NCBI RefSeq assembly: GCF_011059185.1
Contig: NZ_JAALFE010000008.1
Coordinates: 62,001-126,000, forward strand
Direction: 5' to 3'
DNA from: Paragemmobacter kunshanensis
GTDB taxonomy: Bacteria; Pseudomonadota; Alphaproteobacteria; Rhodobacterales; Rhodobacteraceae
DNA: 64,000 bases
Within the stretch, counting starts at the first letter, position 1. Each line of letters opens with the position of its first letter. The notes under the pieces were generated by a model, which was not told the origin of the DNA, made no database searches, and saw only the letters and a list, made by a program, of their open reading frames with translations. Made by a program: the position numbers and the translations under genes. Positions 1 to 64,000 of this stretch are shown piece by piece.

Positions 1-577
1 AAACCGAATCCACAAAACCCGGAACCCCGATCCCCACCGCCGAAAGCGCCGCGCGCGGCAGCCCCGCCTTGGCGCAGACGCGATCCAGCAGCGTTTCGAT
101 GGCCGACAGGATCTCGGTCATCGACATCGGCCCGGGGCGGCGCGGGATCACGTCATCGGCGATCAGATTTCCTGCGAAATCAACGATAACGGCGGTATGT
201 TCGCGATCCGACAGCTTCATCCCCGCGACGCGATGCGCATTGGCCCGCACGCCCAGCGAAACCGCCGGGCGGCCGCGCCCCTGATCCCCGTCGCGCGGCG
301 CGGCAACCTCTTCGATCAACCCCGCCTCGATCAGTTCCTGCGTGATCGTCGTCACCGAAGCCGGGCTGACACCCAGATCCTTGGCCACCTGCACCCGGGG
401 AATCAGCCCCGCCGCACGAACCCTCTCGAACACCTGCTGCCGCAGCGGGCGCAGCGTATCGGACAGGGGCGGAATCAACGGCCCACACCCCCGCCGCGCC
501 TCCCCCATCTCCTCCGTCGGCCCCTTGGACAGCATTTCTTTGGTCCCCGAATAAAAAATCGGCAGAAACTCTGCCAT
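1..577 (-). CDS. xylR: ROK-family transcriptional regulator, probable xylose repressor (3' end outside window)
   Basis: Transcription runs leftward off the window, so only the first 192 codons are present. The N-terminus holds a winged helix-turn-helix (AKDLGVSPASVTTITQELI, about residues 60-80). It is followed by the start of a ROK sugar-kinase-like fold (GRPAVSLGV, then VIVDFAGNLIADDV and VGIGVPGFVDS). ROK repressors bind a sugar through the kinase-like domain and release DNA. The gene is divergent from xylFHGBA, the usual arrangement for a xylose-responsive ROK repressor, so the role is inferred from family plus context. The ATG at 577 is preceded by a weak AGGT; an internal ATG about 14 codons in is an alternative start. 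Confidence 0.85.
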   Translation of the reverse strand, partial: MAEFLPIFYSGTKEMLSKGPTEEMGEARRGCGPLIPPLSDTLRPLRQQVFERVRAAGLIPRVQVAKDLGVSPASVTTITQELIEAGLIEEVAAPRDGDQGRGRPAVSLGVRANAHRVAGMKLSDREHTAVIVDFAGNLIADDVIPRRPGPMSMTEILSAIETLLDRVCAKAGLPRAALSAVGIGVPGFVDSV

Positions 578-659
578 ACCTAGGTTAAGCGTCCGTTAGC
601 AGAGCGGAAATTGCTGCGCTGCCGCATGAGATTGCCATTTTCCCGGGCAGTTCATGTTT

Positions 660-705
660 CTCTCACCAAATTTATTTTGACAACTGAAATTATTCAGGCC
701 AGTTT
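660..705 (+). promoter_or_regulatory. xyl operon control region: -35-like hexamer inside an AT-rich imperfect palindrome
   Basis: The divergent spacer is GC-rich except for an AT-rich island at about 669-697. It contains TTGACA at 677-682 within an imperfect inverted repeat, ATTT-N9-AAAT (674-690). This is a plausible ROK operator overlapping a -35 element. No good -10 stands 16-18 bp downstream, so the exact promoter is not settled. Operator identity is inference from position and symmetry. Confidence 0.4.
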
Positions 706-769
706 TCGCCCGTGCCGACGAATCTGTCGGACCGGCCATACGCTGGCCGCATCCATAGGGAGGATAACA

Positions 770-1795
770 ATGCGTACCGCAATTCTCGCCGCCGTTCTGG
801 CGGTGACCGGTTTCTCGTCGGCAGCGCTGGCGGAAGGCAAGAAGATCGGCGTGTCCTGGGCGCAGTTCCAGGAAGAGCGCTGGAAGATCGACGAAGCCGC
901 GATGAAGGCCGCCATCGAAGCGGCCGGCAACGAATATGTCTCGGCTGACGCGCAGTCGTCCGCCGAAAAGCAGCTTTCGGACATCGACGCGCTGATCGCC
1001 CAGGGCGTGGACGCCCTGATCATCAACGCCTGGGACAAGGATGCCATCGGGCCGGCGATCGAGAAAGCCGCCGCCGAAGGGATCCCGGTCGTGGGCTATG
1101 ACCGCCTGATCGAAGATGACCGCACCTTCTACCTGACCTTCGACAACGTCGGCGTCGGCCGCATCATCGCGACCGAAGTCTTCAAGGTCGCGCCGAAGGG
1201 CAACTACGCGATCATCAAGGGCGATCCGGGCGACCCGAACGTCGGCTTCCTGCGTCAGGGCATGGAAGAAGTCATCGGCGCCGCTGTTGCCTCGGGCGAC
1301 ATCGTGATCGTCGGCGAAGCGAACTCGGACGGCTGGAAGCCCGAGAACGCCCAGAAGAACATGGAACAGATCCTGACCGCCAACAACAACGCCGTTGACG
1401 CCGTTATGTCGCAGAACGACGGCATGGCCGGTGGTGCCGCTGCCGCTCTGGCCGCGCAGGGCCTGAACGTTCCGCTGGGTGGCCAGGACGGCGACCTCGC
1501 CGCGATCAACCGCGTGGCGCGTGGCACCCAGACCGTTTCGGTGTGGAAGAACGCGCGGGACCTGGGCAAGGCTGCGGGCGAAATCGCCGGCATGCTGGCC
1601 GACGGCACCGCGCTGGACGCGATCCCCGGCGCGACCAAGTTCTCGGGCGGCGAGAAGGGCGTCGAAATGAACGCCATCCTTCTGAACCCGACCCCGATCA
1701 CCAAGGAAACGCTGAACATCGCCATCGATGCCGGCCACATCAGCAAGGAACAGGCCTGCGAAGGCGCCGCGGCTGATGTCGCTGCCTGCCAGTGA
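770..1795 (+). CDS. xylF: D-xylose ABC transporter periplasmic binding protein
   Basis: 341 residues. A signal peptide (MRTAILAAVLAVTGFSSA, cleavage after about residue 21) leads to a type I periplasmic sugar-binding fold. Typical elements are IGVSWAQFQEERWKIDE near the mature N-terminus, ALIAQGVDALIINAWD, GYDRLIEDD and the late GGQDGDLAAINRVARGTQ hinge region. It captures xylose in the periplasm for XylH/XylG. The start is set by AGGGAGG 6-11 bp upstream of ATG 770; the longer open frame upstream has no export signal at its front. It is the first gene of the operon and is followed by a strong hairpin, consistent with higher expression of the binding protein than of the permease. Confidence 0.95.
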   Translation: MRTAILAAVLAVTGFSSAALAEGKKIGVSWAQFQEERWKIDEAAMKAAIEAAGNEYVSADAQSSAEKQLSDIDALIAQGVDALIINAWDKDAIGPAIEKAAAEGIPVVGYDRLIEDDRTFYLTFDNVGVGRIIATEVFKVAPKGNYAIIKGDPGDPNVGFLRQGMEEVIGAAVASGDIVIVGEANSDGWKPENAQKNMEQILTANNNAVDAVMSQNDGMAGGAAAALAAQGLNVPLGGQDGDLAAINRVARGTQTVSVWKNARDLGKAAGEIAGMLADGTALDAIPGATKFSGGEKGVEMNAILLNPTPITKETLNIAIDAGHISKEQACEGAAADVAACQ

Positions 1796-1810
1796 TCTGA
1801 TCTGAACCCG

Positions 1811-1837
1811 GATGCCGGCCCGTGCAGGGCCGGCATC
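1811..1837 (+). promoter_or_regulatory. Intercistronic hairpin between xylF and xylH
   Basis: A perfect 11-bp inverted repeat, GATGCCGGCCC (1811-1821) and GGGCCGGCATC (1827-1837), with a 5-nt loop. No T-run follows, so it looks more like an mRNA-stabilising or partially terminating element than a full terminator. Such hairpins are common after binding-protein genes in ABC operons. Confidence 0.7.
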
Positions 1838-1944
1838 CCCTCCTGCATTCCGGCGGGCTCCTGCCCCAGCGCCGCGCCATGGCGCGCGCGCCGTCGCATC
1901 CGATCCGATGCGCGACCCCTCCCCCTCAACGCCAAGGACGGGAC

Positions 1945-3336
1945 ATGACCGATACCACCCACCAGCCCCAGGCCCCCGGCAAGGAAGGCGGCGCCTTTGC
2001 CCGCTTCCTCCGCGCGACAGAGCTTGACCCCCGCCTTGTCGGCATGATCGGCGCGCTTGTGCTGATCTGGCTGGCCTTCGAGGCCTATTCGACCATCGTC
2101 CTCGGGCGGCCGTCGATGCTTCTGGGGGCGGCGCAGGCCGAAGCCAACGGCTTCCTGACCCCGCGCAACCTGTGGAACCTGTCTGTCCAGACAGCCTATA
2201 TCGGGATCATGGCCACGGGCATGGTGCTGGTCATCATCACCCGCAACATCGACCTGTCGGTCGGGTCGATCATGGGCATGGTCGGCATGTATATGGGCCT
2301 TCTGCAGGTGGAATACCTGACACCCGCGCTGGGCCTTGGCCATCCGTCGATCTGGATCATCACCGTCGCCTTCGGCATCGCCATGGGGGCGCTGATCGGG
2401 GCCTTCCAGGGCTTTCTGATCGCCTTCCTCAGCATTCCCTCCTTCATCGTCACGCTGGGCGGCCTTCTGGTCTGGCGCGGCGCGGCCTTCCTCGTGGCGG
2501 GCGGCAAGACCATCGCGCCGCTGGACGACACCTTCGCCCTGATCGGCGGCGGCTCCTTCGGCGCGCTCGGCCGCACGGGCAGCTGGATCTTCGGCATCCT
2601 TGCCTGCATCGTCGTCGTGATCGCCTTCATCCGCGCCCGCAAGTCGCGCCAGCATCACGGCTTTGCCCTGCGCCCGGTCTGGGCCGAAACCTTCGTCATC
2701 GGCCTTGTCTGCGCGATCATCATCGGGGCCACGGCGCTGGTGAATTCCTATGTCTGGCCGCGCGGCAACATCCAGAAATACTATGCCAACCTCGGACAAG
2801 AGGCCCCGGCCTGCGCCCAGTCGAACGACACGATCTATTCCGATGTCTGCGGCACCTTCGGCCACGGCTTCGCCTATCCGGTGCTGATCCTGATCGCGGT
2901 GGCCATCTTCATGACCATCCTGATGACCCGCACCCGTTTTGGCCGCTATGTCTTTGCCATCGGCGGCAACCCCGAAGCGGCGGCCCTGTCGGGCATCAAC
3001 ACCCGCGCCATGACGGTGAAGATCTTCACCCTGATGGGCGCGCTGGCCGGGATAGCCGCCGTCATCGGCGCGGCCCGCCAGAATTCGGCCACCAACGCCA
3101 TGGGCAACCTTGACGAGCTTTACGTCATCGCGGCGGCCGTCGTCGGCGGCACCTCGCTGGCCGGTGGCGTGGGCACGATCCACGGCGCCATCATCGGCGC
3201 GCTGATCCTGACCTCGCTGCAGACGGGCATGGTCCTCATCGGTTTCGGCGACGGCTCCTATCAGCGGATCGTCATCGGCATCGCCCTCGTCCTCGCCGTC
3301 TGGCTGGACATCGTCTATCGCAAGCGCATCAAGTAA
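1945..3336 (+). CDS. xylH: D-xylose ABC transporter permease
   Basis: 463 residues, an integral membrane protein of the RbsC/XylH family that forms the channel for xylose. Hydrophobic segments run from about residue 35 to the end. The family signature regions are present: [20 protein letters not shown] early and [20 protein letters not shown] near the C-terminus. A polar insertion at about residues 265-310 ([19 protein letters not shown] region) separates two halves, as in other alphaproteobacterial XylH proteins. The chosen ATG 1945 follows AAGGACGGGAC. The frame is open back to 1822, but that stretch lies in the hairpin and spacer and reads as non-coding. Confidence 0.93.
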
Positions 3337-3350
3337 GGGGGGACTTCACC

Positions 3351-4115
3351 ATGACCAATCCCAATCGCGGCACCCCCCTGGTCGAGATGCGCGACATCTC
3401 GATCTCCTTCGGCGGGATCAAGGCGGTCGACCATGTGACGGTCGACCTCTACCCCGGCGAGGTGGTCGGCCTCCTCGGCCATAACGGCGCGGGCAAATCG
3501 ACGCTGATCAAATGCCTCTCGGGCGCCTACAAGGCCGATTCCGGTGACATCCTCATCAACGGCCAGAAGGTGGAAATCAACAACCCCCGCGACGCCCGCG
3601 AACAGAATATCGAGACGATCTATCAGACCCTCGCCCTTGCCGATAACCTCGACGCCGCCTCGAACCTCTTTCTGGGGCGCGAGCTGGTGAACAGCTTCGG
3701 CTTCGTGGACGAAACGAAGATGGAGGCCGAGACGCGCAAGATCATGGCGCGCCTCAACCCCAACTTCCGCAAGTTCAACGTGCCGGTATCCGCCCTGTCG
3801 GGTGGTCAGCGCCAGTCGGTCGCCATCGCGCGGGCGGTCTATTTCAACGCCAAGATCCTGATCATGGACGAACCCACCGCCGCCCTCGGCCCGCATGAGA
3901 CGCAGATGGTGTCGGAGCTGATCCAGGAACTGAAGGCCCAAGGGTTGGGCATCTTCCTGATCGAACATGACATCCACAACGTCATGAAACTTTGCGACCG
4001 CGCCTCGGTGATGAAGAACGGCCAACTCGTCGGCACCGTCAATGTGGACGAAGTCACCGACGAAGACATCCTCGGCATGATCATCCTTGGCAAGCAACCG
4101 GCAAAGGCTGCGTGA
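3351..4115 (+). CDS. xylG: Sugar (xylose) ABC transporter ATP-binding protein, single ABC domain
   Basis: 254 residues with one complete ABC ATPase domain: Walker [10 protein letters not shown] (residues 43-51), signature LSGGQ (149-153), Walker [11 protein letters not shown] and the switch-region His in LIEHDIHNV. It powers XylH. E. coli XylG is about twice as long with two ABC domains, so here two copies presumably dimerise. The SD is AGGGGGGA. It sits 14 bp after xylH, and its stop codon overlaps the xylB start by one base (TGATG). Confidence 0.92.
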
Positions 4116-5551
4116 TGTATATCGGACTCGACCTCGGCACGTCCGGCCTCAAGGGCGTGCTGATCGACGACGCCCAGGCCGTGCTGGCCGAGGCCAGCGC
4201 CCCCCTTACCGTTTCCCGCCCGCAGGAAGGCTGGTCCGAACAATCCCCGGCCGATTGGATCGCCGCGGCCGAGGCCGTGATGGATGCCCTGTCGGCGCAT
4301 GGCCTGTCGCAGGTCCGCGCCATCGGCCTGTCAGGGCAGATGCACGGCGCGACCCTGCTGGATGCCTCGGATGAGGTGCTGCGCCCCTGCATCCTGTGGA
4401 ACGACACCCGCAGCCATGAAGAGGCGGCGGAACTGGACGGCGATCCGATGTTCCGGCGCGTCACCGGCAACATCGTCTTCCCCGGCTTCACGGCGCCCAA
4501 ACTCCTCTGGGTGCAGCGCCACGAACCCCGCATCCGCGAAAAGGTGGCCCGTGTCCTGCTGCCCAAGGATTACCTGCGGCTCTGGCTGACGGGCGAACAC
4601 GTGGCCGAAATGTCGGATGCGGCGGGGACAAGCTGGCTGGATACCGGCAAGCGGGATTGGTCCGACGATTGCCTTTCCGCCACCGGCCTGACGCGGGCGC
4701 ATATGCCCCGCCTTGTCGAAGGGTCCGAGGTTTCGGGCAACCTCCGCGACGCCCTCTCCTCGCGCTGGGGCCTGCCCAAGGGCGTGGTGATCGCAGGCGG
4801 CGGCGGTGACAACGCGGCCTCTGGCGTCGGCGTCGGCGTGGTGAAGGCGGGCGATGCCTTCGTGTCGCTCGGCACCTCCGGCGTCCTCTTCGCCGCGAAT
4901 GACGGCTACCAACCCGCGCCGGAAACGGCGGTGCATACCTTCTGCCACGCCTTGCCGAACACGTGGCACCAGATGGGCGTCATCCTCGCCGCGACCGACG
5001 CGCTGAACTGGTATGCGGGTCTTGTCGGCGACACGGCCGCCAACCTGACCGGGGCGCTGGGCGACCTGAAATCCCCATCCAAGACGCTGTTCCTGCCCTA
5101 TCTCGGCGGCGAACGGACGCCCCTGAACGATGCCGCGATCCGGGGGGCCTTCCTCGGCCTCGAACACGCGACCGACCGCGCCGCCGCCACGCGCGCCGTG
5201 CTGGAAGGCGTCACCTTCGCCATCCGCGACAGCCGCGACGCGCTGGCCGCCACGGGAACCCGGATCGAACGCCTGCTGGCCGTCGGCGGCGGCTCCCGCT
5301 CCGACTACTGGCTCAAGGCCATCGCCACCGCGCTGGACATTCCCGTCCACCTGCCTGTTGCAGGCGATTTCGGCGGTGCCTTCGGGGCAGCCCGCCTCGC
5401 CCTCATGGCCGCAACCGGCGCGGGCGCGGAAATCGCCACGCTGCCCCCCATCGCCCGCACGGTCGACCCCGACCGCGCCCTGACCGCTGCCTTCGACGCG
5501 GGCCACGCCCGCTATCGCGCCGCACAATCCGCCATCCGAGGACTGAAATGA
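4115..5551 (+). CDS. xylB: Xylulokinase
   Basis: 478 residues, FGGY carbohydrate kinase family; phosphorylates D-xylulose to xylulose 5-phosphate in the cytoplasm. N-terminal ATPase motif [16 protein letters not shown] with Asp6, and [16 protein letters not shown] carrying Asp232. These match the two catalytic-region aspartates of E. coli XylB (Asp6 and Asp233). The substrate-region motif [11 protein letters not shown] is also present. The start codon overlaps the xylG stop (TGATG). A longer open frame from 3992 runs through xylG and is rejected. The 3' end overlaps xylA by 4 bases (ATGA), indicating translational coupling. Confidence 0.95.
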
Positions 5552-6849
5552 CCGACTTCTTCAAGGGCATCCCCCAAATCCGCTACGAGGGGCCGTCCTC
5601 GACCAACGAATTCGCCTTCCGGCACTACAACCCGGATGAGGTGATCATGGGCAAGCGCATGGAAGATCACATGCGCTTTGCCGTCGCCTACTGGCACAGC
5701 TTCGCTTGGCCCGGCGGCGACCCCTTCGGCGGCCAGACCTTCGACCGACCCTGGTTCGGCGACAGCATGGCGCTGGCAAAGCTCAAGGCCGATGTGGCCT
5801 TCGAGATGTTCGATATCCTGAACGTCCCCTTCTACTGCTTCCACGATGCCGACATCCGCCCGGAAGGCGCGACCTTCGCGGAATCGAAGCGCGCGCTGGA
5901 CGAGGTGGTGGATTACCTCGGTGAAAAGCAATCCTCGCACAAGACGCAGCTCCTCTGGGGCACCGCCAACATGTTCAGCCACCGCCGCTGGATGTCGGGC
6001 GCCGCGACGAACCCCGATCCAGACGTCTATGCCTATGCCGCCGCGACGGTGAAGGCGAACATGGACGCCACGCTGAAACTGGGCGGTGCCAACTACGTCC
6101 TCTGGGGCGGGCGCGAAGGCTATGAGACGCTGCTGAATACCGACCTGAAAGCCGAACGCGAACATGCGGGCCGCTTCCTGCAGCAGGTGGTGGAATACAA
6201 GCACAAGATCGGCTTCAAGGGCGCGATCCTGATCGAACCGAAGCCGCAGGAACCCTCCAAGCACCAGTATGACTACGACGTGGCCACCGTTTACGGCTTC
6301 CTCGTCCAGTTCGGGCTGGAAAAGGAAGTGAAGGTCAACATCGAACAGGGCCACGCCATCCTCGCGGGCCATTCGTTCGAGCATGAGATTGCCCTCGCCG
6401 CCTCCCTCGGCATCTTCGGTTCCATCGACATGAACCGGAACGATTACCAGTCCGGCTGGGATACCGATCAGTTCCCGAACAACCATGCGGAAAAGGCCTT
6501 GGCCTTCTACGAAATCCTCCGCGCGGGCGGCTACACCACCGGCGGCACCAACTTCGACGCCAAGATCCGCCGCCAGTCGCTGGATCCCGAAGACCTCATC
6601 CTCGCCCATGTCGGCGGCATGGACACCTGCGCCCGCGCGCTCAAGGCCGCCGCCGCGCTGCTGGAGGATGGCGCGCTGGAAAACGCCCGTGCCGACCGCT
6701 ACGCCGGTTGGGAAAAGGCCGAGGCGAAGGCGCTTCTGTCGGGCTCGCTGGAGGATGCGGCGGCGGTCGTCACGGCCAGGGGTCTGAACCCCGAACCGAA
6801 GTCTGGCCGTCAGGAACGTCTGGAAAACCTCTGGAACCGCTTCATCTGA
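5548..6849 (+). CDS. xylA: Xylose isomerase
   Basis: 433 residues, close to the 440 of E. coli XylA; converts D-xylose to D-xylulose using two divalent metal ions. Visible motifs: [12 protein letters not shown] with catalytic-type His99 and Asp102, [14 protein letters not shown], the metal-ligand glutamate in [35 protein letters not shown], and [16 protein letters not shown]. The ATG overlaps the xylB stop (ATGA). It is the last gene of the xyl operon and is followed by a terminator-like hairpin. Confidence 0.97.
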
Positions 6850-6875
6850 TCGGATCGGATGGCGAATGAACCGAA

Positions 6876-6898
6876 GGCAGCGCGATCCTCGCGCTGCC
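6876..6898 (+). terminator. Hairpin after xylA
   Basis: A perfect 10-bp stem, GGCAGCGCGA (6876-6885) and TCGCGCTGCC (6889-6898), with a 3-nt loop, 26 bp after the xylA stop. Only a weak T-run follows (CATTG), so termination may be partial or factor-assisted. It could also serve the converging gene on the other strand. Confidence 0.6.
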
Positions 6899-7001
6899 CA
6901 TTGCCGGGTTTCGGCCTTGCCGCCCTTCCGGAATCCGCGATCCGAACAGGCCCGCCGGGCTTTGCCCCTTCGGCAACGGTTTCCTGTGGCGTAGCCAACG
7001 G

Positions 7002-9638
7002 TCACGACGGAAGCCGCAGATCCCTCAACCGCTCGGGCAGTTCCCGAAAGCGCGGGATGTCGCGGGCCGCCGGGCCATAGATTGCAGCGCAAATTCCCGG
7101 AAACAGCGCTTCCAACTCCTCAAGCGCGGGCCGGTTCAGCGCGGCAAGCGCCTGCGGGCCGGGATAGAAACTTTCCGACCACAGCCCCGCACTGCGCAAG
7201 ACCTGATGCCTCTCGAACATGAGATGCACATAGGTGACACCCCGGCAGCCCATCCGCTGCCGCACCCCGCCCCCCTTCAGCCGCGCCAGATGGATGGCGC
7301 GGAACAGCCGTTCCTCCCCGTCGGGGTCCCGCAGCAACACCGCATGTTGCGGCGACACGTCCAGCCGCAGGTCATTGCCAAGGGCGCCCGCCGCGATCTC
7401 GACCGGCAGCAGCTTGGGGTTCGCCACAAGATCGGCCTGCGACAGCCTTCGCATCGCGCTCCACAACAGGGGTTGCGGCCCGTTGTCCCGCGTCAGCACC
7501 AGATCCCCCGGCCGCAGCGCCTCTACCGGAACGGGGCCGCCGGGCGTGTCGATGGGCGTGCCCGCCGTGAAACAGGGAATCCCCATGGAATGAAGCCTCT
7601 GCGGCGTCAGGGTTGCCGGTGAAACACCCTGCAGCAGAAGGCTTTCGCCCTGCGGGAAGACCAGCCGCGCATTGCCGTCGCCCGTATCCTGAACCACCGT
7701 GTTCCAGACGGTAACACCGCGCCCGGTGCCATCATCCAGCGCCGAGACATCCAGCTGGTCATTGGTGAACCCCGTTCCGAAGGGATCGCCAAAATCGAAA
7801 TCCGAAACCGTGTCATTGCCGCCCGACACATCCATGACAAGAACGTCATTGCCCGCGCCCGAGGCCAGGCTGTCATTCCCCTGCCCGCCGACCAGGACAT
7901 CGGACCCTTCCCCCCCGATCAGCGTGTCGTGCCCATCATTCCCCTGCAGCAGGTCATCCCCATCGCCGCCCAGCAGGACGTCATTGCCGCTGCCGCCCGA
8001 CAGGCTGTCATTGCCTGCCCCGCCGCTTGCGCTGTCATCCCCGTCGCCCGCATTGACGCTGTCATTGCCATCACCGGCAGAGATGCTGTCGTTCAGGCCA
8101 TCCGCGCCGTCGATCTCGTCGCCCTGCGTGTCCTGATAGCCGCTGGTCATCGTGTCATCGCCAGCGGTGCCATCGACGACGGAATCGCTGACATAGCTGC
8201 TCACGTCGATCGGCCCGCTGGTAAAGGCACCGGTCCCGGTGCCGTCGTCATTGCCGACCCATCCGACAGTGAAACTGCGCGCGACGGGGTTGTAGACGAC
8301 CGAGAAATTGTCCCAGTCGAACCCGTCATTGGTATTCATGCCCTCGGCCATGTTCGGAAGGACAAGGGGAATATCGCCGGTAAAGGCATTGCCATCGGAA
8401 TCGAAGATCCGATAGTTCAGCCCTGTCTTCGTATCGAAGGCGGCATCGCCATCGGGATAGACCGCGACGAAATAGCCGCTGTCGCCCAGGGCCGCCAGTT
8501 TCGCCGGCCCGGTATAGATATCCGAAGGCGATTGCGGGATCTGAACGTCCGAAACAACCGTCGTTCCATTCGCATCCGTGTCGATGATGGAAAAGCGCGG
8601 GTATGTGTTGCTTGGGTCATAGGCAGGATAGGAAATGGCAACGGTTCCGTTGCCCAGTGACACGATCGAAAGATGCTGGACATCATAGCCATCATATCCG
8701 TCGACAGCGCCGGTCCCGATGCGGAAATCCCCGGTTGCTGGGGTGCCATCCGCATTGAAGATGCGCCCTTCCAGGCTCATGGTCGTAGAGTTGTTGCTGT
8801 AGCCGTCATTGATCCACAGCGCCATCCAGCGCCCATCCTCCAGCGCCATAAGCGTCGGAGGGGATTCCCAGACGGTCGATTGGGATTCGTTGTCGGTGCC
8901 TTCAACCTCGGCTGTTGAAAAGACAGTCGCACCGTTCTGGTCCAGAACGGTGTAGACAGGTTCGTTGTTGCCCGTTTCGGCATGGCTGCGCGCCCAGCCG
9001 ACGACGACGTTCCCCCCGGTCAGCGTGATGACGGAAAGGTCAGCCAGATCCGAACCGTCCGAACCGTCGATCGCCACATTGCCGATCCGGAAATCGTTGG
9101 TGACCCAGGTCCCGGTATTCGGGTTGAAGATGCGCCCCTCGACATGCATCGTCGTGAGACCGTCGGACAGCGCGTTGTTCGACCAGACGAAAAGGATGTT
9201 GCCGTTGTCCAGAACCGTCGTCACCGGCGGGCTTTCCGATCCGGTGGTGTCGGAAGACTGAATCTCCGTCGCGGGCGTGGTGATCGTGATCGTGGATGTG
9301 TCGGGCGTCAGGATGGTGAAGATCGGCTCATCCCCGCCCGTCTCGGTGGCGGAACGCACATAGCTGACAACCACCCGCCCATCCGGCAGCAGATCAAGAT
9401 CGAGGTTGTCCCAGTCATACCCGTTGCTGCCATCGACGGCGGGCAGGCTGGCCAGGCTGATCTGGTCCGTGGCGGGCGTCCCATCGGCATTGTAGATGCG
9501 CGCGTTCAGTTCGACGGTCGCGGTGTCGGCAAGGGCGTTATCCGTCCAGACATAAAGGATGCGGCCATCATCCAGCACCAGCATCAAGGGCGGCGACTGG
9601 TTGCCTGTGGTTTCGGAATTGACCTGCGTCGTGGACAT
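7002..9638 (-). CDS. Secreted RTX-type protein with C-terminal Hint domain and four N-terminal repeats
   Basis: 878 residues, no N-terminal signal peptide. Four related blocks of about 115-120 residues open the protein; the first three each start with an SPP...LxDGRxLxVW-like strand, and all share a YD(W/G)xNxxx motif, suggesting a beta-propeller or beta-sandwich array. Acidic glycine-rich calcium repeats (GGSGNDVLLGGDGDDLLQGN style) follow at about residues 500-600, the hallmark of type I secretion substrates. From about residue 689 comes a Hedgehog/intein (Hint) domain: CFTAGTPIDTPGGPVPVEAL, RPGDLVLT, LDVSPQHAVLL. The start at 9638 is supported by AAGGGTG upstream; the frame is open further but reads as non-coding. 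No type I secretion genes are adjacent. Target and function are unknown. Confidence 0.85.
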   Translation of the reverse strand: MSTTQVNSETTGNQSPPLMLVLDDGRILYVWTDNALADTATVELNARIYNADGTPATDQISLASLPAVDGSNGYDWDNLDLDLLPDGRVVVSYVRSATETGGDEPIFTILTPDTSTITITTPATEIQSSDTTGSESPPVTTVLDNGNILFVWSNNALSDGLTTMHVEGRIFNPNTGTWVTNDFRIGNVAIDGSDGSDLADLSVITLTGGNVVVGWARSHAETGNNEPVYTVLDQNGATVFSTAEVEGTDNESQSTVWESPPTLMALEDGRWMALWINDGYSNNSTTMSLEGRIFNADGTPATGDFRIGTGAVDGYDGYDVQHLSIVSLGNGTVAISYPAYDPSNTYPRFSIIDTDANGTTVVSDVQIPQSPSDIYTGPAKLAALGDSGYFVAVYPDGDAAFDTKTGLNYRIFDSDGNAFTGDIPLVLPNMAEGMNTNDGFDWDNFSVVYNPVARSFTVGWVGNDDGTGTGAFTSGPIDVSSYVSDSVVDGTAGDDTMTSGYQDTQGDEIDGADGLNDSISAGDGNDSVNAGDGDDSASGGAGNDSLSGGSGNDVLLGGDGDDLLQGNDGHDTLIGGEGSDVLVGGQGNDSLASGAGNDVLVMDVSGGNDTVSDFDFGDPFGTGFTNDQLDVSALDDGTGRGVTVWNTVVQDTGDGNARLVFPQGESLLLQGVSPATLTPQRLHSMGIPCFTAGTPIDTPGGPVPVEALRPGDLVLTRDNGPQPLLWSAMRRLSQADLVANPKLLPVEIAAGALGNDLRLDVSPQHAVLLRDPDGEERLFRAIHLARLKGGGVRQRMGCRGVTYVHLMFERHQVLRSAGLWSESFYPGPQALAALNRPALEELEALFPGICAAIYGPAARDIPRFRELPERLRDLRLPS

Positions 9639-9976
9639 GCGCGCACCCTTGCCATGGAAGACCCCGACGTCGGATGCCGCCCCATTCAGGGCGTCGCCCG
9701 GGCGCGATGCGCGGGCGGCACGTCGCGGCGAAGATGCAGGAAAAGCCCTTGCCGTTTTCCTAACGCCCCTGCTTCTGGCGGGACTGTTTTCCGAAAATGC
9801 CAAAGGATCTTCCGGGCCTGTTCCCGATCAGATCGGGCAGAAACCCCATCCCCCGGCGGGCCTTGCACCGCCCTTCCTGCCGCTTTCCGCTTTCAAGTGG
9901 TTCCGAACTTTGCGACAGAAACAGTCAACCGGTCCGCGCGACCCAGGCGCCGCCGCTTTCCATGACGGAGGATCCC
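9639..9976. other. Divergent spacer between the Hint/RTX gene and the aldo/keto reductase
   Basis: About 340 bp without a convincing gene. It should hold the promoters of both flanking genes. The only clear structure is a short palindrome, CCCGATC-A-GATCGGG (9823-9837), a possible operator. Open frames across it have no recognisable protein character. Confidence 0.5.
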
Positions 9977-11005
9977 ATGCCCTACACCCCCGCCGCCGAC
10001 CGCTATTCGAAGATGGTCTACCGCAACTGCGGCAAATCCGGCCTGAAGCTGCCCGCCGTCTCACTTGGCCTTTGGCACAATTTCGGCCATGACACGCCCC
10101 ACGAAACCAAGCGCGCGATCTGCCGCACGGCCTTTGACCTCGGGATCACGCATTTCGATCTGGCCAACAATTACGGCCCGCCCCCCGGCAGCGCCGAAGA
10201 GGCATTCGGCGAGATTCTGAAAAACGATTTCGCCGGATATCGCGACGAACTCATCATCTCATCCAAGGCGGGCTACCTGATGTGGGACGGCCCCTATGGC
10301 GAATGGGGCAGCCGGAAATACCTCGTCGCCTCCTGCGACCAGTCACTGAAACGGATGGGCCTCGACTACGTCGATATCTTCTATTCCCACCGATTCGATC
10401 CCGACACGCCGCTGGAAGAAACCATGCTGGCGCTCGATCACATCGTTCGGTCGGGCCGCGCGCTTTACGTCGGCATCTCCAGCTACAACAGCCAGCGCAC
10501 GCGCGAGGCATATGCCATCCTGAAGGAACTCAAGACCCCCTTCATCATCCACCAGCCCAGCTACAACATCCTGAACCGCTGGGTGGAACATGACGGGCTG
10601 AAGGATACGCTGGCCGAACTCGGCCTCGGCTCCATCGCCTTCACGCCGCTGGCGCAGGGGATCCTCACGAAGAAATATCTCGGCGGCATTCCCCAGGGCA
10701 GCCGCGCCGCGCAGGGCAAATCGCTTGATCCCGCCACGATCACGGAAAGCGCGCTTGCCTCTGTCCGGGCGCTGGATGCCCTGGCCGCGCGCCGGGGCCA
10801 GACGCTGGCGCAGATGGCCATCGCCTGGGTGCTGCGCGATGGCGGCATCACCACCGCGCTGATCGGGGCATCGAAACCCGAACAGGTGGTGGATTGCGCC
10901 GGGGCCATCGGCAATCTGGACTTCGCCCCTGACGAACTGGCCGAGATTGACCGCATCAGCCGCGAAGAGGATATCAACCTTTGGGCGCGATCCTCGGCGG
11001 AATGA
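9977..11005 (+). CDS. Aldo/keto reductase, YghZ (L-glyceraldehyde 3-phosphate reductase) type
   Basis: 342 residues, a cytoplasmic NADPH-dependent oxidoreductase. It follows E. coli YghZ closely along its whole length: YRNCGKSGLKLPAVSLGLWH at the N-terminus, THFDLANNYGPPPGSAEEAF with the catalytic Asp/Tyr pair, SSKAGYLMWDGPYG, RMGLDYVDIFYSHR, HQPSYNILNRWVE and TTALIGASKPEQV for cofactor binding. Family members reduce small aldehydes such as L-glyceraldehyde 3-phosphate or methylglyoxal; the substrate here is inferred. ATG 9977 follows ACGGAGGA. It stands alone between unrelated genes. Confidence 0.9.
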   Translation: MPYTPAADRYSKMVYRNCGKSGLKLPAVSLGLWHNFGHDTPHETKRAICRTAFDLGITHFDLANNYGPPPGSAEEAFGEILKNDFAGYRDELIISSKAGYLMWDGPYGEWGSRKYLVASCDQSLKRMGLDYVDIFYSHRFDPDTPLEETMLALDHIVRSGRALYVGISSYNSQRTREAYAILKELKTPFIIHQPSYNILNRWVEHDGLKDTLAELGLGSIAFTPLAQGILTKKYLGGIPQGSRAAQGKSLDPATITESALASVRALDALAARRGQTLAQMAIAWVLRDGGITTALIGASKPEQVVDCAGAIGNLDFAPDELAEIDRISREEDINLWARSSAE

Positions 11006-11012
11006 ACCCGGG

Positions 11013-11041
11013 CCGGCAGGGCGATCCCGTCTTCCTGCCGG
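11013..11041 (+). terminator. Hairpin after the aldo/keto reductase
   Basis: CCGGCAGG (11013-11020) pairs with CCTGCCGG (11034-11041) across a 13-nt loop, 8 bp after the stop codon. An A/T-containing tail (ATAATCC) follows rather than a clean T-run. Confidence 0.45.
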
Positions 11042-11124
11042 ATAATCCCGAAAATCCCCTCCATTAGCGCTTGCCTAACCAAGCCCTGCTAGCCTGCTCC
11101 ATGGGTGAACTGATGGGTGGTGGA

Positions 11125-11979
11125 ATGGCCAGGCAGGGGAATGCCGCGCCAGTCGTCATCAAACGGAAGAAGATCATCGCCGGCGGCGGCCATCACGGCG
11201 GGGCATGGAAAGTTGCCTATGCCGATTTCGTGACCGCGATGATGGCTTTCTTCCTGTTGATGTGGCTGTTGAACGCGACAACGGAAAAGCAGCGCAAGGG
11301 GATTGCCGACTATTTCAATCCCACGATCCCGATCAACCGCGTCTCGGGCGGGGGGGATGGTGTCTTCGGCGGCGACAATGTCCTCAGCGAGAACACGCTC
11401 GCGCGCAATGGCGCGGGCGCCTCCGCCACGGATCCGATCCAGACCACCAGGTCGCAGGCCGAGGGCGGCCCGACAGCCGCCGATCTCGCCGCGGAAGAGG
11501 CGATGCTGCGCGAGATCGAGTCCCAGCTTGCCGCCTATACCGGCGAAAGCATGGTGTCCGATCGCCTGATGCGCCATGTCGTGACACGCCTGTCCGATGA
11601 GGGCCTGGTGATCGAGGTGTTCGATACCGAAGATGAACCGCTCTTCCTGTCCGATACCGCCGAGCCGCGCCCGATCCTGCGTGATCTGGCCGACATTCTG
11701 GTAAAGGTGACGGCCCTCGCTTCCAATCGGATCGCGGTTTCCGGCCATGTGCGCGCCTATCCGATCACCCTGCGGCAGGATCCCACCTGGGATCTGTCCA
11801 CCGGCCGCGCGCAGGCGATGCGCTCCCTTCTCGTCGCGGCGGGGCTGGAGCCTGCGCGCCTGCAGCGCGTGGCAGGCTATGCTGCGCGTCGCCCGGCGAC
11901 GGCAGATCCGGCATCCATCCGGAACAACAGGATCGAAGTGACGCTGCTCAGGCGACAACCGGGAATGCAGAGCTTTTGA
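11125..11979 (+). CDS. motB: Flagellar motor protein MotB
   Basis: 284 residues, the peptidoglycan-anchored stator subunit. A single N-terminal membrane helix (YADFVTAMMAFFLLMWLLNA) carries the proton-relay aspartate, Asp34. A linker follows, then a C-terminal OmpA-like domain (SGHVRAYPITLR, STGRAQAMRSLL, NNRIEVTLLR). Three in-frame ATGs (11101, 11113, 11125) compete. 11125 is chosen because GGGTGG stands just upstream, while 11101 has no SD. motA is not adjacent. It is followed 77 bp later by flgE in the same direction, a usual Rhodobacteraceae neighbour. Confidence 0.9.
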   Translation: MARQGNAAPVVIKRKKIIAGGGHHGGAWKVAYADFVTAMMAFFLLMWLLNATTEKQRKGIADYFNPTIPINRVSGGGDGVFGGDNVLSENTLARNGAGASATDPIQTTRSQAEGGPTAADLAAEEAMLREIESQLAAYTGESMVSDRLMRHVVTRLSDEGLVIEVFDTEDEPLFLSDTAEPRPILRDLADILVKVTALASNRIAVSGHVRAYPITLRQDPTWDLSTGRAQAMRSLLVAAGLEPARLQRVAGYAARRPATADPASIRNNRIEVTLLRRQPGMQSF

Positions 11980-12056
11980 TGGATTAGCCCGAAATTAACC
12001 CGCCACGCGCCATGATCGGGGCCGACTCAGGGTCTGGCTTCAGAAAGGCGCACGAC

Positions 12057-13571
12057 ATGTCGATCACTTCTTCGCTCAACGCCGGGGTGGCGGGGTTGAA
12101 TGCCAACGCAACACGTCTGGCAACGATTTCGGACAATATCGCAAACTCCAATACCTTCGGCTACCGCCGGGCCTATGCCGATTTCGAAAGCCTCGTCGTC
12201 GGCGGCACGCGTGGCAGCGGTGGCTATACCGCGGGGGGCGTCAATGCCACGGCCCTCCGCCTCATCGCGGAATCCGGCCCGCTTGTGGCCACCTCGAACG
12301 CACTTGATCTTGCGGTGGCGGGCCGGGGGATGCTGCCCGTGCGCCCCGCCGTCGGCAACGGCACCTCGGGCAGCGAACAGGCGATGCAGCTGATGCGGAC
12401 AGGGGCCTTCCGCCCCGATGCCCAGGGCTTCCTGACGACGGAAAGCGGCATGCTGCTGCTGGGCTGGCCCGCCGATCTGGATGGATCCATCCCGACATTC
12501 CCGCGCGATTCCGAACTTGGCCTGCAGCCGATCCGGATCGACATGAACCAGCGTGTCGGCGATCCGACGACGCTTGTCCGCCTTGGGGTGAACTTGCCCG
12601 CCACAGCCACCACGGTCGGCGCGGATGGCGACAGCCTGCCATTGTCGGTGGAATATTTCGGCAATCTCGGCACGTCCGAGACGCTGGCGATCAGCTTCAC
12701 GCCCACGGTTCCCGCCTCTGGCTCTGCCTCGAACAGATGGACGATGGTGATCCGGGATTCCGCCTCGGACAACGCTGTGATCGGCGAATACACGATCCAG
12801 TTCGACGATTCGCGCGGGCTTGGCGGCATGATCGATTCTGTCACCGCCGTTTCCGGTGGCGCCTATGATGCGGCGACAGGGAACATCACCCTCAATGTGG
12901 CGGGCGGGCCGATCTCCATCGCCCTGGGCACGCCGGGCACGAATACCGGCCTGACGCAGCTTGACGATGCATTTGCGCCCGCAGGTATCGTCAAGGATGG
13001 CTCTCCCATCGGCACGCTCACCGCGCTCGAGGTGGATGCCGAAGGCTATCTCAATGCCAGCTACGATACCGGCTTCTCGCGGCGTCTGTTCCAGATCCCG
13101 CTGGTGGATGTGCCCAATGTCGCGGGTCTCATGCCGCTGGCCGGGCAGACCTATCAGGTCACCCAGCAATCGGGGGCCTTCATGCTCTGGGATGCGGGCA
13201 CCGGGCCGACGGGCACCGTCGCAGGCTTCGCCCGCGAAGGATCGACAACGGATGTCGCCGCCGAACTGACCGCGCTGATCCAGACGCAGCGCGCCTATGC
13301 CTCGAATGCCAAGGTCATCCAGACCGTGGCATTGTCCTTGGCCGAGGCAATGGATTTCCCGGTCGAGATCTCCGATTGCGTCCGGCTCAGGTTCGAATTG
13401 ATGGATTTCATCGTTTGCAGCGCAACCATCGCGCTGTTGTTGGTCAGAATGGACGACATCTTCGTTCCCCATGAAAAAGGCGCCTTTGGCGCAGGTTGGC
13501 CGACGGGTTCTGCCCGTTGCGCCGACCCCGGGCCGACGCGCCACCCCGCTGCGGGATGCCCCCTCATCTGA
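12057..13571 (+). CDS. flgE: Flagellar hook protein FlgE with a foreign, chimeric C-terminus
   Basis: The frame encodes 504 residues, but only about the first 424 are FlgE. The N-terminal rod-type motif is intact (SSLNAGVAGLNANATRLATI, DNIANSNTFGYRRA), as is the central hook domain. The family C-terminal motif starts normally (VAAELTALIQTQRAYASNAK, then VIQTV) and then stops matching. From about base 13325 the frame runs through the antisense strand of a flagellin gene, adding about 80 unrelated residues. The final D0 helix residues that FlgE needs for polymerisation are missing. The start has AGAAAGGCG upstream. The product is probably non-functional in hook assembly unless the junction is an assembly error. 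Confidence 0.85.
   Translation: MSITSSLNAGVAGLNANATRLATISDNIANSNTFGYRRAYADFESLVVGGTRGSGGYTAGGVNATALRLIAESGPLVATSNALDLAVAGRGMLPVRPAVGNGTSGSEQAMQLMRTGAFRPDAQGFLTTESGMLLLGWPADLDGSIPTFPRDSELGLQPIRIDMNQRVGDPTTLVRLGVNLPATATTVGADGDSLPLSVEYFGNLGTSETLAISFTPTVPASGSASNRWTMVIRDSASDNAVIGEYTIQFDDSRGLGGMIDSVTAVSGGAYDAATGNITLNVAGGPISIALGTPGTNTGLTQLDDAFAPAGIVKDGSPIGTLTALEVDAEGYLNASYDTGFSRRLFQIPLVDVPNVAGLMPLAGQTYQVTQQSGAFMLWDAGTGPTGTVAGFAREGSTTDVAAELTALIQTQRAYASNAKVIQTVALSLAEAMDFPVEISDCVRLRFELMDFIVCSATIALLLVRMDDIFVPHEKGAFGAGWPTGSARCADPGPTRHPAAGCPLI
13295..13459 (-). pseudogene. fliC: Flagellin gene remnant: N-terminal 47 codons only
   Basis: Reading leftward from ATG 13459 (SD GGGGAACGA) the product begins MSSILTNNSAMVALQTMKSI and continues to SIASAKDNATVW. 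This is a textbook alphaproteobacterial flagellin D0/D1 N-terminus. After Trp47 the frame leaves flagellin sequence (MTLAFEA, stop) because it enters the antisense of flgE. Flagellins are normally some 270-400 residues, so over 80 percent of the gene is gone, including the C-terminal D0 helix. The flaF and flbT genes that commonly follow flagellin are absent too. Confidence 0.88.
13319..13330. other. Junction of flgE and flagellin: 12-bp sequence compatible with both genes
   Basis: CCAGACCGTGGC reads as the end of native FlgE (IQTV) on the plus strand and as ATVW of flagellin on the minus strand. The two sequences diverge from their families just past this string. It is the expected footprint of microhomology-mediated joining of two convergent genes. 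Confidence 0.7.
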
Positions 13572-13632
13572 CGGCAGAGGGATTAAGCCTTTCCTGATGC
13601 CGCCCGGCCCTTTTCATCGGATTTGATGTAAA

Positions 13633-13953
13633 TCACAGCCGCCGGCCCTCGGTCCCGCCGGTCATCGGCTGGCGGCGTCCGGTCCTGTCATAGATGTCGG
13701 CCCGTTCGGCGGCGGCAAGTTCGGCCAGGCGGCGCATGCCCGCACGCAGGCCCGCCTGCGCGGCCTTCAGGCATTCCATGTTCCGCTGCGCAAGACGCCG
13801 ACTGTCGCCCCGCCCCCCGGCCAACGCCTGGCGTGGTTCCGCCAGAAACGTCTCTAATTCTGCGCAATATGCCTCGATTCGCAGAAACTCGCCGCGCCGC
13901 AGATCCGCGTTCATCGCTTCGAGAATCGCCCTCAGCCGGGTATCGCGGGTCAT
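13633..13953 (-). CDS. Small flagellar-cluster protein, possibly FlgN-like chaperone
   Basis: 106 residues, highly charged and predicted mostly helical (LRAILEAMNADLRRGEFLRI, LKAAQAGLRAGMRRLAELAA), with no signal or membrane segment. Size, helical character and position between an flgJ-like gene and a flagellin gene fit a FlgN-type export chaperone for hook-associated proteins, but no diagnostic motif was seen, so this is inference. Its ATG overlaps the flgJ-like stop by 4 bases (ATGA), so the two are co-translated. The flagellin stub lies 173 bp downstream in the same direction. Confidence 0.6.
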   Translation of the reverse strand: MTRDTRLRAILEAMNADLRRGEFLRIEAYCAELETFLAEPRQALAGGRGDSRRLAQRNMECLKAAQAGLRAGMRRLAELAAAERADIYDRTGRRQPMTGGTEGRRL

Positions 13954-14219
13954 TTCCCTTCCTCCGCCCAGGACCGGATCAACCGCTCCGCCAGCCCGAT
14001 TCCTCCGGCCCGCACCATGGCGGCGGCCTGCCCCTCGCGCAGGAAAGAGGCGAATTGTTCCTCGCCAATGCCGCCCGAGAACGCCCCCTTCTGCGGGCTC
14101 ATCCCGGCATGGCGCAGCATTTCGGCAAGAAAGGCCGTCTCCAGCTCGGCCGCCCGGGCGCGAATCGAAGGGGCTTGCGCGGGCGGGAGCGGTGCGTGGG
14201 GCAGGGTGGCAGGGTCCAT
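13950..14219 (-). CDS. Rod-binding protein, FlgJ N-terminal type
   Basis: 89 residues. The core (AAELETAFLAEMLRHAGMSP, then GGIGEEQFASFLREGQAAAM, then GGIGLAERL) is the FlgJ N-terminal rod-capping domain. The muramidase domain found in enterobacterial FlgJ is absent, as is usual in alphaproteobacteria. ATG 14219 is chosen because CTGGAGG stands 5 bp upstream; the longer frame to 14312 lacks family similarity. It would help assemble the flagellar rod in the periplasm. Divergent from fliK. Confidence 0.78.
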   Translation of the reverse strand: MDPATLPHAPLPPAQAPSIRARAAELETAFLAEMLRHAGMSPQKGAFSGGIGEEQFASFLREGQAAAMVRAGGIGLAERLIRSWAEEGK

Positions 14220-14333
14220 GAAACCTCCAGTTCTCCGGAAAGGGACAATTCCATCGGTTTTGCCGCAGGCCGGTAAAGAATCAGTAACCGCTCTGCGGCA
14301 AATCTGGATCAAACGGCAGAAGTCGGGCGTCAG

Positions 14334-16487
14334 ATGATTCCACCGATCCTTTCCTCCCTATCGTCCCGTTCCGGCCCGGACAGGCATGATCCGCTGTCCG
14401 GAACCCGCGATGAATTCGGCTCTATCTTTGCCGAATTCCTTCTTCTTCCCGTTCCGGGCCAGCAAGATGCCAGCCCTGCGCCGGACGCCATCGTCGATGC
14501 GGGGCGTGATGATTCCAAGGCTGATGCAGCGCTGGAATCCCCGCCAGATGGCTGGAACGGGGATCCGTCACCGCCTGCCCAGATGGGGCAGATCCCGGTG
14601 CAACCAGATGGCTCGGCAGGCCCGCAGGCCGCCTTGCTGCCCTGGCTTGCTCCGACGATCGCCCCGACAACCGCCCCGTTGATCGCCCCGGCCGATGCCA
14701 CGACGAACGCCCTGGCGGTTGCCCCGGCGAATGCGCCAATGCATGTCGTCGCTGTCCCCGCTTTTGCCCCGACCAATGCCCCCGCCTCCCGTGGAGGTGA
14801 CATCGAGCCTGAACCTGACCCCCTGGTTGCAACCACTGCCCCCGCCTCCCGTGGAGGTGACATCGCGCCTGAACCTGACCCCCTGATTGCGACCAATGCC
14901 CCCGCATTCCGTGCAGATGCCACCGAGCCGGAACCCGTCCCCCTGTTTGCCGGGCCTTCCGTCCCCCCCTTGCCCAAGGCCGGGGCTATTCCTGCGTCGG
15001 TATCCGGGCCAGTTGCGCGCCAACTTGCCAGCCCCGACATGCCCATCGCGGGCACCGGCATCCCGCCGATGGCCGATCCTCCGGTCACCCCTTCCGGCCC
15101 TGCAGAAACCAGCCGGAATTCCGCAATTTCAGCCATGTTAGAGCCTGTTCATGCTCCGATTGGCAGCGCCCCGCTGCCCCCCCTTCCCCTTGATTCCAAT
15201 CCACAGCCTGAACCCCAAGGCAGCAAGACTGCCGCAATAATCGCTCAGGCCACGCACCTTCCCCCCCGCCCCGGATCCGAGCCTGGGGCGCGCATGGCGA
15301 CGTCCGTTCCCCCCCCTGGCCCGGCCCCTGCTCAAATACCCTTGACGGTGCCCATCGCGGTTCCCGTCACCTTTCCCGTGTCTCTGCCCGATCTCGCGAC
15401 CATCGCCATGGGCGCGGGGTGGCCCCCAATCGCACCTTACGGAGACGACCCGCAGCCATCGCTGCCTGTGCCAGCCATGCCGTCATCCATGCAAAATAGT
15501 CTCGAACATGGCTGGAATGATGCGAAACTTGCCGCTTCTTCTATGTCGGATCGGGCGTTGCTCCTCTCCGCACCTGCCGCGCCCGTCGCTGCCTCTGCCC
15601 CGTCCTTGGGCTCAGAGATCGCGCCGCTGGAACCCCCGGCCCCCGGCGCTCCGGCGGCTGTCGCCCTGGTTTCGGCTGCCGGGCAGGGACTCGGCACCGC
15701 CCTGCCCGTTGCTGCCGCGCCGGAAATCCCGGCGCAGCCAGCCACCGCCCCGGTCGCGCCCGGGGATCGTGACCTGTCACCCCCTGCCATGGGCAGCCCT
15801 GCACCGGCAGGCTGGCCGCCTGCAGCCGAACCGGCAGCAGAACCGGCAACCGTATCAAGGCAGGGCCCGGCCTCCCTCGACCCGATCCCACCCGAACCGG
15901 CCCCGCGCGGCCGATCTGCCGACCTTCCGCAGGCCGGGCAGGCCGTTCCGGCCCCGGCGGCAGTGTCGGGCGCCCCGACCGAAATGCCGCCAACCGCAAT
16001 CAGCGCCGCCCCCATCGCAGATGCGCCGGATCCCGGCGCCCCCCCGGATCACAAGGCCCCGGCAACATCGGATCACGCCCCCCGTCCGCTTGCGGCCACG
16101 ATGCTGCAGCTCTTGCAGACAGGCCCGGATCAGCCGGTCACGCTCAAGCTCTCGCCTGCCGAACTTGGCACCCTGCGGTTCGAGATCCTTCAGCGTGACC
16201 AAGGCCTGCACCTTCACCTCTCTGTCGATCAGCCTGCCGCGCTCGATCTTCTGCGCCGTCAGGGCGATCAGCTTCTGGCCGAACTGCGCCAATCCGGCTT
16301 TCCTGGCGCGACGCTCAGCTTTGCGGGCAGTTTCGCGGGCGGTGGCGGCCAGGATGCACCGGCCTCCCAGGGCAACCCCTCCCCCGCCCCGCGCCAGTCC
16401 CCGGATCCGGCCCCGCAGGCGGCAGCCCTGCCCCCTTCGGCGGCAAGGCCATCCGCCCAGTCGACCTCGCTCGATCTGCGCCTGTGA
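14334..16487 (+). CDS. fliK: Flagellar hook-length control protein FliK
   Basis: 717 residues. Long Pro/Ala-rich, low-complexity N-terminal and central regions lead to a C-terminal hook-length domain at about residues 585-670: LQTGPDQPVTLKLSPAELGT, FEILQRDQGLHLHLSVDQ, LDLLRRQGDQLLAELRQSGF. FliK is exported during hook growth and triggers the switch to filament export. It includes a tandem 20-residue repeat (about residues 147-206). flgD follows 33 bp downstream. With flgE broken nearby, its partner may be lost. Confidence 0.85.
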   Translation: MIPPILSSLSSRSGPDRHDPLSGTRDEFGSIFAEFLLLPVPGQQDASPAPDAIVDAGRDDSKADAALESPPDGWNGDPSPPAQMGQIPVQPDGSAGPQAALLPWLAPTIAPTTAPLIAPADATTNALAVAPANAPMHVVAVPAFAPTNAPASRGGDIEPEPDPLVATTAPASRGGDIAPEPDPLIATNAPAFRADATEPEPVPLFAGPSVPPLPKAGAIPASVSGPVARQLASPDMPIAGTGIPPMADPPVTPSGPAETSRNSAISAMLEPVHAPIGSAPLPPLPLDSNPQPEPQGSKTAAIIAQATHLPPRPGSEPGARMATSVPPPGPAPAQIPLTVPIAVPVTFPVSLPDLATIAMGAGWPPIAPYGDDPQPSLPVPAMPSSMQNSLEHGWNDAKLAASSMSDRALLLSAPAAPVAASAPSLGSEIAPLEPPAPGAPAAVALVSAAGQGLGTALPVAAAPEIPAQPATAPVAPGDRDLSPPAMGSPAPAGWPPAAEPAAEPATVSRQGPASLDPIPPEPAPRGRSADLPQAGQAVPAPAAVSGAPTEMPPTAISAAPIADAPDPGAPPDHKAPATSDHAPRPLAATMLQLLQTGPDQPVTLKLSPAELGTLRFEILQRDQGLHLHLSVDQPAALDLLRRQGDQLLAELRQSGFPGATLSFAGSFAGGGGQDAPASQGNPSPAPRQSPDPAPQAAALPPSAARPSAQSTSLDLRL
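14771..14950 (+). repeat. Three tandem 60-bp repeats inside fliK
   Basis: Units 14771-14830 and 14831-14890 are nearly identical (encoding APASRGGDIEPEPDPLVATT-type units). The third, 14891-14950, is diverged. They are in frame, 20 codons each. The preceding 100 bp (ATCGCCCCGACAACCGCCCC and similar) looks like older, degenerate copies. Such repeats expand and contract by slippage and would vary the FliK length. Confidence 0.85.
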
Positions 16488-16520
16488 CGCAGCATCGGTG
16501 CCACAACCTGCGAAAGGAAC

Positions 16521-17177
16521 ATGATGGACCCCCTTCTTCCCGCAACGGCCGCCGGCACGGCCCGGACAGGCGGCAGCTTTGCCGCCGGGTCCGGGGCGGA
16601 TTTCACCACCTTCCTGCGGATGCTGACCACGCAGATGGAAAATCAGGATCCGCTGAACCCGATGGAATCCACCGATTTCGCGGTGCAACTAGCCACCTTC
16701 TCGGGCGTCGAACAGCAGGTGCAGACGAATCGCCTGCTTTCCTCGCTCTCCGGGCAGTTCGGCCTGATGGGCATGGCCCAGCTTTCGGGCTGGATCGGGC
16801 AAGAGGCGCGCAGTTCTGCCCCCGTCCATTTCGATGGCCAGCCCGTGACGCTGTCCTTCCAGCCTGCGCCGATGGCCGATGAACTGGCCCTTGTCGTCCG
16901 GGATGCCCGGGGCACCCTCGTGGCGCGCGAACAGGTGCCGCCGGGACAGACCAGCTATCGCTGGCTGGGCGGCGATGCGGCGGGCAATCCTGCTGCGCCG
17001 GGGGTCTACAGCTTTCAGCTTGAAAACCTGCGCGCGGGCGAGGTGATCCGCACCGATCCGGCCCAATCCTATGCCCGCATCGAAGAGGCGCGGCGCGATG
17101 GCGACCAGATCACCCTGATCCTGCGGGGCGGCGTCGCCATCAACGCGGATGCCGTCACCGCCCTGCGCGCGCCCTGA
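16521..17177 (+). CDS. flgD: Flagellar hook capping/scaffold protein FlgD
   Basis: 218 residues. The N-terminal FlgD signature is clear (DFTTFLRMLTTQMENQDPLN, PMESTDFAVQLATFSGVEQQ). A FLN/Tudor-like C-terminal region follows (LSFQPAPMADELALVVRDAR, AAGNPAAPGVYSFQLENLRA). FlgD caps the growing hook and is needed for FlgE polymerisation. AAAGGAAC precedes the tandem ATGATG; the second ATG (16524) is equally possible. It forms an operon with fliK. Confidence 0.93.
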   Translation: MMDPLLPATAAGTARTGGSFAAGSGADFTTFLRMLTTQMENQDPLNPMESTDFAVQLATFSGVEQQVQTNRLLSSLSGQFGLMGMAQLSGWIGQEARSSAPVHFDGQPVTLSFQPAPMADELALVVRDARGTLVAREQVPPGQTSYRWLGGDAAGNPAAPGVYSFQLENLRAGEVIRTDPAQSYARIEEARRDGDQITLILRGGVAINADAVTALRAP

Positions 17178-17225
17178 TCACGCCTCCGGCTTGCGGTGGC
17201 GACAGATGGCGCTAGGGTCCGCCGC

Positions 17226-18044
17226 ATGCCCTGCCCGCCGCCGCCCGATCTGCCCCCCGCCGCCGCCCATGCCCTGGCCGGGCTCCTTCCCGCCTGCGCC
17301 TCTGCGGACTGGCATTCCTTGCCCGGCGGGCGCAGCAACCGGGTCTGGCGGGTTGGCGATCTGGTGGTGAAATGCCACGATCCCGCGACGGCGACCCCGC
17401 TCTTTCCCAATGATGCCGGGATCGAATCGCAGGCCCTGCGCCTATTCGCCCCGCGCGGCCTCTCCCCCCGCCTGCGCGCGGCGGGCGAAGGCTGGATCAT
17501 CTACGATCACATCCCCGGCCAGATCGGCCCGGGCGATCCGGCGGCCGTGGCGGCAATGCTGCACCGCCTGCATGGGCTGTCCCTGCCTGACGCCCCCTTC
17601 CGCCTTCTGCCCAATGGCAGCGCGGCCCTTCTGTCCCATGCGCGCGGCTTCGCGCCCCCGGGCCTGCCGCCGCCCCCGGCAGATCCGCAGATCCCCCCGG
17701 TCACGCCTTGCCCCGTCCATGCCGATGCGGTGCCGGGCAACATCCTGACAACGCCCGCAGGGCCGCTCCTGATTGATTGGCAATGCCCCGGCATGGGCGA
17801 CCCGGTCGAAGACCTCGCCACCCTGCTCTCGCCCGCCATGATGTGGCTCTATACCGGCGGAAAGGCCCCCGATGGCTGGGCCGAGGCGCTTTTGCAATCC
17901 TACCCCAACCGCGCCACCGCAGACCGTAGCCGCGCCCTGCTGCCCCTCTATCGCTGGCGCATCGCGGCCCATTGCGCCCTTCGGGCCGCGCGCGGCAATG
18001 CCGCCTATGCCACCGCCCTGCGCATGGAACTGGAAACGCTCTAG
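17226..18044 (+). CDS. Aminoglycoside/choline kinase-like phosphotransferase
   Basis: 272 residues, a cytoplasmic small-molecule kinase of the APH/choline-kinase superfamily. The nucleotide-binding region (LPGGRSNRVWRVGDLVVKCH), the catalytic loop HADAVPGNIL (HxDxxxxN pattern) and the metal-binding LLIDWQCPGMGDPVEDLA are intact. The substrate is unknown; it may be a thiamine- or choline-type alcohol. ATG 17226 was picked over an upstream ATG at 17196, because the extra residues look non-coding. No clear SD. Its 3' end overlaps the converging ubiB gene by 4 bp. Confidence 0.75.
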   Translation: MPCPPPPDLPPAAAHALAGLLPACASADWHSLPGGRSNRVWRVGDLVVKCHDPATATPLFPNDAGIESQALRLFAPRGLSPRLRAAGEGWIIYDHIPGQIGPGDPAAVAAMLHRLHGLSLPDAPFRLLPNGSAALLSHARGFAPPGLPPPPADPQIPPVTPCPVHADAVPGNILTTPAGPLLIDWQCPGMGDPVEDLATLLSPAMMWLYTGGKAPDGWAEALLQSYPNRATADRSRALLPLYRWRIAAHCALRAARGNAAYATALRMELETL

Positions 18045-19570
18045 ATCAGCGCGCCCAGCCCCACACCCGCGGCAAAGACCACCACCCCCAGCGGGATCAG
18101 ATACCAGCGCGACCGCCGCCGTGGCGGGGCCAGCGGCTTTGGCGGGTCCGCCTGCGCGATCAGCGCCGCCTCCACCATGCGCGGCAGCTTCGGCCCGAAC
18201 CGGCCCAGCACCCGCGCCGTCTGCAACAGATCCCGGATCAGCGCGGCAGGCCCCACATTCTTGGCGATATAGCTTTCCACCACCGGCCTTGCGACCTGCC
18301 AGATGTTGATATGCGCATCCAGCGACCGCGCCACCCCTTCCACCACCACCATCGTCCGCTGCAACAGGATCAGTTCCGTCCGCGTCTGCATCCCGAAGCG
18401 TTCCGTCACCTCGAACAGATAGGCGAGCAAGCGCGCCATCGAAATCCGGCTCGCATCCATGCCAAAGATCGGCTCGCCCACCGCCCGCAGCGCGCGGGCG
18501 AATTCGTCGATGTCGCGATCCGCAGGCACATAGCCCGCCTCGAAATGCACCTCCGCCACGCGGCGGTAATCCTTGCGGATGAAGCCCATCAGGATTTCCG
18601 CATAGACCCGGCGCGTATATTCGTCGATCCGCCCCATGATCCCGAAATCATAGGCGATGATCGCCCCATCCGCCCCCACCTTCAGGTTCCCCTGATGCAT
18701 GTCGGCGTGAAAGAACCCGTCCCGCAACGCATGGTTCAGGAACAAGGACAGCACCCGCGCCGCCAGAACCTTCCGGTCATGCCCCGCCGCATCGATCGCG
18801 GCATTGTCGTTCATGCCGATGCCTTCCGCCCAGCCCAGCGTCATCACCGTCTTGCCCGACAGGAACCAGACGGGCTTCGGCACGCGAAAACCTTCGTCCT
18901 TCTCCGTATTCGCCGCGAATTCAGCCGCAGCCGACGATTCCAGCCGCAGGTCCAATTCGCCCATGACCACGCCCTCGAAATGGGCGATCACATCCATGGG
19001 CCGCAGCCGCCGCGTCTGGGGGGCCACGATCTCGATCGTGCGCGCGATCAGATAGAAGGCGTCGATATCCTTGCGGAACGCCCGCTCGATCCCGGGCCGC
19101 AGAACCTTGACGGCGACCTCCTCCCCCGTATCCGCCAGCCGCGCCCGATGCACCTGCGCGATGGATGCCGCGGCGACAGGCTCGGAAAATTCGGAAAACA
19201 CCTGATCGACCGGCACTTCAAGCTCGGCCTCGATCATCTTCATCGCCACGTTGCGGGGGAAAGGCGGCAACTGGTCCTGCAGGTATTTCAACTGCTGCGA
19301 CAGTTCCTCGCCCACGATATCGGGCCGCGTGGAAAGGATCTGCCCGAACTTGATATAGGCGGGCCCCAGCGCCGTCAGCGCCCGCGTCGCAGGCGGCAGC
19401 GCCGGATCCCCCTTCAACCCCAGCCATTTGAACGGCCAACCCAGCAGCCGCGCCGCAACGCGGATGGAGGCAGGCGCCCGAAACGCCTCCAGCACCACGG
19501 CCATCGCCCCCGTGCGCTCCAGCGTCGCGCCCGTCCGGATCAGGCGCCAGATATTGTGCGGTCCGCGCAT
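18041..19570 (-). CDS. ubiB: Ubiquinone biosynthesis ATPase/kinase-like protein UbiB
   Basis: 509 residues, an atypical ABC1/ADCK kinase-like protein required for ubiquinone synthesis. Family motifs are present: KFGQILSTRPD (KxGQ), the alanine-rich loop SEPVAAASIAQVHRA in place of the usual glycine-rich loop, VAVKVLRPG, HADMHQGNL and YDFGIMG (DFG). The C-terminus holds a predicted membrane segment (WYLIPLGVVVFAAGVGLGAL), fitting membrane association. ATG 19570 lies 1 bp after the ubiE stop, so ubiE-ubiB is one operon. The longer frame upstream sits inside ubiE. Confidence 0.95.
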   Translation of the reverse strand: MRGPHNIWRLIRTGATLERTGAMAVVLEAFRAPASIRVAARLLGWPFKWLGLKGDPALPPATRALTALGPAYIKFGQILSTRPDIVGEELSQQLKYLQDQLPPFPRNVAMKMIEAELEVPVDQVFSEFSEPVAAASIAQVHRARLADTGEEVAVKVLRPGIERAFRKDIDAFYLIARTIEIVAPQTRRLRPMDVIAHFEGVVMGELDLRLESSAAAEFAANTEKDEGFRVPKPVWFLSGKTVMTLGWAEGIGMNDNAAIDAAGHDRKVLAARVLSLFLNHALRDGFFHADMHQGNLKVGADGAIIAYDFGIMGRIDEYTRRVYAEILMGFIRKDYRRVAEVHFEAGYVPADRDIDEFARALRAVGEPIFGMDASRISMARLLAYLFEVTERFGMQTRTELILLQRTMVVVEGVARSLDAHINIWQVARPVVESYIAKNVGPAALIRDLLQTARVLGRFGPKLPRMVEAALIAQADPPKPLAPPRRRSRWYLIPLGVVVFAAGVGLGALI

Positions 19571-19571
19571 T

Positions 19572-20324
19572 CTACAGCTTCCAGCCCGAATGCAGCGCGG
19601 CGATCCCAAGGCTCAGGTTGCGATACTTCACCTGCCCGAACCCCGCCTTGCGGATCATGCCCGCAAAGGTTTCCTGATCGGGGAACTTGCGGATGGATTC
19701 GACCAGATACTGATAGCTGTCGCGATCCTTCGCCACGATCTGCCCCATCACGGGGATCACGTTGAAGGAATAGGCGTCATAGACCTTCTGCATCAGGTCA
19801 TTCGGGATCTGGCTGAATTCCAGCACCATCAGCCGCCCGCCGGGGCGCAGCACGCGATAGGCCTCGTTCAGCGCGTCCTGCACCCGCGTCACGTTCCGGA
19901 TGCCGAAGCTGATCGTATAGACGTCGAAGGAATTCGCCGGAAAGGGCAGGGCCATCGCATCGCCCACCACCCAGTCCAGCCGCTCCGCCTGCCGCTCTGC
20001 CTCGGCCCGCTGGCGGCCCGCCACCAGCATGGATTCGGTCATGTCCAGCACCACGGCCGATGCCCCCGGCGCGCGCTTCAGGAAGCGGAAGGCGATATCC
20101 CCCGTCCCCCCCGCCACATCCAGCAGCCGCTGGCCCGGCCGCGGCGCCAGCCAGTCCATCATCGCGTCCTTCCACAGACGGTGAACCCCGCCCGACATCA
20201 GGTCGTTCATGATGTCATAGCGGCTCGCCACGCGGGTAAAGACGCCATGCACCATGCCCGCCTTCTCGGCCTCCGGCACGGTCTGAAAGCCGAAATGGGT
20301 GGTGCCTTGCTCTTCGTCGGTCAT
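19572..20324 (-). CDS. ubiE: Ubiquinone/menaquinone C-methyltransferase
   Basis: 250 residues, a SAM-dependent methyltransferase acting on the benzoquinol ring in ubiquinone synthesis. UbiE signatures: [38 protein letters not shown] motif [54 protein letters not shown]. The start at 20324 follows the family N-terminus ([16 protein letters not shown]). Divergent from mutM with about 90 bp between them. Confidence 0.96.
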
Positions 20325-20413
20325 CGGGTCTTGCCGTTCCTTTGCTTGCCCTTCCTTATAGGCCGGTAATGCGGCGCTGCAATGCGCCCACATGTCCGAC
20401 AGGCCCGAACACC

Positions 20414-21331
20414 ATGCCCGAACTGCCCGAGGTTGAAACCGTCCGCCGTGGCCTCCTTCCCGCGATGGAGGGCCGCCGCATCATTCGCGCACAGGTCAAC
20501 CGCCCCGATCTGCGCTGGCCTTTCCCGCCCCGCATGGCAGACCGCCTGACAGGCGCGCGCGTCCTGACGCTGCGCCGCCGCTCCAAATACATCCTCGCCG
20601 ATCTTTCCACGGATGAAACGCTCCTCATCCATCTCGGCATGTCAGGAAGGATGCTCATCTCCCCTCCCCCGCCCGCGGGGGAGGGGCAGGGGGAGGGGGT
20701 GGCCCGCTTGGAGGGGGTGGCCCCCGAACGCGAAACGTTGGGCGAATGGCACCACCACCACCCCGCCCCGGAAAAGCACGATCACGTCATCCTCGACATG
20801 GAGGATGGCACCCGCATCACCTTCAACGATGCCCGCCGCTTCGGCGCGATGGACCTGATGCCCACCGCCACCGCCGATGCCCACCCCCTTCTCGCCGTCC
20901 TCGGCCCCGAACCGCTGGGCAACGCCTTCGACGACGCCTATCTCACGGCCCGCCTCAAGGGCCGCAACACCCCCATCAAATCCGCCCTGCTCGACCAGCA
21001 TCTCGTCGCGGGCCTGGGCAATATCTATGTCTGCGAAACGCTCTACCGCGCCCGCATCCACCCCGCGCGCAAGGCCGCCCGCATCTCCGCCGCCCGCGCC
21101 GCCGCCCTCGTCCCCCTCATCCGCGATGTCCTGGCCGAGGCGATCACCGCAGGCGGCTCTTCCCTGCGCGATTACCGCCAGGCCGATGGCGAACTTGGCT
21201 ACTTCCAGCACAGCTTCCAGGTCTACGGTCGCGAAGGCCAGCCCTGCCTTACCCCCGGCTGCACCGCCACCATCCGCCGCATCGTGCAATCCGGCCGGTC
21301 CTCCTTCTTCTGCCCCGCCTGCCAGAAGTGA
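20414..21331 (+). CDS. mutM: Formamidopyrimidine-DNA glycosylase with an in-frame insertion
   Basis: 305 residues, removes 8-oxoguanine and formamidopyrimidines from DNA. The catalytic N-terminus [14 protein letters not shown] (Pro2, Glu3 after Met removal: P1/E2), [25 protein letters not shown], the H2TH region ([20 protein letters not shown]) and the C-terminal zinc finger (CLTPGC...FFCPACQ) are all intact. Between GMSGRMLIS and the PEKHDHV motif stand about 33 residues where relatives have about 10-13. The extra stretch (about residues 84-106) is encoded by a GC-rich palindromic element. The start is dictated by the invariant MPELPE. Confidence 0.95.
20657..20730 (+). repeat. GC-rich palindromic element inserted in frame in mutM
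   Basis: The core is a perfect inverted repeat, CCCCTCCCCCGC (20661-20672) and GCGGGGGAGGGG (20675-20686), with 2 bp between. Further G-runs (CAGGGGGAGGGGG, GGAGGGGGTGGCCCC) follow. Composition is unlike the surrounding codons, and the encoded residues are absent from the family at this position. It resembles dispersed palindromic elements that some alphaproteobacteria carry inside genes. No second copy was noticed in this window. Confidence 0.7.
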
Positions 21332-21414
21332 CGCGTCGTTAATCCCCGTCACCGCCCTTGATAACGCCCGCGTTACTGCTAGGAGTCACCCGGACAGAAG
21401 AACGGAGCCGCGCC

Positions 21415-22191
21415 ATGGCCTATGAGACGCTCATCGTCGAGATCGAGGATTACACCGCCCTCATCCGCCTCAACCGGCCCGAGGCGCTCAATGCGCTCAA
21501 CGCCAAACTCATGCAGGAACTCGCCGCCGCCATCGGTGCGGCCGATCGCAACGACAAGGTGCGCTGCATCGTGTTGACCGGCTCCGAAAAGGCCTTCGCC
21601 GCCGGGGCCGATGTCAAGGAAATGGCCGAGAAATCCTTCACCGACGTCTTCTTCGACGATCTCTTCGCGCCCGAGGCTGACGCCATCGCCCGCACGCGCA
21701 AGCCGCTCATCGCCGCCGTTTCCGGCTATTGCCTTGGCGGCGGATGCGAACTTGCCATGATGTGCGATTTCATCATCGCCGCCGATTCCGCGAAATTCGG
21801 CCAGCCCGAAATCAACCTCGGCATCGTCGCAGGCATGGGCGGCACCCAGCGCCTGACCCGCGCCGTCGGCAAGGCCAAGGCGATGGACATGAACCTCACC
21901 GGCCGCTTCATGGACGCGGCCGAGGCGGAACGCTGCGGCCTTGTCAGCCGCGTTGTCCCCGCCAAGGATCTGATGGCCGAGGCGATGAAATCCGCAGGCA
22001 AGATCGCCCAGAAATCCGCCCTCACCGCGATGGTGGTCAAGGAATGCGTCAACCGCGCCTTTGAAACCACCCTGCGCGAAGGCATCCTCTTCGAACGCCG
22101 CATGTTCAACGCGGCCTTCGCCACCGAAGACCAGAAGGAAGGCATGTCCGCCTTCCTGGAAAAGCGCGAAGCGCAGTTCCGCGACCGCTGA
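21415..22191 (+). CDS. Enoyl-CoA hydratase (crotonase family)
   Basis: 258 residues, hydrates trans-2-enoyl-CoA in beta-oxidation or related pathways. Motifs: [20 protein letters not shown], oxyanion-hole [30 protein letters not shown] with the first catalytic-type position, and [20 protein letters not shown] carrying the second catalytic glutamate. This pattern is close to mitochondrial-type short-chain enoyl-CoA hydratase. ATG 21415 follows ACGGAG; the upstream frame is spacer. It is a conserved neighbour of rpsT-dnaA in this group, without an obvious functional link. Confidence 0.92.
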
Positions 22192-22239
22192 GCCTGCCAT
22201 TTCAGGCTTTCCTTTCCGCCCCGCTTGCACTATAGCCCC

Positions 22240-22259
22240 GGCCCACATGCGCGTGGGCC
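22240..22259 (+). promoter_or_regulatory. Hairpin in the rpsT upstream region
   Basis: GGCCCAC (22240-22246) and GTGGGCC (22253-22259) form a 7-bp stem with a 6-nt loop in the 162-bp gap before rpsT. TTGCACTATAG at 22225-22235 just upstream may be part of a promoter. It could be an S20 leader element; the evidence is only structural. Confidence 0.35.
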
Positions 22260-22353
22260 CGCTTAGGCAAGATATGATTCCGTCCTTTGGGGCGGGGCTT
22301 TGGGTCTTTGTGCAACCGATCTGAAACAAAGACCTACAGGATAGAAATCTCCC

Positions 22354-22629
22354 ATGGCAAATACGGCCCAGTCCAAAAAGCGCGCCCGTCAGTCCGAAGC
22401 CCGCTACGCGGTGAACAAGGCACGCCGCTCGCGCATCCGCACCTTCATCCGCAAGGTCGAAGAGGCGATCGCTTCCGGCAATGCCGAAGCCGCCCTCGCC
22501 GCCCTGCGCGCCGCCCAGCCCGAACTGGATCGTGGCGTCACCAAGGGCATCCTCCACGCCAATACCGTCTCGCGCAAGATGTCGCGCCTGGCCGCCCGGG
22601 CAAAGGCGCTGGCCGCTCCGGCCGCCTGA
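22354..22629 (+). CDS. rpsT: 30S ribosomal protein S20
   Basis: 91 residues, very basic, helical. The N-terminus [20 protein letters not shown] and the C-terminal [20 protein letters not shown] are typical of S20, which binds 16S rRNA in the small subunit. It has its own long leader and an intrinsic terminator after it. It is the gene immediately upstream of dnaA, as in many alphaproteobacteria. Confidence 0.98.
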
Positions 22630-22650
22630 TCCAGGCCTCTCGCATTCTGC

Positions 22651-22684
22651 CAACAGGGCGCGTCCGCAGGGACGCGCCCTGTTG
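22651..22684 (+). terminator. Intrinsic terminator-like hairpin after rpsT
   Basis: Perfect 15-bp stem: CAACAGGGCGCGTCC (22651-22665) and GGACGCGCCCTGTTG (22670-22684), 4-nt loop, 21 bp after the stop. The tail is CATTCC, so the T-run is poor, but the stem is very stable. Confidence 0.75.
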
Positions 22685-23233
22685 CATTCCGGCCGATCTG
22701 AACCGTCCCGTTCCGCGTTTTCGCGGGCCTGCGTTGCCCATTTGCAAGGGGCTCCGGATTCGGTTTCGCCATCTTCCTGTCAAGCGTGAAGTTCGGTTGC
22801 ACGCCCTCCGGCCGCCTTGCTAGCGTCACCCTGCGATTCACTCTCGTCCTGGGGGACATGACGGAATCGCAGATGGAATTCGACAGGCCTGCACTGCTGC
22901 CAAGCGTATCCTTACGCCGTCTTATTCTGTTTGCGGTTCAATTGGTTATGGTGTCTGCACCCTGCGTGCGGAAATCATGTCGGGCGGTTGCGGTCAGATG
23001 CGAATCTGGCCGTGTCATTGCGTGACAAACCGGCCTCTCGGGTCGGAAACGGGCTTGGTGGTGCCCCGGCGTAGGGGGCGTGTGGTATGCCTGTTTCGAT
23101 CCGATGATGGCCGCGTGGCCAAGTCTGTCCTGCGGGGCCTGGGCGATAGCCCCGGTGCAAGCCGGTGCAACAACAACAGGCGTGCCGGATCTGCCACAGG
23201 TTCAGAAGCACGTCGCCGTACGGGTCAGGAAGA
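22685..23233. other. Long non-coding stretch upstream of dnaA
   Basis: About 550 bp with no convincing gene. An AT-richer patch lies at 22915-22955 (TTATTCTGTTTGCGGTTCAA). A 9-bp direct repeat CCGGTGCAA occurs twice (23152-23160, 23162-23170) beside a GGGGC...GCCCC hairpin (about 23134-23153). I looked for DnaA boxes (TTATCCACA and near forms) on both strands and saw none, so a replication origin here is not supported. It probably holds the dnaA promoter and a long leader. Confidence 0.55.
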
Positions 23234-24607
23234 ATGACGAACGAGACTTGGGGTTTGGTCCGCGAGGAACTGATCAAGAGGGTTGGACGGAACAACTATG
23301 TCACCTGGATCGAACCGCTGAAATTCTCTGACCTCCGGCAGGGGGTCGCGCGTTTCGAGGTTCCCACCTCCTTCTTCGGTGACTGGGTCTCGCGCAATTT
23401 CGGCGATCACATCCGCGCCCAGCTCAACCATGCGGGGGCGCAGGTGGATCGTGTGGAATTCGCCGTCTCCGCCACCCGCCCCGCCGCCGCGCCGCAACCG
23501 GCGGCTCCGGCCCCCGCCGCCACCCGCGCCCGTCCGGCGGCCCGCCCTGCCGCCGATGCCGATGACATGCCCGGCGCCCCGCTCGATTCGCGCTTCACCT
23601 TCGACAGCTTCGTCGTGGGCAAGCCCAACGAACTCGCCCATGCCGCCGCCCGCCGCGTCGCCGAAGGTGGCCCCGTCACCTTCAACCCGCTCTTCCTCTA
23701 TGGCGGTGTCGGCCTCGGCAAGACGCACCTCATGCATGCCATCGCGCATGAACTGCAGACCCGCCAGCCGCATCTGCGCGTCCTCTACCTGTCGGCCGAA
23801 CAATTCATGTATCGCTTCGTGCAGGCCCTGCGCGAACGCCAGATCATGGATTTCAAGGAACTCTTCCGTTCCGTCGATGTCCTCATGGTCGATGACGTGC
23901 AGTTCATCGCGGGCAAGGATTCCACGCAAGAGGAATTCTTCCACACCTTCAACGCGCTGGTCGATCAGAACAAGCAGATCGTCATTTCCGCCGACCGCGC
24001 CCCGGGCGAGATCAAGGATCTGGAAGATCGCATCAAGTCCCGCCTGCAATGCGGCCTTGTCGTCGACCTTCACCCCACCGATTACGAACTGCGCCTCGGC
24101 ATCCTGCAGCAAAAGGTGGAACTCTACCGCAGCCAGTATCGCGGCCTTGTCATCGCCGATGGCGTGCTGGAATTCCTCGCCCACCGCATCACCACCAATG
24201 TCCGCGTGCTGGAAGGCGCGCTGACGCGCCTCTTCGCCTTCGCCTCCCTCGTGGGCCGCGAAATCACGCTGGAACTGGCGCAGGATTGCCTGGCCGACAT
24301 CCTCCGCGCCTCGGACCGCAAGCTCACGATCGAAGAGATTCAGCGCAAGGTGGCAGACCATTACAACATCCGCCTGTCGGACATGATCGGTCCCAAGCGC
24401 GTCCGCACCATCGCGCGCCCGCGTCAGATCGCCATGTATCTGGCCAAGCAGCTGACCCCGCGCAGCCTGCCGGAAATCGGCCGCCGCTTCGGCGGGCGCG
24501 ATCACACCACCATCATGCATGGCGTCCGCAAGATCGAAGAGCTTATGGCCACCGACAGCCAGCTTGCCGACGATCTGCAACTCCTGCGCCGTCAGCTTCA
24601 GGGCTGA
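23234..24607 (+). CDS. dnaA: Chromosomal replication initiator protein DnaA
   Basis: 457 residues. Domain I (TWGLVREELIKRVGRNNYVT), a short Pro/Ala-rich linker (about residues 80-115), an AAA+ domain with Walker A GGVGLGKT (157-164) and Walker B LMVDDVQFIAGKDSTQEEFF, and the C-terminal DnaA-box-binding helix-turn-helix (ARPRQIAMYLAKQLT, EIGRRFGGRDHTTIMHGVRK). It opens the origin and starts replication. ATG 23234 follows GTCAGGAAG; the frame is open to 23165, but those residues do not belong to the family. A terminator follows 20 bp after the stop. Confidence 0.97.
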   Translation: MTNETWGLVREELIKRVGRNNYVTWIEPLKFSDLRQGVARFEVPTSFFGDWVSRNFGDHIRAQLNHAGAQVDRVEFAVSATRPAAAPQPAAPAPAATRARPAARPAADADDMPGAPLDSRFTFDSFVVGKPNELAHAAARRVAEGGPVTFNPLFLYGGVGLGKTHLMHAIAHELQTRQPHLRVLYLSAEQFMYRFVQALRERQIMDFKELFRSVDVLMVDDVQFIAGKDSTQEEFFHTFNALVDQNKQIVISADRAPGEIKDLEDRIKSRLQCGLVVDLHPTDYELRLGILQQKVELYRSQYRGLVIADGVLEFLAHRITTNVRVLEGALTRLFAFASLVGREITLELAQDCLADILRASDRKLTIEEIQRKVADHYNIRLSDMIGPKRVRTIARPRQIAMYLAKQLTPRSLPEIGRRFGGRDHTTIMHGVRKIEELMATDSQLADDLQLLRRQLQG

Positions 24608-24627
24608 TCGCCGCCCTGCCAAAGGAA

Positions 24628-24667
24628 AAGGCGCCCTTCATCCGCGATGAAGTGCGCCTTTGCTTTT
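24628..24667 (+). terminator. Intrinsic terminator after dnaA
   Basis: AAGGCGC-C-CTTCATC pairs with GATGAAG-T-GCGCCTT (24628-24642 with 24646-24660). This is a 15-bp stem with one mismatch and a 3-nt loop, followed by TGCTTTT. Flanking A- and T-runs make it possibly bidirectional, serving the converging VPLPA gene as well. Confidence 0.8.
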
Positions 24668-24685
24668 CCGCCTCCCGCGCGCCCG

Positions 24686-25222
24686 TCAGGCCGCCAGGGG
24701 CTCCCGCGCCCGCCGGCGCGCCACCCAACCTGCCAGGCCAAAGGCCGTCAGCAGCAGGGGCAGCGTCCCGCCGATGGGAACGACCGGGGTCGAATTCACC
24801 GTCAGCGAGGCGGGTTCGATGTTGCTCACGATGAAGGGCGTGCCCTCGGGCTTGATGACAAAGGTGAAACCGCCTTCATCCGTGCCCAGCGTCGCACCGA
24901 AATAGGTTTCCAGAACCCCCGTCACCGTCAGGACACCCGTCCCCGTTGCCGGGAACACCCAGTTGAAGAGGAAATTCCGCGGGCTCGGCAGGACAGAGCC
25001 GAAAAAGCTGAAGACCTGCACATTGCCGGGATCGAAGGAATCGCTCACCGTCAGGTTCATCGCATAAAGATCGTATCCCGCCAGAATGGCGGTGGGATCC
25101 GGGTTGTAGGTATAGGCATAGGACACACCGGCAGTCACATCCGTCGGCCCCGTCACCGTCGCTGCCTGTGCCTGGCCCAGAAAGGCCATGGCGACGGCAG
25201 CCGCAGCCAGAATCTTGCGCAT
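24686..25222 (-). CDS. Exported protein with VPLPA-CTERM-type sorting signal
   Basis: 178 residues. A signal peptide (MRKILAAAAVAMAFLGQAQA) leads to a beta-rich body (TGPTDVTAGVSYAYTYNPDP, LTVSDSFDPGNVQVFSFFGS). The C-terminal tripartite tail has VPIGGTLPLLLTAFGLAGWV followed by the basic cluster ARRRAR. This matches the PEP-CTERM/VPLPA-CTERM class, whose tail is thought to be handled by an exosortase-like enzyme. The target is the cell surface or matrix; function unknown. No exosortase gene lies in the window. Confidence 0.8.
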   Translation of the reverse strand: MRKILAAAAVAMAFLGQAQAATVTGPTDVTAGVSYAYTYNPDPTAILAGYDLYAMNLTVSDSFDPGNVQVFSFFGSVLPSPRNFLFNWVFPATGTGVLTVTGVLETYFGATLGTDEGGFTFVIKPEGTPFIVSNIEPASLTVNSTPVVPIGGTLPLLLTAFGLAGWVARRRAREPLAA

Positions 25223-25385
25223 TCAATGCCCCCATCAATGCAAAGCAGATTTCAGCATGGGGGGAATCGGGAAAAATGGCAATCTTCGTTTACGAACCAT
25301 CGCCACATTTTCGCCGCATTCGCCCCGATCCCCGCCGCGCAGGCTGTCAGACCCGCCCGCCCGGCAACCATGGGTTGCAGGCCCG

Positions 25386-26177
25386 TCACGCCCTGATCGT
25401 GAATCCCCGGGCGATATGGTTGCGCACGAACCAGATCAGCCCCACCCCGGGAATCAGCGACACCACCGTCATCGCCATGACCAGCCCGATATCCGTCTGG
25501 AAACTGAACAGCGCGTTGATCGCCATGGTGATCGGCTTGCCCCCCGTCACCGTCAGGATGCGGGCAAAGACCACCTCCACCCAGGAAAAGATGAAGCAGA
25601 AGAAGGCCGTCACCCCGATCCCCGGCGCAATCGCCGGGATCAGGTGGCGCAGCAGGAAGGATGGCAGCGAATGCCCGTCCAGAAAGGCCGTCTCGTCAAA
25701 CTCCCTCGGCACGGCAGAGATGAAGCTTTCCAGGATCCAGATCGCGATGGGCAGGTTGAACAGGCAATGCACCAGCGCAATCCCCACCGGCGTGTTCACC
25801 AGCCCTGCATTGGCGAACAGGATGAAAATGGGCAGCGACAGCACCACAGGCGGCGTCACCCGAAAGGCCAGCAGCAGGAACAGGAAATGCCGGTCCCCCA
25901 CAAAGCGATAGCGCGACAGGGCATAGGCCGCCGGCAACCCCGCCCCGATGCACAGCGCCACGTTCAGGGACACATAGATCATCGAATTCCCGATCGACGC
26001 CACCAGCGCCGGATCCGCCGCGATGTTGCGATAGTTGATCAGGCTCCACTGCCCCTCCACCATCCCCTCGCGCGGCAGGGTGGACATGAAGCTCAGCACG
26101 AAGGTCTGCGCCAGCGGCAGCAGGATGAACCCCGCCAGCAGCACGAACACCCCCCCACGCAGCAAAATTCCCCTCAT
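25386..26177 (-). CDS. ABC transporter permease, carbohydrate/glycerol type (second subunit)
   Basis: 263 residues, a MalG/UgpE-family inner-membrane permease with about six helices. The EAA loop, which docks the ATPase, is present (ISAVPREFDETAFLDGHSLP). It begins MRGILLRGGVFVLLAGFILL and overlaps the upstream permease gene by 4 bp (ATGA), so the pair is co-translated. Substrate cannot be told from sequence alone; by pairing with the GlpP-like partner it would be a GlpQ-like subunit. No binding protein or ATPase gene flanks it. Confidence 0.85.
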   Translation of the reverse strand: MRGILLRGGVFVLLAGFILLPLAQTFVLSFMSTLPREGMVEGQWSLINYRNIAADPALVASIGNSMIYVSLNVALCIGAGLPAAYALSRYRFVGDRHFLFLLLAFRVTPPVVLSLPIFILFANAGLVNTPVGIALVHCLFNLPIAIWILESFISAVPREFDETAFLDGHSLPSFLLRHLIPAIAPGIGVTAFFCFIFSWVEVVFARILTVTGGKPITMAINALFSFQTDIGLVMAMTVVSLIPGVGLIWFVRNHIARGFTIRA

Positions 26178-27040
26178 CCCCGCTCCTCCTGCCGCGACAG
26201 GCCGCTGATCCGCACAAAGGCCCAGACCACCGTGATCACGATCAGGAAATAGACCATCGACCGCGCCGCCGCCGATCCATAGCTGAAGCCCTTGATCTCT
26301 TCCCCCAGATCAATCGCCAGGAAATGCGTGGCCATGTCCGGCCCGCCCGCATTGATGGCAAAGGCCTCGGTATAGATCATGAAACTGTCGACGAACCGCA
26401 GCAGCAGCACGATGCCCAGCGGCCCCGCGATCCGGGGCAGCTCGATATGGCGGAACACCGCCACCCGCGATGCCCCGTCAATCGCCGCCGCGCGATAGAA
26501 ATCGCCCGAAATTCCCGAAAGCCCCGCATAGGCCAGGATCACCACCAGCCCCAGCCAGTGCCAGGTATCCATCACCACCAGCAGGATCCAGGTATGCAGC
26601 GCGGTGAACTTCCAGTCGAACCCGATCCCCGCCGCCGCCAGCGCCTGCCCCACCATCCCCGTCTCCGGGTTGATCAGCCCCAGCCACATCATCCCGATCA
26701 TGTTCCACGGCACCACCAGGGGCAGCGCCACCAGCATCAGGATCAGCACCGCCCCCCGCCCCATGCCCCGCAGCAGCAGCGCGATCCCCACCCCCAGCGG
26801 CACCTGCACCGCCAGGATCACCGCCGAAAACAGCAGGCTCCGCCCAAGGCTAGCATGAAACCGGGTTGAGGTGACGATCTCCTCATACCACTCCACGCCC
26901 ACCCAATGCACATCCTGCAGCGAAAAGATGTCATGCAGCGCATAGTTGAACACCGCCACCAGCGGCACCACGCCCACAAAGGCCATGACCGCCGCCGCAG
27001 GCATCATCATCCACCATGCCGCATTCCGATAGGGTCGCAT
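26174..27040 (-). CDS. ABC transporter permease resembling GlpP of glycerol importers (first subunit)
   Basis: 288 residues, a MalF/UgpA-family permease. Stretches such as LVALPLVVPWNMIGMMWLGL, VVMDTWHWLGLVVILAYAGL and LLRFVDSFMIYTEAFAINAG, and the EAA loop FYRAAAIDGASRVAVFRHIE, recall GlpP of the alphaproteobacterial glycerol ABC importer. The similarity is by memory of the family, not by search. ATG 27040 is chosen, with GGCAGG just upstream. The usual partners (two ATPases and a periplasmic binding protein) are missing on both sides. Confidence 0.82.
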   Translation of the reverse strand: MRPYRNAAWWMMMPAAAVMAFVGVVPLVAVFNYALHDIFSLQDVHWVGVEWYEEIVTSTRFHASLGRSLLFSAVILAVQVPLGVGIALLLRGMGRGAVLILMLVALPLVVPWNMIGMMWLGLINPETGMVGQALAAAGIGFDWKFTALHTWILLVVMDTWHWLGLVVILAYAGLSGISGDFYRAAAIDGASRVAVFRHIELPRIAGPLGIVLLLRFVDSFMIYTEAFAINAGGPDMATHFLAIDLGEEIKGFSYGSAAARSMVYFLIVITVVWAFVRISGLSRQEERG

Positions 27041-27221
27041 CCTGCCTGCCTGTCCTGCCCTCTGCCCGATACCTGCACGGATCCCGCCCCCATGCAACGC
27101 CTTGCCCGGGCGTCTTGCGACTTTGGTCTCGGCTCATGGCCCTTGCCTTGTCGGCGCGCAGACCGCTTTACTTTCACTCTGATCCATCCGCCGAAGGAAG
27201 ATCGAAAGGGAGGACAAACCG

Positions 27222-27533
27222 ATGTGCCAGGTTTTCGCGGGGCAGGATCCCGCCCGTTATGAAAGCATCACCCGCCGCCTGCGGCTGAACGGTCAAAGCA
27301 CCAGCATCCGCCTCGAACATGCCTTCTGGGAAATCCTCGATGAAATCGCGGCCGCCGAAGGCACGGCCACGCCCGCCTTCGTTTCCAAGCTCCACAGCGA
27401 AGTGCTGGAACAGCGCGGCGAGCCGGAGAACTTCACCTCGCTCCTGCGCTGCGCCTGCCTGATCCATATGGATCAGCGCGCCCAGTCCCGCGCGGAACAG
27501 TCCACCGCGGCCCATGCCCTCGCCGCCGAATGA
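27222..27533 (+). CDS. Ribbon-helix-helix domain protein
   Basis: 103 residues. The central part (RRLRLNGQSTSIRLEHAFWE, ILDEIAAAEGTATPAFVSKL) is a ribbon-helix-helix DNA-binding fold of the RHH_4 type, common as a small stand-alone protein in Rhodobacteraceae. The start has GGGAGGAC upstream. It could regulate the divergent permease pair or the downstream VOC/GMC operon, but its target is unknown. Confidence 0.75.
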   Translation: MCQVFAGQDPARYESITRRLRLNGQSTSIRLEHAFWEILDEIAAAEGTATPAFVSKLHSEVLEQRGEPENFTSLLRCACLIHMDQRAQSRAEQSTAAHALAAE

Positions 27534-27543
27534 AAATGCGCGC

Positions 27544-27561
27544 GTAGTATAGACCTACTAC
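27544..27561. promoter_or_regulatory. Inverted repeat upstream of the VOC/Tat/GMC operon
   Basis: GTAGTA (27544-27549), 6-bp spacer, TACTAC (27556-27561). This perfectly symmetrical AT-rich site lies in a GC-rich gap about 70 bp before the TTG start at 27629. It is a candidate operator or palindromic promoter element, perhaps for the adjacent ribbon-helix-helix protein. Confidence 0.4.
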
Positions 27562-27628
27562 CTGCCCGCGCCGGAACGGGTTCACACTTCCCCTCAGGAC
27601 AGTCCGAAAGACCTGACGGAGGAAGACC

Positions 27629-28024
27629 TTGGCCAAGGCCATACACAGCATGATCCGCGTGCTTGATGAAGCACGCTCCGTGGCGTTCTACGATCTGGCC
27701 TTCGGGCTCAAGGTCGCGGATCGGCTCGATTTCGACAGTTTCACCCTTGTCTACCTGTCGAATGCCGAAACCGGCTTCGAACTGGAACTCACCATCAACA
27801 AGGGCCGGACAGAGCCTTACGATCTCGGCAATGGCTATGGCCACCTTGCCTTTTCCGTTTCCGATGTCGATGCCGAACATGCCCGCCTCACCGCGGCGGG
27901 CCTTGCCCCGCGCAAGCTGGTGGATTTCGCCCCCGGCGGCACGGTCATCGCCCGCTTCTTCTTCATCGGCGATCCGGACGGCTACCAGATCGAGGTTCTG
28001 CAAAGGGCAGGCCGCTACCTCTGA
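27629..28024 (+). CDS. VOC-family protein, glyoxalase I-like
   Basis: 131 residues with two beta-alpha-beta-beta-beta modules. Visible: HSMIRVLDEARSVAFYDLAF, GFELELTIN, YGHLAFSVSDVDAEHARLTA and FFFIGDPDGYQIEVLQR. His and Glu residues sit where glyoxalase I binds metal (HSMIRV, FELEL, YGHLAF, YQIEV). It may detoxify methylglyoxal-glutathione adducts. The start is TTG 27629 with a good GGAGG 6 bp upstream; there is no nearer ATG that keeps the first metal ligand. It heads the operon with the Tat and GMC genes. Confidence 0.82.
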   Translation: MAKAIHSMIRVLDEARSVAFYDLAFGLKVADRLDFDSFTLVYLSNAETGFELELTINKGRTEPYDLGNGYGHLAFSVSDVDAEHARLTAAGLAPRKLVDFAPGGTVIARFFFIGDPDGYQIEVLQRAGRYL

Positions 28025-28091
28025 ACCGCGATCCCGGGCGGAAGAGGGGCCGCCCATCGCACCCGAAATCGTCATGCTCAGGGAGGAGACA

Positions 28092-28631
28092 ATGACACAA
28101 CACCCGAAAGGCCCGGCGCTGGAACGCCGCGGCCTCACCCGCCGCCAGCTACTGTCGCGTTCTGTCGCGGCCGGGGCCAGCCTTGTCGTCGGCGCGGGCT
28201 TCGTCGCGTCCGGCACTGCTGCCTGGGCGCTGGAAACCACCGCGATCAAGCCCGAATCCATGGCCACGCTGATCCAGATGGCGCGCGACATCTATCCCCA
28301 TGATCAGGTCGCGGATCAGTTCTACGCCATCGCCGTCAAGGGCTACGACACCGCCGAAGCCGCCCCGAATGTCGAGGCCGGCATCGCCGAACTCAACGCC
28401 GCCGCTGTCGCGGCAGGCCATGCCGATTACATCTCGATCGGCTGGGAGGAAGACCGCGTCGCCGTCCTGCGCGCCATCGAGACCGGGGTCTTCTTCCAGA
28501 CCATCCGCTCCGGTCTCGTGACCGGCCTCTACAACCAGAAGGACGTCTGGCCGATCTTCGGCTACCAGGGGGAAAGCTTCTCCCAGGGTGGCTACATCGA
28601 ACGCGGCTTCGACGACATCGACTGGCTCTGA
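28092..28631 (+). CDS. Tat-exported small subunit paired with a GMC oxidoreductase
   Basis: 179 residues. The N-terminus carries a twin-arginine signal (RRGLTRRQLLSRSVAAGASL, then a hydrophobic stretch and AWALE). The mature part (MATLIQMARDIYPHDQVADQ, AGHADYISIGWEEDRVAVLR, FGYQGESFSQGGYIERGFDD) resembles the gamma (subunit 3) component of membrane-bound gluconate/sorbitol-type dehydrogenases. It would escort the cofactor-loaded large subunit through the Tat system. The SD GGAGGAGAC precedes ATG 28092. The GMC gene begins 16 bp downstream. Confidence 0.78.
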   Translation: MTQHPKGPALERRGLTRRQLLSRSVAAGASLVVGAGFVASGTAAWALETTAIKPESMATLIQMARDIYPHDQVADQFYAIAVKGYDTAEAAPNVEAGIAELNAAAVAAGHADYISIGWEEDRVAVLRAIETGVFFQTIRSGLVTGLYNQKDVWPIFGYQGESFSQGGYIERGFDDIDWL

Positions 28632-28647
28632 AGGGGGGATCGGACAA

Positions 28648-30216
28648 ATGGTTGCGAAATTCGACCTGAACGACGACTCCGTGGTCGTCATCATCGGCAC
28701 CGGCGCGGGCGGCGGTGTTCTAGCCAACGAACTGGCGCAGAAGGGCGTCAAGGTCGTGGCGCTCGAGGCCGGGGGCCGCTACCTCCCCGAGGATTACATC
28801 AACGACGAATGGGAAAGCTTCACCCAGCTTGCCTGGCTCGATGCCCGCACCACCAGCGGCACCTGGCGCGTGGCCAAGGATTTCTCGGGCCTGCCCGCCT
28901 GGATCGTCAAGGCCGTCGGCGGCACCACCACCCACTGGGCCGGGGCTTCGCTCCGGTTCCAGGAACATGAATGGAAGGCGCTTTCCACCTATGGCGCGGT
29001 CGAAGGCGCAAGCCTGCTCGACTGGCCCATCGACGCGGCCGAAATGGCGCCCTGGTATGAAATGGCCGAAACGAAACTCGGCGTCACCCGCACGGGCGAC
29101 AGGGCCGGTCTGCCGGGCAACAACAACTTCAAGGTCTTCGAAAAGGGTGCCCTCGCGCTGGGCTACAAAGAGGTCCATACCGGGCGCATGGCCATCAACT
29201 CGGCCGATTACGATGGCCGCATGGCCTGCCAGCAGACCGGCTTCTGCTTCCAGGGCTGCAAATGGGGGGCGAAATGGTCCGCCGCCTATACCGACATCCC
29301 GGCGGGCGAGGCGACGGGAAACCTCGAAGTGCGCGAACGCTCGCATGCTGCGCGCATCCTGCACGACGATTCGGGCAAGGTGACGGGGGTCGAATATTTC
29401 GACAAGGACGGCAACCTGCAGTTCCAGGCCGCGCGCATCGTCTGCGTGGCAGGCAATACCTTCGAGTCGCCGCGCCTCCTGCTCAACTCCGCCTCCAGCA
29501 TGTTCCCGAACGGTCTGGCGAACTCTTCCGATCAGGTCGGCCGCAACTACATGCGCCACACCACCGGCTCGGTCTATGCGATCTTCGACAAGCCGGTCCG
29601 CATGTGGCGGGGCACCACCATGGCCGGCATCATCCAGGACGAGGCGCGTCACGATCCGTCGCGCGGCTTCGTCGGCGGGTATGAACTGGAAACGCTGTCG
29701 CTGGGCCTGCCCTTCATGGCGGCCTTCCTCAACCCCGGCGGCTGGGGCCGTGGCTTCACCACCGCGCTCGACCATTACGAGAACATGGCAGGCATGTGGA
29801 TCGTGGGCGAGGACATGCCGCAGGCCACCAACCGCGTCACCCTGTCGGAGGCGACGGATCAGTTCGGGCTGAAGGTGGCCAACGTGCATTTCGACGATCA
29901 CCCCAACGACGTCGCGATGCGCAACCATGCCTACAAGCAGGGCGTCGCGATCTACGAGGCCGTGGGGGCCACCCGCGCCTTCCCGACGCCGCCCTATCCC
30001 AGCACGCACAACCTTGGCACCAATCGCATGTCGGAACGGCCCGAGGATGGCGTCTGCAACAAATGGGGCCAGACCCATGACATCGCGAATCTGTTCATCT
30101 CGGACGGGTCGCAGTTCACCACGGGCGCGGCAGAGAACCCGACGCTGACCATCGTCGCGCTGGCCATCCGGCAGGCCGATCACATCGCCCGCGAAATGGC
30201 CGCCGGGAACATCTGA
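28648..30216 (+). CDS. GMC-family FAD-dependent oxidoreductase (gluconate/sugar-alcohol dehydrogenase type)
   Basis: 522 residues. An FAD-binding Rossmann motif is at the N-terminus (VVVIIGTGAGGGVLANELAQ) with EAGGRYLPED. Further motifs are GGTTTHWAGASLRF, a cysteine-bearing CQQTGFCFQGCKWGAKWS and the C-terminal active-site region PSTHNLGTNRM. It oxidises an alcohol or sugar in the periplasm and would pass electrons to a quinone or cytochrome; no cytochrome gene adjoins. Lacking its own signal peptide, it probably rides with the preceding Tat-signal subunit. A strong terminator ends the operon. Confidence 0.88.
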   Translation: MVAKFDLNDDSVVVIIGTGAGGGVLANELAQKGVKVVALEAGGRYLPEDYINDEWESFTQLAWLDARTTSGTWRVAKDFSGLPAWIVKAVGGTTTHWAGASLRFQEHEWKALSTYGAVEGASLLDWPIDAAEMAPWYEMAETKLGVTRTGDRAGLPGNNNFKVFEKGALALGYKEVHTGRMAINSADYDGRMACQQTGFCFQGCKWGAKWSAAYTDIPAGEATGNLEVRERSHAARILHDDSGKVTGVEYFDKDGNLQFQAARIVCVAGNTFESPRLLLNSASSMFPNGLANSSDQVGRNYMRHTTGSVYAIFDKPVRMWRGTTMAGIIQDEARHDPSRGFVGGYELETLSLGLPFMAAFLNPGGWGRGFTTALDHYENMAGMWIVGEDMPQATNRVTLSEATDQFGLKVANVHFDDHPNDVAMRNHAYKQGVAIYEAVGATRAFPTPPYPSTHNLGTNRMSERPEDGVCNKWGQTHDIANLFISDGSQFTTGAAENPTLTIVALAIRQADHIAREMAAGNI

Positions 30217-30232
30217 TCCCGCCTCGCCGAAA

Positions 30233-30269
30233 GGAAAAGGGCGGCCCCTCGCCGGGGCCGCCCTTTTCC
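30233..30269 (+). terminator. Intrinsic terminator after the GMC oxidoreductase
   Basis: A perfect 16-bp stem, GGAAAAGGGCGGCCCC (30233-30248) and GGGGCCGCCCTTTTCC (30254-30269), 5-nt loop. The A-run/T-run flanks allow termination on both strands, and ubiG converges from the other side. Confidence 0.88.
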
Positions 30270-30379
30270 GATTCTGCCGCGACTCAGGGTTAACGAACCC
30301 TCCAACCCCGGTGCGCTGCGTGCATACGCCTGTCTGCACTGGCCATCTGCTCCGCGTGCTGACTCGGCGGATCTAATGG

Positions 30380-31129
30380 TTAATGGCCGTTCCGCTTCAC
30401 GCTGGCGGTCACGTAATTGCACGAAAGATCCCGCGCCGACAGCGACCAGGACCAGCTTACAGGGTTGAAAACCATACCCTTTTTGTCCACCGGCTCCAGC
30501 CCCGCCCGCCGGATCAGATCATAAAGCTCGTCCGGCGTGATGAATTTCTGCCATTCATGCGTCCCCTTCGGCAGCCAGCGCATCACATACTCCGCCCCGA
30601 TGATCGCCATGACAAAGCTCTTCGGGTTCCTGTTCAGCGTGGAACAGATCATCAAGCCATTGTTTTTCAGCAGGTTCTGACAGGCCGTCAGATAGGCCAG
30701 CGGGTCCGCGACATGCTCCACCACCTCCATGTTCAGCACCACGTCGAACCTTTCCCCCGCGGCGGCCAGGTCTTCGGCGGTGGTGTGGCGATAGTCGATC
30801 CGCAGCCCCGATTGCTCGGCATGCACCATCGCCACCGGAATGTTGCGCGCCGCCGCATCCGCCCCCACGACATCGGCGCCCAGCCGCGCCATTGGCTCGG
30901 ACAAGAGCCCGCCACCGCAGCCGATATCCAGCAATCTCAATCCCTTGAAGGGCAGGGGCTGGGTCAGATCCCGGTCAAACTCGGCCGCGATCTGGCGGGT
31001 GATATAGTCCAGCCGGCAGGGGTTCAGCATATGCAGAGGCTTGAACTTCCCGTTCGGATCCCACCATTCTGCGGCCATCGCCTCGAATTTTGCCACCTCG
31101 GCTGGGTCTACCGTCGATGTAAGCGTCAT
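30380..31129 (-). CDS. ubiG: Ubiquinone biosynthesis O-methyltransferase UbiG
   Basis: 249 residues, a SAM-dependent enzyme that performs both O-methylations in ubiquinone synthesis. Visible motifs: [36 protein letters not shown] motif [55 protein letters not shown] and [12 protein letters not shown]. Full length for the family. Divergent from pip with 55 bp between the starts. Confidence 0.96.
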
Positions 31130-31184
31130 GGCGTCCTCTTGTTTAACTTTGGTTCAACCTCTTTGCGCGTTATATAGGGCAGCG

Positions 31185-32168
31185 ATGGACCACAGATCAG
31201 GCCAAAAGCGCGCAGTCGAATTTCTCTACCCGCCGATCGACCCGTTCGATCAGCGCGTGATCGACATGGGCGATGGGCATCGCATCTATGTGGAACAGTG
31301 CGGCAACCCGCAAGGGATCCCCGTGCTTGTCCTGCATGGTGGTCCGGGCGGCGGATGCAGCCCCGCCATGCGGCGCTATTTCGATCCTACCGTGTTCCGG
31401 GTCATCCTCTTCGATCAGCGCGGCTGCGGCCGCTCCCGCCCGCATGCCAGCGTCATCCAGAACACCACCTGGCACCTTGTTAAGGATATAGAAACCATTC
31501 GGGCAGAGTTGCAGATCCCCCGCTGGATCTGCTTCGGCGGCAGCTGGGGTGCCACGCTGGCCCTGATCTATGCGATCAGCCACCCCGATCATGTGATCCG
31601 CCTTGTCCTGCGCGGTGTCTTCCTGATGACGCAGGCCGAACTCGACTGGTTCTATGGCGGCGGGGCAGGAGCCTTCTTCCCCGAACTCTGGGCGCGCTTC
31701 GTGAACGCCATCCCGCATGACGAACGCGGCGATCTGATCGCGGCCTATCACCGCCGCCTCTTCTCGGGCAACGTGATGGAGGAAACCCGCTTCGGCCGGA
31801 TCTGGGCCAACTGGGAAAACGCGCTTGCCTCCATCCACCATGACGGCCCCCTTGGCGAAAGCCCGGCCGAATATGCCCGCGCCTTTGCCCGGCTGGAGAA
31901 CCACTATTTCCACAATTCCGGCTTTCTGGAGGAGGATGGCTGGATCCTGCGCGAAAAGGCCCGCATCCATCACATCCCGGCGACCATCGTGCAGGGCCGG
32001 TATGACATGATCTGTCCTCCGGTTTCCGCATGGAAGCTGGCACAGGGCTGGGATCATTGCGAAATCCGCCTCATCCCCTTTGCCGGCCACGCCCTTTCCG
32101 AACCCGGCATAAGCGAGGCGCTGGTCCGCGCCATGGATGGTCTGCGCTCCCTGCGTGCCTCGCAATAG
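31185..32168 (+). CDS. pip: Proline iminopeptidase
   Basis: 327 residues, alpha/beta hydrolase, peptidase family S33; releases N-terminal proline from peptides. Motifs: VLHGGPGGGCSPAMRRYFDP (oxyanion region), FDQRGCGRSRPHA, nucleophile elbow FGGSWGATLAL (Ser in GGSWG), acid region YDMICPPVSAW and the His in FAGHALSEPG. ATG 31185 gives the normal family length. An upstream open frame overlaps ubiG and is rejected. Confidence 0.93.
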   Translation: MDHRSGQKRAVEFLYPPIDPFDQRVIDMGDGHRIYVEQCGNPQGIPVLVLHGGPGGGCSPAMRRYFDPTVFRVILFDQRGCGRSRPHASVIQNTTWHLVKDIETIRAELQIPRWICFGGSWGATLALIYAISHPDHVIRLVLRGVFLMTQAELDWFYGGGAGAFFPELWARFVNAIPHDERGDLIAAYHRRLFSGNVMEETRFGRIWANWENALASIHHDGPLGESPAEYARAFARLENHYFHNSGFLEEDGWILREKARIHHIPATIVQGRYDMICPPVSAWKLAQGWDHCEIRLIPFAGHALSEPGISEALVRAMDGLRSLRASQ

Positions 32169-32211
32169 CACGCCCTGACGACTGACAGGCGGGGGCGATC
32201 CGCAATTCTGC

Positions 32212-32240
32212 TTGCAGACTCGGCTTGCGCTCCGTATATC
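32212..32240 (+). promoter_or_regulatory. Candidate promoter of the rimP-nusA-ylxR-infB operon
   Basis: TTGCAG (32212-32217), 17-bp spacer, TATATC (32235-32240), about 95 bp before rimP. Transcription from about 32247 would produce the structured leader described next. Confidence 0.45.
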
Positions 32241-32246
32241 CCCCTG

Positions 32247-32321
32247 CAACAGCGGTGTCGGGGTCCAAACCCGGCCCCACCGAACCTGACACGCGGGCCG
32301 CTGAGCCCGCTTTTTTGTTTT
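32247..32321 (+). promoter_or_regulatory. rimP-operon leader with terminator-like hairpin and alternative pairing
   Basis: GCGGGC (32293-32298) and GCCCGC (32305-32310) form a stem followed at once by TTTTTTGTTTT, a clear intrinsic terminator located before the first gene. Upstream CAGCGG (about 32247-32253) can pair with CCGCTG (32298-32303), which lies in the terminator stem and loop. GTGTC and GACAC inside can pair as well, so the two folds exclude each other. This layout fits attenuation. In E. coli the homologous operon is controlled by termination near its start, and NusA is implicated. Mechanism here is inference. Confidence 0.55.
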
Positions 32322-32333
32322 GCCCGGAACCCC

Positions 32334-32951
32334 ATGACCGACCTCATTGCCAAGACCGCCATCGACCGCCGCCTCGCGGCCATCGTCGGCCCCGTCATCG
32401 AGGGGCTGGGGTTCGAACTTGTCCGCATCCGCCTGATGGGTGGCAAGACCCGCATCCTGCAGATCATGGCCGACCGCCCCGAAGGCGGGATCGAGGTGGA
32501 CGATTGCGCCGCCATCTCCACCGCCGTATCCGCCGTGCTGGATGTGGAAGACCCGATCGAGGAAAACTACGTCCTCGAAGTCTCTTCCCCCGGCATCGAC
32601 CGCCCGCTGACGCGGCTCAAGGATTTCGACATGTGGGTGGATTATGAGGCCCGCATCGAAACCACCGAACTCATCGACGGCCGCCGCCGCTTCAAGGGCA
32701 CGCTGCAAGGCACCGAAGGCGATGAAGTGCTGATCGAGATCGAAGAGGGCGGCGAACCCCTCACCATCGGTTTGAAATTCGACTGGCTGTCGGATGCCAA
32801 GCTGATCCTGACCGATGACCTGATCGCCGAAATGCTGCGCCAGCGCAAAGCTTCGGGCGTGATCGACGAGACGAAGTTCACCGATATCGAAGAATTCGAA
32901 GGCGAGGACGAGGGCGACACCCCCCCCGACGCGCCCGAGACCAAACACTGA
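32334..32951 (+). CDS. rimP: Ribosome maturation factor RimP
   Basis: 205 residues, needed for 30S subunit maturation. N-terminal domain: [20 protein letters not shown] and [20 protein letters not shown]. The signature [20 protein letters not shown] is followed by an SH3-like C-terminal domain ([20 protein letters not shown]) and an acidic tail. First gene of the rimP-nusA-ylxR-infB operon; only 15 bp separate it from nusA. Confidence 0.95.
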
Positions 32952-32966
32952 AGCCGGGAGGCCATC

Positions 32967-34577
32967 ATGGCAATCACCTCTGCGAACCAGCTCGAACTCC
33001 TGCAAACGGCCGAGGCCGTGGCCCGGGAAAAGATGATCGACCCGGATCTGGTGATCCAGGCGATGGAGGAATCGCTCGCCCGCGCCGCCAAGTCGCGCTA
33101 TGGCAGCGACCTCGACATCCGGGTGCGCATTGATCGCAAGACGGGCCGTGCCACCTTTGCCCGCATCCGCACCGTCGTCGAAGATGACGCCGTGGAAAAC
33201 CACCACGCGCAACTGACCGTGAAACAGGCCAAGTCCTACAAGGCCGATGCCGCCGTGGGGGATGAGATCATCGACGAGGTTCCCCCCGTCGATCTGGGCC
33301 GCATCGCCGCGCAATCGGCCAAGCAGGTGATCCTGCAAAAGGTGCGCGAGGCCGAGCGGGATCGCCAGTTCGAAGAATTCAAGGATCGCAAGGGCAGCAT
33401 CATCAACGGCGTGGTGAAACGCGAGGAATACGGCAACATCATCGTCGATATCGGCCGTGGCGAAGGCATCCTGCGCCGCAACGAGAAGATCGGCCGCGAA
33501 GCCTATCGCCCGAATGACCGTATCCGCTGCTACATCAAGGACGTGCGGCGCGAGGCGCGGGGTCCGCAGGTCTTCCTGTCGCGGACCGACCCGCAATTCA
33601 TGGCCGAACTCTTCAAGATGGAAGTGCCGGAAATCTATGACGGCATCATCGAGATCAAGGCCGTCGCCCGCGACCCGGGTTCGCGCGCCAAGATCGCCGT
33701 GATCAGCTATGACAACTCCATCGACCCGGTCGGTGCCTGCGTCGGCATGCGCGGCAGCCGCGTGCAGGCCGTTGTGAACGAGTTGCAGGGCGAAAAGATC
33801 GACATCATCCCGTGGAACCAGGATCAGGCCACGTTCCTCGTGAACGCGCTGCAGCCTGCCGAAGTCTCCAAGGTCGTGATCGACGAAGAGGCCGGCAAGA
33901 TCGAGGTCGTGGTCCCGGATGAGCAGCTTTCGCTTGCCATCGGTCGCCGTGGCCAGAACGTGCGTCTCGCGTCGCAACTGACGGCCCTCGACATCGACAT
34001 CATGACCGAGGCCGAGGAATCGCAGCGCCGTCAGGCCGAATTCGCGGAACGCACCAAGCTGTTCATGGACACGCTCGATGTCGATGAGATGATGGCGCAA
34101 CTGCTTGTTTCGGAAGGCTTCACCAATCTGGAAGAAGTGGCCTATGTCGATGTGGACGAACTGCTGTCCATCGACGGCTTCGATGAGGATACGGCCGGCG
34201 AACTTCAGGCCCGCGCCCGCGACTTCCTGGAAGAGCAGAACCGCAAGGCGCTGGAAAATGCCCGCGCCATGGGTGTGGAAGACAGCCTCATTGATTTCGA
34301 GGGCCTGACACCCCAGATGGTAGAGGCGCTGGCCCATGACGGCATCAAGACGCTGGAAGATTTCGCCACCTGCGCCGACTGGGAACTTGCCGGTGGCTGG
34401 ACCACCGAGAATGGCCAGCGCAAGAAGGATGAAGGCGTCCTCGAAAAGTTCGACATGTCGCTGGAAGAGGCGCAGCACCTGATCATGACCGCGCGCGTCA
34501 TGCTGGGCTGGGTCGATCCGACCGAACTGGAAACGGCTTCCGAGGAAGTCGACGAAGACGAGGAAGCCGAGGCCTGA
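32967..34577 (+). CDS. nusA: Transcription termination/antitermination factor NusA
   Basis: 536 residues. The N-terminal RNA-polymerase-binding domain ([20 protein letters not shown]), an S1 domain ([20 protein letters not shown]), two KH domains ([20 protein letters not shown] and [20 protein letters not shown]) and two helix-hairpin-helix/acidic repeats at the C-terminus are all present. It binds nascent RNA and modulates pausing, termination and antitermination. SD GGGAGG precedes ATG 32967. Confidence 0.96.
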
Positions 34578-34605
34578 TCGCAGGTCTCGGGTTCAGGGAA
34601 GGCCC

Positions 34606-35238
34606 ATGGCAAGGGGTGGCCGGGAAACAGATCAGGACGGACCCGAACGCAAATGCATCGTGTCCGGGGAAAGCCAGCCGAAGGGCGGCCTGATCCGTTT
34701 CGTGGTCGGCCCCGACGCGATGGTCGTGCCCGATGTTCTGGGGCGTCTGCCGGGGCGCGGGTTCTATGTCGCGGCGGATCGCAAGGCGATAGACAAGGCG
34801 GCGGCGAAGGGGCTTTTCTCCCGCGCCGCGCGCCAGCCGGTCAAGGCGCCCGACGGTCTTTCAGACCTGATCGAGGCACAGCTCCTGCGGCGGGTGATCG
34901 ACCTCGTGTCGATGGCCCGCAAGGCAGGCGAGGCCGTCACCGGCTATGAGAAGGTGAAGGATTGGCTGGTGAAGGGTCAGGCTTCGGTCCTGATCCAGGC
35001 CAGCGACGGGTCGGAGCGCGGCAAGACCAAGCTGCATCCGCCGGGGGACGGGGGCAGCTTCATCGGCTGTCTTTCCTCGGGGGAATTGGGTTTGGCTTTC
35101 GGGCGCGAACGTGCCATACACGCCGCGCTTGCGGCTGGTGGACTCGAACGACGTGTTGTAGAGGAAGCGGCAAGGCTTGCGGGAATCCGCGGGCATATCG
35201 GCGGAGTTTCCGCCGGAGAGGATACGAAGACGGCATGA
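34606..35238 (+). CDS. YlxR-family RNA-binding protein fused to an L7Ae-like domain
   Basis: 210 residues. The N-terminal YlxR (DUF448) region shows [20 protein letters not shown] and [16 protein letters not shown]. The C-terminal part ([55 protein letters not shown]) is an L7Ae/L30e-type RNA-binding fold. The two-domain form between nusA and infB is usual in alphaproteobacteria. Its stop overlaps the infB start (ATGA). Role probably RNA-related; exact function not established. Confidence 0.88.
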
Positions 35239-37820
35239 GCGATACTGACGGCAAGAAACCCCTCGGCTTGGGTGGCGGCGCGCGTGGACCCGGACAGGTG
35301 AAGCAAAGCTTCAGCCATGGCCGCACCAAAAGCGTGGCCGTGGAAGTCAAGCGCAAGCGCGTGGTCGTTCCGACCAAACCCGGCGCCGCCGGGGCGGGGG
35401 CAGCTTCGGGCAACAGCCCGCATCTCGGTGATCCGTCCAAGCGGCCCGCCGGCATATCTGATGCCGAAATGGAACGCCGTCTGGCGGCCCTGAAGGCCGC
35501 CAAGGCGCGCGAGACGGAAGATGCCGCCCGCCGTGCCGAAGAAGAAAAGGCCCGCGAGGAAGAGCGCCAGCGCCGCCGCGAAGAGATGGAGGCCAAGGAA
35601 CGCGAGGATCGCGAACGCGAAGCCGCGCTCCGCGCCAAGGCCGAGGAAGAGGAACGCGCCGCCCGCGCCGCGGAAGAGGCGAAGATCGCCGCCGCCGCAG
35701 CCCGCAAGGCCGAGGTTCTGGGCACCCGCCCGAAATCCGCCGCGGCACCGGAACAGCCTGCGGCCAAGGCCGCTGCCGCTGCCGCGCCCGCCGCTGCCGA
35801 CGACTCAGCCCGTGGTGGCGCTGCCGCCGCCCGTGCGCCCCTTGCCCCGCGCAAGGCCGAACGCGAACGCGATGAGCGCGCCACCGACCGCGACCGCGGC
35901 AAGGTGAAGGGCGACGAAGGCCGCCGCGCCGGCAAGCTGACGCTGTCGGATGCCATCTCGGATGAAGGGGGCCGCCAGCGCTCGCTCGCCGCGATGAAGC
36001 GCAAGCAGGAAAAGGCCCGGCAAAAGGCCATGGGCTTCGGCCAGAAGGCCGAAAAGCAGGTGCGCGATGTGCAGCTGCCTGAAACCATCGTGGTCAGCGA
36101 ACTTGCCAACCGCATGGCCGAACGCGCCGCGGATGTGGTCAAGGTGCTGATGAAGATGGGCATGATGGTCACCATGAACCAGACCATCGACGCCGATACC
36201 GCCGAACTGGTGATCGAGGAATTCGGCCACAAGGCCGTGCGCGTTTCGGATTCGGACGTGGAGCAGGCCATCGAAACCGTGGCCGACAAGCCCGAAGACC
36301 TGCAGTCGCGCCCGCCGATCGTCACGATCATGGGCCATGTCGACCACGGCAAGACCTCGCTTCTCGATGCGATCCGCAAGGCCAATGTCGTTTCCGGCGA
36401 AGCGGGCGGCATCACCCAGCATATCGGCGCCTATCAGGTGAAGACGCCCAATGGCGCGCTGGTCTCCTTCCTCGATACGCCGGGCCACGCGGCCTTTACC
36501 TCCATGCGTGCCCGTGGCGCGCAGGTGACGGATATCGTCGTGCTGGTCGTGGCGGCGGATGACGCCGTCATGCCCCAGACGGTCGAGGCGATTGCCCATG
36601 CCAAGGCCGCCAAGGTGCCGATGATCGTCGCCATCAACAAATGCGACAAGCCCGATGCGAACCCCCAGAAGGTGCGCACCGATCTCCTCCAGCATGAGGT
36701 GGTGGTCGAACAGATGTCGGGCGAAGTGCAGGACGTCGAGGTTTCGGCCAAGACGGGCAAGGGGCTCGACAGCCTGCTCGAGGCGATTGCGCTTCAGGCC
36801 GAAATCCTTGAACTCAAGGCCAATCCCGCCCGTTCGGCGATGGGTGCGGTGATCGAGGCAAAGCTTGACGTCGGCCGTGGCCCCGTCGCGACGGTGCTTG
36901 TCCAGAACGGCACGCTGCGCAAGGGCGACATCTTCGTCGTCGGCGAAAAGTGGGGCAAGGTCCGCGCGCTGATCAACGACAAGGGCGAAACGGTTGCCGA
37001 AGCCGGGCCCTCTGTCCCGGTCGAGGTGCTGGGCCTGAACGGCACGCCCGAAGCCGGTGACGTGCTGAACGTCGTCGATACCGAAGCGCAGGCGCGCGAG
37101 ATCGCGGATTACCGCGAAAAGGCCGCCAAGGACAAACGCGCCGCCGCCGGTGCCGCGACCACTCTGGAACAGCTCATGGCCAAGGCCAAGGCCGATGCCG
37201 ACGTGGCGGAACTGCCGGTGCTGGTCAAGGCCGACGTGCAGGGTTCGGCCGAGGCGATCGTCCAGGCGCTGGAAAAGGTCGGCAACGACGAGGTTCGCGT
37301 CCGCGTCCTTCACTATGGCGTGGGTGCCATCACCGATACCGATGTCGGCCTGGCCGAGGCGTCGAAGGCCCCGATCATCGGCTTCAACGTCCGCGCCAAT
37401 GCGACCGCCCGCAACGCGGCGCAGCAGAAGGGCGTCGAGATCCGGTATTACTCGATCATCTACGACCTGATCGACGATATCAAACAGGCGGCCTCCGGCC
37501 TGCTCAAGGCAGAAGTGCGCGAAAACTTCATCGGTTACGCGCGCATTCAGGAAGTCTTCCGCATCACCGGCATCGGCAATGTGGCGGGCTGCCTTGTCAC
37601 CGAAGGCGTCGCGCGCCGTTCCGCTGGCGTGCGCCTTCTGCGCGACAACGTGGTCATCCACGAAGGCACGCTCAAGACGCTCAAGCGCTTCAAGGACGAG
37701 GTCAAGGAAGTGCAGTCCGGTCAGGAATGCGGCATGGCCTTCGAACGCTATGAAGACATCCGTGCGGGCGACGTGATCGAGATATTCGAACGCGAAGAGG
37801 TTCAGCGCAGCCTTGCCTGA
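35235..37820 (+). CDS. infB: Translation initiation factor IF-2
   Basis: 861 residues. A long charged, Ala/Glu/Arg-rich N-terminal region (about residues 80-270, repetitive coiled-coil) precedes the IF2 N-terminal motif and the GTPase domain: G1 [15 protein letters not shown] at about residue 366, G3 DTPGHAAF and G4 NKCD. C-terminal domains IV follow ([40 protein letters not shown]). It positions initiator tRNA on the 30S subunit. The ATG overlaps the preceding stop by 4 bp. The longer frame from 34962 is a shadow over the ylxR gene. Confidence 0.97.
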
Positions 37821-37834
37821 TCCGCTTGCTGGAA

Positions 37835-37876
37835 AAGGAAAAGGCCGGGCTTTCAAGCCCGGCCTTTTCCTTTTGG
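37835..37876. terminator. Intrinsic terminator after infB, probably bidirectional
   Basis: A perfect 18-bp stem, AAGGAAAAGGCCGGGCTT (37835-37852) and AAGCCCGGCCTTTTCCTT (37855-37872), minimal loop, followed by TTTT. A small gene on the minus strand ends 15 bp beyond it, so the hairpin can serve both. Confidence 0.92.
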
Positions 37877-37886
37877 CTATCCCGCT

Positions 37887-38042
37887 TCAGGACGCGCGCG
37901 AAACGATGGCCTTGGCCGGGGCGACCGGCTCTCCGACAAAGGTTCGCTCATCCACGCGGATCATGACCTTCCCGTCGGCCGTATGGCCGACCAGAATGCC
38001 CTGAACCGAAACACAACTCCCTATTGTGATCGTCCTCAGCAC
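37887..38042 (-). CDS. Small protein of unknown function (51 codons, GTG start)
   Basis: Reading leftward from GTG 38042: VLRTITIGSCVSVQGILVGH, ADGKVMIRVDERTFVGEPVA, and a C-terminus rich in Ala/Ser. GGGGAGGGAA ends about 3 bp upstream of the GTG, a strong SD. The gene ends next to the bidirectional infB terminator. The alternating hydrophobic pattern suggests a small beta-barrel (OB/SH3-like). Length, SD, terminator and non-random composition support a real gene. I do not recognise the family. Confidence 0.65.
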   Translation of the reverse strand: MLRTITIGSCVSVQGILVGHTADGKVMIRVDERTFVGEPVAPAKAIVSRAS

Positions 38043-38150
38043 GATTTCCCTCCCCACGGAAACAATGCATAAAGGTTAATCCACTTTGTATCCAAAACCA
38101 GCGGGAAAATAACGGAATGACCACAAAGTCGTAACCGCCCGAACCTTGGG

Positions 38151-38549
38151 TCAAAGCCAGTCGCGCAGGATCGGGATCAGGGGGATATCCGCCGGTGGCA
38201 TCGGATAATCCTTTAGATTCTGCGCCTTGACCCAGGCCAGACGCTGCCCTTCCCGGCCCTGCACGATGCCCTCCCAGCGCCGGCAGGCAAAGAGCGGCAT
38301 CAGCAGGTGGAACTGCTCATAGCTGTGGCTGGCAAAGGTCAGGGGGGCAAGGCAACTGGACCAGGTATCTATCCCCAGTTCTTCCTTCAATTCGCGAATC
38401 AGCGCAGCCTCCGGGGTCTCTCCCGGTTCAACCTTTCCACCGGGAAACTCCCACAGCCCCGCAAGCGACTTGCCCTCGGGCCGTTGCGCCAGAAGAACCC
38501 TGCCTTCGACATCAATCAGCGCAACGGCGGAAACCAGGACGATCTTCAC
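38151..38549 (-). CDS. mutT: 8-oxo-dGTP diphosphatase (Nudix hydrolase)
   Basis: 132 residues. The Nudix box is complete (GGKVEPGETPEAALIRELKE followed by ELGI), within a MutT-like frame (VSAVALIDVEGRVLLAQRPE, GLWEFPGG). It hydrolyses oxidised nucleotides to prevent mutation, a partner activity of MutM elsewhere in the window. The ATG overlaps the argJ stop by 4 bp, so argJ-mutT is one operon. Confidence 0.92.
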   Translation of the reverse strand: MKIVLVSAVALIDVEGRVLLAQRPEGKSLAGLWEFPGGKVEPGETPEAALIRELKEELGIDTWSSCLAPLTFASHSYEQFHLLMPLFACRRWEGIVQGREGQRLAWVKAQNLKDYPMPPADIPLIPILRDWL

Positions 38550-39910
38550 GAACGGTAATCCGCGTTGATCTCCACATAGCGGTTAGTCAGATCGCAGGTC
38601 CAGACCGATCGCTTCCCCTTGCCCAGGCCCAGGTCGACGCCGATCACCAGGTCTTCGCCCAGCATATAGGCCGCGCCATCCTCTTCCCGATAGGCCGGGT
38701 TGCGCCAGCCCTTCTCGGCCACCAGGATATCGCCGAACCGGATCGTCAGGCGATCCCTGTCCGCCTCGGCCCCCGATTTGCCGATGGCGGCAACGATGCG
38801 GCCCCAGTTCGGATCCTGTCCCGCGATGGCCGTCTTCACCAGCGGCGAATTCGCCACGGCAAAGGCCACCTTCGCGGCATCCGCATCATCCCTTGCGCCC
38901 GTCACCCGAACCTCGACGAATTTCGTCGCGCCTTCGCCATCCCGGATCACCTGATGCGCCAGGTTCATCATAACGCCCCGCAGCGCCGTCTCGAAGGCCT
39001 TCGCCACGGCACCCTTCACCTCGGCTGCCGCCGATTGCCCGGTTGCCGCCACCAACAACGTGTCCGAGGTCGAGGTATCGCTGTCCACGGTGATGGAATT
39101 GAAGGTCGCGCCCACATTGCGCGACAGCATCCGTTGCAGCGCCGATGCCGAAATCCGGGCATCGGTAAAGATATAGACCAGCATCGTCGCCATATCCGGC
39201 GCGATCATCCCCGATCCCTTGGCGATCCCGGCAATCCGGATTTCGCCCCCTTCGCCCTGCACGGTTGCCGCCGCGCCCTTGGGGAAGGTGTCGGTGGTCA
39301 TCATCGCATGGGCGGCCATCTCGATGGCATCCTCGCGCAGGGCATCCACCAGATCGGGGATCTTCGAAGTGATCTTCTCATAGGGCAGCGGCTCGCCGAT
39401 GACCCCGGTGGATGAGGAAAACACCCGGCTGGCCGGGATCCCCAGCGCCTCGGCCACGCCGCCTGTCACGGCGGCCACGGCCTCATCCCCCACCTTGCCG
39501 GTAAAGGCGTTGGAATTCCCCGAATTCACGACAATCGCCGCACCCGCGCCCGCAGGCACCTTCATTGCCAGCTTCGCCTGACAATCCCGCACGCATCCCG
39601 ACCGGGTCGAGGATGTGGTGAACACCCCCGCCACGGCGGTATCGGGCGCCAGCCGCACCAGCATCACATCCTTGCGGTTCTGATAGCGCACCCCCGCCTC
39701 GACGGCGGCAAACTCCACGCCTGCGATAAGGGGCAGCGCCGGAAACCCCCCGGCCGGGGCAAGCGGCGAAACCGGCTTGGCCTTCTTCACGGGCGCGGGC
39801 GCGGCACCCTCTGCCGCGGCCACCACGTCCTGGCCCATCAGGCGCGCCTTCAACTTGCGCACCTTCTTCTTCAGTGCCTTCGCTTCGGATTTCCAGTCGG
39901 TCTTCGCCAT
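38546..39910 (-). CDS. argJ: Bifunctional glutamate N-acetyltransferase / amino-acid acetyltransferase ArgJ
   Basis: 454 residues, transfers acetyl from N-acetylornithine to glutamate in arginine synthesis. The self-cleavage region is intact (IAKGSGMIAPDMATMLVYIF, cut before Thr of MATML). GVFTTSSTRSGCVRDCQA, NSGNSNAFTG, VFSSSTGVIGEPLP and GQDPNWGRIVAAIGKSG are typical. The first about 55 residues are an extra basic, helical extension (KSEAKALKKKVRKLKARLMG and an Ala/Pro/Lys linker) before the normal start region (VSPLAPAGGFPALP). An internal start would restore normal length, but no better SD was seen. Confidence 0.93.
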   Translation of the reverse strand: MAKTDWKSEAKALKKKVRKLKARLMGQDVVAAAEGAAPAPVKKAKPVSPLAPAGGFPALPLIAGVEFAAVEAGVRYQNRKDVMLVRLAPDTAVAGVFTTSSTRSGCVRDCQAKLAMKVPAGAGAAIVVNSGNSNAFTGKVGDEAVAAVTGGVAEALGIPASRVFSSSTGVIGEPLPYEKITSKIPDLVDALREDAIEMAAHAMMTTDTFPKGAAATVQGEGGEIRIAGIAKGSGMIAPDMATMLVYIFTDARISASALQRMLSRNVGATFNSITVDSDTSTSDTLLVAATGQSAAAEVKGAVAKAFETALRGVMMNLAHQVIRDGEGATKFVEVRVTGARDDADAAKVAFAVANSPLVKTAIAGQDPNWGRIVAAIGKSGAEADRDRLTIRFGDILVAEKGWRNPAYREEDGAAYMLGEDLVIGVDLGLGKGKRSVWTCDLTNRYVEINADYRS

Positions 39911-39928
39911 CGCCCTGCCCCCCGGGGT

Positions 39929-40786
39929 TTACTTGTCCAGCAGAGTTGCATCCCGCAGCAGCGCCGGGTCAAGCCCGTCGCCGGGGCGCGTGATCTCGGC
40001 CGCGCCCGTCAGTTCGGCCAGCTTTGCCTCTACCACGGTCTGCTCGATCTCGGCGGCCAATTCGTCGCGAACCTCGTCGATGGTGGGTTTGGCCGCATCG
40101 CGCACTTCGTTCACCTTGATCAGATGCCAGCCGAAATCCGTCTGCACCGGATCGCTCACGCTGCCGGGCGCGGCGGCCACGACGGCATCCTCGAAGGGCT
40201 TCACCATCATGCCCAGCCCGAACCAGCCCAGATCGCCGCCATTGACCGCCGAACCCGTGTCGCTGGAATTGGCCTTTGCCAACTCGCCGAAATCCGCGCC
40301 GCCGTCTATCTGGGCCTTCAGTTCCTTTGCCTTCTCTTCGCTGTCCACAAGGATATGCTGCGCCGAATATTCCTTCTGCGCGGGCGCATTGGCATATTTC
40401 GCATCATAGGCCGCCTGAAGCGAGGCATCGTTCACCGCCGCCTCGACCAGCGCCTGCAGCGCCTTGCCCGCCATGTAGCTGCGCGCATCCGTCCGCATCC
40501 AGATCTCGTCGCGCTTGGTCTTTTCCGCCTCGACCGACTGTTCCAGCGTCGCCTGCTGGATCGCCTGATCCATCAGACCCTTGAACAGCATGTCATCGGG
40601 CAGCGCCTGATACTGGGCCGGCAGCTTCTCGCGCAGGATGATCAGCTCGCCCAGCGTGATCTCTGTCCCGTTCACCGTCGCCACGACCGTATCGGCAGTG
40701 GGCGCGGCCTCATCCTGCGCAAGCGCGGGCACGGCCATGCCGCAGGCCAGCACCAGCCCTGCCAAGAACCCGGAATGTTTCGCCAT
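39929..40786 (-). CDS. Periplasmic parvulin-type peptidyl-prolyl isomerase
   Basis: 285 residues. Signal peptide (HSGFLAGLVLACGMAVPALA), an N-terminal SurA-like helical region (VNGTEITLGELIILREKLPA), then a PpiC/rotamase domain: YSAQHILVDSEEKAKELKAQ, ADFGELAKANSSDTGSAVNG, GGDLGWFGLGMMVKPFEDAV, TDFGWHLIKV. It helps fold exported proteins in the periplasm. Divergent from secA, a sensible pairing of export and folding functions and usual in this family of bacteria. Confidence 0.92.
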   Translation of the reverse strand: MAKHSGFLAGLVLACGMAVPALAQDEAAPTADTVVATVNGTEITLGELIILREKLPAQYQALPDDMLFKGLMDQAIQQATLEQSVEAEKTKRDEIWMRTDARSYMAGKALQALVEAAVNDASLQAAYDAKYANAPAQKEYSAQHILVDSEEKAKELKAQIDGGADFGELAKANSSDTGSAVNGGDLGWFGLGMMVKPFEDAVVAAAPGSVSDPVQTDFGWHLIKVNEVRDAAKPTIDEVRDELAAEIEQTVVEAKLAELTGAAEITRPGDGLDPALLRDATLLDK

Positions 40787-40824
40787 CTCACCTACTCCTG
40801 ATCGGGCCGCTTCCCTAAGCGACG

Positions 40825-40853
40825 TTGACTATGACCGGCCTCTCCCTTATCTC
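40825..40853 (+). promoter_or_regulatory. Candidate secA promoter
   Basis: TTGACT (40825-40830), 17-bp spacer, TATCTC (40848-40853), about 110 bp before the secA start in the prsA-secA divergent gap. The -10 is weak, so this is tentative. Confidence 0.35.
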
Positions 40854-40965
40854 GCGGGGGTCGCGTGCGACGGGGCCTGCCGGTCCACTTGGCTCTTCTA
40901 TGGAAGGCGTTGGGGTCGGGCAAGGCCACAGCCTCACACGATGATGTCAGGTAGGCGGAGAAAAC

Positions 40966-43713
<2,748 letters not shown>

Positions 43714-43802
43714 TCGCCTTCCGAAAATGCCCTAATCCTGCCTCGTGCAGGTCTTGATCCCTTGCCACTCTCTGCCCCGTATCGGTGCGGTGGAGAGTGT
43801 GC

Positions 43803-44672
43803 ATGGATCGTCGACGCAGTGTGATGATGGCAGGGGGCGTCGTCGTTGCCGCCCTTGCAATCGGTCAGGTGATGCAATCCGGATCGGCAGAATCCTCTGT
43901 CACCATGTATCCGACAGGAACCTCGCAACCCCAACCTCAATCCGAACCCAAGCCGGAACCGTTGCGCCTTGCGGCGGGCACGCCTCTTGCGGCCGATCAC
44001 GGCGCTCCGGCACCCGTTCCTGTCCGGCTTGACGTCGAAGGCGCGACAACTGTGCCCAAGGATCCCTTGCCCGCCATCGTGAAGGCAGATGTCTGTGCGC
44101 CCATGCTGGATGTCTTTGCCGACGATGCGGCGAACCTTTCCATCACGCTGACAGTACCTTGCCATCCGAACCAGACCGTCGTCCTTCAGCATGCCGGGCT
44201 TGCCGTCACTTTCCAGACCACCGCAACGGGTGCCCTCTTTGCCTCGATTCCCGGGCTGCAGCCGGACGGGGCCCTCTCCATCCGCTTTCCTGATGGCCGC
44301 CAGATCGCGGCGCAAGCGGCCATACCCGAACTGGCAGGGATCCGTCGGATCGCCGTGCAATGGATGGATGCCGACACCTTCGCCCTGCGCTCCGACAGCC
44401 CGGCGATCCGCGTCGGCACAGTGTCCGGCCCCCTGCCGATGCTGGCAGAGGTTGTCACCCTGACAGATGCCCCGGCACTCGCCCTTTCGATCGAGGCCGA
44501 AGTCACGCCCGAAACCTGCGGACGCGAATTGTTGGGAGAGGTTCTGATCAGCGACCATGGCGTCGTTACCCGCGAAGATCTCAGCCTTGCCATGCCGGAA
44601 TGCGATGGCCAGGGTGGCTTTGTGGCCTTGAATAATCCTCTGGCGGAAACGAAACTCGCGCAGGCGGATTAG
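43803..44672 (+). CDS. Exported protein of unknown function following secA
   Basis: 289 residues. An N-terminal signal anchor (RRRSVMMAGGVVVAALAIGQ) leads to a Pro-rich spacer (about residues 40-75) and a beta-rich domain (VDVFADDAAN-type region, LTVPCHPNQTVVLQHAGLAV, GLQPDGALSIRFPDGRQIAA). Two cysteine-containing segments occur (KADVCAPMLD, TVPCHPN), plus TPETCGREL and MPECDG, so disulfides are likely. ATG 43803 has GGAGAG at the right distance; the GTG at 43785 does not. I recognise it only as a conserved neighbour of secA in Rhodobacteraceae. It sits 16 bp before the next gene, so the two are probably co-transcribed. Confidence 0.7.
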   Translation: MDRRRSVMMAGGVVVAALAIGQVMQSGSAESSVTMYPTGTSQPQPQSEPKPEPLRLAAGTPLAADHGAPAPVPVRLDVEGATTVPKDPLPAIVKADVCAPMLDVFADDAANLSITLTVPCHPNQTVVLQHAGLAVTFQTTATGALFASIPGLQPDGALSIRFPDGRQIAAQAAIPELAGIRRIAVQWMDADTFALRSDSPAIRVGTVSGPLPMLAEVVTLTDAPALALSIEAEVTPETCGRELLGEVLISDHGVVTREDLSLAMPECDGQGGFVALNNPLAETKLAQAD

Positions 44673-44688
44673 GGCTTGGCGGGTTTGA

Positions 44689-46197
44689 ATGCGGATTGTG
44701 TCGTGTCTGGTGGGGCTTGCCGCCGCAAGCATGCTTGCGGGCGTCGTCCATTCGCAAGACGTTACACTGACCGCGCGCGATGGCGGACTGGCGCTGACGG
44801 GGACGCTGCTTGGCTGGGATGGTGAATTCTACCGCGTCGAAACCGAATACGGAAATCTGACCGTCGATGGTCAGGGCGTCATCTGTGATGGCCCCGGCTG
44901 CCCCGAACTGACGGCACCGCGCATTCCCGTCAGGATCGTGGGCGAAGGCGACCCGGGCCTGAGGCTGATTCCGCCGCTGGTCGCGGCATTTGCCGCCGCG
45001 CGCGGGTTGGACCACAGCCTGTCCGATGGAAAGGCCCGTCTGGCGGATCGTGCCAGCGGGCAGATCCTTGCGGAATTCAGCTTTGAAGCGATGGCCCCCG
45101 AAGCGGCCCGCGCGGCGCTGGTATCCGGCGCGGCGGAACTCATTCTTTCCGCTGGAACAGAGCCGGATCTCGGCTCTCGCCCGCTTGCCCTCGATGCGCT
45201 TGTTCCGGTTGTCTCGCCCGGCAATCCCGTCGCGCGGATCTCTTCCGCAGACCTGGCGCGCGCGCTGTCGGGCGAAGTGTCGAACTGGGCCGAAATCGGC
45301 GGCCCCGACATGCCCCTTGTCCTGCACGGATTGCCGGGAAGCAGTGGCCTGCAAAGGGCGCTTTCGGGCCGCCTGGGCCGCAATATCGAGACAACAGAGA
45401 CCCATCCCGATCTTGCAGCCCTCGCCGCAGCCGTGGCGCGCGATCCCTGGGCGCTGGCCGTGACCGGGCGCGCTGTTGCCGGGCAGACCCGGATCCTGAC
45501 GCTGACGGATTCCTGCGGCTTTCCGTTGCTTCCGTCCTCGCTGGCCGTGAAGGCCGAGGATTACCCCCTCGCCCTGCCCTTGCACCTGCTGACGCCACGC
45601 CGCCGCCTGCCCCTGCTTGCACGTGAATTCCTTGAATTCCTGACCGATCCGCGCGCGCAAGAGGTGATCGCCACCCAAGGCTATGTCGATCGTGCGGCGG
45701 AACGCCAACCGATGACGGCTGATGGCCTGCGCCTGATCAACGCCATTCAGGGCGCTGGGGAAGAAACCACGCTGGCCGATCTGAAGCGTCTCGTCGATCT
45801 GATGGATGGGGCAGACCGGCTTTCCTTCACCTTTCGGTTTGAAGACGGATCCAGCACGCTTGACGCGCATTCGCGCGGCACGTTGCAGGATCTGGCCCGC
45901 CTGCTTGAAACGAATGCCTTCGGCGGGGAAAGGTTGATCCTTGTCGGCTTCTCGGATGGGTCGGGTGCCGCCAGTGCGAACCTGGCCCTTTCGGAAGATC
46001 GCGCCCGGGCCGTGCAGGCCGCGCTTCAGGCCGCCGCACCCGATCTGCCCGCCGCACGCCTGCCCGATGTCGCGGCCTTCGGCGAGGCGCTGCCCATGGC
46101 TTGCGATGAAACCGGTGCGGGACGTCGCCTGAACCGGCGGGTAGAGCTTTGGTTGCAGCCCGATTTTCTTACAGCAGGCGCTCCGACCGAAGACTGA
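44689..46197 (+). CDS. Periplasmic-binding-like protein fused to an OmpA-type peptidoglycan-binding domain
   Basis: 502 residues. Signal peptide (VSCLVGLAAASMLAGVVHSQ). The middle (about residues 80-330) resembles phosphate-type substrate-binding proteins (IVGEGDPGLRLIPPLVAAF, VVSPGNPVARISSADLARAL, GLPGSSGLQRALSGRL, FLEFLTDPRAQEVIATQGYV). The C-terminus is OmpA-like (FRFEDGSSTLDAHSRGTLQD, GFSDGSGAASANLALSEDRA, LNRRVELWL). The fusion would tether a ligand-binding module to the cell wall. No ABC permease is near. The 3' end overlaps the converging radC gene by 29 bp. Confidence 0.8.
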   Translation: MRIVSCLVGLAAASMLAGVVHSQDVTLTARDGGLALTGTLLGWDGEFYRVETEYGNLTVDGQGVICDGPGCPELTAPRIPVRIVGEGDPGLRLIPPLVAAFAAARGLDHSLSDGKARLADRASGQILAEFSFEAMAPEAARAALVSGAAELILSAGTEPDLGSRPLALDALVPVVSPGNPVARISSADLARALSGEVSNWAEIGGPDMPLVLHGLPGSSGLQRALSGRLGRNIETTETHPDLAALAAAVARDPWALAVTGRAVAGQTRILTLTDSCGFPLLPSSLAVKAEDYPLALPLHLLTPRRRLPLLAREFLEFLTDPRAQEVIATQGYVDRAAERQPMTADGLRLINAIQGAGEETTLADLKRLVDLMDGADRLSFTFRFEDGSSTLDAHSRGTLQDLARLLETNAFGGERLILVGFSDGSGAASANLALSEDRARAVQAALQAAAPDLPAARLPDVAAFGEALPMACDETGAGRRLNRRVELWLQPDFLTAGAPTED

Positions 46198-46939
46198 CCT
46201 CGCGATCCTTCCCGATGATCAGGTGATCGTGCAGCGTGATCCCCAGAACGGTGCAGGCCTGGGCAATCTGGCGCGTCATGTCGATATCGGCCGTCGAAGG
46301 CGTGGGGTCGCCGGACGGGTGGTTATGCACAAGGATCAGGGCCGACGCGCCCAGTTCCAGCGCCCGCTTCACCACTTCGCGCGGATAGACGGGCACATGG
46401 TCGATCGTGCCGCGCGATTGTTCCTCATCCGCGATCAGGACGTTCTTGCGATCCAGGAACAGGATGCGAAAATGTTCCTGTTCGGCATGCGACATGACCG
46501 TATGGCAATAGTCCAGCAGCGCGTTCCAGGAGGAAAGGACAGGCCGCTGGATCACCCGCGACCTTGCCATGCGCTGCGCGGCAACCTCGATCAACCGAAG
46601 CTCCGTGATGACCGCCTCGCCAACACCATGCACCTGCCGCAACCTGGCGACGGGGGCCGATACGACCCGCGCCAGATCGCCGAACTGATCCAGCAGCCTG
46701 CGCGCCAGGGGCTTTACATCCTGCCGCCCGATGGCGCGGAACAGGATCAGCTCCAGCAATTCGTATTCCGGGATTCCCTGGCCCCCGCTTTCAAGGAAAC
46801 GCTCCCTCAACCGCTTGCGATGATCTGAGATATAGCTGGGCAACCGGCCCGTCAGTGGGGCAGTTGCCAGGGCTTCATCCTCATCCCCGGGGGGAAAGAG
46901 GGGCAGCGCCGTTTCCTGAAAGTGGCATCTCTGTTTCAT
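46169..46939 (-). CDS. radC: RadC-family JAB-domain protein
   Basis: 256 residues. An N-terminal helix-hairpin-helix-like region (LARVVSAPVARLRQVHGVGE) precedes the JAB/MPN metalloprotease-like domain: VPVYPREVVKRALELGASAL, ILVHNHPSGDPTPSTADIDM (HxHPSGD motif), LGITLHDHLIIG. The name is historical; a repair role is doubtful for this family. ATG 46939 is preferred; a TTG 6 codons upstream is possible. Confidence 0.88.
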   Translation of the reverse strand: MKQRCHFQETALPLFPPGDEDEALATAPLTGRLPSYISDHRKRLRERFLESGGQGIPEYELLELILFRAIGRQDVKPLARRLLDQFGDLARVVSAPVARLRQVHGVGEAVITELRLIEVAAQRMARSRVIQRPVLSSWNALLDYCHTVMSHAEQEHFRILFLDRKNVLIADEEQSRGTIDHVPVYPREVVKRALELGASALILVHNHPSGDPTPSTADIDMTRQIAQACTVLGITLHDHLIIGKDREVSLRSERLL

Positions 46940-46997
46940 GCCGCCAGTTTCGGGCAAAGAGGTGAACGTCGCCTTAACGCCCGCATTGAAAATGAAA

Positions 46998-47025
46998 CGG
47001 GGCCCGCGCGCATGCGCCAGCCCCG
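46998..47025 (-). terminator. Terminator-like hairpin after dnaJ
   Basis: On the minus strand CGGGGC (47025-47020) pairs with GCCCCG (47003-46998), enclosing a self-complementary GCGCATGCGC loop region. It is followed by TTTCATTTTC, a fair T-rich tail. It lies 26 bp after the dnaJ stop. Confidence 0.65.
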
Positions 47026-47050
47026 CCTCGATACCTGTTCCAGAAGGAAA

Positions 47051-48214
47051 TCAGTTCTTCATACCGTCCCAGAAACCCTTGACCTTGGAAAAGAAGCTCT
47101 TGCCTTCGGGGTTGTTCTCTTCGCTCAGCTTCTCGAACTCCACCAGCAGTTCCTTTTGCCGTGCCGTCAGGTTGACCGGCGTCTCGACGGCCAGTTCAAG
47201 GACCATGTCCCCGACACCGCCGCCGCGCAGCGCGGGCATGCCCTTGGCGCGCAGGCGCATCTGCTTGCCGGTCTGCGCGCCTGCCGGAACCTTTACCCGG
47301 CTTCGGCCGCCATCAATCGTCGGCACTTCCACCTCGCCGCCCAGGGCGGCAGCGGTGATGCTGATCGGCACACGGCAGAACAGGTGCAGCCCGTCCCGCT
47401 GAAAGATCGGATGCTCGCGCACTTCGATGAAGATATACAGATCCCCCGAAGGTCCGCCGCGAAGACCGGCCTCGCCTTCGCCGGCAAGGCGGATGCGCGT
47501 CCCGGTTTCCACCCCGGCAGGGATGTTCACGGACAGCGATCTTTCCTTCTCCACCCGGCCCGCGCCACCGCAGGAACGGCAGGGGTTCTTCACGATCTGG
47601 CCCATGCCGTTGCAGGTCGGGCAAGTCCGCTCCACGGTGAAAAAGCCCTGCTGCGCCCGCACCTTGCCCATGCCCGAACAGGTGGGGCAGGTCACCGGCT
47701 CGGCGCCGCCTTCGGCGCCGGTGCCCCGGCAGGTGTCGCAAGAGACCGAGGTCGGCACGTTGATCGTCTTCTGAACGCCCTGAAAGGCTTCCTCAAGCGA
47801 GACGCGCAGGTTGTAGCGCAGGTCGGATCCGCGCTGCGCGCGCGACCGCCCGCCGCCGCCCCGGCCGCCACCCATGAAGTCGCCGAAGAGATCCTCGAAC
47901 ACATCCGAAAAGGCGCTGGCGAAATCGCCATTGCCACCGCCGCCAAAGCCCTGCGGCCCGCGCCCGCCGCCACCGCCGCCCATTCCGCCCTCAAAGGCGG
48001 CATGGCCGAACCTGTCATAGGCGGCCTTGCGATCGGCATCCTTCAACACGTCATAGGCTTCGTTCACTTCCTTGAACTGCGCCTCGGCATTCGGATTGTC
48101 CGAATTCCGGTCGGGGTGCAGTTCCTTGGCCTTCTGACGATAGGCCTTCTTCAGCTCGTCCGCCGATGCGCCACGCGTCACGCCGAGGACGTCGTAATAA
48201 TCTCGTTTTGCCAT
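47051..48214 (-). CDS. dnaJ: Chaperone protein DnaJ
   Basis: 387 residues. J domain ([20 protein letters not shown] with the HPD motif in [10 protein letters not shown]), a Gly/Phe-rich linker, four zinc-binding repeats ([32 protein letters not shown]) and the C-terminal substrate-binding domains ([20 protein letters not shown]). It delivers substrates to DnaK and stimulates its ATPase. ATG 48214 with GAGGGGG upstream; a TTG three codons earlier is possible. Confidence 0.97.
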
Positions 48215-48244
48215 TCGGGACAAAACCCCCTCTCAGAACCGGGT

Positions 48245-48272
48245 GGGGGCGGTCCGTTCCCGAACCGCCCCC
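48245..48272 (-). promoter_or_regulatory. Hairpin between dnaK and dnaJ
   Basis: GGGGGCGGT (48245-48253) and ACCGCCCCC (48264-48272) form a 9-bp stem in the 77-bp gap after dnaK. With no T-run it is likely an mRNA-stability or partial-termination element giving more DnaK than DnaJ. Confidence 0.55.
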
Positions 48273-48291
48273 TCTTCCGATTCACGCGATG

Positions 48292-50199
48292 TCACTTCCG
48301 CTTGTTTTCGCCCAGATCCTCGAAGTCGGCATCGACGATGTCATCGTCCACCGGACGCGGGCCATCCTCTTCGCCACCTTCCGATTCCGACTGGCTGGCC
48401 TTGTAGATCGCCTCGCCCAGCTTCATCGCCGCCTCGGTCAGGTTCTGGATGCCGCCCTTGATCTTGCCGACATCCTCGCCCTTCAGCGCCTCTTCAAGCG
48501 GCTGCATGGCCAGTTCGATCGCCTCGACGGTGGAGGCATCCACCTTGTCCGAATGCTCCGACAGCGACTTGCGGGTCGAATGCAGCAGGCTTTCGCCCTG
48601 GTTCTTCGCCTCCACAAGCTCGCGGCGGGCGCGGTCGGCCTCGGCATTCGCCTCGGCATCGCGGACCATCTTTTCGATGTCCTCGTCGCTCAGCCCGCCC
48701 GAAGCCTGGATGGTGATCGCCTGCGTCTTGCCGGTGCCCTTGTCCTTGGCGCTGACGGAAACGATCCCGTTCGCGTCGATGTCAAAGGTCACCTCGATCT
48801 GCGGCATGCCGCGCGGGGCCGGGGGGATGTTCTCAAGGTTGAACTGCCCCAGCATCTTGTTGTCCGCGGCCATCTCGCGCTCGCCCTGGAACACCCGGAT
48901 CGTCACGGCGTTCTGGTTGTCCTCGGCGGTCGAGAAGACCTGGCTCTTCTTCGTCGGGATCGTGGTGTTGCGGTCGATCAGACGGGTGAACACGCCACCC
49001 AGCGTTTCGATCCCCAGCGAAAGGGGCGTCACGTCCAGCAGCACGACATCCTTGACGTCACCCTGCAGAACGCCGGCCTGAATCGCGGCACCGGCGGCCA
49101 CAACCTCATCGGGGTTCACGCCCTTGTGCGGTTCCTTGCCAAAGAACTTGGTGACCTCTTCGATCACCCGCGGCATCCGCGTCATGCCGCCGACAAGCAC
49201 CACCTCGTCGATATCCGACGTCGTCAGACCGGCATCCTTCAGCGCGGCTGCGCAGGGCTTCATCGACTTCTTGATCAGGTCATCGACCAGCGATTCCAGC
49301 TTGGCGCGGGTCAGCTTCACCACCAGGTGCAGCGGCTGGCCGGTGTTCTTGTCCATGCTGATGAAGGGCTGGTTGATCTCGGTCTGGCTCGAGGCCGACA
49401 ACTCGATCTTCGCCTTTTCGGCCGCTTCCTTCAGACGCTGCAGCGCCATCTTGTCCAGCGTCAGGTCGACGCCGTGTTCCTTTTTGAACTCGTCGGCCAG
49501 ATAGCTGACGATGCGCATGTCGAAATCTTCGCCGCCAAGGAAGGTGTCGCCGTTGGTCGACTTCACCTCGAACAGGCCATCGTCGATCTCAAGGATCGTG
49601 ATGTCGAAGGTGCCGCCGCCAAGGTCATAGACCGCGATGGTGCGGGTTTCCTTCTTGTCCAGACCATAGGCCAGCGCGGCGGCGGTCGGTTCGTTGATGA
49701 TGCGCAGCACTTCCAGACCGGCGATCTTGCCCGCGTCCTTCGTGGCCTGACGCTGGGCGTCGTTGAAATAGGCCGGAACCGTGATGACGGCCTGCGTCAC
49801 CGTCTCGCCCAGATAGGATTCAGCGGTTTCCTTCATCTTCTGCAGGATGAAGGCGGAAATCTGGCTGGGCGAATACTTCTCGCCGCGCACTTCGACCCAG
49901 GCGTCGCCATTGCCGCCGTTGATCACCTTGTAGGGGATGTTCTTCTGGTCCTTCGTCACCGCCGGGTCGTCATGGCGGCGGCCGATCAGGCGCTTCACCG
50001 CAAAGACGGTGTTGGCGGCGTTGGTCACGGCCTGGCGCTTGGCGGGCTGGCCCACCAGACGTTCGGTTTCGGTGAAGGCAACGATCGAGGGCGTCGTGCG
50101 CGCGCCTTCGGAGTTTTCGATGATGCGGGGTTGCGAACCATCCATGATGGCAACGCAAGAGTTGGTCGTCCCGAGGTCAATCCCGATGACTTTGGCCAT
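48292..50199 (-). CDS. dnaK: Chaperone protein DnaK (Hsp70)
   Basis: 635 residues. The nucleotide-binding domain shows [51 protein letters not shown] and [13 protein letters not shown]. The linker region [19 protein letters not shown] and a substrate-binding domain follow, then an acidic C-terminal tail ([20 protein letters not shown]). ATP-dependent folding chaperone working with DnaJ. SD GAGGTA precedes ATG 50199. Preceded by a heat-shock-type promoter and followed by dnaJ in the same direction. Confidence 0.98.
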
Positions 50200-50314
50200 G
50201 ATATGCTACCTCTTCTTCCGGCGATGTTTTGGAGTTGGACCCTATAAAGGCATCCAGCCCCGATCCCAAGTGCATCCGGTGCAGGCGGCCCGCCTGTTCC
50301 CGGCTTCGCGCTGT

Positions 50315-50343
50315 ATATAAGTTGGGGATCAGGGGGCTGCAAG
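50315..50343 (-). promoter_or_regulatory. Heat-shock (sigma-32 type) promoter of dnaK-dnaJ
   Basis: On the minus strand: CTTG (50343-50340), 18-bp spacer, CTTATAT (50321-50315). This agrees with the alphaproteobacterial RpoH consensus (CTTG, 17-18 bp, CYTATNT). The implied start is about 50307, giving a leader of about 108 nt that contains a GC-rich inverted repeat CAGGCGG-C-CCGCCTG (50282-50296). Confidence 0.65.
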
Positions 50344-50388
50344 CACTCGCCCCGATGGAATTTCCGGGCAATCCGAAGGAATGGGCCG

Positions 50389-51021
50389 ATGGCGATACCA
50401 GTTGAAATCCGGGGTCTGCGCTACTTTCCCGGCCTGCTCGATCCCGATGCGCAACAGTCACTTGTGGCCGATCTGCGCAAGGTGGTTGCCGCGGCGCCCC
50501 TCTATGCCCCCGTCACGCCCGGCGGTCGCCCGATGAGCGTCCGGATGACATCCGCCGGTCGCCTGGGCTGGATCACCGATGCCCGGGGCTACCGCTATGA
50601 ACCGCGCCATCCCGCCGGTCAGCCCTGGCCCGCGATACCGCCGGATGTGCTGGCCCTCTGGCACAGCCTTGTCGGGCTGCCGCGCGAACCGGATTGCTGC
50701 CTCGTGAACTTCTACGGCGAAGGGGCGAAGATGGGCCTCCACCAGGACCGCGACGAAGGCGACTTCTCCTTCCCCGTCCTGTCCATCAACCTGGGGGACG
50801 AAGCGCTCTTTCGCATCGGCGGCACTGATCGCAAGGATCCGACGGAAAGCTTCTGGCTGAAATCCGGCGATGTCCTTCTGATGGGCGGCCCCGCCCGCCT
50901 GGCCTGGCACGGCATCGACAGGCTGCGCTTCCGGTCCTCGCGCCTCTTGCCCGGGGGCGGGCGGATCAACCTGACCCTGCGGGTCGTCGCCGACGGTTCT
51001 ATTTCCCCATCGTCCAGCTGA
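50389..51021 (+). CDS. alkB: AlkB-type alkylated-DNA dioxygenase
   Basis: 210 residues, an Fe(II)/2-oxoglutarate dioxygenase that demethylates 1-methyladenine and 3-methylcytosine in nucleic acids. Visible: MSVRMTSAGRLGWITDARGY (substrate lid), CCLVNFYGEGAKMGLHQDRD with the HxD iron ligands, FSFPVLSINLGDEALFRIGG, SGDVLLMGGPARLAWHGIDR with the third histidine, and the 2OG-binding arginines in GGRINLTLRVV. Complete. The 3' end overlaps the converging permease gene by 23 bp. Confidence 0.93.
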   Translation: MAIPVEIRGLRYFPGLLDPDAQQSLVADLRKVVAAAPLYAPVTPGGRPMSVRMTSAGRLGWITDARGYRYEPRHPAGQPWPAIPPDVLALWHSLVGLPREPDCCLVNFYGEGAKMGLHQDRDEGDFSFPVLSINLGDEALFRIGGTDRKDPTESFWLKSGDVLLMGGPARLAWHGIDRLRFRSSRLLPGGGRINLTLRVVADGSISPSSS

Positions 51022-51823
51022 CCGAGGCCCGCTTGCCGGTATAGTATTCCCCGATCAGCCCGATCGTCAGGCAGGCCAGCATCACATAGATCGGATAGTC
51101 GATCGTCGTGTAACGCGGCGCATAGTTCAGAAAGATATAGCCGCGTCCCTGGTCGATCGTATGGAACAAGGGGTTCCAGTCGAAGAAGGCCAGCACCGCC
51201 GTGGGCATGGCATTGGCCACGAACATCTTGCCCGAGGCGATCATGTTGATCCGCGTGTAAACCGCGGCAACCATCCCGAACAGCCGCGGCTGCCAGGGAT
51301 TGGCGGCCCGGAACATCATCCCGATGGCAATCCCCGTGGCCCAGGACAGGATCAGCATGGCGACCATGCCCACCGGATCGTCAAAGGTCAGCGGCGTGAT
51401 GACGGCGTGATAGACATAAAGGATGATCGAGGCGGAAAAGACCTGCAGATACAACGTCCCCAGCGCCGCCGAGGCAACGGCGATGATCGTGTTCATCGGG
51501 GCATGCTTCATCATGGCCGAAGTCGGCCCATCCGCCCGGATGACGGCGTTCATCGTCTTCACATGGGTCATGTACAGGAACACGCCCGACATCAGGAACA
51601 GGATGTAATCCCCCCTGATGGAATTCGGCCGCGCGCCCGCGAAGGTGAACATCACGTAAAAGCCGATGATCATGATCGAGGACTGGATCACGTTCAGCAC
51701 AAGGCCCATCACCGCGCTGGTATGCGATTTCCGCACATTGTGGACCGCGCCGTGAAAGACAAGTTCCAGCATCCCGAATGCTGTTCTTGTCCGGGTTCGC
51801 CTGACATCAGCCTGAAATCGCAC
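50999..51823 (-). CDS. ABC-2 type transport permease, KpsM-like (polysaccharide export)
   Basis: 274 residues with about six membrane helices (AVMGLVLNVIQSSIMIIGFY, YILFLMSGVFLYMTHVKTMN, MVAMLILSWATGIAIGMMFR, YPIYVMLACLTIGLIGEYYT). The pattern is that of capsule/teichoic-acid type export permeases. The start is GTG 51823 with GAGGGAC upstream. Its ATPase (KpsT-like) is not adjacent. Divergent from the cysQ-kdsB-galU region, whose products fit capsular polysaccharide synthesis, so a role in glycan export is inferred. Confidence 0.78.
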   Translation of the reverse strand: MRFQADVRRTRTRTAFGMLELVFHGAVHNVRKSHTSAVMGLVLNVIQSSIMIIGFYVMFTFAGARPNSIRGDYILFLMSGVFLYMTHVKTMNAVIRADGPTSAMMKHAPMNTIIAVASAALGTLYLQVFSASIILYVYHAVITPLTFDDPVGMVAMLILSWATGIAIGMMFRAANPWQPRLFGMVAAVYTRINMIASGKMFVANAMPTAVLAFFDWNPLFHTIDQGRGYIFLNYAPRYTTIDYPIYVMLACLTIGLIGEYYTGKRASVSWTMGK

Positions 51824-51865
51824 GTCGCGTCCCTCGCACCTCTGCCTGCCTTCGCCCCTCTTGGC

Positions 51866-51889
51866 GGCAAAGCTTTCGGCAAGCTTGCC
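51866..51889. promoter_or_regulatory. Hairpin in the divergent gap between the permease and cysQ
   Basis: GGC-A-AAGCTT (51866-51875) pairs with AAGCTT-GCC (51881-51889) around a TCGGC loop, with one bulged base. It lies midway in a 161-bp divergent gap and may be an operator or leader element. Confidence 0.35.
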
Positions 51890-51984
51890 CGGGAAATCTT
51901 GCCCTCGGCTTTACGGCGGATGATAAGGCGGGCCAGTGTCCAGTTCAACTGCGGTGCCGTGTCACCGCATAGCCGAGGTGTGAA

Positions 51985-52779
51985 ATGCAGTTCGACCGCC
52001 TGATCCCCTGTATCCGCCGCCTTGCGCTTGAGGCAGGCGACCGCATCCTCGAAGTCTACAACAGCCCCGAATTCGAGGTGAAGGCAAAGTCGGACGCCTC
52101 ACCCGTGACAGAGGCGGACGAGGCGGCCGATGCCATCATCTCGGCAGGCCTGCGCGCGGCTTTTCCCGATCTGCCCCTGATCACCGAGGAACAGGCCGAA
52201 AGCCACGCCCTTTCGGCCCGCACCTTCCTGATCGTGGATCCGCTGGACGGCACCAAGGAATTCGTGCAGCGCCGTGGGGATTTCACGGTGAACATCGCCT
52301 ATGTGCAGGACGGCGTCCCCCTGCGCGGCATCGTCTATGCCCCGGCCAAGGGCCGGCTCTTCTACACGCAGCCCGATGGCACCGCCGTCGAAGAGAGGGG
52401 CCCCTTCGACAAGGCCGAACCCGGCCCCCTGCAGCCCATCCGCGTCTCCAAGCCCGACAATGCCGCGCTCATGGTGGTCGCCTCGAAATCGCATCGCGAT
52501 CAGGCGACGGACGATTACATCGGCAAGTATTCGGTCCGGGATTCCCGCAGCGCAGGCTCCAGCCTGAAATTCTGCCTTGTCGCCACGGGCGAGGCCGACC
52601 TCTACCCGCGCCTTGGCCGCACGATGGAATGGGACACGGCGGCAGGCGATGCCGTGCTGCGCGGGGCAGGGGGGCATGTCGTGCGCTTCGACACGCATCA
52701 ACCGCTGGAATACGGCAAGCCGGGCTGGGACAATCCCTTCTTCATCGCCCATGCCCCCGGCGTGATGCTGCAGAAATGA
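51985..52779 (+). CDS. cysQ: 3'(2'),5'-bisphosphate nucleotidase CysQ
   Basis: 264 residues, an inositol-monophosphatase-fold enzyme that removes PAP, the by-product of PAPS-dependent sulfation. Metal-site motifs: SDASPVTEADEAADAII, ITEEQAE, FLIVDPLDGTKEFVQRRGDF and MEWDTAAGDAVLRGAGG. Length and motifs fit CysQ rather than SuhB. Its placement near a PAPS-type sulfotransferase gene 6 kb downstream is suggestive. The next gene overlaps its stop by 4 bp. Confidence 0.93.
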   Translation: MQFDRLIPCIRRLALEAGDRILEVYNSPEFEVKAKSDASPVTEADEAADAIISAGLRAAFPDLPLITEEQAESHALSARTFLIVDPLDGTKEFVQRRGDFTVNIAYVQDGVPLRGIVYAPAKGRLFYTQPDGTAVEERGPFDKAEPGPLQPIRVSKPDNAALMVVASKSHRDQATDDYIGKYSVRDSRSAGSSLKFCLVATGEADLYPRLGRTMEWDTAAGDAVLRGAGGHVVRFDTHQPLEYGKPGWDNPFFIAHAPGVMLQK

Positions 52780-53225
52780 TCGCCCGCACCGGCCTGGCTT
52801 TCGTGGCCCTCTGCCTTGCCCTGCCTGCCCGGGCCGATTTCATCGAAACGGAATGGCTCGTCTCCGCTTTCTCGGGCGAGGCGTGGTTCATCGACCCGGC
52901 CGCCACGATCGGGGCCAGCCAGTATTTCGAAAGCGGATATGCCGAAGGCGTCTTCTACAGTTGCGATTTCGCCGGGCAATCCATGGTCTACACCCCCTGG
53001 TCCGTCGAAGACTTCCTCGCCAATCCCGAATTCGCCGATTTCGCCCGGCTGACCGACCCCCGCCTTGCCCAGGCCGAGGAACTCTTCGTTCACCGCATCA
53101 CCTGCGAGGGATCGGGGGATCCGGCCCTGCGCCGGACGCTTTATCCCTTCGTCACGACCAATGGCCGCGATGTGGCCTTCTACCCCTTCGAAGGGGGCAT
53201 CTTCACGCTGGAGCCCGTCAAGTGA
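52776..53225 (+). CDS. Small exported protein of unknown function between cysQ and kdsB
   Basis: 149 residues with a signal peptide (RTGLAFVALCLALPARA). The mature part (ASQYFESGYAEGVFYSCDFA, QAEELFVHRITCEGSGDPAL, VTTNGRDVAFYPFEGGIFTL) has two cysteines (SCDF, ITCEG) that could form a disulfide. It overlaps cysQ upstream (ATGA) and kdsB downstream (GTGA), so it is translationally coupled to both. No family recognised. A periplasmic role linked to surface glycan production is only a contextual guess. Confidence 0.7.
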   Translation: MIARTGLAFVALCLALPARADFIETEWLVSAFSGEAWFIDPAATIGASQYFESGYAEGVFYSCDFAGQSMVYTPWSVEDFLANPEFADFARLTDPRLAQAEELFVHRITCEGSGDPALRRTLYPFVTTNGRDVAFYPFEGGIFTLEPVK

Positions 53226-54010
53226 CCGTCCTCATCGCCATTCCCGCCCGCTACGCCTCTACCCGCTATCCCGGCAAGCCGCTGGTGGAACTGAACGGCC
53301 CCGATGGCCCGAAGACCCTGATCCGCCGTTCGTGGGAGGCGGCGATGGCCGTCGGCGGCGTGGATCGCGTCGTCGTGGCCACCGATGACGACCGCATCGC
53401 AGGTCATGCCCGCGCCTTCGGGGCCGAGGTGGTGATGACCTCCACCACCTGCCAGAACGGCACCGAACGCTGCGCCGAGGTTGCGGCGCAACTTCCCGGC
53501 TTCGATATCGTGGTGAACCTTCAGGGCGACGCGCCCCTCACCCCTTCCTGGTTTGTCGAGGATCTGGTCTCCGGTCTCCGCGCGAACCCTGCGGCCGAGA
53601 TTGCCACCCCCGTCCTGCGCTGCGAAGGGGCGATGCTGGCCAAGCTTCTGGAAGACCGGCGCAATGGCCGCGTCGGCGGCACGACCGCCGTCTTCGATGC
53701 GGCCCGGCGCGGGCTCTATTTCTCGAAAGAGGTGATCCCCCACACCGCGCGGCCCTATGCCGATGATGAACCGACACCGGTCTTTCACCATGTCGGCGTC
53801 TATGCCTATCGCCCCGCCGTCCTTGCCGCCTATCCGTCCTGGCCTGTCGGCCCCCTCGAAACGCTCGAAGGGCTGGAACAGCTTCGATTCCTGGAGAACG
53901 GCCGCCCCGTCCTCTGCGTCGAGGTGCAGTCGAAGGGGCATGAGTTCTGGGAGCTGAACAATCCCTCCGATGTTCCCGTCATCGAATCCATGATGTCCCG
54001 CAGGGGATGA
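53222..54010 (+). CDS. kdsB: 3-deoxy-manno-octulosonate cytidylyltransferase (CMP-Kdo synthetase)
   Basis: 262 residues; activates Kdo with CTP for lipopolysaccharide or capsule synthesis. Motifs: LIAIPARYASTRYPGKPLVE, VVVATDDDRI, MTSTTCQNGTERCAEVA, IVVNLQGDAPLTPSWFVEDL (relatives often have DEP where this has DAP), HHVGVYAYRPAVLA and LETLEGLEQLRFLENG. The start is GTG 53222, overlapping the previous stop. Usual lengths are about 250, so it is complete. Confidence 0.92.
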   Translation: MTVLIAIPARYASTRYPGKPLVELNGPDGPKTLIRRSWEAAMAVGGVDRVVVATDDDRIAGHARAFGAEVVMTSTTCQNGTERCAEVAAQLPGFDIVVNLQGDAPLTPSWFVEDLVSGLRANPAAEIATPVLRCEGAMLAKLLEDRRNGRVGGTTAVFDAARRGLYFSKEVIPHTARPYADDEPTPVFHHVGVYAYRPAVLAAYPSWPVGPLETLEGLEQLRFLENGRPVLCVEVQSKGHEFWELNNPSDVPVIESMMSRRG

Positions 54011-54220
54011 AATCTGCGCGGCTTCCCGCAGCCCTGACGGGAAACTGTGCGCTGGACCTTGCGATCCGGGCACAGCCGCAGTAGCGCAGGGCGGATTGTT
54101 TCCATATGCCGAAAATCGCTGCTATTCTGCCATAATGCTGCGTCAATCTGCGTGTGTTAGGGATTATGATGTCGGCGGGTGAATCCCCGATCGGATGCGG
54201 GGGCAAAAGTGGGTGCTGAA

Positions 54221-55114
54221 ATGAAAGTCAAGAAGGTCACGAAGGCCGTATTTCCTGTTGCCGGTCTTGGAACGCGGTTCCTGCCGGCCACGAAGTCGAT
54301 CCCGAAAGAGATCATGACGCTCGTCGACCGCCCCCTGATCCAGTATGCGATCGACGAGGCGCGCGCCGCCGGGATCAAGGAATTCATCTTCGTCACCTCA
54401 CGCGGGAAATCCGCGCTCGAGGATTACTTCGACAACGCCCCCGAACTTGAAAGCGCGCTGCGCAAGTCCGGCAAGGATGACCTTCTGGAGATCCTGAAGG
54501 AAACCAACATGGATAGCGGCGCGATTGCCTATATCCGGCAGAACCGCCCGCTTGGCCTTGGCCATGCCGTCTGGTGCGCCCGCCGCCTGATCGGCAACGA
54601 ACCCTTCGCCGTGCTTCTGCCCGATGACGTGATCGCCGCGGAAAAGCCCTGCCTCCAGCAGATGGTCGAGGCCTATGAACAGACCGGCGGCAACATGGTT
54701 GCGGCCATGGAAGTGGCGCCGGAAAAGACGAAATCCTACGGTGTGCTGGATATCGCCGAAGACATGGGTGCCATCGTCAAGGCCAAGGGCATGGTCGAAA
54801 AGCCCGCCCTCGGAACCGCGCCGTCCAATCTGGCGGTGATCGGGCGCTATATCCTGTCGCCCAAGGTGCTGACGAACCTCAACCGCATGAAGCAGGGTGC
54901 CGGTGGCGAAATCCAGCTGACCGATGCCATCGCCGAGGAAACGGCCGAAGGCCGCGTCTTTGGCTATCGCTTCCGCGGACAGCGCTATGATTGCGGATCA
55001 AAGGCGGGCTTCCTGCAGGCGACGGTTGCCTTCGGCCTGTCTCGGCCCGATCTGCGGGACGAATTCTCGTCCTACCTGCACGAGATGCTGGCCCTGCAGA
55101 AAGCCGCCCAGTAA
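54221..55114 (+). CDS. galU: UTP--glucose-1-phosphate uridylyltransferase
   Basis: 297 residues; makes UDP-glucose for polysaccharide synthesis. Nucleotidyl-transferase motifs: KAVFPVAGLGTRFLPATKSI, PKEIMTLVDRPLIQYAIDEA, NRPLGLGHAVWCARRLIG, PFAVLLPDDVI, GGEIQLTDAI and YDCGSKAGFLQATV. ATG 54221 gives the family length. A GTG at 54179 extends it by 14 residues without family support. It is preceded by a 210-bp gap that should carry its promoter, with AT-rich patches at 54098-54165. Confidence 0.95.
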   Translation: MKVKKVTKAVFPVAGLGTRFLPATKSIPKEIMTLVDRPLIQYAIDEARAAGIKEFIFVTSRGKSALEDYFDNAPELESALRKSGKDDLLEILKETNMDSGAIAYIRQNRPLGLGHAVWCARRLIGNEPFAVLLPDDVIAAEKPCLQQMVEAYEQTGGNMVAAMEVAPEKTKSYGVLDIAEDMGAIVKAKGMVEKPALGTAPSNLAVIGRYILSPKVLTNLNRMKQGAGGEIQLTDAIAEETAEGRVFGYRFRGQRYDCGSKAGFLQATVAFGLSRPDLRDEFSSYLHEMLALQKAAQ

Positions 55115-55130
55115 CCGGGCAGCGGCCAGG

Positions 55131-56156
55131 GTGGCAGCCTCGCCAGCCGATCTTCTGTCTGCCTATCGCCTGCGCTGGAAACGGCGCAGGTTGCTTGCCC
55201 GCGCCATTGCCAGCCGCCATGACCTGATCGCCCGGCGCGATCGCACCTCCGCCATCGGGAAGGGCGCGATCCTCGGTTTCTCGACCGTCCGCAACGAAGC
55301 GGTCCGCCTGCCGTGGTTTCTCGATCATCACCGTCGTCTGGGCGTGTCGCATTTCCTGATCGTCGACAACGGCTCGGACGATGGCACGACCGAACTCCTC
55401 GCCGATCAGCCGGACGTATCGCTCTGGGTCACCTCTTCCTCCTACAAGGCGTCCCGCTTCGGGATGGATTGGCTGACATGGCTTCTGATGCGCCACGGCC
55501 ACGGCCATTGGTGCCTGACGGTCGATGCCGACGAACTTCTGATCTACCCCTATTGGGACAGCCGCGATCTGCGCGCCCTGACGGAATGGCTGGATCGGCA
55601 GGACCGGCCGATGTTCGGCGCCATGATGCTGGACATCTACCCCAAGGGCCCGGTTGCCGATCACCCCTACCACGCGGGCGAGGATCCGCTTGCCGTTCTT
55701 CCCTGGTTCGATCCGTCAGGCTACGGGATCCGGGTCCAGCAACCCATGGGCAACCTCTGGATCCAGGGTGGCCCCCGCGCGCGGATGTTCTTTGCGTCGG
55801 AACCCCGCCGCGCGCCCACCCTGAACAAGGTGCCGCTGGTAAAGTGGCATTGGCGCTATGCCTATGTGAATTCCACCCATTCGCTGCTGCCCCCCCGGCT
55901 CAACCGCATCTACGATGTCGACGGGGCCGAAGCGCCCTCGGGCCTGCTTCTGCATACCAAGTTCCTGCAGACCGTTGTTGATCGCGCCCGCACCGAAAAG
56001 GCGCGTGGCGAGCATTTCTCCAACTCTGCGCAATATGACCGCTACTATGATGCACTGACCGAGAACCCAAATCTGTGGTGCCCGGCTTCCCGCCGCCTGA
56101 CGACCTGGCGCGCGCTGGAATCCCTCGGTCTGATGTCGCGGGGGGGCTGGATCTGA
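55131..56156 (+). CDS. Family-2-type glycosyltransferase (paralogue 1)
   Basis: 341 residues, GT-A fold of the Glyco_tranf_2_4/GT92-like kind. Motifs: GFSTVRNEAVRLPWFLDHHR, GVSHFLIVDNGSDDGTTELL, a metal-binding DxD-like VDADELLIYP, MLDIYPKGPVADHPYH and GNLWIQGGPRARMFF. The start is GTG 55131, 16 bp after galU; the preceding frame overlaps galU and is excluded. It pairs with the next gene, which has the same architecture. Donor and acceptor sugars are unknown. Confidence 0.85.
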   Translation: MAASPADLLSAYRLRWKRRRLLARAIASRHDLIARRDRTSAIGKGAILGFSTVRNEAVRLPWFLDHHRRLGVSHFLIVDNGSDDGTTELLADQPDVSLWVTSSSYKASRFGMDWLTWLLMRHGHGHWCLTVDADELLIYPYWDSRDLRALTEWLDRQDRPMFGAMMLDIYPKGPVADHPYHAGEDPLAVLPWFDPSGYGIRVQQPMGNLWIQGGPRARMFFASEPRRAPTLNKVPLVKWHWRYAYVNSTHSLLPPRLNRIYDVDGAEAPSGLLLHTKFLQTVVDRARTEKARGEHFSNSAQYDRYYDALTENPNLWCPASRRLTTWRALESLGLMSRGGWI

Positions 56157-56370
56157 TGCGTGAAATTCTCCGCATGCACCCGCGCGCATCCGCGCCAATC
56201 TCCAGCAATTGTTTACTTATGAAGGCTCTAACACTAGAGTTGCGCGAAACAGGTCGCTGCGCCTGCCCAGGGGCGGCGATCACGTCGCGAACGAACCGGG
56301 GTTTTTCGGGTCTTGCAGATCCTTCGCACGGGGCATCGCGAAGGGTCGCATTGGGGAGCAGGCAGGTCGA

Positions 56371-57381
56371 GTGGGTTTGATTGGTGCATATCGTCTCAGG
56401 CTGCGCCGGAGAAGTCTGCACGTCCGCGCCGCCCTGAAGCGGCGCGAACTCCTGTCTGTTGTGAACCGCACGGGTGCGATCAGAAGCGACTCGATCATCC
56501 TTCTTTCCACCATGCGGAACGAACGGATCCGCCTGCCCTATTTCCTGCGCTATTACCGCGATCTGGGGGTCAATCACTTCCTGATCGTCGATAACGGATC
56601 CGACGACGGGTCGCGCGACTATCTTCAGAACCAGCCCGACGTATCGCTTTGGTCCACCGACGGAAGTTATCGAAAGTCCCGCTTCGGGATGGACTGGATC
56701 ACCGCGCTGCAGCGCAAGTATTGCCATGGACTCTGGACGCTGGTCGTCGATCCTGACGAATTCCTGGTCTATCCCTTCTGCGAAACCCGGCCCCTGCGGG
56801 CGCTGACGGACTGGCTCGATACATCCGGGGTCCGGTCCTTCTCGGCCATGATCCTGGACATGTATCCCAAGGGGCCGCTGGACACCCAACCCTATCGCGA
56901 AGGCCAGGATCCGTTCGAAATCGCCCAATGGTTCGACAGCGCGAACTACTCGGTCAAGCGCAATCCCGGCAATGGCAACCTCTGGATCCAGGGCGGCCCC
57001 CGCGCGCGCGTCTTCTTCGCGGAAGAACCGAAGCAGGCCCCCGCGCTGAACAAGATCCCGCTGGTCAAATGGAACCGCGCCTATGCCTATCTCAGTTCCA
57101 CGCACATGCTCATGCCGCGTGGCCTGAACCTCGTCTATGACGAATGGGGTGGGGAAAAGGCCTCGGGCTGTCTCTTGCATGCCAAGTTCCTCGATACCTT
57201 CGCCGCCAAGGCGGAAGAGGAGTTGCAGCGCGGCCAGCACTATGCCGACAGCGCCGAATACCGCGCCTATCGCGAAGGGATGAAGGCCCATCCCGATCTT
57301 TGGTGCAAATGGTCGGAACGCTATATCAACTGGCGCCAGCTTGAAATTCTGGGGCTCATGTCCAAGGGGAACTGGGCATGA
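56371..57381 (+). CDS. Family-2-type glycosyltransferase (paralogue 2)
   Basis: 336 residues, clearly homologous to the previous gene. It shares STMRNERIRLPYFLRYYRDL, GVNHFLIVDNGSDDGSRDYL, the catalytic VDPDEFLVYP (VDADE in paralogue 1), MYPKGPLDTQPY and GNLWIQGGPRARVFF. The start is GTG 56371 with GCAGG upstream. A longer frame to 56209 covers an AT-richer spacer that may hold a promoter. The 3' end overlaps the next gene by 4 bp (ATGA). Confidence 0.85.
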   Translation: MGLIGAYRLRLRRRSLHVRAALKRRELLSVVNRTGAIRSDSIILLSTMRNERIRLPYFLRYYRDLGVNHFLIVDNGSDDGSRDYLQNQPDVSLWSTDGSYRKSRFGMDWITALQRKYCHGLWTLVVDPDEFLVYPFCETRPLRALTDWLDTSGVRSFSAMILDMYPKGPLDTQPYREGQDPFEIAQWFDSANYSVKRNPGNGNLWIQGGPRARVFFAEEPKQAPALNKIPLVKWNRAYAYLSSTHMLMPRGLNLVYDEWGGEKASGCLLHAKFLDTFAAKAEEELQRGQHYADSAEYRAYREGMKAHPDLWCKWSERYINWRQLEILGLMSKGNWA

Positions 57382-59096
57382 CGCGGCAGGAACCCAACGG
57401 CACACTCGGCTTTGTCATGCTGTGCCACACGGCGCTGCATCGCGCCGCCGATACCGCGCGCCACTGGGCCGAACGCGGCTGCCCCATCGTCATCCATATC
57501 GACAAGCGCGTCTCGAAATGGAGCGTCGAGAAACTTCAGGCCGATCTTGCCGATCTCGACAATGTCCGCTTCTCGGAACGCTTCGCCTGCGAATGGGGCA
57601 CCTGGGGCATCGTCGCCGCCACCCAGGCCGCGGCCGAGGTTCTGTTGCAGGATTTCCCTTCGGTCCGGCATGTCTATCTCGCCTCCGGCTCCTGCCTGCC
57701 GCTGCGCCCGGTTCGGGAACTGATCGCCTATCTCGACGAACGTCCCCGCACCGATTTCATCGAATCCGTCACCACCGAAGAAGTCGGCTGGACGATTGGC
57801 GGGTTGAACATGGAACGCTTTACCCTGCGTTTCCCGTTTTCCTGGCGCACCCAGCGCTGGCTGTTCGACCGCTATGTGAAACTGCAGCGTCGGCTGGGTT
57901 TCCGGCGCAGCATTCCCAACGGCATCGTGCCCCATCTGGGCAGCCAGTGGTGGTGCCTTACCCGCCAGACCCTGACCGCCATCCTTCAGGGCCCGGAACG
58001 CGCGCTTTATGACCGCTATTTCCGCCGTGTCTGGATCCCGGATGAAAGCTATTTCCAGACGCTGGTCCGCCAGGTTTCCAGCAATGTCGAAAGCCGCTCC
58101 CTGACGCTGTCCAAGTTCGATTTCCAGGGCAAGCCGCACATCTTCTATGACGATCACCTGCAGCTTCTGCGCCGGTCCGATTGCTTTGTGGCGCGCAAGA
58201 TCTGGCCGAATGCCAACAAGCTTTACGCCACCTTCCTTTCGGATGATGCCGAAGGGCAGGCGGGCGGCGAACCCAATCCCGGCAAGATCGACCGGCTGTT
58301 CTCCAAGGCCGTCGAACGCCGCGTGAAAGGCCGCCCCGGCCTTTACATGCAAAGCCGTTTTCCCAACGAACATTGGGAAAACGGCCGCACTGCCGCGCCC
58401 TATTCGGTATTCCAGGGCTTCTCCGACGTGTTCGAGAATTTCGAAGGCTGGCTCGGCAAGGTCACCGGAACCCGCGTTCATGGCCATCTCTTTGCCCCTG
58501 ATCGCGTCGAATTCGCGGGGGGCGAGGCCGTCTTCAACGGCGCGCTCTCCGACAGCGCCGCACTGCGCGATTACAACACGAAATCCTTCCTCGCCAATCT
58601 GATCTGGGCCACCCGCGGCGAACGCCAGTGCTTCCAGTTCGGGCCGGGTGACAATCAGGAACTCAACTGGTTCATGGCGCTGGATTCCAATGCCCAGATC
58701 TCGGTCATTTCCGGCGCCTGGGCGGTGCCCCTGTTCAAGTCGAACCTCAACTTCGCTGATATCCGCCGCGAAGCGGCCCGGTTGCAAAAGATCGAACTCG
58801 AACATCTGTCGATCCTGCGAAACGGGGCATCCAAGGCGCGCATCCGCATCTGGAACCTGGCGGAATTCATCGAGAACCCGATGGAACCGCTGCAAACCAT
58901 CGTGGATGAGATCAGCCCCCGCTCCCTGCGCCGCCTGACCGAGGCGCCGCGCATGACCGATCTCGAAGGGTTCGGTCAGTTCCTGCAGAACCTGCGCAAT
59001 CAGGGCATGCAGCCCGTCCTCATGGGGGATTTCCCCGCCACCTCCGATCTGCGCCCCTCCGAAGCCCGCAGGGGCAGACCCTATCTAGTGAAGTAG
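57378..59096 (+). CDS. Core-2/I-branching-type glycosyltransferase with extra C-terminal domain
   Basis: 572 residues. The N-terminal half (about residues 10-270) resembles the GT14 branching family (LGFVMLCHTALHRAADTARH, IVIHIDKRVS, VYLASGSCLPLRPVRELIAY, GSQWWCLTRQT, VWIPDESYFQTLV). The C-terminal half, from about residue 300 (MQSRFPNEHWENGR, TGTRVHGHLFAPDRVEFAGG, NQELNWFMALDSNAQISVIS), is a domain seen attached to such enzymes in Rhodobacteraceae, which I believe is DUF5927/5928 (not checked). It likely adds a branching sugar to a surface glycan. It ends 4 bp before the sulfotransferase gene. Confidence 0.8.
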   Translation: MTRQEPNGTLGFVMLCHTALHRAADTARHWAERGCPIVIHIDKRVSKWSVEKLQADLADLDNVRFSERFACEWGTWGIVAATQAAAEVLLQDFPSVRHVYLASGSCLPLRPVRELIAYLDERPRTDFIESVTTEEVGWTIGGLNMERFTLRFPFSWRTQRWLFDRYVKLQRRLGFRRSIPNGIVPHLGSQWWCLTRQTLTAILQGPERALYDRYFRRVWIPDESYFQTLVRQVSSNVESRSLTLSKFDFQGKPHIFYDDHLQLLRRSDCFVARKIWPNANKLYATFLSDDAEGQAGGEPNPGKIDRLFSKAVERRVKGRPGLYMQSRFPNEHWENGRTAAPYSVFQGFSDVFENFEGWLGKVTGTRVHGHLFAPDRVEFAGGEAVFNGALSDSAALRDYNTKSFLANLIWATRGERQCFQFGPGDNQELNWFMALDSNAQISVISGAWAVPLFKSNLNFADIRREAARLQKIELEHLSILRNGASKARIRIWNLAEFIENPMEPLQTIVDEISPRSLRRLTEAPRMTDLEGFGQFLQNLRNQGMQPVLMGDFPATSDLRPSEARRGRPYLVK

Positions 59097-59100
59097 TCCA

Positions 59101-60498
59101 GTGACCCGCCCCTTCGACAGTTTCGTGATGTTCGCCGAAATGCGGACAGGTTCCAATTTCCTCGAAGCCAATCTGAACGCCATTCCCGGCATCATCTGCC
59201 ATGGCGAGGTGTTCAATCCGGTCTTCATCGGCAAGAAGGACCAGACAGAGTTTCTGGGCATCACCCTTGCCGAACGCGAGGCAGACCCTGCCCGCCTGCT
59301 GCGCCGCATGCGCGAACGCACGCCGGGCCTGTCGGGCTTTCGCTATTTCCACGACCACGATCCGCGCATCTTCGATCTTGTGCTGGACGATCCGCGCTGC
59401 GCCAAGATCGTGCTGACGCGCAACCCCGTCGAAAGCTATGTCAGCCTCAAGATCGCCAAGGCGACAGGGCAGTGGAAACTGACCAATCCCAAGAACCTCA
59501 AGCAGGCGAAGGCGCGGTTCGAACCGCTGGAATTCGAAGACCATCTCGAGGAACTGCAGCAATTCCAGATCCGCCTTCTGAATGCACTTCAGGCGCGCGG
59601 CCAGACGGCCTTCTATATCGACTATGAAGATATCCCCGATCTGGGCGTGCTGAACGGTCTGGCCGCCTTTCTTGGCGTCGAAGGCCGCCTGCAGGCCATC
59701 GATTCCTCGCTGACGGTGCAGAACCCTGAACCCATAGCCGACAAGTTGATCAATCCGGCAGAGATGGGGAAATCCCTGTCGCGGCTGGATCGTTTCAACC
59801 TGTCGCGCACGCCGAATTTCGAACCCCGCCGCAACGCGGCCATCCCCGGCTATGTCGCGGCGCAGGATGCGCCCCTGCTGTTCATGCCAATCAAGGGCGC
59901 GCCCGTGCAGCCGCTGATCGACTGGCTTTCCACGATCGGCGGGCTGGAACGGGATTTCACGCACAAGACCCTGCGCCAGTGGAAACGCTCGCGCCCCGGC
60001 CATCGCAGCTTTACCGTCCTGCGCCACCCGCTGGACCGCGCCCATCGCGCCTTCTGCGCCCTGGAACAGGGCGGCTTGCAGCCGGAACAGCGCGGCATCC
60101 TTGCGCGCGTGCATGGCGTGAACCTGCCGCGCCCCGGCACGCCCTTCACCGATCCGGCGGAACGCCGGGCGGCCTTTCTGGCCTTCCTGAAATTCCTCAA
60201 GCGCAACCTGTCGGGCCAGACCGGCTTTCGCACCGATGCGGGATGGGCCAGCCAGACCACAACCCTGCAAGGCTTCGCTCAGTTCCAGCCGCCCGATCTG
60301 ATCCTGCGGGAAGAGACGCTCACCGAAGGGCTGGCCTTCCTGTGCAGCGAGATCGGCCTTCCCGCGCCGCAGCTTCTGCCCCTCCGCGATGCCTGCGATG
60401 ACGCGCTGGACGCCATCCGCGATGGCGAACTGGAAGAGGCCGCGCGCGACGCCTATCAGCGCGATTATCTGGGCTTCGGCTTCTATCCGAAACGCTGA
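59101..60498 (+). CDS. NodH-type sulfotransferase with two sulfotransferase-like halves
   Basis: 465 residues. The N-terminal half has a PAPS 5'-phosphosulfate loop-like segment (VMFAEMRTGSNFLEANLN, residues 9-26) and a 3'-phosphate motif (KIVLTRNPVESYVSLKIA, about 102-119). The second half repeats the pattern (LLFMPIKGAPVQPLIDWLS at about 260, SFTVLRHPLDRAHRAFC at about 303). In the second half the loop is more divergent. The protein would sulfate a glycan or other cell-surface molecule. The start is GTG 59101. It ends 5 bp before the converging ptsN gene. Confidence 0.8.
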   Translation: MTRPFDSFVMFAEMRTGSNFLEANLNAIPGIICHGEVFNPVFIGKKDQTEFLGITLAEREADPARLLRRMRERTPGLSGFRYFHDHDPRIFDLVLDDPRCAKIVLTRNPVESYVSLKIAKATGQWKLTNPKNLKQAKARFEPLEFEDHLEELQQFQIRLLNALQARGQTAFYIDYEDIPDLGVLNGLAAFLGVEGRLQAIDSSLTVQNPEPIADKLINPAEMGKSLSRLDRFNLSRTPNFEPRRNAAIPGYVAAQDAPLLFMPIKGAPVQPLIDWLSTIGGLERDFTHKTLRQWKRSRPGHRSFTVLRHPLDRAHRAFCALEQGGLQPEQRGILARVHGVNLPRPGTPFTDPAERRAAFLAFLKFLKRNLSGQTGFRTDAGWASQTTTLQGFAQFQPPDLILREETLTEGLAFLCSEIGLPAPQLLPLRDACDDALDAIRDGELEEAARDAYQRDYLGFGFYPKR

Positions 60499-60503
60499 CG
60501 CCG

Positions 60504-60968
60504 TCAGGCCGCCTGCGAGGCCCGCGCCTCCGTCAGGATCGCATGGATCTTGGCCGGGTCGCTGTTGGCCCGCAGCTTCGACACCACCGCCTGATCGCGC
60601 ATCGTCCGGCTCACCAGCGCCAGCGCCTTCAGGTGATCCACGCCCGAATCCTTGGGCGCGAACAGCGCAAAGACAAGGTCCACCGGCTGCCGGTCGACGC
60701 TGTCATAATCCAGCGGCTTCTCCAGCCGGATGAAGATGCCCCGGATCTGGGTCAGGTCTTCAAGGCGGGCATGGGGCAGGGCGATGCCATGCCCCACGCC
60801 TGTCGGTCCAAGACTCTCGCGTTCCTGCAGGCCATCAATCGTCTGGGCAGCACTCATGCCATAGGCCTGCGCGGCAAGCTCTCCCAGTTCCTGGAAAAGC
60901 CGCTTCTTGCTCGTCAGCTGCCCGATGACGCGAACGGCCCCGGGGATCAATAGTTTGGAGAGGTCCAT
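60504..60968 (-). CDS. ptsN: Nitrogen-PTS enzyme IIA
   Basis: 154 residues. PTS EIIA fold with the phosphorylation histidine in GVGHGIALPHARLEDL. Also typical are KKRLFQELGELAAQAYG, QERESLGPTGVGHG and VFALFAPKDSGVDHLKALAL. It is a signalling phosphoprotein linking carbon/nitrogen and potassium status, and here sits downstream of hpf, as in the rpoN locus of many proteobacteria. ATG 60968 was taken; the longer frame has no family support. Confidence 0.93.
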   Translation of the reverse strand: MDLSKLLIPGAVRVIGQLTSKKRLFQELGELAAQAYGMSAAQTIDGLQERESLGPTGVGHGIALPHARLEDLTQIRGIFIRLEKPLDYDSVDRQPVDLVFALFAPKDSGVDHLKALALVSRTMRDQAVVSKLRANSDPAKIHAILTEARASQAA

Positions 60969-61005
60969 GAACTTTCGTTGGTCCTGTGCCCGGCCCGTGC
61001 GGGCG

Positions 61006-61584
61006 TCATTTGCTGTTGCGCGGGTCGATCCAGCCGATGTTCCCGTCTTCGCGACGGTACACGACATTCACGCCGCCATGTCCTTCATTGCGGAACACAA
61101 GCATCTTCTGACCACCCAGCTCCAGCTGCATCACGGCTTCGCCGACGGTGATCGAAGGAATCTTCGTCTCCATCTCGGCAATCACGATGGGCTGCGGCAG
61201 GTCCGAGTGGTCATCATCCTCGGGCTCCTCAGTTGGCGCGAGGATATATGACGACCCTTCGGCGAATTCAACAGGGGCCGTCCGGGCGCTGTGGTGGTTG
61301 CGCAGCCGCCGCTTGTAGCGGCGCAGCTGCTTGTCCATCTTCTCGCGGCAGGATTCGAAGGCGGCATAGATCTCGTTCGCATGGCCCTTTGCCTGGGCCG
61401 ACAAGCCGGTTGAAAGATGGATCGTCGCTTCGCAGACATGTTCATGCGCGGCACGGGAAAAGATCACGACGGCATCAGTGGGGCGCTGGGCATATTTCTC
61501 GACGACTTCGCCAAGCTCGGCCTTCACATGGGTCTGAAGCGCTTCCCCGATGTCGATCTGTTTCCCGCTGATCTGATAACGCAT
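61006..61584 (-). CDS. hpf: Ribosome hibernation promoting factor, long form
   Basis: 192 residues. The N-terminal HPF/RaiA domain (MRYQISGKQIDIGEALQTHV, HVCEATIHLSTGLSAQAKGH, DKQLRRYKRRLRNHH) is joined by an acidic linker to a C-terminal dimerisation domain (MQLELGGQKMLVFRNEGHGG, VNVVYRREDGNIGWIDP). The long form pairs ribosomes into inactive dimers in stationary phase. rpoN, often found just upstream, is absent; a 241-bp spacer precedes the gene. Confidence 0.94.
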   Translation of the reverse strand: MRYQISGKQIDIGEALQTHVKAELGEVVEKYAQRPTDAVVIFSRAAHEHVCEATIHLSTGLSAQAKGHANEIYAAFESCREKMDKQLRRYKRRLRNHHSARTAPVEFAEGSSYILAPTEEPEDDDHSDLPQPIVIAEMETKIPSITVGEAVMQLELGGQKMLVFRNEGHGGVNVVYRREDGNIGWIDPRNSK

Positions 61585-61754
61585 GATGCTTCCTCCGCGT
61601 GAATGCGATCCAGCCGCCCGGCCGTTCCGAACGGGCGGATCCTCGTTAAACTGAGTTGGGATTGAAGGTGCGATCCATCAAGAGAGCCAACCGTCAAAGC
61701 GGCGGTGTCGGCAGATCCGGACATGGCGAATAGCGCACGCATCACGGGTATTTG

Positions 61755-61779
61755 GCATCCGCCACGGCCATCTTGTCAA
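61755..61779 (-). promoter_or_regulatory. Possible promoter of hpf-ptsN
   Basis: TTGACA reads leftward at 61779-61774 in the hpf upstream spacer. The best -10 candidate (CAAATA) is at a long spacing of 19 bp, so the assignment is weak. The spacer (61585-61825) has no gene. Confidence 0.3.
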
Positions 61780-61825
61780 CCGAGTCGTAGGGATGGGTTC
61801 CCGACCCGCCCGCAAGGGGCAGGTC

Positions 61826-62587
61826 TCAGCCGATGCGGAAATTCTGGCCCAGATAGACGCGCCGCACCGTTTCGTCGCGCACCACCTCATCGGTGGTTCC
61901 GCTCATCAGCACCTTGCCGTCATGCAGGATATAGGCGCGGTCCACGATCTCCAGCGTCTCGCGGACATTGTGGTCGGTGATCAGCACGCCGATGCCGCGC
62001 GATTTCAGATCCTGCACCAGATGCCGGATTTCGCCCACGGCGATGGGATCCACCCCCGCGAAAGGTTCGTCCAGAAGCAGATATTTCGGATCCGCCGCCA
62101 GACAGCGCGCAATCTCCACCCGCCGCCGTTCCCCGCCCGAAAGCGCCAGCGCCGGCGCGCGCCGCAGATGGGTGATGGAGAATTCCGACAGCAACTCCTC
62201 CAGCCGCTCGCGCCGCTTGTGGCGGTCGGAATGGGTGATCTCCAGCACGGCAAGGATGTTGTCCTCCACCGACAGGCCGCGAAAGATCGAAACTTCCTGG
62301 GGCAGATAGCCGATGCCCAGCCGCGCGCGGCGATACATGGGCAGCAGCGTCACATCGCGCCCGTCGATCAGCACCTCGCCGCCTTCGGGCGTCACCAGCC
62401 CGGCGATGGCATAAAAGCAGGTCGTCTTGCCCGATCCGTTCGGCCCCAGCAGCGCGACAACCTCGCCGCGGTTCAGATGCATCGAAACATCCCGGATCAC
62501 CGGCCGCCGACGATAGCTCTTGCGCAGGCTCCGAATGGCAAGCCCCGCGGAACCCGCGGTCACCGTCAGATCCGGACCGCCCTTCAA
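61826..62587 (-). CDS. lptB: Lipopolysaccharide export ATPase LptB
   Basis: 253 residues, the cytoplasmic ATPase that drives lipopolysaccharide extraction with LptFG-C. Walker A LLGPNGSGKTTCFYAIAGL, LPQEVSIFRGLSVEDNILAV, signature ALSGGERRRVEIARCLA, Walker B LLLDEPFAGVDPIAVGEIRH and ITDHNVRETLEIVDRAYIL. The start is TTG 62587, overlapping the lptA stop; the motif core is unaffected by start choice. Third gene of lptC-lptA-lptB. Confidence 0.95.
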   Translation of the reverse strand: MKGGPDLTVTAGSAGLAIRSLRKSYRRRPVIRDVSMHLNRGEVVALLGPNGSGKTTCFYAIAGLVTPEGGEVLIDGRDVTLLPMYRRARLGIGYLPQEVSIFRGLSVEDNILAVLEITHSDRHKRRERLEELLSEFSITHLRRAPALALSGGERRRVEIARCLAADPKYLLLDEPFAGVDPIAVGEIRHLVQDLKSRGIGVLITDHNVRETLEIVDRAYILHDGKVLMSGTTDEVVRDETVRRVYLGQNFRIG

Positions 62588-63084
62588 GGATTGGCCTTTC
62601 CCGGCACGAAGACGGTCTGCACCCGTCCCTCCATGCTGCCCGTTCCGGCATCCAGGTCATAGACAAGCCGGTTGCCCGATATCGTCGTCTGCCCCTGCGT
62701 CAGCAGCACGTCGCCCGTCATCACCACTTCGCCCGATGCGATGGTATAGACCGCCGCATCCGCTTCGGCGGCATCGGTCGGGCTGGCAAACATCACGCGA
62801 CCATCCAGGAAAACCCGGGAAACGCCGGTTCCATCGGGCAGATACTCGATCCGGGCCGTTCCGGCCGAAATCGTCATCTCGCCCTGCGTGACCTTCACAT
62901 TCCCTGCGAATGTGGCCTGTCCGCTGCCCTGATCCACGCTCAGGCTGTCCGAAGTCACCTCGACCGGCAGCGATGTATCCTGACGCAGGCCCTTCAATTC
63001 GATGCTGGTCTGCGCCACGACAGGCAGTCCCGCGATCGGCACCAGCGCCAAAGTCAGAAAAAGGGCGCGCAAGGCCGCGGGCAT
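62584..63084 (-). CDS. lptA: Lipopolysaccharide transport periplasmic protein LptA
   Basis: 166 residues. Signal peptide (PAALRALFLTLALVPIAG) and a repeated beta-jellyroll body (VTSDSLSVDQGSGQATFAGN, TARIEYLPDGTGVSRVFLDG, VVMTGDVLLTQGQTTISGNR) that bridges inner and outer membranes. ATG 63084 with GAGGATCCC upstream is preferred over an ATG 9 codons earlier (63111) that overlaps lptC. It overlaps lptB at the 3' end. Confidence 0.9.
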   Translation of the reverse strand: MPAALRALFLTLALVPIAGLPVVAQTSIELKGLRQDTSLPVEVTSDSLSVDQGSGQATFAGNVKVTQGEMTISAGTARIEYLPDGTGVSRVFLDGRVMFASPTDAAEADAAVYTIASGEVVMTGDVLLTQGQTTISGNRLVYDLDAGTGSMEGRVQTVFVPGKANP

Positions 63085-63107
63085 GGGATCCTCTGATTGA
63101 TCAAAAT

Positions 63108-63722
63108 TCACTCTGCCGGTTGATATACCAGCTTCACCGCCCCGTTGAAAACCAGAAGATAAGATTGATTGCCATCCCCGGCCTGCGTCAGCCGCATGGA
63201 TTGGGCGGTAATGCGCCCCGCCGGCCCTTCCGAGGTGACAGGCACGTCCGACCGGATATCCGTCACGTCAAGACGCGCGGTCATCGCCTCGGATGCCACG
63301 CTGTAGCCCGTTGCATGATCCAGCCGCACATGGCCGCTGAAGGCGATCTCCTTGCCCGAAGGATCCATCCGCGCCGTCTCGGCCACCAGCGCCGTGCTTT
63401 CCCCATCGGGCGTGGTCAGGCGGGCGCGCACGCCCGTGGCATTCGCGCCGCCCCCGTCTTCCCCGCCCGGTCGCGCTTCGTCCGCCGTCACCTCCAGCGC
63501 GGCGCCGTCGCGCGTCGTTCCGGCATAGGTGGGGGCCGTGATGCGCGGCTCGCGCAGGCGGGCTTCCACATCGACATCGGCATAGGGCAGGGCGTCTTCG
63601 GGATTGATCCGGTTCGACACAAGAAACAGCGTCGACAGAATCGCAAGCGCCGCCAGCGGCAGCAGCACCTTCAGCGCCGCCACCAGCCGCGACCAGCCAT
63701 CAAGCGCGGCCCGCCGCGCCAT
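63108..63722 (-). CDS. lptC: LPS export ABC transporter periplasmic protein LptC
   Basis: 204 residues. A single N-terminal membrane anchor (LKVLLPLAALAILSTLFLVS) precedes a beta-jellyroll periplasmic domain (ARMDPSGKEIAFSGHVRLDH, SVASEAMTARLDVTDIRSDV). Sequence conservation is low in this family, so context with lptA-lptB carries part of the call. Its ATG overlaps the upstream isomerase stop by one base (TGATG). Confidence 0.88.
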   Translation of the reverse strand: MARRAALDGWSRLVAALKVLLPLAALAILSTLFLVSNRINPEDALPYADVDVEARLREPRITAPTYAGTTRDGAALEVTADEARPGGEDGGGANATGVRARLTTPDGESTALVAETARMDPSGKEIAFSGHVRLDHATGYSVASEAMTARLDVTDIRSDVPVTSEGPAGRITAQSMRLTQAGDGNQSYLLVFNGAVKLVYQPAE

Positions 63723-64000
63723 CAGGCAATCCCGGCGCGCAGGCAGTCATGGATATGCAAAAGCCCCGTCACGCTCTGGCTTCCTTCCGGATCGACCACG
63801 AACAGGCAGGTGATCTTCCTGTCATTCATGATCCGCACCGCCTTTTCCGCCAGCGCCTCGGGCCCGATCGTCCGGGGCGCCGCCGTCATCACATCCCCCG
63901 CCGACAGGTCCAGCAGGCCCGCCATGTGGCGGCGCAGGTCGCCATCGGTGATGATGCCCTGAAGGTATCCTTCCGCATCCGTGACGCCAACCACGCCAAA
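63722..64000 (-). CDS. kdsD: KpsF/GutQ (arabinose 5-phosphate isomerase) family protein, C-terminal part
   Basis: Only the last 92 codons lie in the window; the gene continues to the right. They form CBS-pair sequence (VVGVTDAEGYLQGIITDGDL, RRHMAGLLDLSAGDVMTAAP, AVRIMNDRKITCLFVVDPEG, LLHIHDCLRAGIA), the typical C-terminus of D-arabinose 5-phosphate isomerase, which starts Kdo synthesis. Neighbouring lptC-lptA-lptB support this. The isomerase domain itself is not visible. Confidence 0.82.
   Translation of the reverse strand, partial: FGVVGVTDAEGYLQGIITDGDLRRHMAGLLDLSAGDVMTAAPRTIGPEALAEKAVRIMNDRKITCLFVVDPEGSQSVTGLLHIHDCLRAGIA

What the first reader, a model, noticed from the sequence alone, without database searches (positions are those of the whole stretch)
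13280..13460. flgE and a flagellin gene are fused tail to tail, each missing its 3' end
Plus strand: FlgE reads normally up to VIQTV (residue about 424), then runs into antisense DNA. Minus strand: a flagellin N-terminus reads normally for 47 codons to ATVW, then runs into antisense flgE. The 12 bp CCAGACCGTGGC (13319-13330) fit both genes. The simplest history is a deletion between convergent genes, joined at microhomology, which removed the end of flgE, probably flgK, flgL and flgI, and most of flagellin with flaF/flbT. The strain would be non-motile while keeping motB, fliK and flgD. Alternatives are an inversion or an assembly error.
Basis: partly seen in the sequence, partly recalled or inferred. 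Interest (0 to 1): 0.75.

Follow-up and report, generated by a model that had tools for sequence, protein, structure and literature searches.

The report
Flagellar cluster repeatedly deleted at one base
A bacterium has lost about 25 kb of flagellum genes by joining its hook gene to its flagellin gene, and the same join recurs at the same place in many related bacteria, several of which appear to have lost the genes independently, which ordinary random deletion does not readily explain.

Summary
In detail: at 13319-13330 flgE (+) runs into an antisense flagellin N-terminus. It is a deletion, but not peculiar to one strain and not an assembly error. The same joint occurs in 7 of 18 FlgE-bearing congeners and in 36 distinct genomes from at least ten genera, two of them single-contig. 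Intact congeners have flgE and fliC convergent, about 24.6 kb apart. Best DnaA and flgE trees each need six changes, and one carrier clade is rejected. Where a close sister exists, both flanks are the carrier's own, and the best break is flgE CAGACNGT|NG fliC, though a break inside the short shared run costs only one more mismatch. Many higher-scoring repeats were available. flgE' and motB show no significant relaxation against intact sisters. FlgI is absent from 21 of 35 carriers. I favour a recurrent, site-specific deletion whose products rarely persist; the enzyme is unknown. Rivals: selection for a retained remnant, ordinary microhomology, a spreading deletion allele. This genome has a second flagellar cluster, so "non-motile" is unsupported.

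The parts
11128..11979 (+). motB, intact (283 aa)
   Evidence: Pfam MotB_plug and OmpA; best NCBIfam model is MotB, below its cut-off; open in 31 of 31 carrier loci where it is in range
12057..13571 (+). flgE' : FlgE residues 1-424 followed by an 80-residue antisense tail
   Evidence: the 11 intact congeners end VIQTVDEMLQETTNIKR
13319..13330 (.). 12 bp (CCAGACCGTGGC) that fits both genes; best break between 13327 and 13328
13295..13459 (-). fliC' : flagellin residues 1-47 plus 7 residues read from antisense flgE, then a stop (54 aa)
13460..13632 (-). former flagellin leader/upstream region
   Evidence: by position; the same region is nearly identical in two carrier pairs (G417/G422, G420/G432) but diverged in a Limimaricola pair
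13633..13953 (-). 106-aa open frame, no family match
13950..14231 (-). FlgJ-like rod-binding protein
   Evidence: Pfam Rod-binding 5.7e-7
14334..16487 (+). fliK, open frame of 717 aa
   Evidence: Pfam Flg_hook 3e-11
16521..17177 (+). flgD, intact
   Evidence: NCBIfam NF009453 above cut-off; FlgD kept beside the joint in 36 of 36 distinct carriers (joint positions)

Best explanation
The locus is what remains of the ancestral Rhodobacterales flagellar cluster after a deletion of about 24.6 kb that joins flgE, after the GT of its valine codon 424, to fliC, at the third base of codon 44. Shown: the deletion exists, the same joint recurs in many species, it arose more than once within this genus, and close carrier/sister pairs show own-lineage flanks. 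Inferred: a site-specific process cuts or recombines the two conserved coding sites, CAGACNGT|NG in flgE and CAGACNG(C/A)|NG in fliC, and joins the outer ends. The enzyme is unknown; an integrase- or nuclease-like activity is a guess. Inferred: events are frequent and deleted lineages mostly do not persist, so the carriers we see still have nearly pristine remnant genes.
For: Same joint in 7 of 18 congeners and in 36 distinct genomes overall. Six changes on the best DnaA and flgE trees, four resting on starred flgE forks (G001/G004, G017/G015, G018/G008, G010+G011/G007); one carrier clade rejected, AU p 7e-56 and 4e-83. Nearest relatives on both flanks are the sister for G017 (G015), G018 (G008), G000 (G003), and for G010/G011 after each other (G007). 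Best break at +2 to +4 from the start of the GTN codon in five of six lineages and +3 to +4 in the sixth, G001. The T from flgE is in 7 of 7 congeneric carriers. Many higher-scoring repeats were not used. flgE' and motB are not significantly relaxed. Fla1-type loss is sporadic on a mostly vertical cluster (PMC12363192 section 6).
Against: Breaks inside the short shared run cost only one more mismatch, so the exactness rests on that one base being the same in every lineage. No recombinase was sought systematically, and no circle or reciprocal joint was found. G016's nearest flgE flank is that of other carriers of its clade, and G001's flanks are uninformative. G234 lost the core with other ends. 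Signs of age: relaxed selection in five Limimaricola, fliK missing in G416 and short in G407 and G414, flgD short in G414, flgE broken in G421. Sister species that share the joint (G010/G011, G417/G422) are more simply read as one old event each. Carrier frequency differs between genera (7 of 18 here, 11 of 394 family-wide), which a uniform hot spot does not predict. The tree count cannot tell loss from regain.
Confidence: 0.42

Rival explanations
1. Selection on the outcome: deletions arise at random, and this one survives because the remnant (motB, FlgE 1-424, a 54-residue flagellin N-terminus with its leader, flgJ, flgD) has a flagellum-independent use that needs these ends.
For: Some sister carriers show strong purifying selection: Loktanella flgE' 135 synonymous / 5 nonsynonymous (w 0.009), G417-G422 52/3, G010-G011 14/1. 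FlgD is kept in 36 of 36 distinct carriers, although 21 of 35 examined have no FlgI. fliK is lost in G416 while its neighbours stay. In Limimaricola pairs fliC' has 0-3 nonsynonymous differences while flgE' has 40-230.
Against: I know of no use for hook or cap proteins without an export gate. The FlgE' tail varies from 16 to 128 residues, the 54-aa frame is interrupted in G157, and flgE is broken in G421. Limimaricola is relaxed in motB, flgE and flgD. It does not by itself explain one exact break.
Confidence: 0.25
2. Ordinary microhomology-mediated deletion at a repeat that coding conservation keeps in most species (CCAGACNG..NG).
For: A 6-8-bp run with further matches on its right is present at both sites in most intact congeners; a break inside it costs only one more mismatch than the best break in most comparisons.
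Against: Regions of 3.0 and 2.6 kb at the two ends hold 36, 27 and 55 direct repeats scoring 10 or more in G002, G003 and G006, while the joint's own pair does not reach the reporting limit of 9. The flgE-derived T is kept in 7 of 7 congeneric carriers, where an event inside the run would keep the fliC base at least sometimes.
Confidence: 0.18
3. One ancient deletion allele that moves between species (by gene transfer agents or transformation) and replaces the intact block through homologous flanks.
For: Flagellin codon 45 is Thr in 7 of 7 congeneric carriers and Ala/Ser in 11 of 11 intact congeners. Carriers are scattered in the tree. Two synonymous states in fliC' are shared by carriers of different lineages.
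Against: No foreign tract in the close pairs: both flanks match the carrier's own sister, and the base after the T follows the own lineage in G018. Donor tracts would have to be a few bases long.
Confidence: 0.1
4. Assembly error or chimeric contig.
For: The window's genome has 117 contigs.
Against: Same joint in single-contig genomes G011 and G386 and in 36 distinct genomes.
Confidence: 0.01

Closest known systems
Archetypal fla1-type flagellar gene cluster of Rhodobacterales and its sporadic losses (PMC12363192: section 6 read, other passages seen)
   Same: Gene order motB-flgE-flgK-flgL-flgI; a mostly vertical cluster with scattered independent losses
   Different: The text I saw does not describe break points; here many losses share one joint that leaves a similar remnant
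Excision between att-like direct repeats (integrated elements)
   Same: Loss of a defined block leaving one copy of a short core
   Different: No integrase sought systematically and no recognised att site; the sites are coding sequences conserved for other reasons
IS-associated loss of flagellar genes (Paracoccus ferrooxidans pFER4 looks like a case)
   Same: Loss of flagellar genes
   Different: No insertion sequence or scar at the joint here
Microhomology-mediated deletion
   Same: Short shared sequence at the joint
   Different: Same pair used in every carrier although higher-scoring ones exist; best crossover just outside the longest run (by one mismatch)

Membership tests
fla1-type (archetypal) Rhodobacterales flagellar cluster | motB-flgE on one side and flgJ-fliK-flgD on the other, in congeneric synteny | tested here: met
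fla1-type (archetypal) Rhodobacterales flagellar cluster | Core genes between flgE and fliC | tested here: not met
   no hits in the window region to the block genes of G015; the genome's only FlgI is on C41 and its other Flg_bbr_C hits lie on C41
Microhomology-mediated deletion | Joint lies within the longest shared run | tested here: inconclusive
   best break just right of the run in all six lineages, but a break inside it costs only one more mismatch in most comparisons
Microhomology-mediated deletion | The repeat used is among the best available | tested here: not met
   three intact genomes (a fourth, G008, could not be scored)
Site-specific recombination (att-like) | Same joint in independent events | tested here: met
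   to within 1-3 positions
Site-specific recombination (att-like) | A recombinase and its binding sites | not tested
   no candidate looked for systematically; the junction dyad GCCAAGG/CCTTGGC is broken in G417 and G422
Site-specific recombination (att-like) | Reciprocal joint or excised circle | tested here: inconclusive
   none in the 269 loci then fetched or in viral contigs; raw reads not available
Insertion-sequence-mediated deletion | IS or remnant at the joint | tested here: not met
   flgE is directly followed by fliC

The most novel reading that the evidence does not exclude
Rhodobacteraceae carry a site-specific excision switch: an unidentified recombinase joins a fixed base in flgE to a fixed base in fliC and removes the flagellar core, producing non-flagellated cells at high frequency, with the intact cells carrying the lineage forward.
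Probability: 0.2. Interest if true: 0.92.

Novelty: new variant of a known kind. Interest (0 to 1): 0.73.

Why it matters
Parallel loss of flagella is common, but parallel loss at one joint over many genera is not expected from random deletion. It points either to an unknown site-specific process acting on conserved genes or to an unknown use for a defined flagellar remnant, and both can be tested in ordinary laboratory strains. It also suggests that some 'non-flagellated' strains reflect one recurrent event rather than gradual decay.

Tried and rejected
Assembly error, inversion and IS excision were considered and rejected (see rivals and membership rows). A dyad GCCAAGG-N21-CCTTGGC around the joint looked like a recombinase site but is broken in G417/G422, so I dropped it. 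Viral contigs gave no exact copy of the flgE site, the joint, the fliC site or the reciprocal joint. The plasmid collection gave 25 records with partial matches and none covering 80% of the junction query. Synonymous states at fliC' codons 12 and 18 shared by several carriers looked like an introgressed tract, but the sites between them and the joint do not agree with one; they remain unexplained. Rfam found nothing near the joint.

Not resolved: three flagellum-less genomes with FlgE (G048, G158, G286) whose FlgE position was not in the capped list, and four of at most 87% completeness (G046, G132, G250, G342). Of these four, G046 and G342 are listed with FlgE over its full length; their stretches fetched were not analysed. 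The scan required the T at the break, so it cannot show other forms of the joint; one search allowed two mismatches and found none without it. In one search the G386-G157 flgE comparison failed (trimming error) and is not used.

Full report
What is there. The window lies in G000:C96:62001-126000 of a 4.46-Mb genome, 117 contigs, 99.98% complete. At 13319-13330 flgE (+, from 12057) is fused tail to tail to a flagellin N-terminus (-, ATG 13457-13459), as reported. FlgE reads to residue 424, then 80 residues of antisense. The flagellin frame has 47 own codons, seven from antisense flgE and a stop. motB, a FlgJ-like protein, fliK and flgD around it have open frames.

Intact counterpart. In G002, G003 and G006 the flgE and fliC sites are 24,584, 24,646 and 24,731 bp apart, on opposite strands. 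flgE is followed by flgK, flgL, flgI and the rest of the core; flgJ, fliK and flgD lie beyond fliC. Gene names inside the core come from my reading of order and sequence and from the published order of flgE, flgK, flgL, flgI, fliP, fliF in P. inhibens (PMC12363192, passage); few were tested by family search. The carriers compared (G417, G017, G000) show no hits to this block apart from cross-matches between flgE and FlgG.

Not one strain. Of 19 genomes of the genus, 18 have this FlgE. Seven (G000, G001, G010, G011, G016, G017, G018) carry the same joint; eleven end in VIQTVDEMLQETTNIKR. A family scan of 394 genomes, nearly all one per genus, found the pattern in 12: 11 are the joint, from ten genera, and one, G206, is a chance match in a genome with full-length FlgE. 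A scan of GTDB contigs gave 31 loci, 27 of them the joint and four not. By title the 27 are Limimaricola (5), Pseudosulfitobacter (2), Sulfitobacter (2), Loktanella (2), Gemmobacter (2), Salipiger, Alloyangia, Marivivens, Roseovarius, Rhodobacter amnigenus, Anianabacter, Litoreibacter, and seven records marked MAG. G434 was added.

Independent. On the best DnaA and flgE trees the deletion state needs six changes, and a single carrier clade is rejected (AU p 7e-56 and 4e-83). Four of the separations rest on starred flgE forks (G001/G004, G017/G015, G018/G008, G010+G011/G007); those of G000 and G016 are weaker, and the count cannot tell loss from regain. In Pseudosulfitobacter intact G435 sits among four carriers with moderate support on a protein tree and none on a DNA tree.

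Flanks. The last 60 flgE bases of G017 equal those of intact G015; the nearest fliC' and flgE end of G018 are those of intact G008, of G000 those of G003, and of G010/G011, after each other, those of G007. G016 is mixed (fliC' nearest G007, flgE nearest G010/G011) and G001 uninformative.

The break. Modelling each carrier as its sister's flgE followed by its sister's fliC puts the best break at +2 to +4 from the start of the GTN codon in five of six lineages (uniquely +2 for G018, and for G000 and G016 against G003) and at +3 to +4 for G001. In most comparisons a break inside the shared run costs one more mismatch. The discriminating base is the flgE T: flagellin codon 45 is Thr in 7 of 7 congeneric carriers and Ala or Ser in 11 of 11 intact congeners.

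Homology. Regions of 3.0 and 2.6 kb at the two ends hold 36, 27 and 55 direct repeats scoring 10 or more in G002, G003 and G006; the joint's own pair does not reach the limit of 9.

Other ends exist. Comparing the lists by eye, 14 of 388 genomes have this FlgE (E up to 1e-60) and no FlgI. Seven carry the joint (G134, G146, G157, G171, G175, G300, G386), four are at most 87% complete (two of them listed with full-length FlgE), and three (G048, G158, G286) were not examined. G234, with a weak FlgI match, keeps flgE, flgK and flgL and by hit positions joins the start of flgI to the interior of flgD: a different deletion. Remnants with other ends in genomes that have a second FlgI would be missed by this comparison. 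Paracoccus ferrooxidans shows flagellar remnants among insertion sequences.

Loss is real. With the four duplicate handles merged, FlgI is absent from 21 of 35 distinct carriers; the other 14 have one, away from the joint; four intact controls have two each. FlgD stands beside the joint in 36 of 36. I gave the loci of 36 carriers; its pattern missed G386 and G418. In the other 34, motB is open in 31 of 31 in range, flgE' in 33 (broken in G421, a MAG), and FlgJ-like is matched in 34; fliK is missing in G416 and in short frames in G407 and G414, and flgD is short in G414.

Selection. Pooled over six carrier/sister pairs, flgE nonsynonymous/synonymous codon changes are 97/281 on carrier branches and 68/273 on sister branches (p 0.08); motB 49/152 and 58/152 (p 0.5). 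A rough mixture estimate of mine from the flgE figures puts neutral decay at about 4% of the branch; it has no error bar. Carrier-carrier pairs within Pseudosulfitobacter and this genus have w of 0.02-0.17 for motB, flgE and flgD, against 0.10-0.35 in the intact pairs; two cross-genus carrier pairs are higher (motB 0.22-0.27, flgD 0.49 in one). Loktanella flgE has 0.009. Limimaricola pairs are relaxed, 0.12-0.57 for motB, flgE and flgD.

Reading. Either the deletions are young in most carriers, or the remnant is still used. A frequent, site-specific, young event accounts together for the repeated break, the own-lineage flanks and the pristine genes; a used remnant accounts for the last but not the first. 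Sister carriers that share the joint, and the uneven frequency among genera, speak against the first. I put 0.42 on the first, 0.25 on the second and 0.18 on ordinary microhomology.

Literature. PMC12363192 (section 6 read; passages found) reports sporadic independent losses of this cluster; I saw nothing on shared break points there. Searches listed no paper whose title or abstract start describes such a joint; the library is incomplete, the other listed papers were not opened and supplements were not read.

This genome has a second cluster on C41 with flagellin, FlgI, FlgD and five Flg_bbr_C domains, so motility is open.

Noticed in passing
G000:C41:5000-24000 (L004, L005): A second flagellar cluster (flagellin, a second Flagellin_N protein that may be FlgL, FlgI, FlgD, five Flg_bbr_C domains) on another contig; by recall it resembles the C. 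sphaeroides-type system. Completeness not tested.
   Followed up: partly
window 51104-51257 (+): Match to Rfam RF02645 (Ruegeria cis2 sRNA), 54.6 bits against a cut-off of 50.
   Followed up: no
fliC' codons 12 and 18 in G000, G010, G011, G016, G018: GTT and AAA shared by carriers of different lineages; GTT in none and AAA in two of 11 intact congeners. Synonymous and unexplained.
   Followed up: partly
L205 (G416): Carrier in which fliK is not found, while motB, flgE', fliC', flgJ and flgD remain.
   Followed up: partly
L265 (G234): Different flagellar deletion that by hit positions joins the start of flgI to the interior of flgD, with flgE, flgK and flgL kept.
   Followed up: partly
window 7002-9803 (-): 933-aa repeat-rich open frame with a C-terminal stretch that looks like a Hint-type domain (from reading only, not searched).
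   Followed up: no
window 13633-13953 (-): 106-aa open frame between the fliC leader and flgJ with no Pfam or NCBIfam match.
   Followed up: no
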